From: Curtobacterium sp. ER1/6
Lineage (GTDB): Bacteria; Actinomycetota; Actinomycetes; Actinomycetales; Microbacteriaceae
Length of the DNA: 64,000 nucleotides
Direction of reading: 5' to 3'
Assembly (NCBI RefSeq): GCF_001742745.1
Contig: NZ_MJAK01000005.1
Coordinates: forward strand, 124,001-188,000
The position numbers and the translations under genes are program-made. Below are positions 1-64,000 of the stretch, one piece after another. Positions within the stretch are counted from its first letter, which is position 1. Each line of letters opens with the position of its first letter. The notes beneath the pieces are model-generated. The model did no database searches. It saw only the letters and a list, made by a program, of their open reading frames with translations, and had not been told where the DNA came from.

Positions 1-11
1 GGAAAGAAGCC

Positions 12-2126
12 ATGGCCCCGTACGACAAGGGCGCGCGTCAGCGTGCCGACGACCGAGTCCGCCACGCGAACGGCACCCCCGCCGCTCGCTCCAGCAAGCA
101 CCGCGGCTACCGCGCCGCCGACCCGTCGCAGCCGCGGCAGAAGCAGCGCTGGGACGCCGATGCGCGCCGAGGCCGCGAGGCGCAGGGCGAGCGTCCGGCC
201 CGCCCGAACTGGGAGCCGCGCGACGGCGGTCAGCGCCGCGACGACCGCGGTGGTCGCGGGTTCGACCGCAACGAACGCGCCCCGCGCCGGTTCGAGCGTG
301 ACGACCGTGCCCCGCGTCGTGACGACGACCGTGGTGGTCGTCGGTTCGACCGTGACGATCGCGCACCGCGTCGTGACGACGACCGTGGTGCTCGTCGGTT
401 CGACCGTGACGATCGCGCTCCGCGTCGTGACGACGACCGTGGTGGCCGTCGCTTCGACCGTGACGAGCGTGCTCCGCGCCGGTTCGACCGTGACGACCGC
501 GCGCCGCGTCGTGACGACGACCGTGGTGGCCGTCGGTTCGACCGTGACGAGCGTGCCCCGCGTCGGTTCGACCGCGACGACCGTGCCCCGCGTCGCGATG
601 ACGACCGTGGTGCCCGTCGGTTCGATCGTGACGACCGCGCCCCGCGTCGGTTCGATCGTGACGACCGTGCGCCCCGTCGTGAGGACGACCGTGGTGCCCG
701 TCGCTTCGATCGTGACGACCGCGCGCCCCGTCGTGACGACGATCGTGGTGCCCGTCGGTTCGACCGCGACGATCGCGCCCCGCGTCGCTCCTTCGACCGT
801 GACGACCGCCCCCAGCGCCGCTCGTTCGACGAGGACCGCGCTCCCCGCCGCGACCGCGACGACTCCCGCGGCTCGTACGTCCCCGCCGACGACGTCAAGC
901 TCGAGAAGCTCCAGGCCGAGGCGACCGTCGCGGCCGACGTCGAGGGCGTGAGCTTCACCGACCTCGGGATCGGCGGCAACATCTCGCGCACCCTCGCCGA
1001 GATGGGCGCCACGAGCCCGTTCCCGATCCAGGCCGCGACGATCCCCGACGTGCTCGCCGGCAAGGACGTGCTCGGCCGCGGCCGCACCGGCTCCGGCAAG
1101 ACCATCGCCTTCGGTGCGCCCCTCGTCGAGAAGCTCATGGAGCACGGCGGCGGCACGAAGCGGAAGATGGGCCGCGCCCCGCGTGCGCTCATCCTCGCCC
1201 CGACGCGCGAGCTCGCCCTGCAGATCGACCGCACGGTGCAGCCGATCGCCCGCTCGGTCGGCCTCTTCACGACGCAGATCTACGGCGGTGTGCCCTACGG
1301 CCGCCAGGAGGGCGCCCTCGAGCGCGGTGTGGACATCATCGTCGGCACGCCCGGTCGCGTGCAGGACCTGATGAACAAGGGGAAGCTCGACCTCAGCGAG
1401 GTCGTCGTCTCCGTGCTCGACGAGGCCGACCACATGTGCGACCTCGGGTTCCTCGAGCCCGTGCGGGAGATCCTCTCGGCCACGGCCGAGGTCACCCCGC
1501 AGGGCAACCGCGCGCAGAAGCTCCTGTTCAGCGCGACCCTCGACGCGCAGGTCGCCTCGCTGGTGTCCGAGTTCCTGCACGAGCCGAGCGTCCACGAGGT
1601 CGCCGGCGAGGACCAGGCATCCTCGACCATCGACCACCGCGTGCTGGTCGTCGAGCAGCGCCAGAAGGACCAGGTCCTCGAGGAGCTCGTGGCCGGTGAC
1701 GGCAAGACGATCGTCTTCGCGCGCACCCGCGCCTACGCCGAGCGTCTGGCCGACCAGTTCGAGGACGCCGGCATCCGTGCGACCTCGCTCCACGGTGACC
1801 TGAACCAGTCGCGGCGCACCCGCAACCTGCAGCTGCTCACGAGCGGCCGGGTGAACGTGCTCGTCGCGACCGACGTCGCCGCGCGCGGCATCCACGTCGA
1901 CGACGTGTCGCTCGTCGTGCAGGCCGACGCCCCGGACGACTACAAGGCCTACATGCACCGCTCGGGCCGCACGGGTCGTGCCGGCAAGGAGGGCACGGTC
2001 GTGACGATCGTCCCGCGCGGTCGCATCCGGAAGATCGAGGGCATCCTCGAGAACGCCGAGATCGAGGCGGACCTCGTGCAGGCGGCGCCCGGTGACGGCA
2101 TCGTGGCGGAGCTCGCCGCGCGCTAG
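12..2126 (+). CDS. DEAD-box ATP-dependent RNA helicase with long repetitive basic N-terminal tail
   Basis: RNA helicase, 704 aa, probably acting in ribosome assembly or mRNA turnover. Visible helicase motifs: FPIQ Q-motif, Walker A GRTGSGKT near residue 356, PTREL, DEAD at about residue 470, SAT in LFSATL, ARGIH and HRSGRTGR. The helicase core begins near residue 310. Before it lie about 200 residues of degenerate tandem units of the form RFDRDDRAPRRDDDRG, rich in Arg and Asp and surely disordered; tails of this kind bind RNA. The repeats make long open frames on both other strands, which are shadows. The start follows GGAAAGAAG. A perfect hairpin follows the stop. Family assignment is certain; the cellular role is inferred. 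Confidence 0.95.
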   Translation: MAPYDKGARQRADDRVRHANGTPAARSSKHRGYRAADPSQPRQKQRWDADARRGREAQGERPARPNWEPRDGGQRRDDRGGRGFDRNERAPRRFERDDRAPRRDDDRGGRRFDRDDRAPRRDDDRGARRFDRDDRAPRRDDDRGGRRFDRDERAPRRFDRDDRAPRRDDDRGGRRFDRDERAPRRFDRDDRAPRRDDDRGARRFDRDDRAPRRFDRDDRAPRREDDRGARRFDRDDRAPRRDDDRGARRFDRDDRAPRRSFDRDDRPQRRSFDEDRAPRRDRDDSRGSYVPADDVKLEKLQAEATVAADVEGVSFTDLGIGGNISRTLAEMGATSPFPIQAATIPDVLAGKDVLGRGRTGSGKTIAFGAPLVEKLMEHGGGTKRKMGRAPRALILAPTRELALQIDRTVQPIARSVGLFTTQIYGGVPYGRQEGALERGVDIIVGTPGRVQDLMNKGKLDLSEVVVSVLDEADHMCDLGFLEPVREILSATAEVTPQGNRAQKLLFSATLDAQVASLVSEFLHEPSVHEVAGEDQASSTIDHRVLVVEQRQKDQVLEELVAGDGKTIVFARTRAYAERLADQFEDAGIRATSLHGDLNQSRRTRNLQLLTSGRVNVLVATDVAARGIHVDDVSLVVQADAPDDYKAYMHRSGRTGRAGKEGTVVTIVPRGRIRKIEGILENAEIEADLVQAAPGDGIVAELAAR
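230..860 (+). repeat. Degenerate in-frame tandem repeats in the helicase tail
   Basis: Units of roughly 36-54 bases built on CGTGACGACGACCGTGGT and GGTTCGACCGTGACGA recur more than a dozen times and stay in frame. They encode alternating RRFDRDDR and APRRDDDRG blocks. Such arrays usually vary in length between strains by slippage or recombination. Confidence 0.85.
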
Positions 2127-2142
2127 TCGCGACCAGCGGTCC

Positions 2143-2185
2143 CGGAACGCCCCCGTCTCGTCGTGCGCGAGACGGGGGCGTTCCG
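2143..2185. terminator. Perfect 18-bp stem terminator after the helicase gene
   Basis: The arm CGGAACGCCCCCGTCTCG (2143-2160) is exactly complementary to 2168-2185, with a 7-nt loop. It sits 17 nt after the helicase stop. No T-tract follows, as is common for actinobacterial terminators. Confidence 0.85.
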
Positions 2186-2254
2186 TCGAGACGCCGTGGT
2201 GCACACGAGACGCCGCGAGATCCCGCGGCGTCTCGGGAACCGCGCGGCGTCTCG
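2186..2254. repeat. Cluster of CGAGACGCCG inverted and direct copies
   Basis: The 10-mer CGAGACGCCG occurs at about 2187 and 2206. Its complement occurs at about 2226 and 2244. The middle pair forms a perfect 12-bp stem with a 6-nt loop (2206-2235). It lies between convergent genes and may act as a second terminator. Confidence 0.6.
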
Positions 2255-2264
2255 CGACCAGACG

Positions 2265-2310
2265 ACGGACGGGAGGCGCGGTGCCAGCTGGCACCGCGCC
2301 TCCCGTCCGT
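2265..2310. repeat. 46-bp perfect palindrome of the CGGACGGGAGGCGCG family
   Basis: ACGGACGGGAGGCGCGGTGC and the following CAG are mirrored exactly from 2288 to 2310, with no loop. It lies between the convergent helicase and DinB genes and could terminate both. Related hairpins occur at 19535, 22638 and 26210. Confidence 0.8.
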
Positions 2311-2325
2311 CTGGTGGGACCGGCG

Positions 2326-2835
2326 TCAGCGGTTGAAGAAGAGCAGGCCCCGCACGTAGCCGGCCTGGCCGGCGTGCTGCGTGCAGTCGTCGAGGATGCT
2401 GACCAGCCGGGCCCCGCGCGTCACGGGCGGGTCCCACGCGTCGTCGACCACGGGGTCGAGGTCGTCCGGACCGAGCGTCGCCAGGTAGGCCGCGGTGCGT
2501 TCGTGCACGGCGCGGAGGTAGCCGTTCAGCAGGTCCGCCGACGCGCGCACGCGACCGACGTCCTCGCGGGACATCCCGTAGCCGAGCGCCTCGGCCGGGA
2601 AGGGCAGGCCGAAGCGTTCCACCCAGCCGTCCGCGGTCCAGACCTGCTCGGTGCCCGCGAGGTCCGCGACCTGTGCGTCCTGCCCACGGGCGGTGTGCCA
2701 GGCCAGCCATGCGAGCGTGTTGGCGCCCGCGGCCGGGCGGGCGGCGAGCTGGTCCGTGGAGAGGCCGTCGAGCGCACGCGCGACGGTCTCGGGCACGCGG
2801 GCGAACGCTTCGGTGAGGAGTTCCGCTGGGGTCAT
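2326..2835 (-). CDS. DinB-superfamily (DUF664-like) protein
   Basis: A 169-aa protein starting MTPAELLTEAF. It has the four-helix DinB pattern: a conserved WLAWHTARGQDAQ segment supplying a metal-binding His, and a C-terminal DDCTQHAGQAGYVRGLL with a second His. Actinobacterial members are mycothiol-dependent transferases or metalloenzymes of unknown substrate. The start at 2835 is chosen because a TAGCGT hexamer ends 7 nt upstream, a leaderless arrangement; a longer frame upstream is low-complexity shadow. It is transcribed toward the helicase gene. Confidence 0.8.
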   Translation of the reverse strand: MTPAELLTEAFARVPETVARALDGLSTDQLAARPAAGANTLAWLAWHTARGQDAQVADLAGTEQVWTADGWVERFGLPFPAEALGYGMSREDVGRVRASADLLNGYLRAVHERTAAYLATLGPDDLDPVVDDAWDPPVTRGARLVSILDDCTQHAGQAGYVRGLLFFNR

Positions 2836-2896
2836 GCGGCCGACGCTACGCGGGGCGTGCCGACCTCGCTTCCGGTGGTCGGGAGTGGCCCGGGGC

Positions 2897-3463
2897 TCAG
2901 CGCGCGGTGACTGCCCGGTGGTGTCCGTCGAGGGACGCGCCGATGGCCTCGAACGCCGACGCCACGGCCGTCCGGTCCGCGGGGGCGATCGCCGCTCCGA
3001 AGACCGCGGCCCAGGTGTCGCCGACCCCACGGGCGACCGCGAGACCGGCCGGTGTGCTCCGAACGAGGATGCTGCGGCGGTCGCCGGGGTTCGGACGGCG
3101 CTCGACCAGACCGCGCCGCTCGAGCCGGTCGAGCAGCGAGGTCATCGCGCCCGTGCTCAGCTCGAGCTGGTCGCCCGCCTGCTTCGGTGTCGTCGCGTGC
3201 CCGTCGGTGGCACCCAGGTGCACGAGGAACCGCGTGTCGGTGACGTTCAGCCCGCGGGTCGCGCTCTCGTGGGCCAGCAGCCGGGCGTGCCGGACCTGCA
3301 GGAGCCGGAAGGCCTCCACCATGCGACCGAGCGCCGGGTCGCCGGGCCAGCCGCCCGCGGGCGGGACGACGGCCGCGGGGTCGACGTCGACGTCGGGGGA
3401 GACGGGGGCAGAGGACGTCGACGGCAGGCTGCGGGGCGGGAGGACGGGGGAGGCGTCGGGCAC
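2897..3463 (-). CDS. MarR-family transcriptional regulator
   Basis: A 188-aa protein with a disordered Pro-rich N-terminus (about 50 aa) followed by a winged-helix MarR domain: TPKQAGDQLELSTGAMTSLLDRLE recognition region and the wing signature RRPNPGDRRSILV. MarR proteins are usually dimeric repressors relieved by small ligands. The GTG start at 3463 is preceded by GAGAAG; longer in-frame starts exist but run into the operator-like palindrome. It is divergent from the TasA-like/SipW pair, so it may control that pair as well as itself. The ligand is unknown. Confidence 0.85.
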   Translation of the reverse strand: MPDASPVLPPRSLPSTSSAPVSPDVDVDPAAVVPPAGGWPGDPALGRMVEAFRLLQVRHARLLAHESATRGLNVTDTRFLVHLGATDGHATTPKQAGDQLELSTGAMTSLLDRLERRGLVERRPNPGDRRSILVRSTPAGLAVARGVGDTWAAVFGAAIAPADRTAVASAFEAIGASLDGHHRAVTAR

Positions 3464-3543
3464 GGGTGGCTCTTCTCGGGTGGGTGATCGCTGCGGCGAT
3501 CGACGGGACGCGGGCGGGGCCGGGTCACCGGTCCATCGAACAA

Positions 3544-3564
3544 GTATCTCAATGATTGAGATAC
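3544..3564. promoter_or_regulatory. MarR-type operator palindrome
   Basis: GTATCTCAA-TGA-TTGAGATAC is a perfect 9-bp inverted repeat with a 3-bp centre. It lies in the divergent space between the MarR gene and the TasA-like gene. Length and form match typical MarR operators; binding by this regulator is inferred. Confidence 0.75.
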
Positions 3565-3591
3565 CCCCCAACAATGGGGGCACACCGCTCC

Positions 3592-3620
3592 TTGTCGTTC
3601 GTGCAGTCGCCGAGTAGCTT
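3592..3620 (+). promoter_or_regulatory. Putative sigma-70 promoter for the TasA-like/SipW unit
   Basis: TTGTCG (3592-3597) and TAGCTT (3615-3620) are separated by 17 bp. They lie about 90 nt before the start of the secreted-protein gene, downstream of the MarR palindrome. Confidence 0.5.
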
Positions 3621-3707
3621 GATCGCCGTACTACGAGGCTCTGAAGCGCGACCAACCACCGCGGGTCCGGAGCCGCCACCGATCAGGAACCCCTCTGGAG
3701 GACGACC

Positions 3708-4310
3708 ATGTCCCGTGTCACCCCTCGTGCTGCCCGCCTGGCGGCCTGGATCGCCGTTCCCGCCGCCCTCGTGGCGTCGGGCGTCGTCGTCTCGACGGCT
3801 TCGTACTCGGCCTTCTCGGCCACCACGTCCACGCCGACCAGCAACTGGACCGCCGGCACCGTCGCCCTGTCGAACGACGCCACGGCCAACACCGCGCTGT
3901 TCGCGGCGACGAACCTCAAGCCGGGGTCGACCGACAGCAGGTGCATCACGGTGACGTCGAGCGGGTCGCTGCCGTCGACCGTGAAGCTGTACGCCACGAG
4001 CCCGCAGACCTCGAGCGCGCTCGCCACGAACACCACGATCAAGATCGAGCAGGGGACCGGCGGCGGCTTCGCCTCGTGCGCGGGCTTCACGCCGGCGGCG
4101 ACCGGCGGCACGCTCTTCAACGACAGTCTGCCGAACCTCGGCACGCAGGCGACCGGCTTCGGCAACGGTCTCGGCGCGTGGACCACCACCGGCGGCACGA
4201 ACGAGACGCGCGTCTACCGGGTCACCTACTCGGTGGCCGCGGCGACGCCGAACGCCGCGCAGGGCACGACCGCGTCGGTCGGCCTCACGTGGGAGGCCCA
4301 GAACAACTAG
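3708..4310 (+). CDS. TasA/CalY-like secreted protein processed by SipW-type peptidase
   Basis: A 200-aa exported protein. The N-terminus has a basic stretch (SRVTPRAAR), a hydrophobic core (about residues 12-32), then SYSAFSATTSTPTSNWTAGTVAL. This resembles the SipW-type signal peptide and first strand of TasA/camelysin proteins, where a short-lived F-S-[AD]-T motif precedes the mature strand. The body is Thr/Gly/Ala-rich, predicted beta, with a few Cys. TasA relatives form surface fibres. RBS GGAGG lies 9 nt upstream. The peptidase gene follows by 19 bp, which supports the assignment. Whether it polymerises is unknown. Confidence 0.75.
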   Translation: MSRVTPRAARLAAWIAVPAALVASGVVVSTASYSAFSATTSTPTSNWTAGTVALSNDATANTALFAATNLKPGSTDSRCITVTSSGSLPSTVKLYATSPQTSSALATNTTIKIEQGTGGGFASCAGFTPAATGGTLFNDSLPNLGTQATGFGNGLGAWTTTGGTNETRVYRVTYSVAAATPNAAQGTTASVGLTWEAQNN

Positions 4311-4329
4311 CGGCGGGCTCGGTACGGTC

Positions 4330-5535
4330 ATGGTCAGCATCGCCGTTCGCGGAGCCGCAGCGCCGCACGACGGGCTGCACGACGCCGTCGACTGGGGTCG
4401 GGTGGTCGTCGCGACGGCGGCCCGTGCGGTCCTCGCGGCCCTCGTCGGCCTCGCCGTCTGGTCGGCCGCGCCGGCGCTGCTCGGCTGGCACCCGACCACG
4501 GTGATGACCGGCTCGATGGCACCGCGGCTCCTGCCGGGCGACGTCGTCGTCTCGCGCCCGGTCGCCCCGGCCGAGGTCCGGCCCGGGCAGGTGCTGCTCG
4601 CCGACGACCCGGACCACCCGGGGCGCCTGCGCATGCACCGGTTCGTCGAGCCCGGCCGCGACGGGACCGTCGTCACGAAGGGCGACGCCAACCCGCAGGC
4701 CGACTCGACGCCGATCGAGCGCTCGGCCGTGCACGGGGTTGCCGCCCTCCGCGTCCCGTTCGTCGCGAGTCCGGTCCTCTGGGTCCGCGAGGGGCGGTGG
4801 GTCGAGACCGGCGTCCTCACCCTCGTGGTCGTCGCGCTGCTCGCGCTCGCGACCGTCGACGGGGCGCTCCGGCGGCCGGCCGCGCACCGCGCTGCACGTC
4901 GTGCCGGGCACGCCGGCCCCGTCGCCGACGCTGCGGTGACCGGCCGGGAGGCACGTGGGGCCCCCGACGTCGGCTCGCCGTCCGTCGCGGGTCCCGACCC
5001 GAGCCGTCGGTCGCTCCGTCCCGTCGCGCGCCGGGGCAGCGGGGTCCGTCGTGACCGGTCCCGTCGTGCCGGGGCGGATCGCGGCCGGGCCCACCGTGCC
5101 GGGGCGGTCGTGCTCGTCGTGCTCGCCGCGGGCGGGTCCGTCGTGCTGCCCGCCGGCCGGGCGGACGCGGGGCCCTTCGGCCGGGCGACGGCGACCGACC
5201 TCCGGCTCACCGCGGCCGTCGTGGCGCCCGCGACGTCGCCGACGTGCACCGACGCGAGCGGCTCCGTCGTCATCGCGTGGCAGTACGCCGGGGACGACCC
5301 TCGGTCGTTCACCCTGTCGGACGACACCGGCGCCGTGCTCGCGACGACCGACGGCAGGGCCCGGTCGGCCACCGTCCGGCTGAGCAGCCTGCTCGCCCTC
5401 GGGACCACCCGGGCGGTCCGGGTGCAGGCCACCGACGCGAGCTCGTGGACCGCCGCGCCGAGCGCGCCCGTGTCCGTCCGGTACTCGTCCCTCGCGGGGA
5501 TCGGCCTCGGGGACGGGACCAGCTGCGTCCGCTGA
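4330..5535 (+). CDS. SipW/ER-type signal peptidase I with C-terminal membrane-anchored extension
   Basis: A 401-aa protein. The first ~175 residues are a signal peptidase of the archaeal/ER (SipW) type: one N-terminal TM, catalytic Ser in TGSMAPRLLPGD (S62), His replacing Lys in RLRMHRFVE (H103), Asp in TKGDAN (D119), then a C-terminal TM (about 153-175). SipW proteins usually end there, near 190-250 aa. Here about 85 Arg-rich residues follow, then a second hydrophobic segment (about 262-280) and a ~115-aa extracellular domain resembling an Ig/Fn3-like fold. Substrate is probably the upstream TasA-like protein. The extension could be a fused second surface substrate. Confidence 0.8.
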   Translation: MVSIAVRGAAAPHDGLHDAVDWGRVVVATAARAVLAALVGLAVWSAAPALLGWHPTTVMTGSMAPRLLPGDVVVSRPVAPAEVRPGQVLLADDPDHPGRLRMHRFVEPGRDGTVVTKGDANPQADSTPIERSAVHGVAALRVPFVASPVLWVREGRWVETGVLTLVVVALLALATVDGALRRPAAHRAARRAGHAGPVADAAVTGREARGAPDVGSPSVAGPDPSRRSLRPVARRGSGVRRDRSRRAGADRGRAHRAGAVVLVVLAAGGSVVLPAGRADAGPFGRATATDLRLTAAVVAPATSPTCTDASGSVVIAWQYAGDDPRSFTLSDDTGAVLATTDGRARSATVRLSSLLALGTTRAVRVQATDASSWTAAPSAPVSVRYSSLAGIGLGDGTSCVR

Positions 5536-5629
5536 CCCCGGTCCTGCACCGCGTCCGGCCGACCGCAGGTCCTCCACAGCCCGGCGGTGCCGGTCCGGGG
5601 ATGTCCCCGGACGCCGCTACCGTGACGGC

Positions 5630-6793
5630 ATGCGGATCCTGCACACCGGCGACTGGCACCTCGGCCGCACGCTGCTCGGGGCGGACCTGCTCGCGCACCA
5701 GGCGACCTTCACCGACTTCCTCGTCGATACCGTCCGCGCCAGGGGTGTCGACCTCGTGGTCATCGCGGGTGACGTCTACGACCGGGCGATCCCACCGGTG
5801 GACGCCGTCCGGATGCTCTCCCGCACGCTCGAACGCCTGGCCGCGACGGCGACGGTCGTCCTCACGCCCGGCAACCACGACTCCGCCGCCCGGCTCGGCT
5901 TCGGGTCCGGTGTGATGCACGATCGGGTGCGGATCCTCGCTGAGCCGACGGGCATCGGCACCCCGGTGCTGCTCACCGACGACGACGGAGCGGTCGCGGT
6001 CTACGGCATCCCGTACCTGCACCCCGACCTCACCCGGCACGCCCTCGCCGCGGTGCCGGACGAGCCGCTCGCCCGGTCGCACCAGGCGGTCCTCGGCGCG
6101 GCGACGGAGCGCGTCCGCGCCGACCTCGCAACGCGTCCCGGCACCCGGAGCATCGTCGTCGCCCACGCCTTCGTCGGCGGTGCGGAACCGAGCGACAGCG
6201 AGCAGGACATCCGGGTCGGCGGGGTCGACATGGTCGCCGCGTCCGTCTTCGACGGCATCGACCTCGTCGCGCTCGGCCACCTGCACGGTCCGCAGCGCGT
6301 CGGGCCCGACGACCGGATCCGGTACGCGGGGTCGCCGCTGGCGTTCTCGTTCGGTGAACGACACCAGCGCAAGAGCGTCACGGTGGTCGACCTGGCGGCG
6401 GACGGCTCGGTCACGGTCGAGCTCGTGCCGACGCCGGTCCCACGACGGCTCGTCGACGTGCGCGCCACCATCGCGGAGATCGAGTCCGGAGCGCACCGCG
6501 CCGACGCGGACGCCTGGGTCCGGGTCGCGGTGACGGATGCCGTGCACCCCGAGCGCATGTACGCGCGGGTGAAGGACCACCTCCCGCACGCCCTCGCGAT
6601 CACCCACGACCCCGCCGACCGTCCCGAGCGCCCGGCAGCGCGGCCGGTGACGGCGACGTCCGACCCCGTCGAGGTCGCGGCCGACTTCGTCGCCTTCGCC
6701 ACCGGGACCGCGCCGGACGACGACGACCGGGCGGTCCTGACCGAGGCGTACGAGGCGGCGGCCCTCGCGATGCACGACGACCGGGGGCGCTGA
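5630..6793 (+). CDS. sbcD: Exonuclease SbcCD, nuclease subunit SbcD
   Basis: Mre11-like Mn-dependent nuclease, 387 aa, which with SbcC cleaves hairpins and processes DNA ends. All phosphoesterase motifs are visible: GDWHLGR (8-14), AGDVYDR, TPGNHDS, VAHAFVGG and GHLHGPQ. A TACCGT hexamer at 5618-5623 ends 6 nt before the ATG, so the transcript is probably leaderless. The stop shares one base with the sbcC start (TGATG), indicating translational coupling. Confidence 0.97.
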   Translation: MRILHTGDWHLGRTLLGADLLAHQATFTDFLVDTVRARGVDLVVIAGDVYDRAIPPVDAVRMLSRTLERLAATATVVLTPGNHDSAARLGFGSGVMHDRVRILAEPTGIGTPVLLTDDDGAVAVYGIPYLHPDLTRHALAAVPDEPLARSHQAVLGAATERVRADLATRPGTRSIVVAHAFVGGAEPSDSEQDIRVGGVDMVAASVFDGIDLVALGHLHGPQRVGPDDRIRYAGSPLAFSFGERHQRKSVTVVDLAADGSVTVELVPTPVPRRLVDVRATIAEIESGAHRADADAWVRVAVTDAVHPERMYARVKDHLPHALAITHDPADRPERPAARPVTATSDPVEVAADFVAFATGTAPDDDDRAVLTEAYEAAALAMHDDRGR

Positions 6794-9700
6794 TGTACCT
6801 GCACCGACTCGAGCTCCGGGCGATCGGACCGTACCCGGAGCTCGTCACCATCGACTTCGCGGCGCTCGCCGCGTCCGGGGTGTTCCTGCTCGAGGGGCCG
6901 ACGGGCTCCGGCAAGTCGACGATCATCGACGCCGTGGTGTTCGCCCTGTACGGCGGGCTCGCGGGCGAGGGCTCGACCCACGACCGACTGCACAGCCAGC
7001 ACGCCGACCCGGGTGTCGAGCCCTTCGTCGAGCTCGTCTTCGAGACCGGTGCGGGGGTGTACCGGGTGCGCCGGACGCCGCAGTACGACCGCCCGAAGCA
7101 GCGCGGAGCGGGGACGGTCCGGCAGCAGGCGTCCGCCCAGCTCTTCCGCCTCGCACACCCGGCGGACGCGATCGGCGAGCCCGTGTCCTCGCGCATCCCC
7201 GAGATCGGACTCGAGGTCACCCGGGTGGTGGGGCTCGACCGCGCGCAGTTCCTGCAGACCGTCGTCCTGCCGCAGGGCGAGTTCGCCCGCTTCCTCCGGT
7301 CGCCCGGTGAGGACCGCCGGAAGCTCCTGCAGTCCCTGTTCGGCACGCAGGTCTACGACCGCACGGCCGACGAGCTCGCGGCACGACGGCGGGCGGTGCA
7401 GGCCGAGGTCGAGGCTGCCGACGCCCGGGTCCGTGACGCCCTCGCCCGCTTCGCACAGGCGGCGGGGACGGCTGCCGACGAGCAGTCGGCCGCCGACGAC
7501 CACGCGGTGGCCGACGACCACGCGGTGGCCGACGAGCACGCGGTGTCCGCGACGCTGCACGCGCTGCAGGCCGCGGCGTCGGAGGCCGTGACCCGGCGCG
7601 CCAACGCGGTCGCCGCACTCGACCGGGCGCGCGCGCACGAGCAGGACGTCGCCGCGCGGCTCGCCGCCCGCGACCGACGCGCCGCGCTCCTCGCCCGGCG
7701 CCGGGAGCTCGACGAGCGGGCTCCCCGGGTCGCTGCCGCACGCGAGCGTCTGGACCTCGCGGAGCGGGCGGCGCGGGTCACCGCCTCCGCCGACGGGCTC
7801 GACGCCGCCCGCGCCCGGGCCGCTGACACCGCCGGAGCCGCGTCCGACCTGCGACGCCGCTCGGGCATCCCGGACACGGCGGACGTGGTCGCCCGTCGCG
7901 CCGACGTCGCCACGTGCCTCGGAGCGGTGCGGCACCTCGTGCCGGTCGAGGACACGATCGCCGGGCGCCGACGTGCGCTGGCGGACGCCGCCGCACGGGC
8001 CGGACGCCTCGCTGAGCGCATCCGCGAGCTCGACGTCGCGCTCGAGGCCCGCCCCGCCGGACGGACCGCCCTGGTCGAGGACGCGCGGGCCGCAGCGACG
8101 GCGGCGTCCGACGCCGAGGCCGCGCGGGCCGAGACGGAACAGGTGCGGCAGCTCCGGGCCGACCTCGACGCCCGGGACGCCTCCGTCGCCGCCGTCGCCG
8201 CTGCCGAACCGGTCGTCGCCGACCGGCGTCGGCGTGCGGAAGAGCTCCTCGAGGCGGAGCGGTCCCTGCGCGCCCGTCGCATCGCCGGCCTGGCGGGCGA
8301 GCTCGGCGCCGCACTCGTGCCCGGCGACCCGTGCCCGGTGTGCGGCGCGATGGAGCACCCGGCGGTCGCCGTACCGCAGTCCGACCACCCCGACGCCGAC
8401 AGCGTGGAGGCCGCCGCCGCTGCGACCCGCGCCGCCGAGGCCGCCCTGGCCGAGGCCGCGACGGACCTGGCGGTCGAGCGAGCCGCGCTCGAGCGGCTCC
8501 GCGCAGCCGTCGGGGACGCCGACGCCACGACCCTGGCCGAACGGGCAGCGGCGGCAGCGGCGCGGCTCCGCACCGCCCGCGACGCCGCCGTCCGCGTCGC
8601 GGAGCTCGAGGGCCGACGCACCGCCTTCGACGACGAGACCCGGGCGCTCGAGCGCGAGCACCACGCCGTGCAGGCCGACCGCGCGGTCCTGGTGGCCACG
8701 AGCGCGGCGGACGAGGATCGGCTGGGGCAGGACGCCGCGGCGGTCGCGGATGCGGTCGACCGAGCCGGGGAGCTGCTGGCCGACCCGTGGGCGACCAGCG
8801 ACCAGGAGCCGGACGCCGGTGCCGATGCCGTCCCGTCGCTGCGCGCGGCGGTGGATGCGCTCGAGGCACTCGTCGCCCGTGCGGACGCCGTGTCCGCCGC
8901 GGACGAGCGCGCCGCTGCCGCCGCACGTGCGGTGCTCGAGCGCGAGGTCGAGGTGGCCCGGACGCTCGCCGACCACGACTTCGACTCCCTGGAGACGGCC
9001 CGGACCGCGGTGCTGTCGACCGAGCAGGCGTCGGCACTCCGGAGCGAGGTCACCGCCGCCGAGCGGGAGCACGCCGTGGTCGAGGCGGGCCTCGCCGAAC
9101 CCGGGGTCGTCGCCGCCGCGGAGGACACCGACGAGGACCTCGACGCAGAGGCTGCCCGGGCCGCACACCGCGCCGCCGTCGAGCAGGCCGACGAGGCCAC
9201 CCGTGCGGCGGTGAGCGCGACCGACCGCGCCGACGCGAGCGCGCGCTGCGCCACCGACCTCGACCGAGCCGTCCGGTCCCGCGACGCCCTCTCGGCGCGC
9301 AGCCGTGCGGTCGTCCGTCTGGCCGACGTCGCGAACGGCGCCGCCGGGGTCAACCCGACCGGCATCACGCTCGGCACCTACGTGCTGATGCGCCGCTTCG
9401 AGGACGTCGTCGCCGCGGCCAACGACCGCCTCCGTGGCATGCTCGCGGGACGGTTCACCCTCGAGACCTCGGACGAGCGCGAAGCCGGGTCCCGAGCCCG
9501 TCGGACCGGGCTCGCCCTCGCCGTCCACGACCACAGCACCGACACCCGTCGTGCACCCGGGAGCCTGTCGGGCGGCGAGACCTTCACGGTCTCCCTCTGC
9601 CTCGCGCTCGGGCTCGCCGACGTCGTGCAGGCCGAGGCGGGCGGGGTGTCGCTCGGCACGCTGTTCGTCGACGAGGGCTTCGGGACGCTCGACCCGGAGA

Positions 9701-9858
9701 CGCTCGACGACGTCATCGGGCAGCTCGCACGGCTCACGGCGGGTGGCCGTCAGGTCGGCATCGTCAGCCATGTCGAGGAGCTCAAGCAGCGCATTCCGGA
9801 GCGGATCGCGGTCCGGCGCACGCCGGACGGCGGGTCTCGCGTCACGACGACGGTCTGA
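6793..9858 (+). CDS. sbcC: Exonuclease SbcCD, ATPase subunit SbcC
   Basis: Rad50-like SMC ATPase, 1021 aa. Walker A GPTGSGKST spans residues 35-43; two long Ala/Arg/Glu-rich coiled-coil arms flank the zinc hook CPVC (Cys514, Cys517). The ABC signature SLSGGE starts at residue 924 and Walker B FVDEGFGTLD has D960/E961. Within the first arm three 18-bp in-frame repeats encode ADDHAV-type hexapeptides (7492-7545). Long open frames on the opposite strand here are GC-bias shadows. Confidence 0.97.
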   Translation: MYLHRLELRAIGPYPELVTIDFAALAASGVFLLEGPTGSGKSTIIDAVVFALYGGLAGEGSTHDRLHSQHADPGVEPFVELVFETGAGVYRVRRTPQYDRPKQRGAGTVRQQASAQLFRLAHPADAIGEPVSSRIPEIGLEVTRVVGLDRAQFLQTVVLPQGEFARFLRSPGEDRRKLLQSLFGTQVYDRTADELAARRRAVQAEVEAADARVRDALARFAQAAGTAADEQSAADDHAVADDHAVADEHAVSATLHALQAAASEAVTRRANAVAALDRARAHEQDVAARLAARDRRAALLARRRELDERAPRVAAARERLDLAERAARVTASADGLDAARARAADTAGAASDLRRRSGIPDTADVVARRADVATCLGAVRHLVPVEDTIAGRRRALADAAARAGRLAERIRELDVALEARPAGRTALVEDARAAATAASDAEAARAETEQVRQLRADLDARDASVAAVAAAEPVVADRRRRAEELLEAERSLRARRIAGLAGELGAALVPGDPCPVCGAMEHPAVAVPQSDHPDADSVEAAAAATRAAEAALAEAATDLAVERAALERLRAAVGDADATTLAERAAAAAARLRTARDAAVRVAELEGRRTAFDDETRALEREHHAVQADRAVLVATSAADEDRLGQDAAAVADAVDRAGELLADPWATSDQEPDAGADAVPSLRAAVDALEALVARADAVSAADERAAAAARAVLEREVEVARTLADHDFDSLETARTAVLSTEQASALRSEVTAAEREHAVVEAGLAEPGVVAAAEDTDEDLDAEAARAAHRAAVEQADEATRAAVSATDRADASARCATDLDRAVRSRDALSARSRAVVRLADVANGAAGVNPTGITLGTYVLMRRFEDVVAAANDRLRGMLAGRFTLETSDEREAGSRARRTGLALAVHDHSTDTRRAPGSLSGGETFTVSLCLALGLADVVQAEAGGVSLGTLFVDEGFGTLDPETLDDVIGQLARLTAGGRQVGIVSHVEELKQRIPERIAVRRTPDGGSRVTTTV
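7492..7545 (+). repeat. Three 18-bp tandem repeats inside sbcC
   Basis: GCCGACGACCACGCGGTG is repeated three times, the last with one change. It adds (ADDHAV)3 to the coiled-coil arm, an unusual acidic/His insertion likely made by slippage. Confidence 0.85.
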
Positions 9859-9902
9859 GCCGGGTCACCGGTACGACGGCGCTCCGGCAGGAGCCGCTAC
9901 GG

Positions 9903-10079
9903 CTACGGCGACGGTGTGGCGTCCACCGTGCCGTCGGGCGGCGGCAGGATGTCCGCGGCGATCCACGGGAACACCCAGGTGAAGAGCGCGTAGACGATCA
10001 CGGCGAGCAGCACGAGCAGCTCGAGGACCTTCAGGGCGGCGGGGCCGGGCAGGATCCGCCAGACGAACGGGAAGATCAC
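9903..10079 (-). CDS. Small single-TM protein coupled to the sortase
   Basis: A 58-aa protein starting VIFPFVWRILPGP. It has one strong TM (LELLVLLAVIVYALFTWVFPWIA, about residues 19-41) and a short Pro/Asp tail. The GTG start overlaps the sortase stop by 4 nt (GTGA), so translation is coupled. Such mini membrane proteins beside class E sortases may be accessory subunits. I do not recognise a named family. Confidence 0.75.
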   Translation of the reverse strand: MIFPFVWRILPGPAALKVLELLVLLAVIVYALFTWVFPWIAADILPPPDGTVDATPSP

Positions 10080-10882
10080 TTCGGCGTCTCCGAGAGTTCC
10101 TTGGGGGTGCCCTCCGAGACGGGCATCCAGTAGTCGAGCTTGGCGTGCGTGACGTACCGCTCCTTGGCCGACCACATCGGGTGGCACGCGGTGAGGGTGA
10201 GCCAGCGGTCCTCGGCGGTCGGCGTGACCCCGGGCTGGTTCGGCACCGGCGCGATCGTCTCGATCTTGTCCGGCGTCACGATCTGGGAGTCGGTGACCTT
10301 GTAGACGTACCAGACGTCGAAGTCCTTCGCCTTGTCCGTCACCCGGACGACGATCGGGTCGCCCGGCTTCAGGTCGGCGATCTGGTTGAGCGGCTTGCCG
10401 TAGGTCACGCGGTGCCCGGCGACGGCGAAGTTGCCCTCGGCGCCCGGCATGGCGGTGTCCTGGTAGTGGCCGAGGCCGATCGTGTTGAGCACGCGCTCGC
10501 GGTCCGTGCCCTCGCCGATCGGGCGGAGGTAGTCCGCGCCGAAGCGGGGGATCTGCATGGTCCCGAACACGTCCGTCAGGTCCGGCGGCTCGGCGAGTAC
10601 CGGTGCCTCGCCGCGGTGCTCGGAGCCCTCGAGCTTCGGTGCCTGCTGCTGCCCGAGGTCGTCGACGAGCTTGGTCTGCTCGTTCACGGCGACGACGTCG
10701 GTCCACCACGCGGTCCACGCGACGTAGAGCCCGGTGCCGGCGCCCGCGATGATGAGGAGCTCGGCCAGCAGTGAGACGAGCGCTCCGCCGACGGACTGGC
10801 GACGTCGAGTGCGCCGTGGCGGCCGCTGGTCCTCGGCGTCGCGCTCCGAGCTGCGCGACGGGGCGGTGTCGTGTGCGGTCAC
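10076..10882 (-). CDS. Class E sortase
   Basis: A 268-aa membrane transpeptidase that would anchor LPxTG/LAxTG-type proteins to peptidoglycan. It has an Arg-rich cytoplasmic N-terminus, one TM (about residues 31-55), then the sortase barrel. Catalytic His is in FAVAGHRVTYG, Cys in LTLTACHP, and Arg in the following ERYVTHAKL. TACHP and the long N-terminus are class E hallmarks. GTG start 10882 is preceded by CAGGAG; TATACC further upstream could be its -10. No sortase substrate is next to it. Confidence 0.92.
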   Translation of the reverse strand: MTAHDTAPSRSSERDAEDQRPPRRTRRRQSVGGALVSLLAELLIIAGAGTGLYVAWTAWWTDVVAVNEQTKLVDDLGQQQAPKLEGSEHRGEAPVLAEPPDLTDVFGTMQIPRFGADYLRPIGEGTDRERVLNTIGLGHYQDTAMPGAEGNFAVAGHRVTYGKPLNQIADLKPGDPIVVRVTDKAKDFDVWYVYKVTDSQIVTPDKIETIAPVPNQPGVTPTAEDRWLTLTACHPMWSAKERYVTHAKLDYWMPVSEGTPKELSETPK

Positions 10883-10991
10883 GGTGCTCCTGATCCAGGT
10901 GGTGGTCGAACAGGTATAGCAGACCACGACGACGAGCCGGTGGGGGTGTGGACGGACCGGGCGGTGCACGGTGCGGGGCTACCGTGGCGGG

Positions 10992-11465
10992 ATGACCACG
11001 ATCTTCCGTCCGTTCCGGTCCGACGACACCGAGGCGGTCGTCGCGCTCTGGGAGGCCTGCGGACTCGTCCGTCCGTGGAACGACCCCCGGCGGGACATCG
11101 CGCGCAAGGTCGCCGAGCAGCCCGAGCTCTTCCTCGTCGCGGTCGAGGACGGCGCCGTCGAGGCCGGCGCCGTCGAGACCGGCGAGGACCGCGCGGCGCC
11201 GGAGCTCGTGGGCGTCGGCATGGCCGGCTACGACGGGCACCGCGGCTGGGTGAACTACCTCGCGGTCCGACCCGCCCAGCAGGGGACCGGACTCGGGCGC
11301 GCCTTCATGGCCGAGTTCGAACGACTCCTGACCGACCGCGGCTGCCCGAAGATCAACGTGCAGGTCCGCGAGGGCAACGAGCAGGTGCTCGGCTTCTACG
11401 CCTCGCTCGGGTACGCCCCCGACCGTGCGGTGTCCCTCGGCAAGCGGCTCATCGCGGACGACTGA
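10992..11465 (+). CDS. GNAT family N-acetyltransferase
   Basis: A 157-aa GNAT of the RimI/YpeA type. The acetyl-CoA loop is VRPAQQGTGLGRAFM, preceded by the strand VNYLAV; the C-terminal NVQVREGNEQVLGFYASLGY is the usual Asn/Tyr end. ATG 10992 is preferred to an upstream GTG because TACCGT (10980-10985) ends 6 nt before it, a leaderless layout. Substrate unknown. Confidence 0.88.
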   Translation: MTTIFRPFRSDDTEAVVALWEACGLVRPWNDPRRDIARKVAEQPELFLVAVEDGAVEAGAVETGEDRAAPELVGVGMAGYDGHRGWVNYLAVRPAQQGTGLGRAFMAEFERLLTDRGCPKINVQVREGNEQVLGFYASLGYAPDRAVSLGKRLIADD

Positions 11466-11497
11466 GCGAGCTCGACGACCGAGCGAGCTCGACGACC
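11464..11497. repeat. Tandem 17-bp direct repeat
   Basis: GAGCGAGCTCGACGACC occurs twice head to tail, starting in the GNAT stop codon. It lies in the 39-bp gap between convergent genes. Confidence 0.7.
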
Positions 11498-11504
11498 GAG
11501 CGAC

Positions 11505-12506
11505 CTACGCGAGCGCGAGACCGACCGAGGCCGCGAACGCCAGCGCGATGCCCGTCCACTGCACGCCGGTGAGCCGCTCGCGCAGGGCCACCCCGGCGAG
11601 CACGACCGTGCCGACGGGGTAGAGCGCGTTGAGGACGCTGACGACCGGCAGCGTCGCGTCGTCCGTCCCGACGTGCAGCGCGGCCTGGATGCAGGCGTTC
11701 GCGAGCGCGTCGAGCAGCCCGCAGGCGACGACGGCGACGACCGCCCGGCGCGACCAGCGCGACGAGCGCGACGAGCGCGACGAGCGCGACGAGCGCGACG
11801 AGCGCGACGAGCGCGACGAGCGCGACGAGCGCGACGAGCGCGGGGTGACCGCGGCAGACCGCCCGGGGTGGGCCGTCGTGCCGGGATCCGCCGGGCCTCC
11901 CGTCCGACGCAGCGCGACCACGACCACCGCCGCACCCAGCACGACCGTCTGCACCACCCGCGCGACCAGCAGCGACGCGACCCCGGCGTCGGCCGGTACC
12001 GCGTCGTAGGCGAGCACGATCCCGCCGAACCCGCACCCCGCCACCGCCGCCGTGACGACACCGGTCACGGTGACCCGCGCGCCCGAGGCATCCCGCACGG
12101 CCGCGACGAGCACCACCGCGACCACCGCGACCACCAGCGCGACCGACGCCGGCACGGACAGCACCGTCCCGCGCACCAGGGCGACCACGACGGGCGTGAC
12201 GGCCGCGAACACCGCGGTCAGCGGCGACAGGACGCTCATCGGGCCGACGGCGAGGGCGCGGTAGAGCAGGAGCACCGCCACCGACCCCGAGACCCCGGCC
12301 GCCACCCCAGCGAGGACCGCCTGCCCGGAGAAGCCGGCCCCCACCACCGGCATCCCGGCCAGCAGGGGGAGCAGGCCGAGCGCGGCGGCCGCTGCGGCGA
12401 CGCGCACCGCACGGACGCGACGCGCGGCGAGGCCGCCGAGGAAGTCGGCGGCCCCGTAGACGACCGCGCCGGTCAGGCCGAGCAGGACGGTGAGCACGGC
12501 TCCCAT
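11505..12506 (-). CDS. EamA/DMT-superfamily transporter with Ser-Ser-Arg repeat loop
   Basis: A 333-aa, about 10-TM drug/metabolite transporter with two EamA halves (residues 1-150 and about 150-333). The second half ends in VVSVLNALYPVGTVVLAGVALRE, a typical EamA motif. Between TM7 and TM8 a cytoplasmic loop contains about nine SSR tripeptides from a 9-bp microsatellite. The ATG at 12506 fits the first TM; the longer frame upstream runs antisense into the divergent CPBP gene. Substrate unknown. Confidence 0.85.
   Translation of the reverse strand: MGAVLTVLLGLTGAVVYGAADFLGGLAARRVRAVRVAAAAAALGLLPLLAGMPVVGAGFSGQAVLAGVAAGVSGSVAVLLLYRALAVGPMSVLSPLTAVFAAVTPVVVALVRGTVLSVPASVALVVAVVAVVLVAAVRDASGARVTVTGVVTAAVAGCGFGGIVLAYDAVPADAGVASLLVARVVQTVVLGAAVVVVALRRTGGPADPGTTAHPGRSAAVTPRSSRSSRSSRSSRSSRSSRSSRSSRSSRWSRRAVVAVVACGLLDALANACIQAALHVGTDDATLPVVSVLNALYPVGTVVLAGVALRERLTGVQWTGIALAFAASVGLALA
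11761..11841 (+). repeat. 9-bp microsatellite, nine exact units
   Basis: GACGAGCGC is repeated nine times without change, preceded by one GACCAGCGC. On the minus strand it encodes (SSR)n in the transporter loop. Since the unit is three codons, length change alters the loop without frameshift. Confidence 0.95.
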
Positions 12507-12533
12507 CCTGCCCGGGCCGGTAGCCTCCGGAGC

Positions 12534-13580
12534 GTGAGTGTTCCGTACCACCGCCTGCCCCGTGTCGATGCCCGTTGGCGCTGGTGGCGCCCGTTGGTCG
12601 CCCTCGCGTTCCTCGTCGGGTGGTACGTCGCGAGCCAGGTCGTCATCGCCGTCGCGTACTTCGTGCCGATCGGGGCGTCGCAGGGTGCGGACGGGCTGAT
12701 GGGCCTGCAGGACGACCTGTCCAGCGGTGCCCTCGACCCGACGGACCCGCTCGTCCTGTCCCTGTCGCTCGTGTCGTTGGTCGTGCTCCTGCCGGGCATC
12801 CTGCTCGCGGTGAAGATCGCGCGTGTGGGTCCGGCCGGCATCCTGTCGTCGACGCGCTTCCGGGTGCGCTGGCGCTGGACGCTCTGGTGCCTCCTCCCCA
12901 CGCTCGTCATCGCGATCCCGATGTTCCTGGTGCAGACGTGGGGCATGTTCTCGTTCGACGGTGGCTTCGGGTGGGACCACGACGCGATCGGGCAGTCGAC
13001 GGTGTCGCTCGGCACCCTCACCCTGACCATCGCGCTGGTGCTGCTGCTCGTGCCGTTCCAGGGCGCGGCGGAGGAGTACATCTTCCGCGGCTTCCTGATG
13101 CAGACCATCGGCTCCTGGATCCCGCTCCGGGTCGTCGGCACGGTCGTCGCCGTGGCCGTCTCGACCATCGTCTTCGCCCTGCTGCACATCCCGAACGGCT
13201 ACAACGTGTGGGGCATCCTCGACGTCGGCTCGTTCGGGCTGGTCGCGGCGATCATCGTGCTCCGGACCGGCGGCATGGAGGCCACCGTCCTGCAGCACGC
13301 CTTCAACAACATCATGATCTTCGTGCTCCAGGCACCGGGGTGGTCGAAGGTCGACCTCGACTCGTCGAACGGCACGATGATCGGGTGGCTCATCACGCTC
13401 GGCACGTCGCTCGCGTTCTGGGGGATGGTCGAGGTGCTCGCGTCGTGGCGGGGGCTGGACCGTCGATTCGCCGGCAGCGAGGCACCACGCTTCCGCGGGA
13501 CCGTGCCGGTCTGGGCGGGTGGCCGTCGGTGGACCCGGCCGGGAGGCACGGGCTGGGACGTCGCGCCGGCGCGCGACTAG
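12534..13580 (+). CDS. CPBP-family intramembrane metalloprotease
   Basis: A 348-aa multipass membrane protein of the CAAX-protease/bacteriocin-processing (CPBP/Abi) family. Motif 1 EEYIFRG and the later HIPNG and HAFNN motifs supply the metal ligands. About eight TM segments are evident. GTG 12534 follows TAGCCT (12521-12526) by 7 nt, suggesting a leaderless transcript. In actinobacteria these proteins are of unknown function; proteolysis of membrane substrates is inferred from the family. Confidence 0.88.
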   Translation: MSVPYHRLPRVDARWRWWRPLVALAFLVGWYVASQVVIAVAYFVPIGASQGADGLMGLQDDLSSGALDPTDPLVLSLSLVSLVVLLPGILLAVKIARVGPAGILSSTRFRVRWRWTLWCLLPTLVIAIPMFLVQTWGMFSFDGGFGWDHDAIGQSTVSLGTLTLTIALVLLLVPFQGAAEEYIFRGFLMQTIGSWIPLRVVGTVVAVAVSTIVFALLHIPNGYNVWGILDVGSFGLVAAIIVLRTGGMEATVLQHAFNNIMIFVLQAPGWSKVDLDSSNGTMIGWLITLGTSLAFWGMVEVLASWRGLDRRFAGSEAPRFRGTVPVWAGGRRWTRPGGTGWDVAPARD

Positions 13581-13648
13581 GAGACGGCCGGCTCCGTCCC
13601 TGTGGACAGCTCCTCGGGTGTCGCCGCCCGCACGTAGGCTGTCGTGTC

Positions 13649-15493
13649 ATGAGCACCACGCAGGCGGCGGCGCCGATCGCATCGCGGGCGGCAGCGCTGG
13701 ACGTGCTGCACCGGGTGTGGGGCTACGACGACTTCCGTGGTGAACAGGCCGCGATCATCGACCAGGTGGTCAGCGGCGGCGACGCCCTGGTGCTCATGCC
13801 GACCGGCGGCGGCAAGTCGCTCTGCTACCAGGTGCCCGCGCTCGTGCGCGACGGCATCGGGGTGGTCGTCTCGCCCCTCATCGCCCTCATGCAGGACCAG
13901 GTCGACGCCCTCGCCGCGAACGGCGTCAAGGCCGCGTTCCTCAACTCGACGCAGGGGCCGGACGAACGTGCCCGGGTCGAGCGGGCGGTCGTCTCGGGCG
14001 AGGTCGACATGCTCTACCTCGCGCCCGAGCGCCTGCGGCTCGAGTCCACCCGGTCCCTGCTCGACCGTGCGCGCCTGGCCCTGTTCGCCATCGACGAGGC
14101 GCACTGCGTCGCACAGTGGGGGCACGACTTCCGCCCGGACTACCTCGAGCTCAGCGTGCTGCACGAGCGGTGGCCGACGGTGCCGCGCATCGCCCTGACC
14201 GCCACGGCGACGCCGCAGACCCACCGGGAGATCTCCGGACGGCTCGGGCTCGACGACGCCGCGCACTTCGTGGCCGACTTCGACCGTCCGAACATCCAGT
14301 ACCGCATCGAGCCGAAGACCGGCGCCCTGCAGCAGCTCCTCACCTTCATCAAGACCGAGCACCGCGGCGACGCCGGCATCGTCTACTGCCTGTCCCGCAA
14401 CTCCGTCGAACGCACGGCCGCCGCCCTCGCCGACCAGGGCATCCCCGCACTGCCGTACCACGCCGGACTCGACGCGAAGGTGCGCGAGCGCAACCAGTCA
14501 CGGTTCCTGCGCGAGGACGGCATCGTCATGGTCGCGACGATCGCCTTCGGCATGGGGATCGACAAGCCGGACGTCCGGTTCGTCGCACACCTCGACCTGC
14601 CGAAGTCGGTCGAGGGGTACTACCAGGAGACCGGCCGTGCCGGACGCGACGGGTTGCCCTCGACCGCGTGGCTCGCCTACGGCCTGAACGACGTCGTGCA
14701 GCAGCGCCGGATGATCGACCAGTCCGAGGGCGACGCCGCCCACCGGCGCCAGCTCAGTGCCCACCTCGACGCCATGCTGTCGCTCTGCGAGACGATCGAG
14801 TGCCGCCGGGTCCGGCTGCTCGCCTACTTCGGGCAGGAGTCGACGCCGTGCGGCAACTGCGACACGTGCATCGCGCCGCCCGAGCCGTGGGACGGCACCG
14901 TCCCCGCGCAGAAGTTCCTCTCCACCGTCGTCCGACTCGAGCGCGAGCGCGGCCAGCGGTACGGCGTCGCGCACCTCGTCGACATCCTGGTCGGCAAGCA
15001 GTCGCCGCGGGTGCAGGAGCTCCGGCACGACTCCCTCGCGACCTTCGGCATCGGCAGCGACCTCGGCGAGGGGGAGTGGCGCGCGGTCGCCCGGCAGCTC
15101 CTCGCGCAGGGGTACGCGGCGGTCTCCGGTGACGGGTTCGGCACGGTGGTGCTCAGCCCGACGAGCGCCGAGGTCCTGGGCGGTCGGACGCGGGTGCTCA
15201 TGCGTCGCGATCCCGTGAAGGCCTCCCGGGCATCACGGGCCCGACGGCAGCCGGTGACGGACATGCCGCAGGAGGCACTCGGGCTCTTCGAGGCGCTGCG
15301 AGCCTGGCGTGCGGCACAGGCCCGCGAGCAGGGCGTCCCCGCCTACGTCGTGTTCAACGACGCGACGCTGCGCGGGATCGCCGCGGTGAAGCCCGCGGAC
15401 GAGGACGCCCTCAGCGAGATCTCCGGCGTCGGCGGCGCGAAGCTCGAGCGCTACGGTCGAGCGGTGCTCGACGTCGTCGCCGCGCACGACTGA
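13649..15493 (+). CDS. recQ: ATP-dependent DNA helicase RecQ
   Basis: A 614-aa 3'-5' DNA helicase in recombination and fork repair. Motifs: MPTGGGKS, DEAHC, TATAT, QETGRAGRDG; zinc site from CETIEC and CGNCDTC; RQC winged helix (about 400-510); a C-terminal HRDC domain (about 535-612). ATG 13649 lies 8 nt after TAGGCT (13635-13640). Length matches complete RecQ. Confidence 0.96.
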   Translation: MSTTQAAAPIASRAAALDVLHRVWGYDDFRGEQAAIIDQVVSGGDALVLMPTGGGKSLCYQVPALVRDGIGVVVSPLIALMQDQVDALAANGVKAAFLNSTQGPDERARVERAVVSGEVDMLYLAPERLRLESTRSLLDRARLALFAIDEAHCVAQWGHDFRPDYLELSVLHERWPTVPRIALTATATPQTHREISGRLGLDDAAHFVADFDRPNIQYRIEPKTGALQQLLTFIKTEHRGDAGIVYCLSRNSVERTAAALADQGIPALPYHAGLDAKVRERNQSRFLREDGIVMVATIAFGMGIDKPDVRFVAHLDLPKSVEGYYQETGRAGRDGLPSTAWLAYGLNDVVQQRRMIDQSEGDAAHRRQLSAHLDAMLSLCETIECRRVRLLAYFGQESTPCGNCDTCIAPPEPWDGTVPAQKFLSTVVRLERERGQRYGVAHLVDILVGKQSPRVQELRHDSLATFGIGSDLGEGEWRAVARQLLAQGYAAVSGDGFGTVVLSPTSAEVLGGRTRVLMRRDPVKASRASRARRQPVTDMPQEALGLFEALRAWRAAQAREQGVPAYVVFNDATLRGIAAVKPADEDALSEISGVGGAKLERYGRAVLDVVAAHD

Positions 15494-15602
15494 GCCGCAG
15501 GACCACCGGCATCCAACGTCGATCGCGGGTGCATGCCGTTCGCGGCATGAGGCGTAGCGGGTGCTCACTACACTCGGAACCCCTGTCCACGAGGAGGCCC
15601 GG

Positions 15603-16346
15603 GTGCCCGGTTCGACGACGATCACCACCACGCTCAGCCGCACGGTGGTGACCCCGCTCGCGCGACTGCTCTGGCGTCCCCGGGTGATCGGCCGGAAGAA
15701 CGTCCCGAAGCGCGGCGCCGTCATCCTCGCGAGCAACCACCGGTCATTCATCGACTCTCCGGCGATCACCCTCCTGGCCCCGCGGAAGGTGTCCTTCCTC
15801 GCGAAGCAGGAGTACTTCACGGGCACGGGCTTCCGCGGGGCGGTGTCGCGTGCGTTCTTCGGCGGCATCGGTGCGATCGGCGTCGAGCGCGGAGCCGGAG
15901 CGGCCGCCCAGCACGCGCTCGACCTCGGACTCGAGCGACTGGAGCTGGGCGAAGCCTTCGCGATCTACCCCGAGGGGACGCGGTCCCTCGACGGCCGGCT
16001 CTACAAGGGTCGCACGGGCGTGGCCTGGCTCGCCCTGACGAGCGGGGCGCCCGTGGTGCCCGTCGCCCTCACCGGGACGGAGGACGTCCAGCCCATCGGG
16101 TCACGGCTGCCGAGGCTCGCCCGGGTGACGGTCGAGTTCGGCCAGCCGATGGATCTGTCGGGCTTCGGTGAGGCGTCGTCCGGTCGGGCTCGTCGGCACG
16201 CCACGGACGCCGTCATGGCAGCGATCCAGGAGCTCAGCGGACAGGAACCCGCCGGCACCTACAACAACCCGCCCACGACGATCGTCGAGCGGGTGAAGCA
16301 GGCGCTGCGCCGGGACGACCCGACGCAGGCGGTCGAGCCCGACTGA
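15603..16346 (+). CDS. 1-acyl-sn-glycerol-3-phosphate acyltransferase (PlsC-like)
   Basis: A 247-aa acyltransferase of phospholipid synthesis. The catalytic motif is ASNHRSFIDS (NHxxxxD), followed by VSFLAKQEYF, and the substrate-binding block is YPEGTRSLDG. GTG 15603 is chosen for the strong RBS GAGGAGG 7 nt upstream; TACACT further upstream may be the -10. Confidence 0.92.
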   Translation: MPGSTTITTTLSRTVVTPLARLLWRPRVIGRKNVPKRGAVILASNHRSFIDSPAITLLAPRKVSFLAKQEYFTGTGFRGAVSRAFFGGIGAIGVERGAGAAAQHALDLGLERLELGEAFAIYPEGTRSLDGRLYKGRTGVAWLALTSGAPVVPVALTGTEDVQPIGSRLPRLARVTVEFGQPMDLSGFGEASSGRARRHATDAVMAAIQELSGQEPAGTYNNPPTTIVERVKQALRRDDPTQAVEPD

Positions 16347-16457
16347 TCGGCCTCCTATTGCACATGCTGCATACCAGTGGTTGAATCGAAGGCGCGTCGG
16401 CCGCGTGTGCATCTCAGCCGACGGTCCCGGATCCGCCGCCGATCGGAAGGCAGCAGC

Positions 16458-16700
16458 TTGTCGACCACTCCGCTCTTCGACGCCGTCGCTCGACGAGCCG
16501 ACCTCGGGGACGACGCCGGAGCACCGGCGCCCGGCTCCCGGGACGGCACCGGCACCCCGGCGGCCGTCGCGGGCCACCCGGTCGCCGTCGACCAGCTCGC
16601 CCTGGTCGAGGCCGTCGCGGGTGCCCTGACCCGTGCGGTGGTCGACGCCGTCGCGGTCGAGGTCGAGCGCATCGCGCGCGAGGGGGTCGTCCGCGCCTGA
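16458..16700 (+). CDS. Small hypothetical protein
   Basis: An 80-aa frame starting from TTG 16458, 7 nt after GGAAGG: LSTTPLFDAVARRADLGDD, a Gly/Pro/Ala linker, then an amphipathic helix with AVDAVAVEVERIAREGV. Codon GC bias is consistent with coding. A longer GTG start at 16377 is possible. No family recognised. Confidence 0.5.
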   Translation: MSTTPLFDAVARRADLGDDAGAPAPGSRDGTGTPAAVAGHPVAVDQLALVEAVAGALTRAVVDAVAVEVERIAREGVVRA

Positions 16701-16813
16701 CCGGACCGCCGCCGTGACCACTGCACGTGCGCTCGCGCTCGACGTGCCCTCCACCGGCAGGCGTAGCGTCGACCGCGCGGCGGCAGGGTGCCGACCGCAG
16801 GACGGAGACGCTG

Positions 16814-17662
16814 GTGCGCGTGACGGTGCTGGGCACGGGGACGATGGGTGCAGGGGTCGCGAAGTCCCTGCTGCGCGAGGGCCACGAGGTCACGGTGTGG
16901 AACCGGAGTGCCGACAAGGCCCGACCGCTCGCGGACGACGGCGCCACCGTGGCGACGGATGCGGCCGCAGCGGTCCAGCACGCCGAGGTCGTGCTCCTCA
17001 CGCTGTTCGACACGGACGCCGTCGTGGACGTCCTCGAGGCCGCCGCGGGTGACGCCCCGACCGACGCCGTGTGGGTGCAGTCCTCGACGGTCGGCACCGA
17101 CGGCACCGAGACGATCGTGCAGCTCGCCGAGAAGTACGGCATGACCCTCGTCGAGGCCATGATGCTCGGCACGAAGGCCCCGGCGGAGCAGGGGAAGCTC
17201 ACGATGCTCGCCGCGGGTCCGTCCGACCAGCTGGACACGATCGACCCGGTCCTCGACGCCATCGGAGCCAAGACCGTGCGGGCGGGGGAGCGCGTCGGCG
17301 ACGGCACCGCACTGAAGCTCGCCGCGAACGCCTGGATCGCCTCGATCACCGCCGCGACGGCGCAGTCGCTGGCGATCGCCCGGGCGCTCGGGCTCGACCC
17401 GGCGCTGTTCCTCGACGCGATCGACGGCACCGCGAGCGACTCGCCCTACGCGCACACGAAGGGCGAGGCCATGCTCTCGGGCGAGTTCGCACCGCAGTTC
17501 GCCCTCGACGGCCTCCGGAAGGACATCGGCCTGATCGGCGAGGCCGCGCGGGCCGCGGGTGTCTCGACGGTGCTCGTCGACGCGCTCGACCGCGTCTACG
17601 CGCAGGCCAGCGCCGAGGGGCACGGCGGCGACGACATCGCGGCGGTCGGCACCGCCTTCTGA
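16814..17662 (+). CDS. NAD(P)-dependent beta-hydroxyacid dehydrogenase family protein
   Basis: A 282-aa enzyme of the 6-phosphogluconate/3-hydroxyisobutyrate dehydrogenase superfamily. Rossmann loop GTGTMGAGVAKSLL with VWNRSADKA (Arg suggests NADP preference), the middle AMMLGTKAPAEQGKL in place of the DAPVSGG block, and catalytic Lys in ALKLAANAW. GTG 16814 follows GGACGGAGA. Imine reductases and glyoxylate reductases share this fold, so the substrate is uncertain. Confidence 0.85.
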   Translation: MRVTVLGTGTMGAGVAKSLLREGHEVTVWNRSADKARPLADDGATVATDAAAAVQHAEVVLLTLFDTDAVVDVLEAAAGDAPTDAVWVQSSTVGTDGTETIVQLAEKYGMTLVEAMMLGTKAPAEQGKLTMLAAGPSDQLDTIDPVLDAIGAKTVRAGERVGDGTALKLAANAWIASITAATAQSLAIARALGLDPALFLDAIDGTASDSPYAHTKGEAMLSGEFAPQFALDGLRKDIGLIGEAARAAGVSTVLVDALDRVYAQASAEGHGGDDIAAVGTAF

Positions 17663-17687
17663 CGACCCGGCGGTCCTGCCGATCCGG

Positions 17688-17912
17688 TCAGGACCGCCGG
17701 AACCACCGTCGGACCGCGCCGCTGAGTCGGCCGACGGCCTCGTCGTTCATCGTGTTCGCCAGGTCGAACGCCTCGCGAGCCGGATCGGACCCGTTGCGGA
17801 TGCGCCGCAGGGCCGCGTCCGCCCGCGCACGAGCATCGAGTTCGGCGAGGGGCATGTCGTCCTCGGGATCGTGCTGCGGTGCCCCGGCCGGGCCGCCAGG
17901 AGCGCTGCGCAT
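17688..17912 (-). CDS. Small hypothetical protein cotranscribed with a MarR regulator
   Basis: A 74-aa soluble, Ala/Arg-rich, helical protein ending GRLSGAVRRWFRRS. It starts 10 nt past the MarR stop. A TAGCCT hexamer that overlaps the MarR stop codon ends 6 nt before its ATG, so it may also have its own leaderless promoter. No family recognised. Confidence 0.6.
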   Translation of the reverse strand: MRSAPGGPAGAPQHDPEDDMPLAELDARARADAALRRIRNGSDPAREAFDLANTMNDEAVGRLSGAVRRWFRRS

Positions 17913-17921
17913 GAGAGCAGG

Positions 17922-18434
17922 CTACGCGGAACGCTCGGCGTCGTCCTCGTGGTCGACGACCCGCGCCATCTGCTCGAGGAACGTGACGATCACCGACATC
18001 TCGGACTTCGGCAGGTGCTCGGCGACCTCGATCGCGCGGGTGTCGAGCTGGTCGATGACCTGCAGCACCTGACGCATCGAACCGCCCGACGCCGTCAGGA
18101 TCACGCCACGCCGGTCGTGGGGATCGGGGTGGCGCTCGACGTGGCCGCTGCGGACGAGCCGGTCGACCAGCGCCGAGGTCGATGCGGGCGTGATCTCGAG
18201 CCGGTCCGCCAGCTCCTTCGCGTTCACCGACCGCCCGTCCGACTCGGCGTCGAGGAGCACGCGGAGGGCGAGCAGGGCGTTCTCGCCGATGCCCAGTGCC
18301 TCGCGAGCACGTCGTTGCGCGGCGCTCTCGGCGCTCCGGTACCTGCGGAGCGCGTTGAGCACGTCCACCGCGTCGACCCTGGAATCCGTGCCGTACCAGA
18401 AGCCCGTGGTGGTGTTCGTCACCTCGGTCGTCAT
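17922..18434 (-). CDS. MarR-family transcriptional regulator
   Basis: A 170-aa winged-helix regulator. Recognition region VNAKELADRLEITPASTSALVDRLV and wing RHPDPHDRRGVILT are clear. ATG 18434 lies 7 nt after the complement of ATGCTA (-10 TAGCAT at 18442-18447), so it is probably leaderless. A palindrome over that -10 suggests autorepression. Confidence 0.88.
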   Translation of the reverse strand: MTTEVTNTTTGFWYGTDSRVDAVDVLNALRRYRSAESAAQRRAREALGIGENALLALRVLLDAESDGRSVNAKELADRLEITPASTSALVDRLVRSGHVERHPDPHDRRGVILTASGGSMRQVLQVIDQLDTRAIEVAEHLPKSEMSVIVTFLEQMARVVDHEDDAERSA

Positions 18435-18443
18435 GGTGACAAT

Positions 18444-18471
18444 GCTAGACGCTCTAGTTAGTTTGTCTAGC
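18444..18471. promoter_or_regulatory. Probable MarR operator over the -10 of the regulator gene
   Basis: GCTAGAC (18444-18450) and GTCTAGC (18465-18471) are inverted, with CTAGTTAG-like sequence between. The left arm overlaps the TAGCAT -10 of the regulator. Autorepression is inferred. Confidence 0.6.
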
Positions 18472-18554
18472 GAGCGCGCCTCGTGGACGACGCCGCAACA
18501 CCCGTGACGCGGTCCGGAAACACTCCCGCAACGCCCGCTCGGTACCGTCGCCGC

Positions 18555-18575
18555 ATGCAGGAGCCGACGTGCTGA
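18555..18575 (+). other. Six-codon leader ORF overlapping the next start
   Basis: ATG at 18555 opens MQEPTC followed by TGA, whose bases overlap the GTG start of the alpha-E gene at 18569. TACCGT (18543-18548) ends 6 nt before this ATG, so the mini-ORF would be leaderless while AGGAG inside it serves as RBS for the main gene. Function is speculative. Confidence 0.35.
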
Positions 18576-19459
18576 GCCGACTCGCGGGGAGCGTGTTCCA
18601 CGTCGGGAGCGCGGTGGAGCGGGCGGACGTCGTCGCCCGGATGCTCGACGTGTACGTCGCCCGCCCGGACCCGGCGTCGGGCCACGAGGACGCCGCCGTG
18701 TCCGCAGCGCTGCGGTCGGTGCTCGGCGCGGTCCCCTCGGCGCGCCGGCAGGACCGGACGGCCTCGATCGACTCGTTGGCGCTCGACCGGCACGAACCGG
18801 CCTCGATCGCCCACGCGGTCGGTGTCGCGCGGGACCACGCACGGCGTGCTCGCGAGGTCGTCTCCACCGAGCTCTGGGACTGCCTCGACGTCACCCGGTC
18901 GCGGATGCCGCGCAAGGTCGCGGTCGACCGGGCGCACGAGTTCCTCGGGTGGGTCCGGGAGCGCAGTGCCCTCGCGGTCGGGGTGGTCGAGGGGGACGCC
19001 AGCCGCGACGAGGTGTGGGAGTTCTTCACCCTGGGCCGGTCCCTCCTCCGCTGCGGTCTGACCGCCCGGCTGCTCGGGTCGTCGCTCGTCGACGCGTCCT
19101 CGTCGTCCTCGTGGCAGACCGCGCTCCGGGCCTGCGGTGCGGGCGAGGCGTTCCGCCGCGGCCGCGACCACGGGACCGAGGCCGAGGACGCCGCGCACTT
19201 CCTGCTGCACGACCAGCACAGTCCGCGCTCGCTCGCGTTCCTGGCGACACGTGCCGACGACTGCCTGACCGACGTCGCGCCCGACTGCGTCGCGGACGAG
19301 GTGGACGCCTTCCGCGCCGCACGCTCGTCGCTCGGACGGGTCGACGTGGCGGCCCCTGCCGACCTCCGCGCGGTCGCCGACCGGCTCGCCGGTGCCGTCG
19401 GCGCCGTCGTCGCGGCACTCGACGCGCGGGTCTTCGCGGTCGTGGCACCCACGCACTGA
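18569..19459 (+). CDS. Alpha-E domain protein, orphan
   Basis: A 296-aa protein beginning MLSRLAGSVFHVGSAVERADVVARMLDVY, the signature of alpha-E (DUF403) proteins. These normally sit beside a circularly permuted ATP-grasp protein and a transglutaminase in peptide-ligating operons. Neither partner is here. Helical content is high throughout. GTG 18569 has AGGAG 6 nt upstream. Confidence 0.8.
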   Translation: MLSRLAGSVFHVGSAVERADVVARMLDVYVARPDPASGHEDAAVSAALRSVLGAVPSARRQDRTASIDSLALDRHEPASIAHAVGVARDHARRAREVVSTELWDCLDVTRSRMPRKVAVDRAHEFLGWVRERSALAVGVVEGDASRDEVWEFFTLGRSLLRCGLTARLLGSSLVDASSSSSWQTALRACGAGEAFRRGRDHGTEAEDAAHFLLHDQHSPRSLAFLATRADDCLTDVAPDCVADEVDAFRAARSSLGRVDVAAPADLRAVADRLAGAVGAVVAALDARVFAVVAPTH

Positions 19460-19534
19460 TCCCGCCGCCGACCCGGTCCGAGCGGGCCGGGTCCGCGGAT
19501 CGACGTGCGCACCGCCGCGGAGCCGCGCACGGTG

Positions 19535-19578
19535 CGGACGGGAGGCGCGTGGCGGCGCCGCACCGCGCCTCCCGTCCG
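19535..19578. terminator. CGGACGGGAGGCGCG-family hairpin between convergent genes
   Basis: CGGACGGGAGGCGCG at 19535 pairs with CGCGCCTCCCGTCCG ending at 19578, with an extra GCGGC/GCCGC stem inside. It lies between the alpha-E gene and the MFS gene, so it could terminate both. Confidence 0.75.
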
Positions 19579-19616
19579 GCGGATGCCAGCCCGCCGACGC
19601 CTCGTCCAGTCGTGCG

Positions 19617-20963
19617 TCAGACCGCGCTCGAGCGGTCGGCCACCGCCTCGTCGCGCTCCAGGTCACGCCGCAGTGCCGTGGTCGCGCCGGGCGACCCGAC
19701 GGCGGGCACCGCGTGCGTCACGGCGAGGTGCAGGCGCGCGTCGGCGTCGTACCGGAGCCGCAGGTGCTCCCAGCGCACGAGCCAGACGAGGGCGATCGTG
19801 AGGGCGACGAACCCCGAGGTGGCGCCGACGCCGATCGCCCACCGCGGACCCCAGGCGTCCGCGACCGCACCGACGATCGGCGCGCCGATGGGGGTCCCGC
19901 CGGCGAAGATCGCCATGTAGAGCGCCATCACCCGGCCGCGCATCGCGGGCTTCGTCGTGGTCTGGACGAGCGCGTTCGCGGTGGTCATGAACGTCAGCGA
20001 CGCCAGGCCGACGAACACGAGCACGATCGCGAAGGTCCAGTAGGTCGGGGCCAGCGCCGCGGCGGTGCACGCCAGGCCGAACCCGGCGGACGCGACCACG
20101 AGCGTGCGCATCCGGGGGCGGTCGCGCCGAGCGGAAAGCAGTGCACCGGCGACCGAGCCGATCGCCATCACCGAGTTGAGCAGGCCGAACTCGCTGGCGC
20201 CCTTGCCGAACTCGACGCGTGCCATCGTCGAGGTGAAGATCGGGAAGTTCACGCCGAACGTGCCGACCACGAAGATCATGCACAGCACCACGACGATGTC
20301 CGGCCGGGTGCGGACGTAGCGGAAGCCCGCGACGATCTGCCCCTTGCCGCGCTTCGCCCGGACGCGCTCGGCGAGCTGCGCGGGGTCGACGAACCGCAGC
20401 GCGAGCAGGACGGCCAGGAACGACCCCGCGTTGATGACGAACACCCACCCGGTGCCGATCACGGCGATGAGCACGCCGGCGACCGCGGGGCCGACCAGCC
20501 GTGCGGCGTTGAACGACGCGGAGTTGAGCGCGACCGCGTTCGCCACGTGTTCGCCCTGCACGACGTCGGACACGAAGGCCTGGCGGATCGGGGTGTCGAA
20601 CGCGGCGACGATGCCGAGCGCGAGGGCGAAACCGTACAGCGACCAGAGCGTCGCCGTGTCGGTGAGCACCATGATCCCGAGGCCGAGCCCGAGCGCGCCC
20701 ATCAGCCCCTGCGTGAGCATGAGCATCTTCCGCCGGTCGAAGCGGTCCGCAGCCAGGCCGGTGAGGGGGAGCAGGAGCAGCTGCGGCCCGAACTGCAGCG
20801 CCATGGTGATGCCGACCGCGATCGCGTCGTTGTCGGAGAGCTTGGTGAGGACGAGCCAGTCCTGGGCGGTGCGCTGCATCCACGTGCCGACGTTGGACAC
20901 GAGGGCACCGGCGAACCAGATGCGGTAGTTGCGGGCGGACAGGGATCGGAACATGGCGCTCAC
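19617..20963 (-). CDS. MFS transporter, EntS-like
   Basis: A 448-aa, 12-TM exporter of the MFS_3/EntS group: FRSLSARNYRIWFAGALVSNVGTWMQRTAQDWLV at the N-terminus is diagnostic, with LAADRFDRRKML as the loop 2-3 motif. GTG 20963 overlaps the stop of the MarR gene by 4 nt (GTGA), so the two are coupled and the regulator likely controls the exporter. Substrate unknown. Confidence 0.9.
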   Translation of the reverse strand: MSAMFRSLSARNYRIWFAGALVSNVGTWMQRTAQDWLVLTKLSDNDAIAVGITMALQFGPQLLLLPLTGLAADRFDRRKMLMLTQGLMGALGLGLGIMVLTDTATLWSLYGFALALGIVAAFDTPIRQAFVSDVVQGEHVANAVALNSASFNAARLVGPAVAGVLIAVIGTGWVFVINAGSFLAVLLALRFVDPAQLAERVRAKRGKGQIVAGFRYVRTRPDIVVVLCMIFVVGTFGVNFPIFTSTMARVEFGKGASEFGLLNSVMAIGSVAGALLSARRDRPRMRTLVVASAGFGLACTAAALAPTYWTFAIVLVFVGLASLTFMTTANALVQTTTKPAMRGRVMALYMAIFAGGTPIGAPIVGAVADAWGPRWAIGVGATSGFVALTIALVWLVRWEHLRLRYDADARLHLAVTHAVPAVGSPGATTALRRDLERDEAVADRSSAV

Positions 20964-21379
20964 TGCTGGGCCAGCCTCCTCATGATCTCGGTGGCGTCGG
21001 CCAGGGTGCGGCGCTCCTGGTCGGACAGTGCGGTGAGCCGCGGGGAGAGCCAGTCGTCGCGGCGGCGCCGGGTCTCCTCGACGAAGGCGGAGCCGGCGGG
21101 TGTGGCGGCGAGCAGGACCTTGCGGCGGTCGTCGCCGTGGTCGTCCTTCGACACGAGACCGCGGTCGACGAGCACCGCGACCGACTTCGTCATGCTCGGC
21201 GGTGTGACGCCGTCCTGGCGGCTCAGTTCGGCGAGCGTCATGGCCCCGTCGCGGTGCAGTCGGGCGAGGGCGGAGAACTGCCCGTCGGGCATGCTCGCGT
21301 CGGCCTTCTGCGCGCGGAGCGTCCGCGAGAGCCGGTTGACGGCGATGCGGAGGTCGGTGGCGAGGGAGGTGTCGGGCAC
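20960..21379 (-). CDS. MarR-family transcriptional regulator of the adjacent exporter
   Basis: A 139-aa protein with DGQFSALARLHRDGAMTLAELSRQDGVTPPSMTKSVAVL and wing KDDHGDDRRKVLL. Starts GTG at 21379, 7 nt after -10 TAGGCT (complement at 21387-21392), a leaderless layout. First gene of a two-gene regulator-exporter operon. Confidence 0.9.
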   Translation of the reverse strand: MPDTSLATDLRIAVNRLSRTLRAQKADASMPDGQFSALARLHRDGAMTLAELSRQDGVTPPSMTKSVAVLVDRGLVSKDDHGDDRRKVLLAATPAGSAFVEETRRRRDDWLSPRLTALSDQERRTLADATEIMRRLAQQ

Positions 21380-21399
21380 GATCGTCAGCCTAACTCATT

Positions 21400-21416
21400 A
21401 GTTCGGTGAACGAACT
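21400..21416. promoter_or_regulatory. Candidate operator for the MarR-MFS operon
   Basis: AGTTCG-GTGAA-CGAACT is a 6-bp inverted repeat just upstream of the regulator's -10; AACT-CATT-AGTT overlaps its left side. It sits where a repressor would block the promoter. Confidence 0.5.
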
Positions 21417-21498
21417 GGGTGCGCGCGGGTGTACGCTCGTAGAGCAACAGGTGTTGCTTTCAGCACGTTCGACGAGGTCGTCGAGGAAGAAGGAGAAC

Positions 21499-22251
21499 AT
21501 GTCCGAGTTCGAGGGCAGGGTCGCGATCGTCACCGGTGGCGGCAGCGGCATCGGCGAGGCCGTCGCGAAGGAGCTCGCGGCCGCAGGTGCGTCGGTCGTC
21601 GTCACCGACATCAAGCTCGACGCCGCCCAGCGTGTGGTGTCCGAGATCGAGGGTGCCGGCGGCACGGCCTCGGCGTTCGAGGCCAACTCCGCGGTCGCCG
21701 CGGACAACGAGCGCATGGTGCAGCACGCCGTCGACACGTACGGCGCCCTGCACCTCGCCGTGAACAACGCCGGCATCGGTGCCGCGCCGAAGCCGATCGG
21801 CGAGTACGACGTCGAGGCGTGGGACCGCGTGCGTGCGGTCGACCTCGACGGCGTCTTCTACGGGCTCCGCTACGAGATCCCGGCGATCCTGGCGGCGGGT
21901 GGCGGTGCGATCGTGAACATGGCGTCCGTCCTCGGGTCGGTCGGCATCGCTCAGAACGCCGCCTACGTCGCGTCGAAGCACGCGCTCGTCGGCCTGACCA
22001 AGGTCGCGGCGCTCGAGTACACCGCCCAGGGCGTCCGCACGAACGCGGTCGGCCCGGGCTTCATCGACACCCCGCTGGTCCGTTCGTCGCTGTCCGCCGA
22101 TGAGCTCGCGGCACTCGAGGGCGAGCACGCCGCCAAGCGCCTCGGCACCGATGCCGAGGTCGCGGCGCTCGTGCTGTTCCTGCTCAGCGACAAGGCGTCG
22201 TTCATCAGCGGCAGCTACCACCTGGTCGACGGCGGGTACAGCGCGCACTGA
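21499..22251 (+). CDS. SDR-family NAD(P)-dependent oxidoreductase
   Basis: A 250-aa classical short-chain dehydrogenase: cofactor loop TGGGSGIGEAV, NNAGIG, catalytic Ser in NMASVLGSVG, YVASK with Tyr/Lys, and C-terminal SYHLVDGGYSAH. The Asp after beta-2 (VVVTDIKLD) suggests NAD. RBS AAGGAGAAC precedes ATG 21499. Substrate cannot be read from sequence. Confidence 0.92.
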   Translation: MSEFEGRVAIVTGGGSGIGEAVAKELAAAGASVVVTDIKLDAAQRVVSEIEGAGGTASAFEANSAVAADNERMVQHAVDTYGALHLAVNNAGIGAAPKPIGEYDVEAWDRVRAVDLDGVFYGLRYEIPAILAAGGGAIVNMASVLGSVGIAQNAAYVASKHALVGLTKVAALEYTAQGVRTNAVGPGFIDTPLVRSSLSADELAALEGEHAAKRLGTDAEVAALVLFLLSDKASFISGSYHLVDGGYSAH

Positions 22252-22554
22252 CCGCGGTCGGGCGTGCCGGGTCGCTCCGGGCGTACCGGGTCCCGTCGCG
22301 CGTGCCGGGTGGGAACGGGCGTGCCTGGTCGCGTCGCGCGTGCCGGGTAGGAGCGGGCGTACCTGGTGGGAACGGGCGTACCTGGTCAGCACGATCGACC
22401 GGGTACGCCCGTTTCCGCTTTCCATCGCAGGCGTTATGGGAAGGAACGGGCGGACGGGAGGCGCGGCGCAGCTCGAGCGCGCAGCCTCGCCAGCATGGAC
22501 GCTCCGAGCCTCGCATTGCGCAGGGCCCTCCGGGTGGGAACGGGCGTACCGGGT

Positions 22555-22603
22555 GGGAACGGGCGTACCTGGTCGGCGCGATCGACCAGGTACGCCCGTT
22601 CCC
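22555..22603. terminator. Perfect 20-bp hairpin
   Basis: Left arm 22555-22574 and right arm 22584-22603 are exactly complementary over 20 bp, with a 9-nt loop. The first copy (22368-22416) has two mismatches in the right arm. Terminator action in this convergent space is plausible but inferred. Confidence 0.7.
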
Positions 22604-22637
22604 GCTCTCCATCGCGGGCGTGATGGGAAGGAACGGG

Positions 22638-22697
22638 CGGACGGGAGGCGCGACCAGCGTCCCCGACGTCGGGAACGGGGGTCGCGCCTCCCGTCCG
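22638..22697. repeat. CGGACGGGAGGCGCG-family hairpin
   Basis: CGGACGGGAGGCGCGAC at 22638 pairs with GTCGCGCCTCCCGTCCG ending at 22697. The 26-nt interior has its own CCCGACGTCGGG palindrome. It is 23 bp from the end of the acetamidase-like gene. Confidence 0.8.
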
Positions 22698-22719
22698 GGC
22701 GTGTGCTCGCGTCGAGCGC

Positions 22720-23661
22720 TCAGGCTGCGTCGGGACCGAGGATCGCGTCGTGGGGGAGCAGGGCGTGCACGCCCCACGTGCGGTTCGCCACCTGCGTCAC
22801 CCGCATGCTGACCGCCACGCTGGCCATCGCCAGGGCCTCGGCGCGGGAGATGCCGTACGACCCCGCGATCCAGTCGACCATCCGGTCGAGGGCCGTCGTC
22901 GTGGCGGCGTTCAGGTCCGCGTCGAACCCGAACGTGATCCTCCCGGCGGGAGTGTCGGCGTGGATGCCCGCGACCGGGACGTCGTCGAGGAGCGAGAGCG
23001 TCATCGTGGTCGTCATGCCGCACTCGACCGCGGTGCCCGAGACCTCGCCGTCGCCCTGCGCCGCGTGGCCGTCACCGACGGACAGCAGGGCGTCCGGCAC
23101 GGTCACCGGCAGGTACAGCGTCGCGCCGGCGACGAGCTCGCGGCAGTCGATGTTGCCGCCGCCCACCGGCCGGGGCGGGATCGTCGAGTGCTCGCCGGTC
23201 GGCTCCGGCGGGAGCCCGACGACCCCGAGGAACGGTGCCGTCCGGACGCCGAGCCCGAGCTGGTTGCGGGCGACGCCGGCGGCCGCGTCGACGTCCCAGA
23301 GCAGCGGGCCGCGGGACGTCGGGTCCGCGAGCCCGAGCGCGCGGTTCAGCTCGGTGTCGACACCGCCGGAGCCGGTGTAGCCCCAGTCGTCCGGCACCAG
23401 GGCGTCGAAGCGGACGGCGAGGACCTGTCCCGGCCGGGCGCCCGTCACGGCGATCGGGCCGACCAGGCAGTGTCCACGCCGCGGGTCGACGAGGGTGGGG
23501 GCGTCGGCGCCCGGGGACGCCTGCCGTTCGGTGTAGCCGGCGGCGCTCAGGGTCCGGACCGTCACCGTGTCACCGTCGTCGACGCGGAGCACGGGCTCGC
23601 GTTCGGCGGTGAGCACGTCGATGGCGGTGTCGAGCGAGGCGTCGATGCGGTGGGAGGTCAC
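22720..23661 (-). CDS. Acetamidase/formamidase family protein
   Basis: A 313-aa enzyme of the FmdA/AmdA family, which hydrolyses short amides. Typical blocks: GPIAVTGARPGQVLAV, the conserved PPRPVGGGNIDCRELVAGATLYLPV metal region, and GDGHAAQGDGEVSGTAVE. Start GTG 23661 (VTSHRIDASLDT) has GAGGA 9 nt upstream. The real substrate may differ. Confidence 0.88.
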   Translation of the reverse strand: MTSHRIDASLDTAIDVLTAEREPVLRVDDGDTVTVRTLSAAGYTERQASPGADAPTLVDPRRGHCLVGPIAVTGARPGQVLAVRFDALVPDDWGYTGSGGVDTELNRALGLADPTSRGPLLWDVDAAAGVARNQLGLGVRTAPFLGVVGLPPEPTGEHSTIPPRPVGGGNIDCRELVAGATLYLPVTVPDALLSVGDGHAAQGDGEVSGTAVECGMTTTMTLSLLDDVPVAGIHADTPAGRITFGFDADLNAATTTALDRMVDWIAGSYGISRAEALAMASVAVSMRVTQVANRTWGVHALLPHDAILGPDAA

Positions 23662-23702
23662 CCGTCGATCCTCGCAGGACACCGCCCGCGACGGGCAGGC
23701 GG

Positions 23703-23972
23703 TCAGTGGAACTGCGGGATCGTCAGCCAGATGCCGTACAGGACCGCTGCGACGCAGAACGCGAAGCACACCACGGCGCCGACGATCGCGGCCGGCGGCG
23801 TGTGCCCGGACCGCGGGGTCTCGTCGCGGTACTCGGTGCGTTCGCCCCCGGCGTCGACCGGTTGCCCCGTCCCGAGCAGCCGCAGCCCGAGCGTGTAGAC
23901 GAGCACCACGCCGACGGCGGCGACGAAGCCGACGCCCGCGACGATGCCGATGCTGCTGAGGTCGATGTCCAC
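23703..23972 (-). CDS. Small two-TM membrane protein downstream of pit
   Basis: An 89-aa protein with TMs at about residues 8-30 and 62-82. Its RBS AGGAGG overlaps the pit stop codon and the GTG is 8 nt past it, so it is in the pit operon. Similar short membrane proteins follow pit genes in related actinobacteria. No defined function. Confidence 0.75.
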   Translation of the reverse strand: MDIDLSSIGIVAGVGFVAAVGVVLVYTLGLRLLGTGQPVDAGGERTEYRDETPRSGHTPPAAIVGAVVCFAFCVAAVLYGIWLTIPQFH

Positions 23973-23980
23973 GGTGCCTC

Positions 23981-25117
23981 CTAGGCGGAGACCGGCTCGG
24001 CGGCCGGCTGCTCGTCGTTGACGGTGTCCTTCGTGATCGGCTTCCGCCGCGCGAGGAGGAAGAAGCCGAGGCCGCCGCCCAGGGCGAGCACGGCCACGAC
24101 CACCAGACCGATGGTGCTCGTCGAGGCGACGAGGGTGGCGAGCGCGCCGACCACGGCGGCGGCCGGCAGCGTGATCACCCAGGCGACGACGATGCGTCCG
24201 ACGACCGACCAGTGCACGTCGGCGAGCTTCTTGCCGAGGCCCGAGCCGATCACCGAGCCGCTCGTGACGTGGGTCGTCGACAGGGCGAAGCCGAGGTGCG
24301 ACGACACGAGGATCGTCGCCGCCGAGCTGGTCTCCGCGGCGAAGCCCTGCGGCGACTGCACGTCCGAGATCTTCTTGCCGACGGTGCGCATGATCCGCCA
24401 CCCGCCGGTGTACGTGCCGAGGCCGATCGCGAGGCCGCAGGCCAGGATCACCCAGAGCGCCGGACCCGTGCCCGAGGGCTGGTAGTCCGCCGCGATGAGC
24501 GTCAGGGTGATGACGCCCATGGTCTTCTGCGCGTCGTTGGTGCCGTGCGCGAGCGAGACCAGCGACGCCGAGATCGTCTGCCCGTGCCGGAAGCCGGTCG
24601 CGGCGCCGTGTGTCGTGGCGTTCTTCGTCAGCGAGTACGCCAGGTACGTCGCCACGAGGGCGATCACCCCGGCGATCACGGGTGAGAGCAGCGCGGGGAG
24701 GACGACCTTCGACACCACCGTCGCCCAGTCGACCGAGTTCAGCCCGGCGCCGATGATCGACGCGCCGATCAGGCCGCCGAACAGCGCGTGCGTGGACGAC
24801 GACGGCAGGCCGAAGTACCAGGTGGCGAGGTTCCAGAGCACCGCGCCGACGAGTCCCGCGAAGATCATGGTCGGACTGATCTGGATGCCGTCCTGGCCCT
24901 CGCGGATGATGCCCTGCGAGACCGTCTTCGCGACCTCGGTGGACAGGAACGCGCCGACCACGTTGAGGACGGCGGAGATGAGCACGGCGGTCCGGGGCTT
25001 CAGGGCTCCGGTGGCGACCGAGGTGGCCATGGCGTTCGCGGTGTCGTGGAAGCCGTTCGTGAAGTCGAACACGAGGGCAACGACGATCACCAGCACGACG
25101 GTGACGAGGACGTCCAT
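23981..25117 (-). CDS. pit: Low-affinity inorganic phosphate transporter (Pit)
   Basis: A 378-aa PiT permease, cation-coupled phosphate uptake. Both duplicated signatures are present: FDFTNGFHDTANAMAT near the N-terminus and SLAHGTNDAQKTMG in the middle, plus GLPSSSTHALFGGLIGA and ALSTTHVTSGSVIGSGLG. ATG 25117 lies 7 nt after the complement of ACGCTA (-10 TAGCGT), a leaderless start. No phoU-like gene is adjacent. Confidence 0.95.
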   Translation of the reverse strand: MDVLVTVVLVIVVALVFDFTNGFHDTANAMATSVATGALKPRTAVLISAVLNVVGAFLSTEVAKTVSQGIIREGQDGIQISPTMIFAGLVGAVLWNLATWYFGLPSSSTHALFGGLIGASIIGAGLNSVDWATVVSKVVLPALLSPVIAGVIALVATYLAYSLTKNATTHGAATGFRHGQTISASLVSLAHGTNDAQKTMGVITLTLIAADYQPSGTGPALWVILACGLAIGLGTYTGGWRIMRTVGKKISDVQSPQGFAAETSSAATILVSSHLGFALSTTHVTSGSVIGSGLGKKLADVHWSVVGRIVVAWVITLPAAAVVGALATLVASTSTIGLVVVAVLALGGGLGFFLLARRKPITKDTVNDEQPAAEPVSA

Positions 25118-25204
25118 GGCGGCGACGCTAGGCCCGCCCCGGACCCGCTGCGTGAACGCCGGATGAACACGTCCGCGGGGTCGTCCGTCTGTCAGGATGC
25201 AGGG

Positions 25205-26074
25205 GTGCCGACCTTCTCCGCAGCCCGAGGGGACTCCTCGTTCACCGACGCGCACGGCGTCGAGATCGTCTACTCGACCTGGCGCGCGGCCAGACCGAGG
25301 GCCGTCGTGCAGATCGCGCACGGGGTCGGCGAGCACGGCGCGCGGTACGAGCCCCTCGCGCAGGACCTGGTCCGCGCCGGCTACACCGTGTACGCGAACG
25401 ACCACCGCGGCCACGGCCGGACCGGACTCGGGCAGTGGGACGGCGACCACACGAAGCTCGGGCGGCTCGGCCCCGGGGGTCTGCGTGCGGCGATCGCCGC
25501 CGTCGAGCAGATGACCGCGGTCGCCCGCGAGCAGGACCCCGGCATCCCGCTCGTGCTGCTCGGGCACTCGTGGGGCTCCCTCATGGCGCAGCACATCGTG
25601 AACACCTCGTCCGAGGCGTACGACGGGGTCGTCCTGTCCGCCACGGCCTACCGGCTGCCCGGCTGGATGAACAGCGGCGACCTGAACGCCCGGCACGCGG
25701 GGTCGGGGCCGACGAAGCACGAGTGGATCAGTCGCGACCGGGCGGTCGTCGACGCGATCGCCGCCGACCCGCTGGTCGTCGAGGCGGACGTCATCAAGCT
25801 GTTCGGTGTGCGTGACGCGCTCCGGTTGCTCGGTGTCCCGAGGCGGGCGATCCCGCACGACCTGCCCGTGCTCCTGCAGGTCGGGTCCGACGACACCCTC
25901 GGCGGGCCGCGGTCGATCGAGCGGCTCGCGGCGGCGTACCGCCGGCGCGGTGGGCTGTCGGACGTGCAGGTGCACGCCTACGAGGGGGCGCGGCACGAGG
26001 TCTACAACGAGACGAACCGCGACGAGGTCATCGCCGACCTGGTCGCGTGGCTCGACCGGCACGTGGGTCGCTGA
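25205..26074 (+). CDS. Alpha/beta hydrolase, monoacylglycerol lipase/lysophospholipase-like
   Basis: A 289-aa Hydrolase_4 protein. Oxyanion region AHGVGEHGARYEPLA, nucleophile elbow GHSWGS, acid in VGSDDTLGG, catalytic His in GARHEVYNE. This is the lysophospholipase/MGL pattern. GTG 25205 is preceded by CAGGAT ending 6 nt upstream. Cytoplasmic, no signal peptide. Confidence 0.88.
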   Translation: MPTFSAARGDSSFTDAHGVEIVYSTWRAARPRAVVQIAHGVGEHGARYEPLAQDLVRAGYTVYANDHRGHGRTGLGQWDGDHTKLGRLGPGGLRAAIAAVEQMTAVAREQDPGIPLVLLGHSWGSLMAQHIVNTSSEAYDGVVLSATAYRLPGWMNSGDLNARHAGSGPTKHEWISRDRAVVDAIAADPLVVEADVIKLFGVRDALRLLGVPRRAIPHDLPVLLQVGSDDTLGGPRSIERLAAAYRRRGGLSDVQVHAYEGARHEVYNETNRDEVIADLVAWLDRHVGR

Positions 26075-26209
26075 CGCGGGTCGTCTCTCCGGATCGGATC
26101 GGGTCGGTCGCGTCGAACCACCGATCCGACATCGAACCAGGAGCGGCGGGCGGTTCGACGTCGGTTCCGTGGTTCGGTCAACACGTCGCCGACCTGCGTC
26201 ACCACAGGA

Positions 26210-26253
26210 CGGACGGGAGGCGCGGGGCGGCGCCGCCACGCGCCTCCCGTCCG
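26210..26253. repeat. CGGACGGGAGGCGCG-family hairpin
   Basis: CGGACGGGAGGCGCG at 26210 pairs with CGCGCCTCCCGTCCG ending at 26253, around a GGCGGCGCCGCC core. It lies between two tandem genes and ends 20 nt before the next start, so it could end the hydrolase transcript. Confidence 0.8.
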
Positions 26254-26273
26254 CCACGGCGTAGGCTCGTGCC

Positions 26274-27323
26274 GTGCACGGTGAGTACAAGGTCCCCGGA
26301 GGCAAGCTGGTCGTCGTCGACCTCGAGGTCGTCGACGGGAGCATCCGCGAGTTCCGTCTGGCGGGAGACTTCTTCCTCGAACCGGACGACGCGCTGCCGC
26401 TCATCGACCAGGCCGTGGACGGCCTGCCCGCGACCACGGACGCAGCCGGCATCGCCGCCGCCGTCCGGGCTGCACTGCCCGAGGGCGCCGTGCTGCTCGG
26501 CTTCACGCCCGAGTCCGTCGGCGTCGCCGTCCGTCGTGCACTCTCGCGGGCGTCGACGTGGCAGGAGTACGACTGGGAGATCGTCCACGAGGGACCGGTC
26601 AGCCCGAACGAGCACCTCGCGCTCGACCAGGTCCTGACCGAGGAGGTCGGCGCCGGACGCCGTGGCCCGACGCTGCGCATCTGGGAGTGGGACCAGCCGG
26701 CCGTCGTCATCGGGTCGTTCCAGTCGCTCAAGAACGAGGTCGACCCGGAGGGTGCCGCGAAGTACGGCGTCGAGGTCGTGCGCCGCATCTCCGGTGGCGG
26801 CGCGATGTTCATGGATGCCGGAGCGATCATCACGTACTCGCTGTACGTGCCGACCGACCTCGTGCAGGGCATGACCTTCGCGGACTCGTACGCCTACCTC
26901 GACGAGTGGGTGATCGAGGCGCTGAAGTCGCTCGGCATCGAGGCGTACTACCAGCCGCTCAACGACATCGCCTCGGCGTCCGGGAAGATCGGCGGCGCGG
27001 CGCAGAAGCGGCTCGGGACCGGCGCGCTGCTGCACCACGTGACGATGAGCTACGACATGGACGGCCAGAAGATGGTCGAGGTCCTGCGCATCGGACGCGA
27101 GAAGATGAGCGACAAGGGCACGACCTCGGCGGCGAAGCGCGTCGACCCGCTGCGCTCGCAGACCGGGCTCGCGCGGGCGGAGATCATCGAGCGGCTGATC
27201 GGCACGTTCACGTCGATGTACGGGGCGCGCGAGGGGCACGTGACCGAGGCCGAGCGGGCCCGGGCGCGGGAGCTCGTGGCGACGAAGTTCGCGACGCAGG
27301 AGTGGCTCGAGCGGGTGCCCTGA
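26274..27323 (+). CDS. Biotin/lipoate A/B protein ligase family (LplA-like)
   Basis: A 349-aa protein. Residues ~1-90 resemble the accessory domain of lipoate ligase; residues ~100-345 are the catalytic BPL/LplA fold with RRISGGGAMFMDAG (lipoyl-AMP loop) and the Lys of ASGKIGGAAQKR. It would activate lipoate or octanoate and attach it to E2/GcvH lysines. The accessory domain precedes the catalytic one, the reverse of E. coli LplA. GTG 26274 lies 6 nt after TAGGCT (26262-26267). Confidence 0.88.
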   Translation: MHGEYKVPGGKLVVVDLEVVDGSIREFRLAGDFFLEPDDALPLIDQAVDGLPATTDAAGIAAAVRAALPEGAVLLGFTPESVGVAVRRALSRASTWQEYDWEIVHEGPVSPNEHLALDQVLTEEVGAGRRGPTLRIWEWDQPAVVIGSFQSLKNEVDPEGAAKYGVEVVRRISGGGAMFMDAGAIITYSLYVPTDLVQGMTFADSYAYLDEWVIEALKSLGIEAYYQPLNDIASASGKIGGAAQKRLGTGALLHHVTMSYDMDGQKMVEVLRIGREKMSDKGTTSAAKRVDPLRSQTGLARAEIIERLIGTFTSMYGAREGHVTEAERARARELVATKFATQEWLERVP

Positions 27324-27366
27324 TCGGGGAGGGGCGTCCGCTCTCGGGTGCCCCTGGGCTCGGCGC

Positions 27367-27876
27367 GTGCGATGCGCCCCTCGTCTCCTGTCCGTCGTCG
27401 TCGCCGCGGTGGTCGTCGTGACCACCGCCACCGCCTGTTCGGAGGGCTCTCCGGACGACGCATCGACGTCGGAGGCCGCACTCTCGCGGTGGTCCTCGCT
27501 CATGGGGACCGCACTGCTCGACGAGGAGCACGGCCAGGGCGGAGCCGGCGGCGAAGGAGCGGGAGGCGCTGGTCTCGGAACGGTGCCGGCAGGCGCGTGG
27601 GACCTGCTCGTCGCCTGCAACGGCGCCGACGGGTGGTCCTTCCGGGTCGACTCAGGACCGGACGGCGACGACACCCTCGCCCGGAGCGACGTGCCGTGCG
27701 GAGCGACCGAACGGCTGTCCGTGACGGTGCCGGAGAGCGGCGGGTTGACCGTGCTGGCGCACCCGCTCAGGACCGCGCCGGAGGCGGTGCGTCGCGGAGA
27801 CGTGCCCGTCTTCTGGTACGTCGCGGTCGTGCCGGAGGGGTTCGAGCCGGAGTCGCGGTCCTACGAGCTCGGCTGA
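27367..27876 (+). CDS. Putative lipoprotein
   Basis: A 169-aa protein with a signal peptide ending in the lipobox TATAC (Cys24). After it comes a Ser/Gly-rich linker, then ~95 residues with two further Cys. It resembles small actinobacterial lipoproteins of unknown role. Its 3' end overlaps the convergent AAA ATPase gene by 16 bp. Confidence 0.7.
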   Translation: MRCAPRLLSVVVAAVVVVTTATACSEGSPDDASTSEAALSRWSSLMGTALLDEEHGQGGAGGEGAGGAGLGTVPAGAWDLLVACNGADGWSFRVDSGPDGDDTLARSDVPCGATERLSVTVPESGGLTVLAHPLRTAPEAVRRGDVPVFWYVAVVPEGFEPESRSYELG

Positions 27877-29411
27877 TCGTCGGGGTCGTCCGGCGCTCGC
27901 AGGGTGAGGTCGATCCCGCCCGTGCTCCGGAGTGTCCCCGGGCGGATCGGACGATCGTCAGCACCCACGGCGACGTACGAGCCGGAGTACGTGACCTCGT
28001 CGTCGTACTCGTCTTCGTCGTCCGGCTCGTCGTCGACCTCGTCGGGGTTCCGCGTGCCGAGCAGCTTCCGCGTCAGCGACGACCGCTCGGTGAGCAGCGA
28101 GTCGAGCGCGGCACGGAGGTCCTCGTCGGCGGGCTCCGCCCCGCGGAGGGCCGCGCCGAGGACGCTCCGCCGCATGAGCTCCTTCGCGAAGGACCCGGTC
28201 GTCCCCTCGGCCCGTTCGGCGGCCTCGGTCACGGCAGTGTCGGAGAACGGCAGCGCGCCCGCGTAACGACGGAACAGCCGCTCGCGCTCGGGCAGGGCGG
28301 GCAACGGCACCTCGACCGCGAGGTCCACTCGGCCCGGTCGGTCAGCCAGCGCCCGCTCGAGGACGGCCACCCGGTTCGAGGTCATCACGAACGCGACGTC
28401 CGCGTCGCCGTCGAGGCCGTCGAGTGCGTCGAGGACCTCGAAGAGCAGCGGCTGCGGCGAGCTGTGGCGCTCCATGGCGACCAGGTCGATGTCCTCCATC
28501 ACGACGATCGACGGCTGGAACGTCCGCGCGATCTCGGCCGCCGACCCGATCGCCGCGATGCTCGAGCCGGTGAGCAGGACGGCGGTGACACCGGGCGTCC
28601 GGGTCAACAGGTGTCGGATCGTGAGGGTCTTCCCGGTGCCGGGCGGACCGTACAGGAGCACACCCCGTTTGAGGTGCTGGCCGGCGGCGAGCAGGGCCTC
28701 GCGCTGTTCGCCGATCCCCACCACGTGGTCGACGACCTCGTCGAGGAGCCCCGACGGCAGCACCACGTCGTCGGTCCCGACCTCGGGCCGCCGCACGAAG
28801 GTCGCGCCGGCCTCGGCGCCGTACTCGGACTGCGTGAAGGAGAGCACCTGCCCGCGGAGCACGCTGCGCTCGATCATGAGCGCACGCAGCCGCAGCAGGA
28901 ACGCGGTCGCCGCGTCCTGGTCCGGGCTCAGGATCTCGACGGAGGCGCGTCCGCGGCCGTAGTCGGGCTTGGCGGAGCGCTGCACGACCGCGACGGGCAC
29001 GCCCTCGTACGCCAGGAACCGCAGGCCGAACGAGACGACCTGGCGGGTCGTGTCCGCGCCGGTAGCCCGCGTCGCGTAGCTCACCGGTCCGGGCGCCCAG
29101 CGTGCGTGGGGGTGCGCGATGAACTCGCTCACGCTGCTGTGGAACCGGCTGTCGTCACCGGCGACGCCGATCAGCGCGTCCGGGGCCCCACCCGTCAGCG
29201 CCTCGAGGGCGATGTCGGCGTCGACCAGGCGGTGGTCGGCGAACTCCTCGGTGACGACCGGCAGGGTCTGCGGATCCGCACCGAGGTGGTCGTGGATCCG
29301 TTCGCCGAGCGGCGTGAGGACGGCCTGCTGTTCGGTCGCGGCGAGTTCGTTCGCCCGCTCCATGTAGCGGGCGAACGCCCGCATGAGGTCCCGGTCTGCG
29401 TCGTCGAGCAC
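27861..29411 (-). CDS. AAA+ ATPase with N-terminal regulatory region
   Basis: A 516-aa protein. The N-terminal ~240 aa hold no recognised domain. The AAA core has Walker A LLYGPPGTGKT, Walker B VVMEDIDLVAM and sensor VMTSNR, close to Bcs1/CDC48-type ATPases. The tail is highly acidic (DEVDDEPDDEDEYDDE). GTG 29411 follows CAGGAT by 6 nt. Likely a remodelling ATPase; target unknown. Confidence 0.82.
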   Translation of the reverse strand: MLDDADRDLMRAFARYMERANELAATEQQAVLTPLGERIHDHLGADPQTLPVVTEEFADHRLVDADIALEALTGGAPDALIGVAGDDSRFHSSVSEFIAHPHARWAPGPVSYATRATGADTTRQVVSFGLRFLAYEGVPVAVVQRSAKPDYGRGRASVEILSPDQDAATAFLLRLRALMIERSVLRGQVLSFTQSEYGAEAGATFVRRPEVGTDDVVLPSGLLDEVVDHVVGIGEQREALLAAGQHLKRGVLLYGPPGTGKTLTIRHLLTRTPGVTAVLLTGSSIAAIGSAAEIARTFQPSIVVMEDIDLVAMERHSSPQPLLFEVLDALDGLDGDADVAFVMTSNRVAVLERALADRPGRVDLAVEVPLPALPERERLFRRYAGALPFSDTAVTEAAERAEGTTGSFAKELMRRSVLGAALRGAEPADEDLRAALDSLLTERSSLTRKLLGTRNPDEVDDEPDDEDEYDDEVTYSGSYVAVGADDRPIRPGTLRSTGGIDLTLRAPDDPDDQPSS

Positions 29412-29592
29412 GTCGCCATCCTGGCATGCAGCAGTGACGGCGGCCCGGGAGGGGGGACCCGGACCGCCGCGGCGACCAGTCTCGGTGGCGATCCCATGAA
29501 CCAGCCGTGCAGACCACGCGCAGACGTGCAGATCGCGAGGATCATCCGCGCGGCGGAGGTGGTCGCCGGGTGACTGACGTAGCGTCGGCACC

Positions 29593-29922
29593 GTGAACTG
29601 GTTGATCCTCCTGGGGGCGGTGGCCGCAGCGGCCCTCGTGATGTGGATCGCCGATCGCGTGGGGTGGATCGACCTGTCGAACAAGGCCACACGCAGCGGC
29701 GGATCCGGTGGTGTCGTGTCGATGATGGACGAGGTGTTCGCACCGACCCGTCACGAGGCGCAGGCCGAGTACGAGCGGCAGGCACGCCTGCCGCACCAGG
29801 CCCCGACACCCGCCGACGACGACCACGACCTGCTGAGCGGGAACGTGCTGATCCGGGTGCCGTCGGTCCGGGGCGCCGGTCGGCACGAGGCCCGACCGGG
29901 CACGCTCGACCGCACGTACTGA
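29593..29922 (+). CDS. Small single-TM protein
   Basis: A 109-aa protein with an N-terminal TM (about residues 2-22) and a hydrophilic cytoplasmic tail, PTRHEAQAEYERQARLPHQ. GTG 29593 lies 7 nt after TAGCGT (29580-29585), a leaderless start. Function unknown. Confidence 0.7.
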   Translation: MNWLILLGAVAAAALVMWIADRVGWIDLSNKATRSGGSGGVVSMMDEVFAPTRHEAQAEYERQARLPHQAPTPADDDHDLLSGNVLIRVPSVRGAGRHEARPGTLDRTY

Positions 29923-29965
29923 TCGCGCGCGGACGCGGACGGCAGGCGCGGGTGCCGCCGTCGCG

Positions 29966-30250
29966 TCAGCGCGTCGTGAGTTCCTGGTAGTCGGGGTGGC
30001 GCTCGATCCACGCGTGCACGTAGCTGCAGAGCGGGACGACGCGGAGCGAGCCTTCGCGGACGTCGTCGAGTGCGTGCTGGACGAGGATCGACGCGTGGCC
30101 ACCGCCGCGGTGCGCGGGGTCGACCTCGGTGTGGGTGAAGCGGATCTCGTCGCCGTCGACCTCGTACGCCGCGAAGCCGATGACCTCGCCGTCCTCGACC
30201 AGGGAGTACTGCTGTGCGTCGGTGTCGTTGCGGACCTCGGGTGATGCCAT
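29966..30250 (-). CDS. GNAT-like N-acetyltransferase (YjdJ/NATD1 type)
   Basis: A 94-aa minimal acetyltransferase: FAAYEVDGDEIRFTHTEVDPAHRGGGHASILVQHAL carries the truncated acetyl-CoA site, and PLCSYVHAWIERHPDY is the family's conserved end. ATG 30250 lies 7 nt after the complement of ACCGTA (-10 TACGGT). Such proteins are half the length of ordinary GNATs. Confidence 0.9.
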   Translation of the reverse strand: MASPEVRNDTDAQQYSLVEDGEVIGFAAYEVDGDEIRFTHTEVDPAHRGGGHASILVQHALDDVREGSLRVVPLCSYVHAWIERHPDYQELTTR

Positions 30251-30350
30251 GACGACGACCGTACGCCGTGCCCCCGGAGAGCGTCGTGGACGGCACCGGT
30301 CCCCGAACGCGGGGCGGTGACACGCCTCCGATCCGCACTACTCTCGCCCC

Positions 30351-31700
30351 GTGCACGATGCAACACCGCCCCTGCTCTTCCGGACGCCGCCGGGCTGGCC
30401 CACGCCGTCGCCCGAGTGGGTCGACCTGTTCCAGGGGGCCGAACCCGAGGCCGGCTGGCGGCCGATCGACGACATCCCGCCCGCTCCGTCCCGCTGGCGG
30501 TTCTGGGCGCCGACGCGAGCGCTGCACCGCCGCGTGCCCCGCGCCGCCCGGGTGGTGCCGGTCGTCGGCGCCGCGATCGCGCTCGCGTCGTTCGTCGCCG
30601 TGGTCGTCCTCTGGGCCGTCGGCGGACCGGCGGTCCTGGCACTGGCCCCGGTGGTCGCCGGCACCGCGCTCTGGGTGATCGGGGCGTCCCGGTACGCCGA
30701 TCGGCTCGCCGAGGCCCTGCACGCGGTGCGTGCCGAGGCGTCGGTCCGCCGGGCCACCGAGCTCCCCGCCCGTGCCGCCGCGGTCTTCCCGGGCGCCGAT
30801 CCGGCGGACGCATCGGCCGGGTGGGACGCCCGCGGCTGGGCCGTGCCCGGCGCGCGACCCTTCGTCGCGGGGCCGCCGTCGCGGTCCGGCACCCGGCCGC
30901 AGCGGGCGCTCGTCGCCGTCACGGCCGGGGTCGCCGGGCTCGTCCTCGCGACCGGGGCCTCCGTCTCGCTCCTGCCGCTCGTGCCGGCGGTCGAGGAGGG
31001 CGCAGCCCGCGCGCTCACGGGCGTCGAACCGGGGTCTCCGTGGTCGGTCGAGGGCGACGACGAGGACGCCGCACAGCCCGAGTGGACGTCCGACGACGGC
31101 AGCATCGAGGCGTGGTGGCTCGCGGGCGACGACGAGTGGGAGGGTACCTGTGACCTGACGCCCGGTGACGCCGGTTGCGACGCGTACGAGATCGACAGCG
31201 AACGGACCTGCACGGCGGTCGTGACGGTCGGGTTCTTCGCGTCCCTGGACGACGCTCGACCGAGCCGCGTCGAGGAGCGAACGGTGTCGATCACGGAGGG
31301 CGTGCCGCTCGTCCTGGTCGAGAACCACGACGAGGACTCGTCGAGCATCGGCGACGTGTCCTGCGCGTCCGACGACGATCCGCACGCAGACCGCATCGCG
31401 GCGACGCAGGGGGCCGACGCGGACACGGATGCCGAACGGCTCGCGGGTTGCGCGACCACGGACTGCGTCGCCTTCGTCGTCCGTTCGTCCACCGACTGCG
31501 CCGACGCGGCCGTGCAGTTCCGCGTCGGGGCCGAGGTCGGCTCGATCGGCGCGCCGCACGACGTGGTCGTCATGACCCCGCTGCTCGCCGGGCAGCCGGC
31601 GGACGTCTTCGTCGGCGGCACGACGTACGCGTCCGACGTCACCCCGGGTGGCGTCACCTGCCGAGCGGGCACCGAGGACGGGTCCGCCGCACACGCCTGA
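30351..31700 (+). CDS. Large membrane protein with Cys-containing extracytoplasmic region
   Basis: A 449-aa protein. It has a Pro-rich N-terminus with GWRPIDDIPPAPSRWRFWAPTRAL, two close TMs (about 68-110) and a third at about 190-213. The remaining 230 aa are acidic and extracellular with eight to ten Cys, likely disulphide-bonded. GTG 30351 follows TACTCT by 6 nt. No family recognised. Confidence 0.7.
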   Translation: MHDATPPLLFRTPPGWPTPSPEWVDLFQGAEPEAGWRPIDDIPPAPSRWRFWAPTRALHRRVPRAARVVPVVGAAIALASFVAVVVLWAVGGPAVLALAPVVAGTALWVIGASRYADRLAEALHAVRAEASVRRATELPARAAAVFPGADPADASAGWDARGWAVPGARPFVAGPPSRSGTRPQRALVAVTAGVAGLVLATGASVSLLPLVPAVEEGAARALTGVEPGSPWSVEGDDEDAAQPEWTSDDGSIEAWWLAGDDEWEGTCDLTPGDAGCDAYEIDSERTCTAVVTVGFFASLDDARPSRVEERTVSITEGVPLVLVENHDEDSSSIGDVSCASDDDPHADRIAATQGADADTDAERLAGCATTDCVAFVVRSSTDCADAAVQFRVGAEVGSIGAPHDVVVMTPLLAGQPADVFVGGTTYASDVTPGGVTCRAGTEDGSAAHA

Positions 31701-31778
31701 CGCCGTGCACGCCCGATGCCGCACACGCCTGACGCCGCTCGGTCCTGCGGCCGGCCGGGTGCAGGGGAGGATGGTCCG

Positions 31779-32651
31779 GTGCGCAGCATCGACGACCGGA
31801 GCCCCGACCTCGTCGTGCTCGGCGACAACCTCGACGTCCTGCCGACCCTGCCGGACGCGTCGTTCACGGTCGTCTACCTGGACCCGCCGTTCAACACCGG
31901 TCGGAAGCAGCGTCGGCACGCGGTGACGGCCGAGCGGCGGACGGCCGGCGACGCCGGGACGATCACGGGCTTCCGCGGCCGGACGTACGAGCGCATCCGG
32001 GGTGACCTCATGCGTTTCGACGACCGGTTCGAGGACTACTGGGCGTTCCTCGAGCCCCGGTTGCTCGAGGCCTGGCGGCTCCTCGCCGAGGACGGCACGC
32101 TGTACCTGCACCTCGACTACCGCGAGGCGCACTACGCGAAGGTCCTGCTCGACGCGCTGTTCGGTCGCGACGCCTTCCTGAACGAGATCATCTGGGCGTA
32201 CGACTTCGGGGCGAAGTCGCGCTCACGCTGGCCCACGAAGCACGACACGATCCTGGTCTACGTGAAGGACCCGGAGCGCTACTGGTTCGACTCCGAGACC
32301 GTCGACCGCGAGCCGTACATGGCGCCGGGACTCGTGACGCCGGAGAAGCGGGAGCGCGGGAAGCTGCCGACGGACGTGTGGTGGCACACGATCGTCTCGC
32401 CGACGGGGAGCGAGAAGACCGGCTACCCGACGCAGAAGCCCGAGGGGGTGCTCCGGCGGATGGTGCAGGCGTCCTCGCGCGAGGGCGACTGGGTGCTCGA
32501 CTTCTTCGCGGGGAGCGGCACGCTCGGAGCGGTCGCGCGGGACCTCGGTCGGCGCTTCGTGCTCGTGGACGACAACCCGGTGGCGGTCGACGTCATGCGC
32601 CGGCGGCTGCCACACGCGGTGATCGACGAGGTGGCGCGTCCCACGACGTGA
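31779..32651 (+). CDS. Site-specific DNA methyltransferase, orphan
   Basis: A 290-aa N6-adenine/N4-cytosine MTase of the beta-class order: catalytic motif IV DPPFNTG (about 37) first, the SAM motif FAGSGTLG (about 246) near the end. The middle WAYDFGAKSRSRWPTKHD is typical of Mod/CcrM-like enzymes. GTG 31779 follows GGGGAGG. No restriction endonuclease is adjacent, so it is probably a solitary, perhaps regulatory, methyltransferase. Target sequence unknown. Confidence 0.88.
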   Translation: MRSIDDRSPDLVVLGDNLDVLPTLPDASFTVVYLDPPFNTGRKQRRHAVTAERRTAGDAGTITGFRGRTYERIRGDLMRFDDRFEDYWAFLEPRLLEAWRLLAEDGTLYLHLDYREAHYAKVLLDALFGRDAFLNEIIWAYDFGAKSRSRWPTKHDTILVYVKDPERYWFDSETVDREPYMAPGLVTPEKRERGKLPTDVWWHTIVSPTGSEKTGYPTQKPEGVLRRMVQASSREGDWVLDFFAGSGTLGAVARDLGRRFVLVDDNPVAVDVMRRRLPHAVIDEVARPTT

Positions 32652-32653
32652 CG

Positions 32654-32697
32654 GAGGCGACACCGCCGACGTCGTGGGACGTCGGCGGTGTCGCCTC
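32654..32697. terminator. Perfect 20-bp bidirectional terminator
   Basis: GAGGCGACACCGCCGACGTC (32654-32673) is exactly complementary to 32678-32697, with a 4-nt loop. It is 2 nt after the MTase stop and serves the convergent exporter gene as well. Confidence 0.9.
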
Positions 32698-32728
32698 GGA
32701 GGGGTTCCGATCTGATCGGACCGCCCGG

Positions 32729-35263
32729 CTACTCCGCGGAGTGGCGCCCGTGCGGGTGGTCGCCGTCGGCCGGACGGGAGGCGCGGTCCGCGTCCGCCCC
32801 GTCGGTGCGGTCCGCCGTGCCGGTCGCCGCTGCGGTCGCCGCGCTGGCGCTGGCGGTGGCGCTGGCGGTTGCGTCCGCGGCGCGGTGCTCCGGTGCGGCG
32901 TGCGCCGGGTGGGTGCGGATCGTGCCCGTGGTGGTGGCCGGTTCGTCCACCGGCGCGGCCGCCGAGTGGGCGCCGTGCGTCGTCGCCCCCGGCAGCGGTG
33001 CCCGGGTGCCGTCGTCCCGCACCGCCGTGGCCGTGGCGGTCGTGCCCTGGACCGTCCCGCCGTCGGACCGGACCAACGTGGCGGAGGCGGTGGTGCCTCC
33101 CGTCCGGTCCTGCGGCGGCTGGGCCGCGACGTCCGGCGAGGTCGGGACCGTCCGCATCGACCCGGTGTCGGGCGAGACGAGCGAGCCGGTGTTCGCGGCG
33201 GCGCGCTGCGCGTCGGACGTGAGCTGGTCGGCGTCCTTCGCGGCGTTCGCCTGCTCCTGCAGGGCCGAGACCTTGCGGAGCGGCGGAACCCGGAAGAACC
33301 AGGTGAGCACGAACGCGAGCAGGATGACGCCGAGTCCGACCCAGTACACGACCACGGCCGAGCTGCTGAAGCCGACGAGGAACGGGCGGGTCAGTCGCGG
33401 GTCGGCGCCGTTCAGGAACGACGTGTCGGTCGTGGCGGAGCCGGCCGAGGAGCTCGCGGCCGTGTCGCCCTTCTTCAGCTGGTCGACGAGCTTCGGCGCG
33501 ACCTCGTCCACCACGGCCCGACGCTGGTCGGCGTTCGCGTAGTCGATCTGCAGCGTGCCGTCGACGACCTCGGCGTTCGCCTTGGACGCGGCGGTCTGGA
33601 GCGCCTGCTGCTCGGCGGTGGACTTGTTCGCCGCGACCTGCTGGGCGATGACCGAGTCGGCTGCCGAGGCCGGGATCGTGCCGGCGGCGACCTGCTGCTG
33701 CACCTGGGCGGTGACCTGCTCGGTGACGGCCTGGTCGGCAGCCTGCTTCGCGGCAGCGGCGCCCTTGTCGAGACCCTGCTGCACGTTCTGCTGCACCGGG
33801 TCCACGATCTTCGACCAGATCTGGTCCATGACGCCCTTGTTCTCGGACGCGCCGGCGACCGAGGGGGTGAGCGCCGCGTTGAGCGCGGGCTTGAGGTTCG
33901 ACTCGTTCTGCATCGCGCCGGTGATGTTCGTCGGCATGAGCGTGAACAGCACCGAGAGGAGCACCGCGGTGCCCATCGTGCCGCCGATCTGGCGGAAGAA
34001 GGTCGCGGCGCTCGTGGCGACGCCGATGTCCCGCGGGGAGACCGAGTTCTGCGCGGCGAGGGTCAGCGTCTGCATGAGCTGCCCGAGGCCCAGGCCGATG
34101 CCGAACATGCCGATCATCAGGAACCACAGCGGGCTGTCGGCGGTCAGGAAGGTCAGGACCGTGAAGCCGATCGCGGTGAACGCGGTGCCGGTGATCGGGA
34201 AGACCTGGTACCGCCCGGTCCGCGAGATGATCTGGCCGGACGCGATCGACGCGATCATGAGGCCGAGCACCATCGGGAGCATGCTGAAGCCGGACTCGGT
34301 CGGGGTGACGCCCTTCACGATCTGCAGGTACAGCGGGAGCGTGAGCATGGCGCCGAACATGCCGAAGCCGACGAGCACGGAGAGCACCGCGGCCATCGAG
34401 AAGACGCGGGAGCCGAACAGCTTGAGCGGCAGGATCGCGTCGTCGCCCATCGCCCGTTCGACGATCACGAAGCCGATCAGGCCGAGCGCGCCGATGACGT
34501 AGCAGGCGATGGCGCCGGGGGAGTCCCAACCCCAGTCGCGGCCCTGCTCGGCGATGAGGAGCAGCGGGACCAGCGTGACGATGACGAGCGTGGCACCCCA
34601 CCAGTCGATGCGGGGCTTGCCGCGGTCGCCGAACTTCGGCAGGTGCAGGAACGTCGTCACCATGACCAGCGCGATCACGCCGACCGGCACGTTGATGAGG
34701 AACACCCAGCGCCAGCCGTCGACGAACAGGATCTGGGACGCGCCGGCGAACAGACCGCCGACCAGCGGGCCGATGACCGAGGAGATGCCGAACACCGCCA
34801 GGAAGTAGCCCTGGTACTTCGCGCGCTCGCGGGGGGCGAGCATGTCGCCCATGATCGCCAGCGGCAGCGACATGAGGCCACCGGCGCCGAGGCCCTGCAG
34901 GGCGCGGAAGCCGGCGAGCATGAGCATCGAGGACGAGAACGACGCGGCGAGCGAGCCGATGATGAAGATACCGATCGCCGTGAGGAACAGCGGGCGCCGG
35001 CCGAAGATGTCGGAGAGCTTGCCGTAGATGGGGGTCGTCACCGTCGAGGCGATGAGGTAGCCGGTGGTCACCCACGCCTGCTGGTCGAGGCCGTGCAGGT
35101 CGTCGCCGATCGTGCGGATCGCCGTGCCGACGATCGTCTGGTCGAGCGCGCCGAGGAACATGCCGGCCATCAGTCCGTAGATGACGAGCAGGATCTGTCG
35201 GTGGTTCATCACCGCGTTCGAGGACGTGGTGGGGGCCGCTGGTGCGGTCGCCGTCTGGGTCAT
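32729..35263 (-). CDS. DHA2-family (14-TM) MFS multidrug exporter with extra-long loop and tail
   Basis: An 844-aa exporter, far longer than the usual 480-550 aa. Hallmarks: GALDQTIVGTAIRTI (motif D1/C region), KLSDIFGRRP, GAGGLMSLPLAIMGD, PLVGGLFA. After TM13 an extracellular insert of about 200 aa, Ala/Gln/Asn-rich and predicted coiled coil, precedes TM14. A ~150-aa Thr/Ala-rich cytoplasmic tail follows. The tail's last codons contain the CGGACGGGAGGCGCG arm. ATG 35263 has CGGGAG upstream. Confidence 0.88.
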   Translation of the reverse strand: MTQTATAPAAPTTSSNAVMNHRQILLVIYGLMAGMFLGALDQTIVGTAIRTIGDDLHGLDQQAWVTTGYLIASTVTTPIYGKLSDIFGRRPLFLTAIGIFIIGSLAASFSSSMLMLAGFRALQGLGAGGLMSLPLAIMGDMLAPRERAKYQGYFLAVFGISSVIGPLVGGLFAGASQILFVDGWRWVFLINVPVGVIALVMVTTFLHLPKFGDRGKPRIDWWGATLVIVTLVPLLLIAEQGRDWGWDSPGAIACYVIGALGLIGFVIVERAMGDDAILPLKLFGSRVFSMAAVLSVLVGFGMFGAMLTLPLYLQIVKGVTPTESGFSMLPMVLGLMIASIASGQIISRTGRYQVFPITGTAFTAIGFTVLTFLTADSPLWFLMIGMFGIGLGLGQLMQTLTLAAQNSVSPRDIGVATSAATFFRQIGGTMGTAVLLSVLFTLMPTNITGAMQNESNLKPALNAALTPSVAGASENKGVMDQIWSKIVDPVQQNVQQGLDKGAAAAKQAADQAVTEQVTAQVQQQVAAGTIPASAADSVIAQQVAANKSTAEQQALQTAASKANAEVVDGTLQIDYANADQRRAVVDEVAPKLVDQLKKGDTAASSSAGSATTDTSFLNGADPRLTRPFLVGFSSSAVVVYWVGLGVILLAFVLTWFFRVPPLRKVSALQEQANAAKDADQLTSDAQRAAANTGSLVSPDTGSMRTVPTSPDVAAQPPQDRTGGTTASATLVRSDGGTVQGTTATATAVRDDGTRAPLPGATTHGAHSAAAPVDEPATTTGTIRTHPAHAAPEHRAADATASATASASAATAAATGTADRTDGADADRASRPADGDHPHGRHSAE

Positions 35264-35355
35264 TCGGTCTCCCGTGCGTACTGGTGCTCGCGCAGGCGTT
35301 CCGTCCCGGGCGCGGGGGAACGTTCGTTGCGCGCACTGCAAAAATACAACCAGCG

Positions 35356-35366
35356 CAAACGGTTTG
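35356..35366. promoter_or_regulatory. Candidate operator upstream of the exporter
   Basis: CAAACGGTTTG is an 11-bp palindrome, in an unusually AT-rich stretch (AAAAATACAACC) about 95 bp before the exporter start, which likely holds its promoter. The regulator is not next to it. Confidence 0.4.
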
Positions 35367-35419
35367 TTCCCCGGAACCGCGTTCCTGTGGACATCGGCAG
35401 GGTCCGGGGCGGATGTGCA

Positions 35420-35453
35420 GGAGGCGCCGTCGGACGGATCCGACGACGCCTCC
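35420..35453. terminator. Terminator after pgm
   Basis: GGAGGCG-CC-GTCGG pairs with CCGAC-GA-CGCCTCC, about 12 paired bases with a symmetric internal bulge. It lies 14 bp beyond the pgm stop. Confidence 0.7.
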
Positions 35454-35466
35454 CAGGGACGACCGA

Positions 35467-37086
<1,620 letters not shown>

Positions 37087-37163
37087 GGGCCCATCCTGGC
37101 ACTCGGCCCCTTGTGTGTGTCGCGGCATCGCGGGGCGGCACCGGACGGCGCTACGGTCGGAGG

Positions 37164-37328
37164 ATGGGGGAGACGGTCCGCGCGGATGCCGAGCTGTCGG
37201 CCGTGGGTTGCGCCCGGGACCGACGGATCGGCACGCCGGTCGACGGTTCGCGAGCTCGGGTCGTCCTCCGTGCTCCGGACGAGCCGCCGTACTACGAGGT
37301 GTGCACGAGCTACACCCTCGGCCGGTAG
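37164..37328 (+). pseudogene. Short ORF ending in a possible toxin-tail remnant
   Basis: A 54-codon frame from ATG 37164, 6 nt after TACGGT. It ends [23 protein letters not shown], 15 nt before the first immunity gene. A diverged copy of its last ~50 bp precedes the second copy of that gene at 39831-39888. Many effector nucleases end in a similar V-L-[RK]-..-Y-x-V-x-T-x-[YF] strand, so it may be the 3' stub of a toxin gene. That is inference; it could be an unrelated small ORF. Confidence 0.4.
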
Positions 37329-37343
37329 GAACGGAGACAGGCC

Positions 37344-37655
37344 ATGGAGTACGAGACATTCGCAGCACATTTCCCGCTCGTTCGGAATCTGCTCGAAGGC
37401 GTCTTCCACCAAGGTTGGCGCTTCGACTACGACAGCCTCGAAGAACTGTACGAGGACGTCCTCGACGGAAGGGATCAAGCGGCGCGAGCGCAGCTGGCTG
37501 ACCAGTTGGAGCGGTTCGCAGACGATCAGGACGAAGCGGCGGTCGACCAGATCTTCGTCGAAAGCTACACGGGTGTGGTTCCGCAACGCGATGCCGGAGT
37601 GTCCGCACGCGCGTGGTTGCTCGACTTGGCGCGCCGACTCCGAAGAAGCATCTGA
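37344..37655 (+). CDS. CdiI-type immunity protein, copy 1
   Basis: A 103-aa acidic helical protein: [31 protein letters not shown], then [17 protein letters not shown]. The [FY]P-x-[VL]-x-NL-[LM]-x-G-x-F-x-Q-[DG]-W start and the R-x-WL-x-x-[LI] end match the contact-dependent-inhibition immunity family (CdiI_2-like, about 90-105 aa). GGAG lies 8 nt before the ATG. Closest to copy 6. Cognate toxin absent. Confidence 0.85.
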
Positions 37656-37760
37656 TGCGTCCTGTGCTCCACGAAGACTGCTCCGTGCGGGTCGTGTTGA
37701 ATTTCCTGCCGGACCGATATCCTCCGGACTCGATGGTCACGTACCCGCGAGAGGACCTGG

Positions 37761-38102
37761 ATGGGTGAGCACGAGTACTACCGGAGCGTGGCGGCTCGCG
37801 CTCCGGGCTTGAGATCGCTCTTGGCGGCTGAGTTCAACTACGACTGGGACCTCGACTGGCCGGATGTCGAGTCCGTGCTCGTCAGCGACCTCGATGAGGT
37901 ATCGCGGGCCGAGAACCTCCAGTACCGCGACGAACTGAACTACCTGTTGCAGGAGCTACCGACCGACAGTGACGTCGACGGTTTCTTCAAGTTCGTGGGT
38001 ACGGGCCTCTCGCCGCGGGTCGACCTCGGACAGTCAGCGCGGTCGTGGATGCTCGAACTCCGGGACCGGGCAGCACGGAATGTTCGGTCGAAAGCAGAGT
38101 GA
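37761..38102 (+). CDS. CdiI-type immunity protein, copy 2
   Basis: A 113-aa protein of the same fold with a longer N-terminus: [37 protein letters not shown], then [40 protein letters not shown] precedes ATG 37761. It pairs with copy 7, roughly half identical, and the two share an upstream TACCCGCGAG motif. Confidence 0.85.
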
Positions 38103-38310
38103 TGAGGAAGCCCGGGAAGTCCGGATGCATCGCCATCGAGGTGGGAGGGGAAGCACGACGGAACACTCGGCGCGGACCGGGGTGTCCTCCTTCCCGAGTG
38201 TCGAGCGCCCGTCGACCGCTGCGGATCTACGCAGTCCCGGGCGGGTTCACCGGGCGGGGGAAACCCTTCCGGGAACCGCAGGACCAGGAACGGCTGAACC
38301 CTTGATCGAG

Positions 38311-38631
38311 ATGGAGAAGTTCGCTGCGGGAGTGCCGTCCTTCGCGAACTTGATGGGCGGGGCGTTCAACCAGGATTGGCGCGATGAGTGGGACACCGCA
38401 GCGGAGGTCGTCACTTCAGTTCTCGGAGAGCGCACCGACCAGCTACGGAACTTGCTGAAGGACCTTCGCCGGATCGTCCGGGTCCGTTCGGATGACGACA
38501 TCGATTCGCTGCTGTTCTCGCTCGGTTCTGGGTTCTCGCCCGAGACGGACTGGGGCATGAGCCCGAAGGGTTGGGTGCAGGATCTCGAGGTGCGGCTGGA
38601 ACGAGAGCTGGTTGCGCGAGGCGACGCCTGA
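38311..38631 (+). CDS. CdiI-type immunity protein, copy 3
   Basis: A 106-aa protein: VPSFANLMGGAFNQDWRDEWDTAAEVV, then GSGFSPETDWGMSPKGWVQDLEVRLE. The strongest match to the family consensus in its first 30 residues. In-frame TTG 38302 is an alternative start. Closest to copy 4. A 208-bp spacer separates it from copy 2. Confidence 0.85.
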   Translation: MEKFAAGVPSFANLMGGAFNQDWRDEWDTAAEVVTSVLGERTDQLRNLLKDLRRIVRVRSDDDIDSLLFSLGSGFSPETDWGMSPKGWVQDLEVRLERELVARGDA

Positions 38632-38643
38632 GAGTGCCGATCG

Positions 38644-38700
38644 GTGCTCGGCATGTCGTTTCGTGAGTGGTTGATCGACCTCGCGCGGCGCCCCGTGAGA
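38644..38700 (+). pseudogene. C-terminal fragment of another CdiI-type immunity gene
   Basis: Reads LGMSFREWLIDLARRPVRV in frame, matching the family end [17 protein letters not shown] of copy 1 and GVSSREWLLAVV of copy 6. Nothing resembling the N-terminal half lies before it; copy 3 stops 12 bp upstream. It is the scar of a deleted or recombined copy. Confidence 0.65.
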
Positions 38701-39106
38701 GTCCTTGATGCAGCACCCGAACGAGAGCACGGGATGCGTCGCGAGAACAGCCCGCGCGGTGCGGACCAGCGCCTCCTGCTTCCCCGGCGTCGACCGCGCG
38801 GCCGAGTCGGTCTCCCACACTCTCGACTGCAACCACGAGGCCCTCCGGGAATGGGTCGCGGCGGGGGCATCCAGACTCTTGCGGCGCTTCTCCGTACCGG
38901 GAGGTTGCATCGCCGATGGCTCCGGGACGTTCGCGACGGGACGACGAGCGCGAACACCGGTGAACCTGTCACCTGGCGGGGGAGGATGTCATCGGCCGAG
39001 GATGGTCGCCGAAGAACGACCCTCCTACAGTCGCGAGGGACCCGAGTTCCGAGGCTGTCGACCGCCGGCAGACAGCCTTTCCGCAGACCGAGACGAAGTG
39101 GATCAC
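38701..39106. other. Degenerate spacer with no intact gene
   Basis: Open frames exist on both strands but lack RBS, family matches or the third-base bias of neighbours. It is likely remnant DNA between array members. Confidence 0.5.
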
Positions 39107-39418
39107 ATGGAATCGTCGCCCCCGTACCCCGCCTTCGATTCGCTCATGGGGGGCGCCTTCAACCAAGACTGGAGGGACGAGTGGACTTCAGTCGACGAGG
39201 TCCTGTCGGAAGCCCCCGCCGATCATCCGGCAACTCGGAGCGCACTGCTGTCCGAACTCCTTCGGATTCGGGAAACCTGTTCGGAGGCTGACGTGGTGGA
39301 CCTGTTGGAATCGATGGGGAGCGGGTTTCGGCCGGAGATCGATGCGCATCTGAATGCTCTCGGTTGGGTCGATCGTCTCGTTGACCGCATCAACGCACTC
39401 GACGCCACCCATGAGTGA
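39107..39418 (+). CDS. CdiI-type immunity protein, copy 4
   Basis: A 103-aa protein: YPAFDSLMGGAFNQDWRDEWTSVDEVL, then GSGFRPEIDAHLNALGWVDRLVDRIN. The MGGAFNQDWRDEW decapeptide-plus is identical to copy 3, so these two share a recent ancestor. The Arg of the usual R-x-W end is replaced. ATG 39107 has no strong RBS. Confidence 0.85.
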   Translation: MESSPPYPAFDSLMGGAFNQDWRDEWTSVDEVLSEAPADHPATRSALLSELLRIRETCSEADVVDLLESMGSGFRPEIDAHLNALGWVDRLVDRINALDATHE

Positions 39419-39498
39419 ACCGTCTGGCAACGGTCGAGACGCCGAGTCCTGATCGACTCGACGCTACGGTGAGTACGGCTGGATGAGATGGTGAAGTA

Positions 39499-39813
39499 GT
39501 GGACAGTCTCACCGTGGCTCGCAGCGCTCCGCGGATGGTCAACGTCATCGGAGGCCTCTTCTACCAGGGTTGGTACGAGGACCGTTCGGCGGACGAGACG
39601 TTGGAACTCGCCTTTGCGTACCGCCCGCTGACCGAGCGAGAAGCGATCGTGCGCGAGATCGATGGACTCCTTGCGGCTCTTCCGACGACGGAGGACGTCG
39701 GAGGCTTCTTCCTCTCCTTCAATGTCGACATCGACTTCCGACGCGATCTCGGTGGCGATGTCCGCGCCTGGCTCGAAGTTGCCCGCGGAGTCGTGCGGGG
39801 GTTCGCCTCGTGA
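39499..39813 (+). CDS. CdiI-type immunity protein, copy 5
   Basis: A 104-aa protein: APRMVNVIGGLFYQGWYEDRSADETLELAF, then FNVDIDFRRDLGGDVRAWLEVARGVVR. Diverged but keeps the G-x-F-x-Q-G-W and R-A-W-L marks. GTG 39499 has a weak RBS; ATG 39538 is too internal. Confidence 0.78.
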   Translation: MDSLTVARSAPRMVNVIGGLFYQGWYEDRSADETLELAFAYRPLTEREAIVREIDGLLAALPTTEDVGGFFLSFNVDIDFRRDLGGDVRAWLEVARGVVRGFAS

Positions 39814-39830
39814 TCGGAAGTGACGGCAGG

Positions 39831-39888
39831 ACCGCCCTGCTACGAGCAAGTACACGAGCTGCACCTTGGCGGCACCGAAGACGAAGGA
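39831..39888 (+). pseudogene. Second, diverged copy of the putative toxin tail
   Basis: ACCGCCCTGCTACGAG and CACGAGCTGCACCTTGGC align with CCGCCGTACTACGAG and CACGAGCTACACCCTCGGC before copy 1. Here the stop that ends the first tail has been lost, and the frame runs into copy 6 as PPCYEQVHELHLGG. Confidence 0.45.
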
Positions 39889-40206
39889 ATGACCTTGGGC
39901 CATCAAGCTGAGTTGCGCGAGTACCCGCTCGTCCGCAACCTCCTCGGCGCGATCTTCAACCAGGACTGGCGGGAAGACCACGACTGCGTCGAGGAGGTCT
40001 ACGAGGATCTCCTTGACGGCGAGCCGCGGCACGCGCGTCTGGCGCGCGCCGAGCAGATCGAGGCGTTCGTCGCGAATCGTTCGGAGGACGAGGTCGACGA
40101 CGTCTTCCGTGCGAGTGGGACGGGTCTCCGCCCGCGCTCGGACCTCGGTGTGAGCAGCCGAGAGTGGCTGCTCGCTGTGGTGCAGAGACTGCGGGCACAG
40201 CCATGA
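39889..40206 (+). CDS. CdiI-type immunity protein, copy 6
   Basis: A 105-aa protein: YPLVRNLLGAIFNQDWREDHDCVEEVYEDLLDG, then GTGLRPRSDLGVSSREWLLAVVQRLR. Nearest relative of copy 1 (shared [21 protein letters not shown]). An in-frame GTG at 39820 would add the toxin-tail-like segment; ATG 39889 fits the family. Confidence 0.83.
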   Translation: MTLGHQAELREYPLVRNLLGAIFNQDWREDHDCVEEVYEDLLDGEPRHARLARAEQIEAFVANRSEDEVDDVFRASGTGLRPRSDLGVSSREWLLAVVQRLRAQP

Positions 40207-40288
40207 GTATCGTTGTCCGATCACACCGTCGTCAGGAACGGCTCGCGGCCTTACTCGATCCTGACGAGTTACCCGCGAGGGACGATCA

Positions 40289-40660
40289 ATGGAAGACGAA
40301 GACTTCTACCGTGAGGTGATTCGTCGCGCTCCGAGAACGACCTCGTTGCTCGGCGTGGAATTCAACCTCGATTGGCAGTTCGATTGGCCGGATGCGGAAT
40401 CGGTCCTCGTGCAGGACCTCGATGATGCTCCGCTGCGCGACAACGAGGTGCTGCAAACAGAGCTCGACTACCTCTTGAACGTGCTGGGGACCGACTCGTC
40501 GGTTGACGACTTCTTCACGTACATCGATTCGGGCCTCGATCCCCTCGCCGAGACTGGCCAAACCTCCCGTACCTGGCTCATCGGACTTCGAGACCGTGCT
40601 GCCCGCAATGTCCGAAATGGCGATCCGGTCGAGCGTGGGCAGACCGGTGAGGTCCTCTGA
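40289..40660 (+). CDS. CdiI-type immunity protein, copy 7
   Basis: A 123-aa protein: DEDFYREVIRRAPRTTSLLGVEFNLDWQFDWPDAESVL, then [21 protein letters not shown] and a ~15-aa extra tail. Nearest relative of copy 2 across the whole length. GAGGGAC precedes ATG 40289. Confidence 0.85.
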   Translation: MEDEDFYREVIRRAPRTTSLLGVEFNLDWQFDWPDAESVLVQDLDDAPLRDNEVLQTELDYLLNVLGTDSSVDDFFTYIDSGLDPLAETGQTSRTWLIGLRDRAARNVRNGDPVERGQTGEVL

Positions 40661-40702
40661 TGGCACGTCGACCTCGGCGAAGCGGTCACCCATCGGCTCC
40701 TC

Positions 40703-40885
40703 ATGTGGGAGTTCCCGTACAACGACGAGCCGTCGGGATGGCTCTGGGGTTGCGCACCGTCCACGCAGGCTCGGTTCCTGCGCGCACTCGAGTGGGCACA
40801 GCGTCATCCTGACGAGTGGTCGCCGCTGCTCATCCAGCATCCGGTGACGGAGCATGACCCACGGGGGCCACGACTCGACCGGTGA
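40703..40885 (+). CDS. Short ORF of unknown origin at the array edge
   Basis: A 60-aa frame: WEFPYNDEPSGWLWGC, then FLRALEWAQRHPDEWSPLL. The open frame extends upstream of the ATG, so this may be the 3' end of a lost gene rather than an intact one. No RBS and no family recognised. Confidence 0.35.
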   Translation: MWEFPYNDEPSGWLWGCAPSTQARFLRALEWAQRHPDEWSPLLIQHPVTEHDPRGPRLDR

Positions 40886-40906
40886 GCGCAGACCGGTGAG
40901 CACAGA

Positions 40907-40965
40907 GCGAGCGGCCGCCCGCACCGGGGACGTGGGGGGACGTTCCGGGGTGGGCGACCGCTCGC
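40907..40965. terminator. Possible terminator at the array end
   Basis: GCGAGCGGCCGCCC (40907-40920) pairs with GGGCGACCGCTCGC (40952-40965) with one mismatch, around a 31-nt interior. It is 20 bp past the end of the minus-strand gene at 40985. Confidence 0.4.
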
Positions 40966-40984
40966 GGTCTGGGGGAGTGGCGGC

Positions 40985-41230
40985 TCAGGCGGTCCGGAAC
41001 GACCCGGTCGCCGTACGCAGCGACCCGGTCACGGTGCGCGTCGAGGCCGTCGACGTGCTCGGACGCCGGAACTGCGTGTCCACGAAGCGCCCGAGGGCGC
41101 GGCCGCTACCGGTACCGGTGTAGCTGCCGACGGGGCGCCAGGCGGCCTCGACCGCGTAGGCACCGAGCTCGTCACGCTGTTCGAGACCGGAGACGTAGGC
41201 GCCGCCGAGGGGGTTCTGTCGGTTCTGCAC
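40985..41230 (-). CDS. Small hypothetical protein
   Basis: An 81-aa basic protein: QNPLGGAYVSGLEQRDELGAYAVEAAWRPVGSYTGTGSGRALGRFVDTQFRRPS, then a Thr/Ser/Arg-repeat tail. GTG 41230 has AGGAG about 8 nt upstream. Resembles small conserved Microbacteriaceae proteins; function unknown. Confidence 0.65.
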   Translation of the reverse strand: MQNRQNPLGGAYVSGLEQRDELGAYAVEAAWRPVGSYTGTGSGRALGRFVDTQFRRPSTSTASTRTVTGSLRTATGSFRTA

Positions 41231-41314
41231 GGGTGCTCCTCGTCGTCGTGCCGCGGGTCACCGGTCGTCGGACCGACGACCAGGACGCCGTCGGCTGATG
41301 ACGACCACGCTACC

Positions 41315-41343
41315 CCGTTGTCTTGAACGATGCAAGACAACGG
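41315..41343. terminator. Hairpin between methyltransferase and small gene
   Basis: CCGTTGTCTTG and CAAGACAACGG form a perfect 11-bp stem with a 7-nt loop, 8 bp after the methyltransferase stop on the minus strand. The TAGCGT of the next gene's promoter lies beside it. Confidence 0.7.
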
Positions 41344-41350
41344 ATCCGCA

Positions 41351-42013
41351 TCACGCGACGAGCTCGCAGAACGTCCGACCCTCGGCCGTCCAGCTCTGGC
41401 GGGCCCGCAGCCCCGCCGTCGCCGCGTGCTCGAGCAGCGCGTCGACACCGACCTCGGCCCACGGGAAGCCCTCGCTGCGGTTGCCGTCGCCGTCCGCCAC
41501 GTGCGCGGTGAACGCCCGGTCGGCCGAGCGGTCGACGTGGGTCTCGACGACGACGCGACCGCCGTCGCGGACGATCTCCGCGCAGCGGGCGAGCAGTGCG
41601 ACGGGGTCGCCGCCGATGCCGATGTTGCCGTCGATCACCAGTGCGGTGTCCCACCGGCCCTCGTCGGGGATCGGGTCGAAGACCGACCCCTGCACGGCGG
41701 TGCCGCCGGAGCGTCGTGCGATGGCGACGGCCTCGTCCGACACGTCGACGCCGAGCGCCGGGATGCCGAGGGCCTGCGCCGCGACGAGCATCCGCCCCGG
41801 GCCGCAGCCGATGTCGATGACGGGGCCGTCCGCGCCGTCGAGCAGTGAGCGGTCGACCCGGTCGGCCGCGGCGCTCCAGCGACCGACGTCCATCGTGACC
41901 TCGACGTCGGGGCGCTCGGGGTCGGTCAGGCGCAGGCGGCCGTCGGTGCGCAGGGCGCGGGCGTAGGGCTCGCCGCCACCTGCGCCGAACGTGATGGTGT
42001 CGTGCATCGTCAT
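41351..42013 (-). CDS. Class I SAM-dependent methyltransferase
   Basis: A 220-aa enzyme; SAM motif VIDIGCGPGRMLVA, then VDVSDEAVAIARR and VIDGNIGIGGDP. ATG 42013 overlaps the preceding gene's stop by 4 nt. It is third in a coupled GT2-DUF2064-methyltransferase operon. Substrate unknown. Confidence 0.85.
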   Translation of the reverse strand: MTMHDTITFGAGGGEPYARALRTDGRLRLTDPERPDVEVTMDVGRWSAAADRVDRSLLDGADGPVIDIGCGPGRMLVAAQALGIPALGVDVSDEAVAIARRSGGTAVQGSVFDPIPDEGRWDTALVIDGNIGIGGDPVALLARCAEIVRDGGRVVVETHVDRSADRAFTAHVADGDGNRSEGFPWAEVGVDALLEHAATAGLRARQSWTAEGRTFCELVA

Positions 42014-42660
42014 CGGGCGCCTCCGGTCGTCGTGGTCAGGGTGGTGGGGGCCTCGGCGCGGAAGGCCGCGGCGAAGCGGGAGTCCGGGGCGAGGGCGGCC
42101 ACCTGCTCGGCGTCCGCGACGGTGTCGACGTCGAGGAGGCCGGGCAGCGTGCCGACCGACAGGCCGGCGTCGGTCAGGCGGGCGAGCTGCACGGCGCCGG
42201 TGTCGTCCTGCGACATCGGGACGCCGCGGAGCAGGGCGCCGTCGGGCTCGCGCAGGTAGAGCGACCAGAAGCCGCCGTCGTCGGCCGGGCCGAACCAGGC
42301 GTCGTGGTCCGGGTCGTCGAACACCGGGGCGAGGTGCTCGGGCGTCGCCTGCGGGGTGTCCATGCCGACCAGCAGTGTCGGGCCGGTCATCGCGTCGAAC
42401 ATCGCACCGAGGCGCTCGTCGAGACCGCCGGCCACCTGGTGCAGCACGTCGAAGTCGTCGGTGCCCTCGGGCAGGACGACGCCGTCGTAGAGCAGGACGC
42501 GCCGCGACGCGGGGAGGGCCCGCACCGTCGCGATCGTGTCGGCGAGTGCGGCCGACGCGACGCGCGCGGCACCCTCCGGCGTCAGGGCCGGCGTGAGCCG
42601 GGTCTTGACCTTGCCGGGCAGGCACTCCTTGGCCACGACGACCACCGTGACGTCCGTCAT
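42010..42660 (-). CDS. DUF2064/TIGR04282-type glycosyltransferase-like protein
   Basis: A 216-aa nucleotidyl/glycosyltransferase A-fold protein: VVVAKECLPGKVKTRLTPALTPEGAARVA, then LVGMDTPQATPEHL and GPADDGGFWSLYL. These are the marks of the family found beside GT2 enzymes. Start and stop overlap both neighbours by 4 nt. Confidence 0.88.
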   Translation of the reverse strand: MTDVTVVVVAKECLPGKVKTRLTPALTPEGAARVASAALADTIATVRALPASRRVLLYDGVVLPEGTDDFDVLHQVAGGLDERLGAMFDAMTGPTLLVGMDTPQATPEHLAPVFDDPDHDAWFGPADDGGFWSLYLREPDGALLRGVPMSQDDTGAVQLARLTDAGLSVGTLPGLLDVDTVADAEQVAALAPDSRFAAAFRAEAPTTLTTTTGGAR

Positions 42661-43490
42661 GAACGTGCTCCTTCCGAGGACCCGGCCACGTCGCGGGCGG
42701 GACCGGGCGCGACCACGCGGAGCCGTGCCTCCCGTCCGTACTCGCGCAGCAGACGGGACATGTCGCGGACGGCGTTGACCGTGCCGCGGAGCGTGCCGGT
42801 GACCTTGCTGTCGCCGACGCGCTGGGCGTACCCGATGTCGGACTCGTCGACCCGCCAGCCGGCGGCGTGCGCGGCCAGCACCATCTCGAGCGGGTAGCCG
42901 CTGCGACGGTCCTGCAGGTCGAGCGCGACGAGGTCGGCGCGGCGCATGACGCGCATCGGGCCGAGGTCGCGGAGCCGGTAGCCGGTGGCGCGGCGCATGA
43001 GCACGGCGAGCACGCGGTTCGCGAAGCGCGCGTGCGGCGCCCAGGCACCACGCGTGGTCGGGACGCGCCGACCGAGCGCGAGGTCGGTGCGGCCGTCGGC
43101 GACGCGCGCCACGAGGGCCGGCAGCTCGGCGGGGTCCATCGAGGCGTCGGCGTCGCAGAACGCGACGTACTCGGCGGTGGCGGCGGCGACGCCGGCGGCG
43201 CACGCCGAGCCGAACCCCTTGACGGGTTCGGTGACGACGGTCGCGCCGTGCGCGCGCGCCACGTCGGCGGAGCCGTCGGTCGAGCCGTTGTCGACCACGA
43301 TGGCGCGGTACCCCTCGGGCAGGCGCCCGATGACGCGGGGGAGCGCGTCCGCCTCGTCGAGGCAGGGCAGGATCACGTCGACGGTCATGGTGTCCATTCG
43401 GTGCGGTCCGTCGGATCGACGGGTGCCCGCGTCGGTCCCGCTCGCCTCGGCGGCGGCGGGGTCGTGGTCGTCGGAGGGCGGGCGGTCCAT
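42657..43490 (-). CDS. Family 2 glycosyltransferase
   Basis: A 277-aa GT2: VDVILPCLDEADALPRVIGRLP, VVDNGSTDGSADVA, FCDADASMDPAELP (DxD). First gene of the operon. ATG 43490 is chosen; an upstream GTG (43514) is also possible, 12 nt after TAACCT (complement 43527-43532). Dolichol-P-mannose-synthase-like; acceptor unknown. Confidence 0.88.
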   Translation of the reverse strand: MDRPPSDDHDPAAAEASGTDAGTRRSDGPHRMDTMTVDVILPCLDEADALPRVIGRLPEGYRAIVVDNGSTDGSADVARAHGATVVTEPVKGFGSACAAGVAAATAEYVAFCDADASMDPAELPALVARVADGRTDLALGRRVPTTRGAWAPHARFANRVLAVLMRRATGYRLRDLGPMRVMRRADLVALDLQDRRSGYPLEMVLAAHAAGWRVDESDIGYAQRVGDSKVTGTLRGTVNAVRDMSRLLREYGREARLRVVAPGPARDVAGSSEGARS

Positions 43491-43707
43491 GTACTCGACG
43501 TAACACGAAGACACAGCCCGGGGTACAGGTTAGCCGTCCCCCGCCGGTCACTCCGTGCGCCCAGTGGATGCCGTGTCCCGCTTCCGGGGGACAGCCGGGA
43601 GGCCCGGATCGCCTCCGCACGACGGCGCACCCGGTCGGGTGGCCGGTCCTGGCGGGATCGTGGCGGCTCGCGCAGGCTGTGCCGAGTCTCAGCACCCAGC
43701 CGGCCGC

Positions 43708-43742
43708 GCGGACGCGGCCGGGAGTGCCCCGGCCGCGTCCGC
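43708..43742. terminator. Perfect 15-bp terminator after the epimerase gene
   Basis: GCGGACGCGGCCGGG (43708-43722) is complementary to 43728-43742, with a 5-nt loop, 5 bp past the epimerase stop. The rest of 43515-43707 shows no gene. Confidence 0.8.
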
Positions 43743-43746
43743 GGGG

Positions 43747-44820
43747 TCAGCGCTGGACGGCGGCGCGCAGCGGGGCGGTCGCGAACGCGCGCATGCCCTG
43801 CTCGAAGTCCACCTGTGCCTGCCACCCGAGCTCGGCGCGGATGCGGTCCGACGACGCCGTCACGTGGCGGACGTCGCCGAGCCGGTACTCGCCGGTGACG
43901 ACGGGCTGCGGCCCGTCCGGTCCGGCGATCGCCGACGCCATGTCGCCGATGGTGTGCACGACACCCGACCCGACGTTGTAGGCGCGGAAGGTCTCGGCGG
44001 GCAGTTCCGCGGTCGCGGCGATCGAGGCGACGTTCGCTCCGGCGACGTCGTCGACGTGCACGAAGTCGCGCCGCTGCCGGCCGTCCTCGAAGACCCGGGG
44101 TGCCTCGCCGCGGGCCAGCGCCGAGCGGAACAGCGAGGCGACCCCGGCGTACGGGGTGTTCGACGGCATGCCCGGTCCGTACACGTTGTGGTAGCGCAGG
44201 GCGATCGCGGTGCCGCCGGTCGCGCGGGCCCACGACGACGCCAGGTGCTCCTGCGCGACCTTCGTCTGCGCGTACACGTTGCGGGGGTCGAGCGCGGCCG
44301 ACTCGTCGATGAGGCCCGGGACGAGCGCCCGCCCGTCGGGGCCGATCGGGTCGAAGCGCCCCGCGTCGAGGTCCTCGCGGCGACGGGCCGGCGGTCGCAC
44401 CGGCTCGCCGTCGGCGGTCTCGTACGCGCCCTCGCCGTAGACCACCATCGAGCTCGCGACCACGAGGCGGCCGATGCCGTGCCGGTCCATGCCCGCCAGG
44501 ACGTGGGCGGTACCGGCGTCGTTCGACGAGACGTAGTCGGGGGCGTCCTGGAAGTCGACCCCGAGACCGACCTTCGCCGCCTGGTGGCAGACGACGTCGA
44601 CGCCGTCGAGCGCGGCCTCGAGGGCGACGCGGTCGCGGACGTCGCCGTGCACGAAGGACAGGCCCTGCTGCTCGTGGGCGCGGAGGACCTCGCCGGGGTC
44701 GCCGTGCACGTCGTCGCGCAGCGAGTCGAGGATGCGGACCTCGTGCCCCTCGGCGAGGGCGCGGCGGACGATCGTGGAGCCGATGAAGCCGGCGCCGCCG
44801 GTGACGAGCAGGCGGCTCAT
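43747..44820 (-). CDS. NAD-dependent epimerase/dehydratase (extended SDR)
   Basis: A 357-aa sugar-nucleotide epimerase-like protein: GGAGFIGSTIV, NDAGTAHVL, catalytic YAQTK, RYHNVYGPGMPSNTPYAGVAS. ATG 44820 overlaps the MTAP stop by 4 nt. A UDP-glucose 4-epimerase-like activity is likely but not provable. Confidence 0.88.
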   Translation of the reverse strand: MSRLLVTGGAGFIGSTIVRRALAEGHEVRILDSLRDDVHGDPGEVLRAHEQQGLSFVHGDVRDRVALEAALDGVDVVCHQAAKVGLGVDFQDAPDYVSSNDAGTAHVLAGMDRHGIGRLVVASSMVVYGEGAYETADGEPVRPPARRREDLDAGRFDPIGPDGRALVPGLIDESAALDPRNVYAQTKVAQEHLASSWARATGGTAIALRYHNVYGPGMPSNTPYAGVASLFRSALARGEAPRVFEDGRQRRDFVHVDDVAGANVASIAATAELPAETFRAYNVGSGVVHTIGDMASAIAGPDGPQPVVTGEYRLGDVRHVTASSDRIRAELGWQAQVDFEQGMRAFATAPLRAAVQR

Positions 44821-45683
44821 GCGCCGACCGCCTTGCGGAGCACGCTCTCGCTGGCGTCCGAGGGCACGAGCTCGCGGGGCGTCCAGTCGTCGGGCAGTGC
44901 GGCGACGACGTCACCGATGGCGCGCACGATGACCTCGTTGGCGCGGGCAAGGCGCTCCATGACGGCGGCATGGGTGACCGGGGCCTCGGCGGGTGCGGTG
45001 TCGTCTGCGCTGGGTGCCAGGCCGGCGTCGGCGTCGGTGACGTACGACAGGTTGACGGTGCCGATGCCGAGCTCCGCGGCGAGCGGGACCTCGGGCGTCA
45101 TCGTCATGTTGATCGTGTGGCCGCCGGCCTCGCGCATCCACACCGACTCGGCGCGGGTCGAGAAGCGCGGGCCCTGGATCACGACGCACGTACCGGTCGG
45201 ACGGAACGGCACGTCGAGCGCGGCGATGGCGTCGATCGCGGCGCGGCGGAGCACCGGGTCGAAGGGGTCCGCGAAGGACAGGTGCTGCACCTGGTCCTCG
45301 AAGAAGGTGTCGGCGCGACCCCACGTGCGGTCGATCAGCTGGTCGGTCACGACGAACGTGCCCGGCGCGTAGTCCGGGTGCAGGCCGCCCACGGCGCTCG
45401 ACGAGACGATCGCACGGACGCCGAGCGAGCGGAGCGCCCAGACGTTCGCACGGTGGTTGATCAGGTGCGGCGCGACCGAGTGCTCGCGGCCGTGCCGGGT
45501 GAGGAACGCCACGCGCTTGCCCGACATCGTGCCGACCGTGATCGGGCTGGAGGTCGGACCGAACGGGGTCGCGACGTCGATCTCGTCGGCCGTGCCCTCC
45601 TCGAAGAGGCGGTAGAGGCCGGAGCCCCCGATCACCCCGATGCGAGCGGTCGTTCCGTCCACGGGCGGTTCGGTCGTGGTCAC
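44817..45683 (-). CDS. mtnP: S-methyl-5'-thioadenosine phosphorylase-like
   Basis: A 288-aa PNP/MTAP enzyme: GVIGGSGLYRL, FLTRHGREHSVAPHLINHRANVWALRSLGV, SSAVGGL, IQGPRFSTRAES, and NMTMTPEVPLAAELG. Releases adenine from methylthioadenosine in methionine salvage. GTG 45683 follows GAGGACC. Purine-nucleoside phosphorylase activity cannot be excluded. Confidence 0.88.
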   Translation of the reverse strand: MTTTEPPVDGTTARIGVIGGSGLYRLFEEGTADEIDVATPFGPTSSPITVGTMSGKRVAFLTRHGREHSVAPHLINHRANVWALRSLGVRAIVSSSAVGGLHPDYAPGTFVVTDQLIDRTWGRADTFFEDQVQHLSFADPFDPVLRRAAIDAIAALDVPFRPTGTCVVIQGPRFSTRAESVWMREAGGHTINMTMTPEVPLAAELGIGTVNLSYVTDADAGLAPSADDTAPAEAPVTHAAVMERLARANEVIVRAIGDVVAALPDDWTPRELVPSDASESVLRKAVGA

Positions 45684-45799
45684 GTGGTCCTCCACAGGTC
45701 CTTCAGGATGTCCTCGGCGCGTGGTGCGCCCTGGATACGCTACTGACGCCCCTCCGGAAGTGACCGGGAGCGGGCATTCCCACGGGTTCGGAGGCACGG

Positions 45800-47050
45800 G
45801 TGCGCACGATCGGTCAGCATCGCGACGAGGTCGCCGCGCTCCTCGCACCCGCGCTCGCGCAGCGTGGTGCGGAGACGGTCGCGATCGACACCCTGGCGGA
45901 CGGCGTCGGCGCCGGTCGGGGCCACCGTGTCCTCGCCGCCGCGGTGACGGCGCCCGTGCCGTTGCCCGTGTTCGACAACAGTCAGATGGACGGGTTCGCC
46001 GTACGCGCCGCCGAGTCCGGTCGGTCCGTCCGGGTGGTGGACCCGATCCCCGCCGGTGCCGTCCCCGTGCCGCTGGCCCCGGGGACCGCGGCGCCGATCA
46101 TGACCGGTGCGCGCATCCCCGACGGTGCCGACGCGGTCGTGCCGGTCGAGGAGACCGCCCCGGGCGCGTTCCCCGCGGCCCTGGCGCTCGCCGAGCTCAC
46201 CGTGCCGGACGGCACGACCACGGGCACCTTCGTCCGGACCGTCGGCAGCGACGTGCGGCGCGGAGCGGAGCTCGCCCCGGCGGGTGCCCCCGTGACGCCG
46301 GCGCTGCTCGGGACGCTCGCCGCCGCCGGCATCGACGTGGTCGACGTGGTGCGGCCCGTGCGCGTGCTCGTCGTCTCGACGGGCAGCGAGCTGGCGGACG
46401 GTCGTGTCGGGCGCGGCGGTGCCGGGGGCGGTGGAGCGGGTGCGATGATCCGCGACGCGAACGGCGTCGCCCTGCGGGCCGCCCTGGCCGAGGTCGCTGC
46501 CGCGGCGCGGACCGTCCGGCTCACCGACGACGTCGACGCCTTCCTGCCCGCGCTCGAGGACGCCGTGGGGGAGTGGGCCGACCTCGTGCTCACCACCGGC
46601 GGGATCAGCGCCGGGGCGTACGAGGTCGTGCGCCAGACGCTCGAGCCGCTCGGCCTCGCCGTCACCCCGGTCGCGATGCAGCCCGGCGGCCCGCAGGCGC
46701 TCGGCCGGCTCCCGCTCGCCGGACGCCGGGTGCCCGTCGTCGCGTTCCCCGGAAACCCCGTCTCGGCGCTCGTCTCGTTCGAGGTGTTCCTGCGGCCGGT
46801 GCTCGCAGCGGTCGTCGGCGCTCCCGACCGGGCGGCGCAGGAGTTCCCCGCGGCGGAGTCGGCGACGTCGCCGATCGCCAAGCACCAGGTGCGCCGCGGC
46901 ATGGTCGTCGACGACCGTGTGCACTTCGTCGGCGGACCGAGCTCCCACCTGCTCGGGCACCTCGCCGCCGCGACCCACCTCGTCCACGTCCCGGTCGGTA
47001 CCGACACCGTCGAGCCCGGGGACCCGCTGACCGTCTGGAGCCTGCGATGA
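45800..47050 (+). CDS. moeA: Molybdopterin molybdotransferase MoeA
   Basis: A 416-aa protein that inserts molybdate into adenylated molybdopterin: FDNSQMDGFAVRAAE, IMTGARIPDGADAVVPVEE, TGSEL, TTGGISAGAYE, FPGNPVSALVSFE. GTG 45800 follows GGAGGC. First gene of a four-gene operon; TACGCT near 45735 may be the -10. Confidence 0.96.
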   Translation: MRTIGQHRDEVAALLAPALAQRGAETVAIDTLADGVGAGRGHRVLAAAVTAPVPLPVFDNSQMDGFAVRAAESGRSVRVVDPIPAGAVPVPLAPGTAAPIMTGARIPDGADAVVPVEETAPGAFPAALALAELTVPDGTTTGTFVRTVGSDVRRGAELAPAGAPVTPALLGTLAAAGIDVVDVVRPVRVLVVSTGSELADGRVGRGGAGGGGAGAMIRDANGVALRAALAEVAAAARTVRLTDDVDAFLPALEDAVGEWADLVLTTGGISAGAYEVVRQTLEPLGLAVTPVAMQPGGPQALGRLPLAGRRVPVVAFPGNPVSALVSFEVFLRPVLAAVVGAPDRAAQEFPAAESATSPIAKHQVRRGMVVDDRVHFVGGPSSHLLGHLAAATHLVHVPVGTDTVEPGDPLTVWSLR

Positions 47051-47562
47051 CCGACGACCACGCTGCCGAGCCGTTTGGCGCCGACCTGACCGGCGCTGAC
47101 CTCTCCCACGTCCGGTCCGACGGGTCCGCGCACATGGTGGACGTGTCCGACAAGGACGTCACCGCGCGCAGCGCCACGGCCACCGCCACCCTGGTGACCC
47201 GGGCCGACGTGGTCGCGCGGATCATCGACGGGTCGCTGCCGAAGGGCGAGGTCATCGGCACCGCCCGGATCGCGGCGATCATGGCGGTGAAGAAGACGTC
47301 CGATCTCGTGCCGCTGTGCCACCCGCTGCCGATCGCGGGCGTCGAGGTCGACATCACCGGGGCGGGCGACCGCGTGCACATCGAGGTCGCCGTCCGGACC
47401 ACCTCGCGCACCGGCGTCGAGATGGAGGCGCTGACCGGCGCGAGCGTCGCCGCCCTGACCGTGTACGACATGGTGAAGGCCGTCGACCGTGCGGCCGTGA
47501 TCACGGACGTCCGGGTGCTCGAGAAGCACGGCGGACGCTCCGGGGACTGGAGCGCTCGATGA
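47047..47562 (+). CDS. moaC: Cyclic pyranopterin monophosphate synthase MoaC
   Basis: A 171-aa enzyme completing the first step of molybdopterin synthesis: MVDVSDKDVTARSATA, TARIAAIMAVKKTSDLVPLCHPLPI, GVEMEALTGASVAALTVYDMVKA. ATG overlaps moeA stop by 4 nt. Has a short extra N-terminus. Confidence 0.97.
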   Translation: MTDDHAAEPFGADLTGADLSHVRSDGSAHMVDVSDKDVTARSATATATLVTRADVVARIIDGSLPKGEVIGTARIAAIMAVKKTSDLVPLCHPLPIAGVEVDITGAGDRVHIEVAVRTTSRTGVEMEALTGASVAALTVYDMVKAVDRAAVITDVRVLEKHGGRSGDWSAR

Positions 47563-48071
47563 CGTCCGAACCGACCAGGGGCCGCGCCGGCGTGGTCGTC
47601 GTGTCCACGCAGGCGGCGACGGACGCCTCGCTCGACAGCACCGGCCCGACGATCGCCGCCTGGCTCCGCGAGCGGGGCTTCACGGTCGCCGAGCCGACGA
47701 TCGTGCCGGACGGCGGTGCGATCGCCGAGACCGTCACCGCCGAGCTGCTCGCCGACGCGAGGGTCGTCGTGACCACGGGCGGGACCGGCGTCACCCCGAC
47801 GGACCGGACGCCCGAGGCCGTCGCGCCCCTCATCGACCTGGAGCTCCCGGGTCTCGTGGAGGAGATCCGCCGGCGGGGCCTCGCCGGTGCCGGCCCGACG
47901 GCGCTCCTCAGCCGTGGTGTCGCGGGCATCGCCGGCGGCCGCACGCTCGTGCTGACCCTGCCCGGTTCCCGTGGCGGGGTGGCCGACGGGCTCGCGGTGC
48001 TCGACGGCGTGCTCGACCACGTCCTCGCGCAGCTGCACGGCGCCGGGCACGCACCCCGGAGCGCGTCGTGA
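47559..48071 (+). CDS. moaB: MoaB/Mog-family molybdopterin adenylyltransferase
   Basis: A 170-aa protein with VVTTGGTGVTPTDRTPEAV and SRGVAGIAGGRTLVLTLPGSRGGVADGL, the MogA/MoaB signatures. It activates molybdopterin by adenylation before MoeA acts. Overlaps both neighbours by 4 nt. Confidence 0.95.
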   Translation: MTSEPTRGRAGVVVVSTQAATDASLDSTGPTIAAWLRERGFTVAEPTIVPDGGAIAETVTAELLADARVVVTTGGTGVTPTDRTPEAVAPLIDLELPGLVEEIRRRGLAGAGPTALLSRGVAGIAGGRTLVLTLPGSRGGVADGLAVLDGVLDHVLAQLHGAGHAPRSAS

Positions 48072-48496
48072 GCGGGGAACGCGTCGTCATCGCCGACGTG
48101 GTGGACCGGGTCATCACCGTCGACGAGGTCTCGGACGCCGTCGCCACCGACCGCGACGGCGCGGTCGTGACCTTCGCCGGGGTCGTCCGCGACCACGACG
48201 ACGGCAAGGGCGTGACCGCACTCGACTACGAGCGGCACCCGAGCGCCGGCGACGTGATCGCCGAGGTCGCCCGGTCGATCGCCGTCGACCACCCCGAGGT
48301 CCGCATCGCCGTGCTGCACCGCGTCGGCGCGCTCGGCATCGGGGACGTGGCGCTCGCCGCCGCCGTGTCTTCGCCGCACCGGGCGGAGGCGTTCGCGGCG
48401 TGTGCAGCCCTGATCGACCTGGTGAAGGAGCGCACGCCGATCTGGAAGCGCCAGGAGTTCACGGACGGCACGGACGAGTGGGTGGCTGCGCTGTGA
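48068..48496 (+). CDS. moaE: Molybdopterin synthase catalytic subunit MoaE
   Basis: A 142-aa protein: AVVTFAGVVRDHDDGKGVTALDYERHPSAGD, HRVGALGIGDVALAAAVSSPHRAEAF, and PIWKRQEFTDGTDEWV, with the catalytic Lys. MoaD and MoaA are not in this cluster. GTG overlaps the moaB stop. Confidence 0.97.
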   Translation: MSGERVVIADVVDRVITVDEVSDAVATDRDGAVVTFAGVVRDHDDGKGVTALDYERHPSAGDVIAEVARSIAVDHPEVRIAVLHRVGALGIGDVALAAAVSSPHRAEAFAACAALIDLVKERTPIWKRQEFTDGTDEWVAAL

Positions 48497-48530
48497 TGCA
48501 GTACGGCGTCGTGCCGACCGGCGGTGGCCG

Positions 48531-49172
48531 TTGAGCGACACTGTGGCGGCAGCCGAGCACCGGTGGGACCTCGCCGAGCAGCGCGCTCGACTCGTGCTGC
48601 GACGGTTCGCGGCGGGGCGAGGGCCTCGTCCCGCTCGACGGGCCCTGCTCGTGTCCGTCAGTGTCGTCGTCGAGCTGGCACTGCTCGTCACCGCGGTCGT
48701 GCTGCCGCCGGACGCGCCCGTCCGGTGGCTGCTCGCCACCGTGGTGGCATCCGTGGCACTGATCGTGTTCATCGCATCGGTGATCGTGGCGGTCCGCCGA
48801 CGCGGGACCCCGGATCGACAGCCGGTCATCGGATCGCTCTCAGCGCGGGAGCAGCGCGCCGTCAAGCGAGTCGTCCGTGGTCGCGGAACCGCTCCCGACG
48901 ACCGGCGCACCGTGGTCCGCGCAGCCGCGGTGCAGATGGCGGCGGCCGACGGACTGCCCGGCCTGTACGCGTACCCGGTCCTCTGGAGCGCGCTGGCAGC
49001 GTCCGGAGTGAGCTCCTTGTCGGTCCTGTACCTCCTCCCGGCCGTGGCCGCGGTCGGGAGTCTCGTCGGCACCGCCCGTGACGCAGCGCTGGCCCGACGT
49101 CTGCTCGCCGACGAACCCGCGACCGGCCCTGGCAGCTGTGGAGCCCCGCAGGAGACCGACGCAGGATCGTGA
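48531..49172 (+). CDS. Multi-TM hypothetical protein
   Basis: A 213-aa protein with two N-terminal TMs (about 40-85), a soluble IGSLSAREQRAVKRVVRG block, and two C-terminal TMs (about 145-180). The block and C-terminal half resemble the gene at 49628. TTG 48531 start has little RBS; GTG 48542 is an alternative. Confidence 0.65.
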   Translation: MSDTVAAAEHRWDLAEQRARLVLRRFAAGRGPRPARRALLVSVSVVVELALLVTAVVLPPDAPVRWLLATVVASVALIVFIASVIVAVRRRGTPDRQPVIGSLSAREQRAVKRVVRGRGTAPDDRRTVVRAAAVQMAAADGLPGLYAYPVLWSALAASGVSSLSVLYLLPAVAAVGSLVGTARDAALARRLLADEPATGPGSCGAPQETDAGS

Positions 49173-49229
49173 TCCCGGCACCCGTTCAGGGCGTGGTCCC
49201 GCACTCGGCGGATCCATAGACTCCCGAAC

Positions 49230-49628
49230 ATGAGCGTTCTGCTGTACGGCGCGGGGATCGTGCTGCTCGTCTTCGCCCTGATCGACATCATCACGAGGGG
49301 CGACGACCAGGTCCGTGGGCTCCCGAAGTTCGCCTGGATCCTCATCTGCATCTTCCTGCCCCTGGTCGGCAGCATCGTGTGGTTCGCCGTCGGGCACGAC
49401 TGGAGCGCGAACGACCGGAACCACGGCCGGTACATCGAGCCGAACCGCCACGAGGACCGGTACGCCAGCATCGGCCACGCCCGCGCGGCGCACGGCGACA
49501 AGCGCGTGAACGGCACCGAGCAGGAGCTCGCCGAGCTCGAGCGGGAGATCGAGTACTGGGAGGCCCAGGCGCGGCTGCGCCGTGCGAAGGAGGCCGCCGG
49601 CGAGGGCGACCCGACCGCGGGCAGCTGA
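49230..49628 (+). CDS. PLDc_N-domain membrane protein
   Basis: A 132-aa protein. Two TMs enclose the PLD-nuclease N-terminal motif GLPKFAWILICIFLPLVGSIVWFAVGHD; no nuclease domain follows, only a ~75-aa tail with a coiled coil (QELAELEREIEYWEAQARLRR). ATG 49230 follows TAGACT by 7 nt. Role unknown. Confidence 0.85.
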   Translation: MSVLLYGAGIVLLVFALIDIITRGDDQVRGLPKFAWILICIFLPLVGSIVWFAVGHDWSANDRNHGRYIEPNRHEDRYASIGHARAAHGDKRVNGTEQELAELEREIEYWEAQARLRRAKEAAGEGDPTAGS

Positions 49629-50287
49629 TGCGGCGCGACCCGGACGACCCGATCTCCGACGCGACGTGGGAGACCGTGGCCGAGACCATCGCCGGACGGC
49701 CACTCCCCGCGGTGCGTCGGCGTCGGCAGCAGTGGCGGGTGGTCCTGGTCGTCCTGGTGATGGTCGCCATCGTCGGTGGCGTCTTCGTCGGCGTGTGGTC
49801 CGGACCCGAGATCGACCTGCACACCGAGCCGCGGGACGGCGCCTGGGGCACGGTGGGCGCCGTGTGCCTGGTCGCGTCCCTCGTGGCCTGGGTCGCCGCG
49901 ATCGTCTGGCTGCTCCGCCGCGACGCGTTCCCACCGCTCGGGAACGACCCGACATCTGGCCTTCGGGCGCGCGAGCGACGAGCGATCGACCGGATGGCAC
50001 GCGGTGTCACCGCACGGCCTGACGGACGGACGGACGTGTTGCGCGCCGTGGCGGAGCGGCGACGGCGGGACACCACGGTCAGCGTGGCGTTGGCGCCCGG
50101 CTTCCTGCTCCTCTGGTGCGGGAACCTGTTGACGACCACCTGGTCGACGTTGACCGCGGTCCAGGCCGTCGCGCTGGTCTTCTTCGCGGTCGTCCTCGCC
50201 CTGGCGCTGCGGTGGCGGGCGCAGTACCGGGCCTTCGTCGAGCGCAACCCGCCCCGCGCCGAGCGCGAGCCGGAGCCCGCGGGCTGA
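49628..50287 (+). CDS. Multi-TM hypothetical protein, paralogue of 48531
   Basis: A 219-aa protein with TM pairs at about 40-60 and 73-95, the shared LRARERRAIDRMARG block and two C-terminal TMs. ATG shares one base with the previous stop, so it is coupled to the PLDc_N gene. Confidence 0.7.
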   Translation: MRRDPDDPISDATWETVAETIAGRPLPAVRRRRQQWRVVLVVLVMVAIVGGVFVGVWSGPEIDLHTEPRDGAWGTVGAVCLVASLVAWVAAIVWLLRRDAFPPLGNDPTSGLRARERRAIDRMARGVTARPDGRTDVLRAVAERRRRDTTVSVALAPGFLLLWCGNLLTTTWSTLTAVQAVALVFFAVVLALALRWRAQYRAFVERNPPRAEREPEPAG

Positions 50288-50342
50288 GCCGCGCCTCCCG
50301 GCCGGGCCGAGAGCGGCCGTCCTGCGGTCGCGCACAACGCGG

Positions 50343-50380
50343 AGCACCTCGCGCCACGGAACTCCGTGGCGCGACGTGCT
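50343..50380. terminator. Terminator after the membrane-protein pair
   Basis: AGCAC-C-TCGCGCCACGGA folds onto TCCGTGGCGCGA-C-GTGCT, a 17-bp stem with one mismatch, 56 bp after the gene stop. Confidence 0.75.
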
Positions 50381-50497
50381 GACGCTTGTTCGAGAGCGCA
50401 GCGCACCACGGACCAGCCGAACGCGCCAACGGACGCTCGGCCCCCACAGCACCCCCGGGCGGTACCCGCACCCCGCCGCGCCGCCTACCCTTGACGG

Positions 50498-52345
50498 GTG
50501 GCTCATCTCCTCGGCGCCGAGAACGTGCATCTCGAGTTCCCCACCCGTGTCGTCTTCGACAGCGTCACCCTCGGCCTCGACGAGGGTGACCGCATCGGCG
50601 TCGTCGGCCGGAACGGCGACGGCAAGTCGACCCTGCTCGCGTTGCTGGCCCAGCGCCTCGAACCGGACGCGGGCCGCGTCACGCACCGCCGCGGGCTGAC
50701 CGTCGGGTACCTCGACCAGCGCGACGTCCTGCCCGCGGGCGCGACCGTCGGCAGCATCGTCGTCGGCGAGCTCGAGGAGCACGAGTGGGCCGGCGACCCG
50801 AAGATCCGCGACGTCATCGGCGGGCTCGTGTCGGACATCCCCTGGGACGCCGTCGTCGACGACCTGTCCGGCGGGCAGCGCCGCCGGATCGCACTCGCGA
50901 AGCTGCTCGTCGGTGACTGGGACGTGCTGTTCCTCGACGAGCCAACGAACCACCTCGACGTCGAGGGCATCCAGTGGCTCGCCGACCACATCAACCGCCG
51001 GTGGTCGTCGAACCAGGGCGGCATGGTGGTCGTCACGCACGACCGGTGGTTCCTCGACGCGGTGTCGACCGACACGTGGGAGGTGCACGACGGCGTCGTC
51101 GAGCCCTTCGAGGGCGGCTACGCGGCGTACATCCTGCAGCGCGTCGAGCGTGACCGGCAGGCGGCCACCATCGAGCAGCGCCGCCAGAACCTCGCCCGCA
51201 AGGAGCTCGCCTGGCTCCGCCGCGGCGCACCGGCCCGCACGAGCAAGCCGAAGTTCCGCATCGACGCCGCGAACGCGCTCATCGACGACGTCCCGCCGAT
51301 CCGCGACACCGTCGCGCTGTCGCAGACGGCGACCGCGCGACTGGGCAAGGACGTCGTCGACCTGCTCGACATCGGCGTCTCGTTCGGCGACGCCGTGATC
51401 CTGCGCGACGTCGAGTGGCGCATCGCGCCGGGGGAGCGCACCGGCATCCTCGGCCCGAACGGCGCGGGCAAGTCGACGCTCCTCAACCTGGTGTCCGGCA
51501 AGCTCCAGCCGACGAGCGGCCGCGTCAAGACGGGCAAGACCGTGCAGGTCGCCGTGCTCGACCAGCAGCTCGCCGACCTCGCGCAGTTCGCGGACGACCG
51601 CGTCCGCGAGGTCGTCGCCCGCAAGAAGACGAGCTACGTCGCCGACGGCAAGGAGATGACGCCGTCACAGTTGCTCGAGCGGCTCGGCTTCACGTCGGAG
51701 CAGCTGTCGACGCCCGTCAAGGACCTGTCCGGCGGGCAGAAGCGACGGCTGCAGCTCATGCTCATCCTGCTCGACGAGCCGAACGTGCTCATCCTCGACG
51801 AGCCCACGAACGACCTCGACACCGACATGCTCGCCGCGATGGAGGACCTGCTCGACACCTGGCCGGGCACCCTGCTCGTCGTCTCGCACGACCGGTACCT
51901 GCTCGAGCGCGTCACCGACCAGCAGTACGCCGTGCTCGGCGGGCACCTCCGGCACCTGCCCGGCGGGGTCGACGAGTACATGCGACTGCGTGCGTCGGGT
52001 TCCGTCCCGCAGACGGCTGCTGCGGCTGCCGCCGCGACGGCCGGGAGGCCCGACACCGTCGGCGGGACCGGCTCGGCCGGTCCCGTGGCCGGGTCAACCG
52101 CAGCCCCCGCCTCCTCGCTCTCGGGTGCGGACCGGCGGACGGCCGAGAAGGAGATGTCGGCGCTCGACCGGAAGATCGCGAAGGTCGGCGCGGACCGCAA
52201 GAAGCTGCTCGACGCGTTCGCCGCGCACGACCAGTCCGACTACGCCGGGCTCGGGGCGCTGCAGACGCAGCTCGCCGGGCTCGAGGCCGAGGTCGAGCAG
52301 CTCGAGGAGCGGTGGCTCGAGGTGGCGGAGCTGCTCGGGGTGTAG
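50498..52345 (+). CDS. ABC-F family ATPase
   Basis: A 615-aa protein with two ABC domains and no TMs. First: GRNGDGKST, LSGGQRRRIALAKLL, DEPTNHLD; second: GPNGAGKST, LSGGQKRRLQLMLILLDEPN, DEPTNDLD. The inter-domain linker (QRRQNLARKELAWLRRGAPARTSK) is the ribosome-contacting P-site motif. A C-terminal coiled coil (~520-610) follows an Ala/Gly linker. Related to EttA/Uup. GTG 50498 lies 6 nt after TACCCT. Confidence 0.95.
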   Translation: MAHLLGAENVHLEFPTRVVFDSVTLGLDEGDRIGVVGRNGDGKSTLLALLAQRLEPDAGRVTHRRGLTVGYLDQRDVLPAGATVGSIVVGELEEHEWAGDPKIRDVIGGLVSDIPWDAVVDDLSGGQRRRIALAKLLVGDWDVLFLDEPTNHLDVEGIQWLADHINRRWSSNQGGMVVVTHDRWFLDAVSTDTWEVHDGVVEPFEGGYAAYILQRVERDRQAATIEQRRQNLARKELAWLRRGAPARTSKPKFRIDAANALIDDVPPIRDTVALSQTATARLGKDVVDLLDIGVSFGDAVILRDVEWRIAPGERTGILGPNGAGKSTLLNLVSGKLQPTSGRVKTGKTVQVAVLDQQLADLAQFADDRVREVVARKKTSYVADGKEMTPSQLLERLGFTSEQLSTPVKDLSGGQKRRLQLMLILLDEPNVLILDEPTNDLDTDMLAAMEDLLDTWPGTLLVVSHDRYLLERVTDQQYAVLGGHLRHLPGGVDEYMRLRASGSVPQTAAAAAAATAGRPDTVGGTGSAGPVAGSTAAPASSLSGADRRTAEKEMSALDRKIAKVGADRKKLLDAFAAHDQSDYAGLGALQTQLAGLEAEVEQLEERWLEVAELLGV

Positions 52346-52592
52346 TCGGGCCGGGTCTGGTGGTCGAGCGGCGTGGTCAGGCGCCGTGACCCGGGTCGCC
52401 GGGTCGCCGGGTCGATCCGGGCACACCTCGTCGTTCCGGGCGTACCCGGTCGTCCGTTCCCGCCGGGTACGCCCGAAGCGGCTTGGTACCGCAGGCGTTC
52501 TGGGAAGGAACGAGCCGCGCCTCCTGGAAGAGGAACGAGGTGGCGGAGCGGCTCGGGGCGCCGTCGGCTCCAGCCGCGTGGTCAGGCGCCGT
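52319..52592. repeat. Repeat element flanked by a duplicated ABC-F 3' end
   Basis: GAGGTGGCGGAGC..GCTCGGGG at 52319 recurs at 52537, and CGTGGTCAGGCGCCGT occurs at 52372-52387 and 52577-52592. Between the copies lies a ~150-bp element with a perfect 12-bp GGGCGTACCCGG/CCGGGTACGCCC hairpin (52438-52474) and the tail GCAGGCGTTCTGGGAAGGAACG, related to the repeats at 22370 and 22555. Confidence 0.7.
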
Positions 52593-53145
52593 CGCAGCCG
52601 AACTCGTTCCTCTCGTGGTCATCGCCGACGCCGACTCCGAAGGCCGACCGCTCCACGACCGTGCGGAGTCGGCCGAGGCGGTCCACTTCGGTGACGGTGA
52701 CGCCTCGGACGTACCCGGCCTGCCGATCACGGTCGAGCACCATCCGGCCCGTGACGTCGAGGTGACCCCGCGCCGGGACGACGACTCCGCTGTCGACCGC
52801 CACCGTGCGGCCGTACTCCGGTGGTCGGGTGTCGTCCTCGGTGACGATCAGCCCGGGTGCGTCGGTGGCAGGGTCCGACGCCACTGCGAGGTGCTCGAGT
52901 CGGACGCCGTGGACGGTGGCGACGCGGACGGAGCGGACGCGGACGTCGTGGCCGGAATCGTTGACGAGGTCGGCCATGAACCACGACGCTGCGTCGGTCG
53001 TGCCGTCGGGGTAGGTGCCGCTCACGCAGGCACCCGAGAACTCTGCCGAGAGACCCGCGCTGGGCGAGGTCTCGACCACGAGCCCCGCGGCGAGGACCAG
53101 TGCCCCGATGACGCTCGCTCCGACGATGGCCCGCCCCTTGTCCAT
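52582..53145 (-). CDS. Secreted or anchored hypothetical protein
   Basis: A 187-aa protein with an N-terminal signal/anchor (about 6-28) and an extracellular beta-rich domain with Cys at about 39 and 184. ATG 53145 lies 6 nt after -10 TACGTT (complement 53152-53157). Unknown family. Confidence 0.65.
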   Translation of the reverse strand: MDKGRAIVGASVIGALVLAAGLVVETSPSAGLSAEFSGACVSGTYPDGTTDAASWFMADLVNDSGHDVRVRSVRVATVHGVRLEHLAVASDPATDAPGLIVTEDDTRPPEYGRTVAVDSGVVVPARGHLDVTGRMVLDRDRQAGYVRGVTVTEVDRLGRLRTVVERSAFGVGVGDDHERNEFGCDGA

Positions 53146-53163
53146 GCCGCAAACGTAGGGGAG

Positions 53164-53661
53164 TCAGTGCCCGCCGCGCGCCCCCTCTTCGCGTGCGGTG
53201 GTCGGCACATCCGCGGCGGTGTCGTGGTCGGGCCGCACCTCGGCCGGATCCCCCTCGCCGGGGTTCGCCACGACCTCCCACAGGTGGCCGTCCGGGTCCT
53301 GGAAGAAGCCGGACCACATGCCCCACGGGCGCGTGTACGGCTCGGCCGACATCGTCGCGCCGGCTGCGCGTGCGCGGTCGAGGAACGCCTGCGCTGCCGC
53401 CTGCGACGGCTCGAAGTGCCCGATCGTCGTGCTCGGCGCGGTCGCCAGGTCGACGCCGGAGTCCTTCCGCATGTCCTCGCGGCCGTACACGCTGACGATC
53501 AGGCCGTCGTCGAGGGTGAACATCGCGGTGGTGCCGCCCGCCGCGGTCTCGGTCGCGGGGTACTCGGTGCCGATGATCCCGCTGCCCTCGATGCCGAGCA
53601 GGGCGCGGTAGAAGGCTGCCGATCGTCCGACGTCGGCCACGGCGAGGGTGATCGCGTGCAT
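53164..53661 (-). CDS. VOC-family (glyoxalase-like) protein
   Basis: A 165-aa vicinal-oxygen-chelate protein: MHAITLAVADVGRSAAFYRALLG and GFFQDPDGHLWEVV. Metal ligands His2 and Glu in WEVV are in place. ATG 53661 follows TAGCGT by 7 nt. May act in resistance or detoxification; the adjacent MarR gene hints at regulation. Confidence 0.85.
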   Translation of the reverse strand: MHAITLAVADVGRSAAFYRALLGIEGSGIIGTEYPATETAAGGTTAMFTLDDGLIVSVYGREDMRKDSGVDLATAPSTTIGHFEPSQAAAQAFLDRARAAGATMSAEPYTRPWGMWSGFFQDPDGHLWEVVANPGEGDPAEVRPDHDTAADVPTTAREEGARGGH

Positions 53662-53691
53662 GCCGCGCACGCTACGCCGGGCCGGCGACCC

Positions 53692-54186
53692 TCAGTCGCC
53701 GAGACCGAGGATGAGACGACGGAGCAGCGCGGCGAGCTGGCCCTGCTCGTCGTCGGACACCCCGGTCAGGATCGCCCGCTCGGCGCTGAGCAGGTCGGCG
53801 ATCGCCGCGTCGACGGCCGCGCGCCCGCTCGCCGTCAGCGACACGAGGATGCCGCGGCCGTCCCGCGGGTCGGTCCGGCGGCTGACGAGTCCGCGTGACG
53901 CCAGTCGGTCCACCCGGTTCGTCATGGTGCCGCTCGACACCAGGGTCTGCTGCAGCAGCGTCTTCGGGCTGAGCTCGTACGGCTCGCCCGCACGCCGGAG
54001 CGCCGACAGGACGTCGAACTCCCACGGTTCGACGTCGCTGGCGTCGAACGCGGCCCGGCGGGCCCGGTCGAGGTGCCGTGCGAGGCGGTCGACGCGCGAC
54101 AGGACCTCGAGCGGACCGAAGTCCAGGTCGCCGCGCTCCCGGCCCCACGCCGTGACGATCCGGTCGACCTCGTCCTGCTGCGGCAT
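53692..54186 (-). CDS. MarR-family transcriptional regulator
   Basis: A 164-aa winged-helix protein: PKTLLQQTLVSSGTMTNRVDRLASRGLVSRRTDPRDGRGILVSLT. ATG 54186 is 6 nt after CAAGAT, with GGAGGG between, so it may be leaderless or SD-led. Upstream of and codirectional with the VOC gene. Confidence 0.88.
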   Translation of the reverse strand: MPQQDEVDRIVTAWGRERGDLDFGPLEVLSRVDRLARHLDRARRAAFDASDVEPWEFDVLSALRRAGEPYELSPKTLLQQTLVSSGTMTNRVDRLASRGLVSRRTDPRDGRGILVSLTASGRAAVDAAIADLLSAERAILTGVSDDEQGQLAALLRRLILGLGD

Positions 54187-54241
54187 CCCTCCATCTTGGC
54201 CGATGCGGTGCCGCGCGGCCAGCCTCGGATGGTCCCGAGGA

Positions 54242-55306
54242 TCAATGCGTCGTGCGCAGCGCAGAGCGTACGAGCGAAGCTCCATCCGCGAGCAGGCGTC
54301 GGCAGTCATCGCGGGTCAGGTGCCGCAGCGCTCCTCCGGAAGCGTGCTCGAGCGAGCCAACGTCCCACAGCCGAACGTCGACCGCACGGCTGAGGACTAG
54401 GTCGAGCGCGACCCGCATGGGCTGCGGCAACATGGGGTGGCGGAGAGCGGTAGTCCGGGAGTAGGCGCGATTGAACGCAAGGCCGCGTTCGTCGATCACC
54501 CGGTCCTCGCCTCCAGCCAGAGCGAGGAGCAGTGCGTCAACGGTCTCAAGCAATTCAGCCTTCGCCTCTGACACTCGTCGATGTGTGCTCCAGAGGCTCC
54601 TCACCAGGGCGGTGGCCCCGGCGAGGACGACCGTCGCGAAGACCGCCGTCGTTCCGAGACCCGCTTCCGCTGCGACGAAGATCGCCGCCGCTCCGTACGC
54701 GACCGCGACGAGACTGGTCACGAGCACGGGGAACAGGACGCTCCCACGTCTGAAACTCACGACGCCGGAGTACTCGGGCGCTCTTGACTGTGCAGTCGTG
54801 AACACCATTGCGAGCGACATGAACGCGAGCAACGTGCTGATCGCGACGGTGGTGGGTGCGGACGGAGCTTCGTCTCCAAACCAGAAGCGTTGAGGTCCAC
54901 CCGGGACCACCGCCGCGAGCGTCCAGGCGCCGAACACGCCGAAGAAGACCGCCAGGACACCGCTCGACCAGAAGAACAAGACAAGGATGCCGTCGAGAAC
55001 CGAGAGCGTTCGTCGCCACTGGGCAGCCGGAACACCGGCGACCGCGCAGTAGGAACCCAACACGACGAGCACCGCAGTGACCGGAACGGTCAACAGGCTT
55101 GCGAGGGAGGGCGTCGTCAGCGCCGTCGAGAGGAGCGCGATGGACACCACCACCTCGGCCACGCCGACCACGGCGGCGGCGGTGCGAACCACCTGAGGGT
55201 GGTTCGGCCGACGAGCGCGATCTGGTGTCACGACCAGGTCGACGACCTGCGGGAAGGTGGGTACAGGTCTATGCGAGGACGGCCGTCGCCCCGAGACGGT
55301 GAACAT
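54242..55306 (-). CDS. Six-TM hypothetical membrane protein
   Basis: A 354-aa protein with about seven TMs in residues 35-260 and a C-terminal cytoplasmic domain rich in Leu and Arg. ATG 55306 follows TACAGT (complement 55313-55318) by 6 nt. No family recognised. It is somewhat less GC-rich than its neighbours to the left. Confidence 0.7.
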   Translation of the reverse strand: MFTVSGRRPSSHRPVPTFPQVVDLVVTPDRARRPNHPQVVRTAAAVVGVAEVVVSIALLSTALTTPSLASLLTVPVTAVLVVLGSYCAVAGVPAAQWRRTLSVLDGILVLFFWSSGVLAVFFGVFGAWTLAAVVPGGPQRFWFGDEAPSAPTTVAISTLLAFMSLAMVFTTAQSRAPEYSGVVSFRRGSVLFPVLVTSLVAVAYGAAAIFVAAEAGLGTTAVFATVVLAGATALVRSLWSTHRRVSEAKAELLETVDALLLALAGGEDRVIDERGLAFNRAYSRTTALRHPMLPQPMRVALDLVLSRAVDVRLWDVGSLEHASGGALRHLTRDDCRRLLADGASLVRSALRTTH

Positions 55307-55378
55307 GCCGGAACTGTACGAGGCGCGACTGAAAGGGCCGGGCATGGGAGGATGGAGGGGCATCCCATCGGGGTGCGT

Positions 55379-55450
55379 TCCGCCTTGGTGTAACGGCAGC
55401 ACGACGGCCTTTGGTGCCGTTAGGTCCGGGTTCGAATCCTGGAGGCGGAG
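55379..55450 (+). tRNA. tRNA-Gln (anticodon TTG)
   Basis: 72 nt. Acceptor TCCGCCT/AGGCGGA, anticodon stem ACGGC/GCCGT with loop CTTTGGT (anticodon 55411-55413), T-loop TTCGAAT, discriminator G. CCA is not encoded. It marks the left edge of an AT-richer region, a common integration site. Confidence 0.95.
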
Positions 55451-55783
55451 CGGTCGTCGGTCCTCCTCGACCCTGACCTCCTCGACTGAGCCTGTCGGTA
55501 GCGACGTCCGCTTGCGGTGACCGTGTGGCCGCTGTTGGATAGCCGCGCCGAGGCCTTCGAAGCGCCGCTCACTGGTGAGCGGCGCTTCGTCATTCCGGCG
55601 ACGTGTTACGCGCCGATCCTGGTTTCTCCCAGCTGAGAGGGCAAGATCGGCGGGAGGAGATGCCCGCTCTCCTGATGATCTCCCAACTGCTGCGCCGAAC
55701 TCGGTCCTAAGGCCGGCGAGCCCGACGAGGGATCGGCAGCTCGCGGTGTCCCCGCGTTAAGCGCACTCAGTTGAAGCATCCGG
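55451..55783. other. Post-tRNA spacer
   Basis: Contains one strong hairpin (below) and no convincing gene. No copy of the tRNA 3' end as an att site was seen here. Confidence 0.6.
55558..55589. terminator. Strong hairpin after tRNA-Gln
   Basis: CGAAGCGCCGCTCA (55558-55571) pairs perfectly with TGAGCGGCGCTTCG (55576-55589) around a CTGG loop. It could end the tRNA transcript or the last chromosomal unit before the island. Confidence 0.75.
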
Positions 55784-56104
55784 ATGACCGACACCACGAA
55801 TCAACCCGCGCCCGGAAGGTCGCTGCCCATCGCCCTGACGCAGCATTTTGCCGACATGCTGTGGCACACCGGCACCACGAGCGCTCACATCCTCGGGGAG
55901 CAGCGAGATCGCTTCGAGAGCGACCCCGCCCTGCCCGACCCAGACGATCCGATGTTCGCCGAGGGGTATCTGCGTTGGTGCCGCACCGCCGCCGACGCGG
56001 TCCTCCTCCTCGCTCACGAGCGCGCTGCTGGTCACTCCGCGACCATGCTCTGGGGCCTCGACGAAGACGAGCGCGTTGTCCTCAGCACCCGCCTCCACGA
56101 GTAG
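55784..56104 (+). CDS. Hypothetical protein at the island edge
   Basis: A 106-aa acidic protein, TDTTNQPAPGRSLPIALTQHFADMLWHTG, then LRWCRTAADAVLLLAHERAAGH, largely helical. No family recognised. Confidence 0.55.
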   Translation: MTDTTNQPAPGRSLPIALTQHFADMLWHTGTTSAHILGEQRDRFESDPALPDPDDPMFAEGYLRWCRTAADAVLLLAHERAAGHSATMLWGLDEDERVVLSTRLHE

Positions 56105-56439
56105 CCGCAAACGACGGACTGGGAAAGGCTGCGCTTCGAACCGTCACACGCGCTTGATGAACCCGATCGTCTGCGTGGGCTCGCCGGATCCCGTGCCTGC
56201 GGCCACTATCCGGTTGACCGAATTAGCGTTATCGGCGGGAAATCGCGCCCTTGAGTCAGTACGAAACGTAGGCCGAACTGCGAAGGGTGGACGGTTCGAA
56301 ACCTCTGAAACTTTCGGGCCCAGGGCCACCGCCTCCAGCCATGCCTCGTGTCTCACGAACTTAAGTGAGACCTCCTACGGAGTGCGCAGGGACCAAGCCG
56401 AAGGCGCACTGGACCTATCTCGGCGTCGAGTGGACTGCA
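56105..56439. other. Non-coding stretch downstream of the ABC-3C operon
   Basis: AT-richer than neighbours. A minus-strand 70-codon frame (56144-56356) has no RBS or homology. The stem GTCTCAC/GTGAGAC at 56350-56371 may end the operon transcript. Confidence 0.5.
56350..56371. terminator. Candidate terminator of the ABC-3C operon
   Basis: GTCTCAC-gaacttaa-GTGAGAC, 7-bp stem, 69 bp after the ATPase stop on the minus strand. Confidence 0.45.
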
Positions 56440-58278
56440 TTAACCGACCGACTTTACGCCGCCTCCACTTCGGGGAAAGAATCCGAAGCGTCCGTTGATG
56501 TTTGCAGTGAAGGCGACATCTCCGGATTCCTCTTGCAGTTTACTCTCTGCCTCGACGTTTTCCATGATGATTACTTGCCCCTCAAAGCTTTCCTGGAGAT
56601 CCCGATACATTTTGCTCGCAACTGACTCTATGGCCTGAAACGGCCAGCCGATGAAATCTGGTGCCCGATATGTGATCAGTGGTGAATCAAGCACGATGAA
56701 TCCTGGATGAGGCAGGTCCCGCGCGAGACAGTAGTCCGCCAAGCCGATTGTGAAAGCAGCCTGCAAGATTGAGCGGACCCCCTTACCGTGATCCGATCTG
56801 AACTGGCCGTTCGCCCAGACATCCTGGGTGTTGCGGTCGAAACGTGCATCGAGAGCTTCGTAGCCCCACTTACGCAGACGCTGTGCGATTGCTGTTGAAA
56901 ATTCATCAGCGATTTTGGCTGGCAGTGCGTTCGCCCTCGCCGCGACTTCGGCGACATCCTCCTCTAAGAGGCGGGACCGGAGCGACACCAACTCGGAGTG
57001 CTGTTGCCATTCCCTCAGACCTGACTCTGCGCGAGTCTTCCTGTCGAGCAACCTTCTCAACTCATCGCGTCTGATGCGTCCGCGGTTAGAGAGGTCGCGA
57101 AGCGCAGCTTGCGTGACTGCAATACTCTGCCGTGCACGATCGCCGATCGCTCGAGCATCGAGAACTTGGGCATCGAGTTCTTGGAACGTAGGTTGAAGGT
57201 CAGCAAGGTTGGCTCTCACTCTCGCTTGCTCTGCTTCCACCGAGACTTGCAAGTGCTCAGGGTCGATGTCGAAGTCGTCTCTGTGTTGATGCTCTGGAGC
57301 GGCGCCACAAAGCGGACAATCGCCGGATGAGAAGTAATCGAGGAGTGATCCGCCCTCGAGGATTGCTTCGAGACGCCGTAAGTCAAGTGCATACTGAGCT
57401 TGCAGTAGTTCGAAACGCGCTTTGAGAGTGGATGCTTCTTCGAGCCGTAGACGCATGATACGAACGCGACGCTCGTCTCGACTGACCTGTTCAGATCCTC
57501 GGCGAATCTCGACGAGACGCTGCTGATCTTCGCTCTCGCTGACATCAATTGCTCGCTGAATTCGTCCGAGCTGAGCCTCGAGCTCCTGACGATCGGGGAT
57601 GCCATGCAGGCCCTCCTCAGTGCGAGCTATCAATCGGTCTACGACCTCGACGCGAGCATTGCGCAATCTGCCCGCGTCCCGTGGTGCGGCAACGGCGACT
57701 AGATCGGAGTCGTCATCCCCTTCAAGAAGCAACTTGAGAGCTGCTGTTTCTTTCGTCTTGGTAGTGTATTGGCCGGTTTGAGCTGGAGCCTCTCGCGCCT
57801 GCATTTTGGTCTCGTTGATAACTGTGAGATGCACTAAGTCTCTGAAACTCAATGCGACAGTCTCGTTTCGAGCGTTCTTCTTAAGACGGGCCCCCTCGAG
57901 CCCGCAGGCTTCGAGCAACCAGGCTGACACGTTCTCGGAGTCTGGACCGTGCTTGGCGCGTAACTCGTCGCCTGGCTTGGAAGGGACCGCCTTATGCAAT
58001 CCGCTATAGCGGGTGAAGCCGCCGCCGTTGAGGCGGCGTGCCAATGTAAAAGGTTCCCCCTGTACATCGAGACCCAATAGAAGATGTGTGTAGTTTCCAA
58101 GCTCCGGAGGCTGCGGGAGCTTTGATGCACCGAGCATGTAATCAATAGCGCTTACAATAAATGATTTGCCGGTATCTGAGGGGCCGTGAATCAGCGTGAG
58201 TCCGTCTACGAAATCCACCGAAGCAGCCTGTCCATTAGAATGCCACGCGGTGAGGTGCCGAAGTTCAATCCGAGTCAT
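56440..58278 (-). CDS. ABC-3C system Rad50-like ATPase
   Basis: A 612-aa SMC-type ATPase. Walker A HGPSDTGKSF at residues 31-40; two coiled-coil arms; zinc hook DCPLCG (Cys321, Cys324); a signature-like GKGVRSILQAAFTIGLADYCL; Walker B FIVLDSPL. This order, size and the DSPL acid are typical of the ATPase of ABC three-component systems. ATG 58278 overlaps the middle-component stop by 14 nt. Probably drives DNA-dependent activation of the effector. AT-richer than the chromosome. Confidence 0.85.
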   Translation of the reverse strand: MTRIELRHLTAWHSNGQAASVDFVDGLTLIHGPSDTGKSFIVSAIDYMLGASKLPQPPELGNYTHLLLGLDVQGEPFTLARRLNGGGFTRYSGLHKAVPSKPGDELRAKHGPDSENVSAWLLEACGLEGARLKKNARNETVALSFRDLVHLTVINETKMQAREAPAQTGQYTTKTKETAALKLLLEGDDDSDLVAVAAPRDAGRLRNARVEVVDRLIARTEEGLHGIPDRQELEAQLGRIQRAIDVSESEDQQRLVEIRRGSEQVSRDERRVRIMRLRLEEASTLKARFELLQAQYALDLRRLEAILEGGSLLDYFSSGDCPLCGAAPEHQHRDDFDIDPEHLQVSVEAEQARVRANLADLQPTFQELDAQVLDARAIGDRARQSIAVTQAALRDLSNRGRIRRDELRRLLDRKTRAESGLREWQQHSELVSLRSRLLEEDVAEVAARANALPAKIADEFSTAIAQRLRKWGYEALDARFDRNTQDVWANGQFRSDHGKGVRSILQAAFTIGLADYCLARDLPHPGFIVLDSPLITYRAPDFIGWPFQAIESVASKMYRDLQESFEGQVIIMENVEAESKLQEESGDVAFTANINGRFGFFPRSGGGVKSVG

Positions 58279-58729
58279 CGATGGATCCTTCAATTGTAGA
58301 CCAGGTTGAGACTATGTCGCGGAGAGTGGCGCTGGTTCGCTCTGGAGTAGATATGAATTCGCCATCTCTCACCCAGTCCGCGCGGACGCGGTAATCTCTG
58401 AGGTAGCTGGCCCGAAGCGAAGCAACGACCGACCTGGTATTCAATCCGGCCATAACTTGAATGGAGTCGGCCGCAGGATGAAGCTGCGCCAACCCTCGGT
58501 GCGCGAGTAGTTCAACGGCTGTTCGAACCTGAGCCCGACGGGCGCCGAGGTCCGCCGCGCGTAACGGCAGGGCGGGGTGCAGCGATTCCGGTCCGTCGAA
58601 ATCGGCCGAGTGCATGCATAAGTGATCGAAAACCATCAAATCGTCGATTGAATGGCGCTCCGGTTGCAGAACGTCCAAAGCCACCATGACGCGCAGGCTC
58701 GCTTCGAGGCCCGTCCCCAAAAGCCTCAA
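58265..58729 (-). CDS. ABC-3C system middle component
   Basis: A 154-aa helical protein: MVALDVLQPERHSIDDLMVFDHLCMHSADF, PLRAADLGARRAQVRTAVELLAHRGLAQL, then SVVASLRASYLRDYRVRADWV. The D-x-x-x-x-FDHLCMHS and small winged-helix-like second half match middle components that bridge ATPase and effector. TTG start overlaps the effector stop (TTGA). Confidence 0.8.
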   Translation of the reverse strand: MRLLGTGLEASLRVMVALDVLQPERHSIDDLMVFDHLCMHSADFDGPESLHPALPLRAADLGARRAQVRTAVELLAHRGLAQLHPAADSIQVMAGLNTRSVVASLRASYLRDYRVRADWVRDGEFISTPERTSATLRDIVSTWSTIEGSIDDSD

Positions 58730-59772
58730 TGCTCAACCCACCAGAGCTGGTCCTCATTTGCTAGCTGATGGCAGGCTCCCTTTATGTCGTCTTGTTCAGC
58801 CCTCGTGTGGAGAAGATGACTCGTAAGATTGAGCTGCCCTGCGGTGGTTAGGACTCCAGTGAGCCGTTGCCGCCCGCTCTGATTGGGCAGGGCAAACACG
58901 TCATAAACGCCATCATAGATGTCACTTCTGAAAGCTTCATAAACACCCTCTGGCACGCTGTCGCGAGCGTACGATTGCAGTTCTTCTGCTTTGAAGAAAC
59001 GTACTCGATGCTTCTGTAGGTCGGTGCGAGTCCGTTTGTCCATTTCTGCTTCTGAGAGGGTGTCTATTTCAGGGAATTGCTCGCGGTACACGTCGAGAAG
59101 TTTGGTGAGGTACGGCATCTCGTGGTCACCGAAAGTGGTCGGTGGAGGCGTGACAGCGGAACGTGCCGGTAGCGCGGTTCCAAATCGGAAGCTGTGCCAA
59201 CGAGTCCTAGCATGCTCATCGAGAATTTCCAGCAGGTTTGCGGAAGTGAAGCGGTCAAAAAGGTCCTTCGAGGCAAGCGCAACAATCGCGTCGTAGTCTG
59301 CATCTTTCTGCCAGTGCTTGGCAAGATCGTCCAGGAACCGGGCTCGCATCCGCTCCGGACTGTTCAGGGTGTTCTCTAGGTCTGTAGAGACTCCCTTCGG
59401 TGCAACAATGACGTACTTGCTCGGAAAGGTGTAATCGCCACGAGCGCTATGCCTGAACACTTTTAAGAGTTCCGGCATTATCCCGGACCAATTCACCGCA
59501 TTCTCGTAATGCTTGCATTGGTAGCAGTCCCAGTCGCCGTCAAGTCCTTGGGTAGTTCGAAGATGAGCGATATCGATCCCGCGGTCTCCGGCGCCTCCCA
59601 AGCGTTTGACCTCGGCGAACAATGCGTGACGAGCCGTGACCCACTCGAAGATGAACTGTTCCCATTCTGACGGTGGGTAGAACATGATGAGTTGAACCGG
59701 CGAAAGGATTTGATGGCCACCGCCCACCTTCCTTTCGGGGCTTGACGGCGCATCCACCTCGACTAGCTCCAT
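58726..59772 (-). CDS. ABC-3C system effector with PD-(D/E)xK-like nuclease domain
   Basis: A 348-aa protein. Residues 33-90 hold SEWEQFIFEWV, GDRGIDIAHL (Asp63, Asp67) and CYQCKHY (Gln85, Lys87), the core of a Mrr/REase-like nuclease; the rest matches the C-terminal region of ABC-3C effectors, ending GACHQLANEDQLWWVEH. ATG 59772 is chosen for GAGGGG upstream. First gene of the operon; TAGCCT (complement near 59800) is its likely -10. Confidence 0.82.
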   Translation of the reverse strand: MELVEVDAPSSPERKVGGGHQILSPVQLIMFYPPSEWEQFIFEWVTARHALFAEVKRLGGAGDRGIDIAHLRTTQGLDGDWDCYQCKHYENAVNWSGIMPELLKVFRHSARGDYTFPSKYVIVAPKGVSTDLENTLNSPERMRARFLDDLAKHWQKDADYDAIVALASKDLFDRFTSANLLEILDEHARTRWHSFRFGTALPARSAVTPPPTTFGDHEMPYLTKLLDVYREQFPEIDTLSEAEMDKRTRTDLQKHRVRFFKAEELQSYARDSVPEGVYEAFRSDIYDGVYDVFALPNQSGRQRLTGVLTTAGQLNLTSHLLHTRAEQDDIKGACHQLANEDQLWWVEH

Positions 59773-60117
59773 GACCACCCCTCAGTTCCAGGTGCTTAGG
59801 CTATCGTTCGCCGAACGGGCGCGCTTCGCTCCTGGGGGTGTGTGGCGTCCGCAACGCGCAGTCCGCCCCCCTTGGGGATTACTGCGCGCGCTCGTCATGC
59901 TTCCCGTGGACGTCGGAGTTCGCAATCGCGGAGGCTCGACGCTCGAGTTCGCGCACGCTGTGAAGCATCCTCCGGGTGCTTCGGTCCACGACTTGGTCTG
60001 CGTGCCCCCGTCTGGGGCGATGCGGTGCTATCGCGTGGGGCTGTCCGCGTGGGATGCTCATGTTCGGCCGCACGTCCCTGCTCCGCGGCTGACGCCAACC
60101 CGAAGGCAGAGGGCCGA
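59773..60117. other. Divergent spacer of the ABC-3C operon
   Basis: An open plus-strand frame from 59771 ends with TGA sharing one base with the next gene's ATG 60121, which hints at a coupled small gene (perhaps from 59897, about 74 aa), but it covers the operon's promoter and has no family or RBS. I leave it uncalled. Confidence 0.5.
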
Positions 60118-61152
60118 ATGATGACCGAGTACACGACCAAGTGGAAAGCAGCCAAGGCTGAGAAGAAGGCCGGGACTGCGCGCGACGCGCTCCTTCCCGG
60201 CGAAGATGTCTGGTTCCTCGGAGTATGCAACAACCTCCGCCCCTTCATGTCGGAGGTCGCGCTGACTTCACTGCGGGTGGTTGGTCTTCAGGATCGCTCG
60301 ATCAACTTCGAGCTGCGGTACGCCGACATCGCGAACGTCGTGTTCGATCCCAAGAAGGAAACCGTCGAGGTCACCTCACGAGCGGGAGTCCGCACGGTCC
60401 TGAAGATGGTACCCAGGGCCGATCACGACGTGATGTCTCGGTTTGTGGACGAGGGTCGGTCATCGACGCCGCCCGAAGAGCTGCTCCAGGCAGCTGATGC
60501 GGCTGCAGACGAGGCCGCTGCGTCTACTGCTCGCCTCGAGGCGGCGAAGGGGGCGGATTGGCCGAATTCGATCGTCAGAGGGAAGATCGGACGGAAGGCG
60601 AGCGAAGCGATCCTGCGCCAGTGCCACGAGGACGAGCAGCCCTGGTTCATCCTCACCTCCTCAGTCGGAGCTGGCACGCTCGCGGCGTTCGATGACAGAG
60701 CAGTCATCATCAAGACTGGTGCCCTGACGAGCTTCATGGCTGGCTCGCTGGGAGGTGAGCGCTCGGCGACCTTCCACTTCACCGACATCACGGGCATCGA
60801 GTACAACTCCGGCTTTGTGAATGGCGTACTGGAGGTGCTCACGCCGAGCTACAGCGGCACGGCGAACCACGACTTCTGGAGCGGTGCCGGCAAGTCACGC
60901 AACTCTGCAGCGTCCGACCCGTACACGCTGAGCAACGCTCTGCCCTTGGGCAAGTCGGAGTACAACGCATGCCTCGGCGAGATCAACGAGCTGAAGGCTC
61001 GCATCAGCCGAGCAAAGACGCCCACCGTGGTCGTCGCCCCGGCGACCGATGGGCTGGCCGAGCAGATCCAGAAGCTCGCCGACCTCCGAACCGCCGGAGT
61101 GCTCTCTGACGACGAGTTCGCCAGCGCAAAGGCTCGCTTGATCGGACAGTGA
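60118..61152 (+). CDS. Bacterial-PH and SHOCT domain protein
   Basis: A 344-aa soluble protein. Two bacterial PH-like domains (about 20-105 and 155-270) with WFILTSSVGAGTLAAFDDRAVIIKTGA; a C-terminal SHOCT motif QKLADLRTAGVLSDDEFASAKARLIGQ. ATG 60118 (then 60121) follows AGAGGG. Likely oligomerises at membrane or lipids; role unknown. Confidence 0.8.
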   Translation: MMTEYTTKWKAAKAEKKAGTARDALLPGEDVWFLGVCNNLRPFMSEVALTSLRVVGLQDRSINFELRYADIANVVFDPKKETVEVTSRAGVRTVLKMVPRADHDVMSRFVDEGRSSTPPEELLQAADAAADEAAASTARLEAAKGADWPNSIVRGKIGRKASEAILRQCHEDEQPWFILTSSVGAGTLAAFDDRAVIIKTGALTSFMAGSLGGERSATFHFTDITGIEYNSGFVNGVLEVLTPSYSGTANHDFWSGAGKSRNSAASDPYTLSNALPLGKSEYNACLGEINELKARISRAKTPTVVVAPATDGLAEQIQKLADLRTAGVLSDDEFASAKARLIGQ

Positions 61153-61219
61153 CGCGCAGTCGCTGGCTCGTTGCGTTGCGAGTGGAAGAAGAAGTTGGTC
61201 GTGAGCAAGGGGACAGTCG

Positions 61220-61951
61220 TTGAACGACGAGCACGTGCGGTATGAAACAAAGACCGTGAACGCTATCCGCGGTTCTGAAGGGAAGACGCGGTCGAAGATG
61301 GAACAGGACGGGTGGGAGCTCGTCCAGCAGAACCAGGGAGCGTTCCGGTCAAGTCTCGTCTTCCGCCGGCCGAAGAAGCCGCTTCCGAAGAAGGCGCTGG
61401 TCATCGGCGGTTCCTTGGCTGCTGTAGCAGTCATCGGTATCCTCATCGGAGCGATCACTGAGGAAGATCCTGCTCCTGTCGAGAAGGCAACCGCGATCGC
61501 AAAGCCGGAGGCCTCCGCAAGAGCAACCACCTCTGCCGTGCCGACACCTTCGGCCACTGCATCTACAGGGGCTGCAGCCGCCTCCGCCTCGGCTGATGCC
61601 CCAGCTGTAACTGACGCCGAGGTGCTTCAAGTCTTCGACGACTACTTCGCCGAGCGTTCTTCCAAGGGTGTCGTCCTCGCGAAAGCCGTCTCCCAAGTGC
61701 GGTTCGAAGGCGGGATAGTGCAGGTGACCTTCGACCCTGCCAAGGCCGGGATCACGAGGGACCAGTTCGACTACATCAACCCGTTCCCGAACCTCGCGAG
61801 CTTCGTCGCCAGCCCAATCGCCTTCAACGATGAGGTCGGCAACCGCATAAGGCCGTCCGTGCAGTCGATCACCACAATCGCTTCAAACGGAGCACCCCTC
61901 GGGTCCTTCACCCACGACCAGATCCTCGCGCTCAACGAGCTCGACCGCTGA
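61220..61951 (+). CDS. Single-TM exported protein
   Basis: A 243-aa protein: cytoplasmic N-terminal ~55 aa with GSEGKTRSKMEQDGWELVQQNQG (a domain often before TMs in actinobacterial DUF4177-like proteins), TM at about 58-78, Ala/Thr/Ser linker, extracytoplasmic C-domain. TTG 61220 with GGGGAC upstream. Confidence 0.7.
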   Translation: MNDEHVRYETKTVNAIRGSEGKTRSKMEQDGWELVQQNQGAFRSSLVFRRPKKPLPKKALVIGGSLAAVAVIGILIGAITEEDPAPVEKATAIAKPEASARATTSAVPTPSATASTGAAAASASADAPAVTDAEVLQVFDDYFAERSSKGVVLAKAVSQVRFEGGIVQVTFDPAKAGITRDQFDYINPFPNLASFVASPIAFNDEVGNRIRPSVQSITTIASNGAPLGSFTHDQILALNELDR

Positions 61952-61962
61952 GGCCATCCGCG

Positions 61963-62544
61963 ATGACGGGACTCGCGGCGGCCGCACAACTGGCGGCACT
62001 CATCTCCATCGTCGTCACGGTCGCGCTGTTTGCGTACACACAGATAACGACCGTCCGCGCCAGCCGGTCGCATGCGCGGGAGGCGGCCGTGCTCGAAGTA
62101 CTCGACGCACTCGACCGAATCACAAGGCGCCGCACGTGGCCGACTGTTGCGAGGCTGTGGCACAAGCCAGAGTTGGACTACGCGCTCCTTGTCCCACGAC
62201 TCCTCGTTGGACTGCCCAAACGCGACAGGGCGATCGCCACGTGGCTTGCCACCCAAGTGAACCTGATGAACGCCGCGTCCACGCAAAGCCAGGTCTTCAA
62301 GGTCGCCCTCGAGGCGAGCAGCCGCATCGCGAACTGGCACATCGGCGAAGTGCCAACGTCGTGGTTCGAAAGCGCGGTCCGCGTGCACTCACCGCGCAAG
62401 CCTCGCGGGAATCTCCGAGTACTCATGACCAGCATCGCGGCCGCAGCCGGGCTGCTATTGACCGGCCTGACGGCCAGCGCGGTCGCGGGAGTCGTCGCCG
62501 GTCTAGCGCAGCTAAGCGTTCGGAAGGCGGCCGACAACGGCTGA
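61963..62544 (+). CDS. Membrane protein with N- and C-terminal TMs
   Basis: A 193-aa protein with TMs at about 5-27 and 155-178; the middle is soluble, helical: RASRSHAREAAVLEVLDALDRITRRRTW. Resembles island-borne proteins of unknown function. Starts 11 bp after the previous gene. Confidence 0.65.
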   Translation: MTGLAAAAQLAALISIVVTVALFAYTQITTVRASRSHAREAAVLEVLDALDRITRRRTWPTVARLWHKPELDYALLVPRLLVGLPKRDRAIATWLATQVNLMNAASTQSQVFKVALEASSRIANWHIGEVPTSWFESAVRVHSPRKPRGNLRVLMTSIAAAAGLLLTGLTASAVAGVVAGLAQLSVRKAADNG

Positions 62545-62666
62545 CGTCGAGGTGCCGTGGAACAGAACCCCGAAATCCGTGGAACGCCCGTCGTTGCTGG
62601 GATCAGCGATCCGCGCCGACACTGGCATCCGCGAATTAGACCGAACGCCTCGCGGGGGCCGGTCAG

Positions 62667-63242
62667 CTACGGCAGCATCTGCTGGAACAGCGCCGCAGCG
62701 CGCACCACGCCGAAGACCGTGCCGACGGCGCAGACCGCGAGGTACGTCCACAGCGGCCACATCGCCCGACCCGGTGCCACCTTCCGCATGACGACGAACC
62801 GCCCGATCACGTAGACGATGGCGGACAGGAACGCCCAGGGCCAGGGGAAGGGCCGGACGACACCACGCCGTCGGAGCGCACGGTGGTCGAGGAACGCGAG
62901 CAGCACCGATGCCCCGTAGAGGAGCAGTCCGCCGACCTGCAGGACGAAGTAGCCGACGGTGTAGACGGATGCCGGGTCGAGCGCCTGCAGGCCACCCGGG
63001 CCGATGGTGCGGAACCGGAACTCCGGCCTGTAGGCGAACTGGAGCAGCACGACGAGGACCGGTTGGAGTGCCATCAACCAGATCGGGAGGGTGTCCGTCG
63101 CCACTCCGTCCGGGATCCGGGGACGCTGCACCGGCCCGGCGGGCGGACTGACGTGCTGCGTCCAGGCGGTGCCGTCCCACCAGCGGTACCCGGGCTGTCC
63201 GGACGGGTCCGGGTACCAGCCGGGCGGCGTCGTGGTCGACAT
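62667..63242 (-). CDS. DUF2510-domain membrane protein
   Basis: A 191-aa protein. N-terminal PPGWYPDPSGQPGYRWWDGTAWTQHV is the DUF2510 motif common in actinobacteria; four TMs follow. ATG 63242 has GAGGGG upstream. Confidence 0.88.
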   Translation of the reverse strand: MSTTTPPGWYPDPSGQPGYRWWDGTAWTQHVSPPAGPVQRPRIPDGVATDTLPIWLMALQPVLVVLLQFAYRPEFRFRTIGPGGLQALDPASVYTVGYFVLQVGGLLLYGASVLLAFLDHRALRRRGVVRPFPWPWAFLSAIVYVIGRFVVMRKVAPGRAMWPLWTYLAVCAVGTVFGVVRAAALFQQMLP

Positions 63243-63299
63243 CGGATCCCCTCGTGCATCGGCGGGAGCAGCGTGCCCCACACCGTCAGAACCTAACGG

Positions 63300-64000
63300 T
63301 CAGGAATCCGCGCCGCTCGAGCCCCTCGCCACCAGCCGCACGGGGTTGCGGACCCGCCCACGCCGCACCCGCCCCTCGATGCTCTCGACGAGTGCCTCCG
63401 CAGCCAGCCGTCCGAGCTCCTGCAGGTTCATGTCCACGCTGGTCAGGTGCGGCCGAGCGCCCTCGACCAGGATGTCCCAGTTGTCGAACCCGACGACGGC
63501 GACGTCGTCCGGGATCCTCCGTCCGGACTCACGGACCGCGTCCATGACCCCGCGGGCGATGTGGTCGCTCCCCGCGACGACCGCGTCGACGTCGGGGTGT
63601 GCCGCGAGGAGCCGGCCGGCCGCCTGCCGTCCCCAGGACTCGTCCCAGGCACCGAACACCAGGCCCGGGTTGCCGACGAGCTCGAGACCGTGGTCCTCCA
63701 TCGCGGCGGCGGCCCCGCGCAGGCGGTCCCGGGCTGCCGCGTAGGTGTCCTCGCCGTTGACGATCGCGATGCGGCGACGGCCGGCGGCGACCAGGTGCTC
63801 GACGGCGATCCGCCCCGCCAGTTCGTTGTCCGGCTCGAAGGACAGGTCCTGTTCGTCGGTCGAGGGTGCGTAGACGTAGACGACGGGGACGTCCGGCTTC
63901 GCCTGCATCGGCGGCCGGGGGTTCGTCGTGCGGCCCACGACCAGCACGCCGTCGACCCGCCGGGTCAGCAGGGACTGCAGCTGCAGCTGTTCCCGGAGCG
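63300..64000 (-). CDS. LacI-family regulator, C-terminal part
   Basis: The ligand-binding half of a LacI/GalR repressor: VVGRTTNPRPPMQ, DNELAGRIAVEHLVAAGRRRIAIVNG, VVAGSDHIARGVMDAV, DDVAVVGFDNWDILVEGARPHLTSVD. The frame is open to the window edge, so the DNA-binding domain lies outside. Sugar ligand unknown. Confidence 0.92.
   Translation of the reverse strand, partial: LREQLQLQSLLTRRVDGVLVVGRTTNPRPPMQAKPDVPVVYVYAPSTDEQDLSFEPDNELAGRIAVEHLVAAGRRRIAIVNGEDTYAAARDRLRGAAAAMEDHGLELVGNPGLVFGAWDESWGRQAAGRLLAAHPDVDAVVAGSDHIARGVMDAVRESGRRIPDDVAVVGFDNWDILVEGARPHLTSVDMNLQELGRLAAEALVESIEGRVRRGRVRNPVRLVARGSSGADS

Follow-up and report, generated by a model that had tools for sequence, protein, structure and literature searches.

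The usual view of a signal peptidase is of an enzyme whose substrates are other proteins. Excerpts of the articles cited in this paragraph describe the systems closest to the one reported here. TapA and TasA of Bacillus subtilis are encoded apart, in the arrangement tapA-sipW-tasA (PMC9674648), with overlapping tapA and sipW genes, and both proteins are processed by SipW (PMC9674648, PMC10151520). TasA subunits polymerise through an N-terminal donor strand, and the filament begins with TapA (PMC9674648, PMC10151520), whose Ig fold is complete and whose N-terminus is donated to TasA (PMC10151520). In TasA, an aromatic residue at P2' marks the SipW substrate and is associated with its poor cleavage by LepB of E. 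coli (PMC10269814). In addition to processing, a second role of B. subtilis SipW, in the control of biofilm genes, has been reported (cited in PMC13082335).

The window, by which we mean the whole stretch of 64,000 nucleotides of Curtobacterium sp. ER1/6 DNA that was analysed, carries a gene at 4330–5535 that encodes, in order, a SipW-type peptidase, a linker, a hydrophobic segment (the third of the protein) and a beta domain on the extracellular side. The features of the locus are as follows:

3708–4310, + strand: TasA/camelysin-like protein, 200 aa, predicted in-trans substrate and filament subunit (Pfam Peptidase_M73, synteny)
4330–5535, + strand: SipW-substrate fusion gene (predicted), 401 aa, a single open reading frame from the ATG at 4330 to the TGA ending at 5535
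4402–4479, + strand: first membrane helix, residues ~25–50 (hydropathy; AF2 helix 13–50)
4513–4515, + strand: codon of the catalytic Ser62 (S in 34/34 rows; role by SipW/ER-type family)
4636–4638, + strand: codon of the catalytic His103 (H in 34/34 rows)
4798–4869, + strand: second membrane helix, residues ~157–180 (hydropathy; AF2 helix 157–191)
4870–5088, + strand: linker, residues 181–253, presumed cytoplasmic, Arg-rich, with conserved E207-A208 (pLDDT mostly <50)
5089–5169, + strand: third hydrophobic segment, predicted internal SipW-type signal peptide, residues 254–280, ending in A278-D-A280
5161–5169, + strand: A-x-A signal-peptidase site, predicted cut between 5169 and 5170 (conservation of A278 and A280)
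5170–5232, + strand: disordered N-terminus of the predicted released cargo, residues 281–301, putatively donor-strand-like (low pLDDT; family-level likeness to TasA-like N-termini)
5233–5532, + strand: FN3-like domain, residues 302–401, with invariant C306, W373 and C399

A preliminary description of this DNA had proposed a true fusion, with ~225 residues added to a SipW-type peptidase, and had named a frameshift separating two genes as the finding that would speak against it. No frameshift was seen. Both other forward frames are interrupted by stops across 4330–5535, the single frame is kept in 30/30 loci extracted from the same-genus genomes (n = 36), one of which (L027) runs into a contig edge, and all 62 non-redundant fused genes read as one frame, so a frameshift or two-gene artefact is ruled out. 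The peptidase part is followed by ~220 further residues in one intact frame of 401 residues, close to what had been described. The GC content at codon position 3 in 4330–5535 is 0.80 in the linker against 0.96–0.99, which is expected for an Arg-rich linker under weak constraint. The linker is variable, with conserved spots at E207 (32/34), A208 (33/34) and R226 (32/34).

The peptidase part comprises residues 1 to ~182 and is of the SipW/ER type, with Ser-His and not Ser-Lys. Ser62 and His103, both given in the preliminary description, do not vary in any of the 34 aligned relatives, and neither do D119 and D125. The 401-aa protein scores 50.4 bits against TIGR02228, just under the cut-off of 51.85 that the fused relatives L085, L086, L089 and L091 pass, and it does not reach the Bacillus SipW equivalog model NF046067 (24.7 vs 190 bits). 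A PDB search with the peptidase family profile matched human SEC11A and SEC11C (E from 7e-7 to 4e-5). Judged by these matches, the peptidase is SipW-like without being a Bacillus equivalog. A departure from the catalytic motif occurs in L090, a fused relative with WD40/fn3 cargo: Thr-Met replaces Ser-Met there, and this peptidase may be inactive or Thr-using.

The same description had counted a further transmembrane segment and a membrane-anchored domain behind the peptidase. A third hydrophobic segment does exist, and AF2 models residues 254–272 as a helix (in a full-length model of low confidence, pTM 0.38), but it ends in a conserved A-x-A and looks signal-like. It is preceded by an Arg-rich stretch and followed by a near-neutral one, in which G-P-F comes directly after A278-D-A280. 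A278 is present in 34/34 rows and A280 in 33/34, with Gly in the remaining row, while positions 277, 279 and 281 are variable and the cargo of the same 34 relatives is only ~46% conserved per column. With the aromatic residue as the anchor, the 35 fused proteins that have Pro before it show Ala at -5 in 35/35 and at -3 in 34/35; the other 27 are looser, with Ala at -2 in 20/27 and at -4 in 14/27. This aromatic-anchored tally and the 34-row column tally are the unbiased counts, whereas those of 60 and 61 out of 62 are inflated because the best A-x-A near each segment was picked. At such picked sites, the aromatic occupies P2' or P3' in 57/62 fused proteins: in the window's protein and its nearest kin it stands at P3' behind a proline, and the group without this proline fits P2'. 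Taken together, the third segment looks like a cleavable SipW-type signal peptide, beyond a mere anchor, and these marks make the C-terminal domain likelier to be a released substrate than a built-in anchor or assembly domain.

The extracellular beta domain of the preliminary description was found again at residues 302–399 of the AF2 model, and the structure prediction of the C-terminal part that it had suggested revealed an FN3 fold. The model of the mature cargo domain (mean pLDDT 83.2) matches 1k85 in Foldseek with E 1.5e-4 and TMt 0.79, and the structural alignment to the same entry gives a VIA Z of 11.3 and 1.9 Å over 85 residues; a novel fold is thereby ruled out. By sequence, Pfam fn3 had no match in the window's cargo, and NCBIfam had none for the cargo or for the upstream TasA-like protein, in the latter case at E ≤ 10. 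C306, W373 and C399 are invariant, suggesting a C306/C399 disulfide in the domain. A reading of the cargo as a TasA copy is unsupported past the N-terminus, where the FN3 domain has no match to the TasA-like protein (5.6%).

Only 19 nt separate the fusion gene from the gene at 3708–4310. The preliminary claim that this neighbour is TasA-like is supported by a match of its product to Pfam Peptidase_M73 that lies below the cut-off (E = 4e-4, 20.6 bits, cut-off 22.5) and by its position, since a TasA-like gene lies directly upstream in 59/62 fused loci (none is clear at L091, L092 and L102). The profile of the TasA-like family reached the TasA structures 8aur and 5of1 at E of 0.18–0.23 only. TasA-type precursors are the predicted substrates of the peptidase, and the gene neighbourhood agrees with this. 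When a profile of the upstream N-termini (40/58 distinct TasA-like N-termini, some of them from unfused loci) was compared with a profile of the internal segments (46/62), the two aligned with a probability of 96.5% and E = 1e-9 over 25 columns, which span the cleavage region into the mature part. Used as a search model (the TasA N-terminus model), the profile of the upstream N-termini matched the internal site in 31/62 fused proteins at E ≤ 0.01 and in 58/62 at E ≤ 1, with 0/310 shuffled tails, 0/62 reversed proteins and 1/62 peptidase parts matched in controls. The window's own protein is among the 4/62 without a match at E ≤ 1 and was likewise unmatched in the scan of its own genome; its TasA-type motif is degenerate, and the likeness to TasA N-termini holds at the family level. 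A match to C1 in that scan (E 0.016) was rejected as chance, C1 being a cytochrome c-type protein as judged by its two CxxCH motifs. At the family level, the sequences suggest that the fused cargo bears a SipW-type signal, with A-x-A, then an aromatic, and a TasA-type N-terminus.

Peptidase matches were found in 44/59 genomes, including all 36 of the same genus (the window's own among them), and in 75/150 genomes of the same family at E ≤ 1e-10. The 30 loci fetched from the family survey comprise the 17 best-scoring, which are fused, and 13 others, which are unfused. In the phylum survey, 22 matches in 21/396 genomes at E ≤ 1e-20 were divided into 11 fused and 11 unfused. Over all fetched loci, 62/87 non-redundant peptidases carry at least 150 residues past the peptidase part. 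L033 and L034 (proteins identical to L003 and L005) and L027 (truncated at a contig edge) were dropped from the rows, and L031 (a near copy of L029) and the LamG-type L037, L040 and L041, as well as L002, were left out of alignment A1. Pfam applied to 20 fused proteins gave Laminin_G_3 in 7, Ice_binding in 3, and RCC1, WD40 with fn3, and a Gly-rich match in 1 each, with no match for the cargo in the remaining 7. Judging from the sequences, the peptidase is kept while the cargo is swapped among relatives (FN3-like, LamG, ice-binding, RCC1, WD40 and Gly-rich), and the cargo is mostly adhesin-like. In L066, L068 and L069, a SipW-type peptidase is joined to an ice-binding domain (PF11999) behind a similar internal signal, and the product could be a surface ice adhesin. 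Residues 445–539 of L059, which lie in a LamG cargo, weakly match the NCBIfam model for the TafC family fimbrial protein (E 0.0015, far below the cut-off); a search of the open-access literature gave no article naming TafC.

In a tree of 66 of the 87 non-redundant peptidases, one group with support of 96/97 unites every fused row (44) with 4 that are unfused (L087, L088, L094 and L095), and the LamG-carrying L037 and L040 are nested within the FN3 Curtobacterium group. The preliminary description had also proposed looking for relatives in which the cargo is a separate gene, and such relatives exist. A protein with a SipW-type signal starts within ~30 nt of the sipW stop in 6 of the 11 unfused phylum loci (L088, L093, L096, L097, L099 and L101; L100 is ambiguous). 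A further case is the second SipW-like locus of the same genome, L002, where a separate LamG gene of 284 aa runs from nt 952 on, with its start codon overlapping the sipW stop. Its product can be aligned to the cargo of 10 fused relatives of the LamG type (best L064, 43% identity, E = 5e-69), with alignments that begin at the internal signal in most, and its N-terminus matches the TasA N-terminus model weakly (E = 0.12). The simplest history that these sequences suggest is that neighbouring sipW and substrate genes became fused, with some later changes; the tree itself is without direction.

Compared with the described systems, the peptidase resembles B. subtilis SipW and ER-type enzymes in its Ser-His dyad, its match to TIGR02228 with a weak match to the SipW model, and its adjoining TasA-like gene. 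Unlike B. subtilis SipW, it would bear at its C-terminus a complete substrate together with the internal signal of that substrate. By analogy (PMC10151520), the cargo may resemble TapA: it is modelled with an Ig/FN3-like fold that is probably complete, its N-terminus, which is disordered in the model, may correspond to the TasA donor strand, and SipW would process it. In contrast to TapA, it is fused to SipW and is FN3, not V-set Ig; the likeness is one of fold and description. The upstream protein and the internal segment share the A-F/W-S/T...N..F/W.AGT-type N-terminus of TasA/camelysin (Peptidase_M73), whereas the window's cargo is FN3-like and without a match past the N-terminus. The arrangement at L002 is identical but split in two genes: its LamG protein with a SipW-type signal is encoded separately, from a start lying over the sipW stop, while the cargo of the fusion is FN3 and joined.

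It appears to us highly probable that the C-terminal part represents a complete substrate of SipW, joined to the very peptidase that would process it. If, instead, the third segment were a permanent anchor, the FN3 domain would stay tethered and would bind substrate, the cell wall or the growing filament. The helix at 254–272 is an ordinary one, a tether would hold filaments on the cell, and the Pro at P2' in the Curtobacterium group is un-TasA-like, all of which fit an anchor. However, an anchor would give no cause for the near-absolute conservation of the A-x-A, the ends of TasA-like signals match the segment, and in the split relatives the same kind of segment is an N-terminal signal; we regard a permanent anchor as unlikely, though deserving of some weight. 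Improbable, too, is that the cargo is freed by the housekeeping signal peptidase I of the LepB type, the fusion serving only co-expression or co-localisation. For type I signal peptidases in general, A-D-A|G is a standard site, and the aromatic of the window's protein lies at P3', not P2', yet the constant pairing with a SipW-type peptidase and a TasA-type N-terminus, and the 57/62 proteins with an aromatic at P2' or P3' of the picked sites, argue against LepB.

The reported role of B. subtilis SipW in biofilm gene control (cited in PMC13082335) would suit a C-terminal part that served a bifunctional SipW in regulation or sensing and was not a substrate. We give this very little credence: the cargo type differs between close relatives that retain the peptidase, and domains like those of the cargo are common on secreted proteins. 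Hardly credible is the making of two proteins, with the cargo made alone through a frameshift or an internal start. An in-frame ATG, GTG or TTG does lie between helices 2 and 3 in 49/62 fused genes, but an ATG in only 5/62, and an ATG or GTG behind a Shine–Dalgarno-like stretch in only 3/62, so an internal start for the cargo is unlikely; all 62 genes, moreover, keep the single frame.

The overall best explanation, which we hold with reasonable but limited conviction, is a peptidase–substrate fusion whose cargo is cut free and caps or starts a TasA-like filament. The chain would be inserted such that the linker lies inside and the FN3 domain outside, and the peptidase domain, of the same or a neighbouring molecule, would cut after A280. 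The cut FN3 cargo would thereby gain a free N-terminal strand, and, in a less certain step, this strand would complete the first TasA-like subunit (the 3708–4310 product), the cargo serving as filament starter or cap in the manner of TapA of B. subtilis. We consider that the cargo is probably cleaved, and that SipW rather than LepB is somewhat favoured as the enzyme; cleavage in cis could occur, although we lean slightly against it. The TapA-like role, drawn by analogy, is put forward tentatively. The same caution applies to the locus as a self-processing polyprotein, in which the SipW domain might free its own swappable cargo to become the first subunit, or the tip, of a donor-strand filament of the TasA-like kind; on that reading, the fusion would supply exactly one filament starter per peptidase. 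The preliminary idea that the protein could assemble as well as cleave survives in part: like TapA, the domain may serve to start or cap a TasA-like filament, more likely as a released substrate than as a built-in assembly domain of the peptidase.

A search of titles and abstract starts in the open-access literature, with subscription journals largely outside it, did not find a SipW–substrate fusion with an internal signal. The parts are individually known; a fusion of a signal peptidase to its own substrate was not found described, though it may have been reported elsewhere. A peptidase carrying its own substrate would make cis cleavage directly testable, and through the fusion, peptidase and filament starter would be present in a fixed ratio. 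Filaments of the TasA type, which are known from Bacillus, would extend to a broad range of Actinobacteria, with tips that can be read and are swappable. For annotation, a long 'signal peptidase I' with a third hydrophobic segment, an A-x-A and an aromatic soon after it may be taken as a possible peptidase–substrate fusion.

Elsewhere in the window, a sortase-domain protein (PF04203, E 2.7e-30) is encoded on the - strand at 10076–10969, 4.5 kb from the fusion gene. The open reading frame at 12–2126 encodes a DEAD-box helicase-like protein, as judged by motifs, which has at its N-terminus a long array of repeats rich in Arg and Asp. At ~11650–12000, a long simple repeat, translated in several frames as (SSR)n or (RRA)n, sits within a membrane-transporter-like open reading frame on the - strand.
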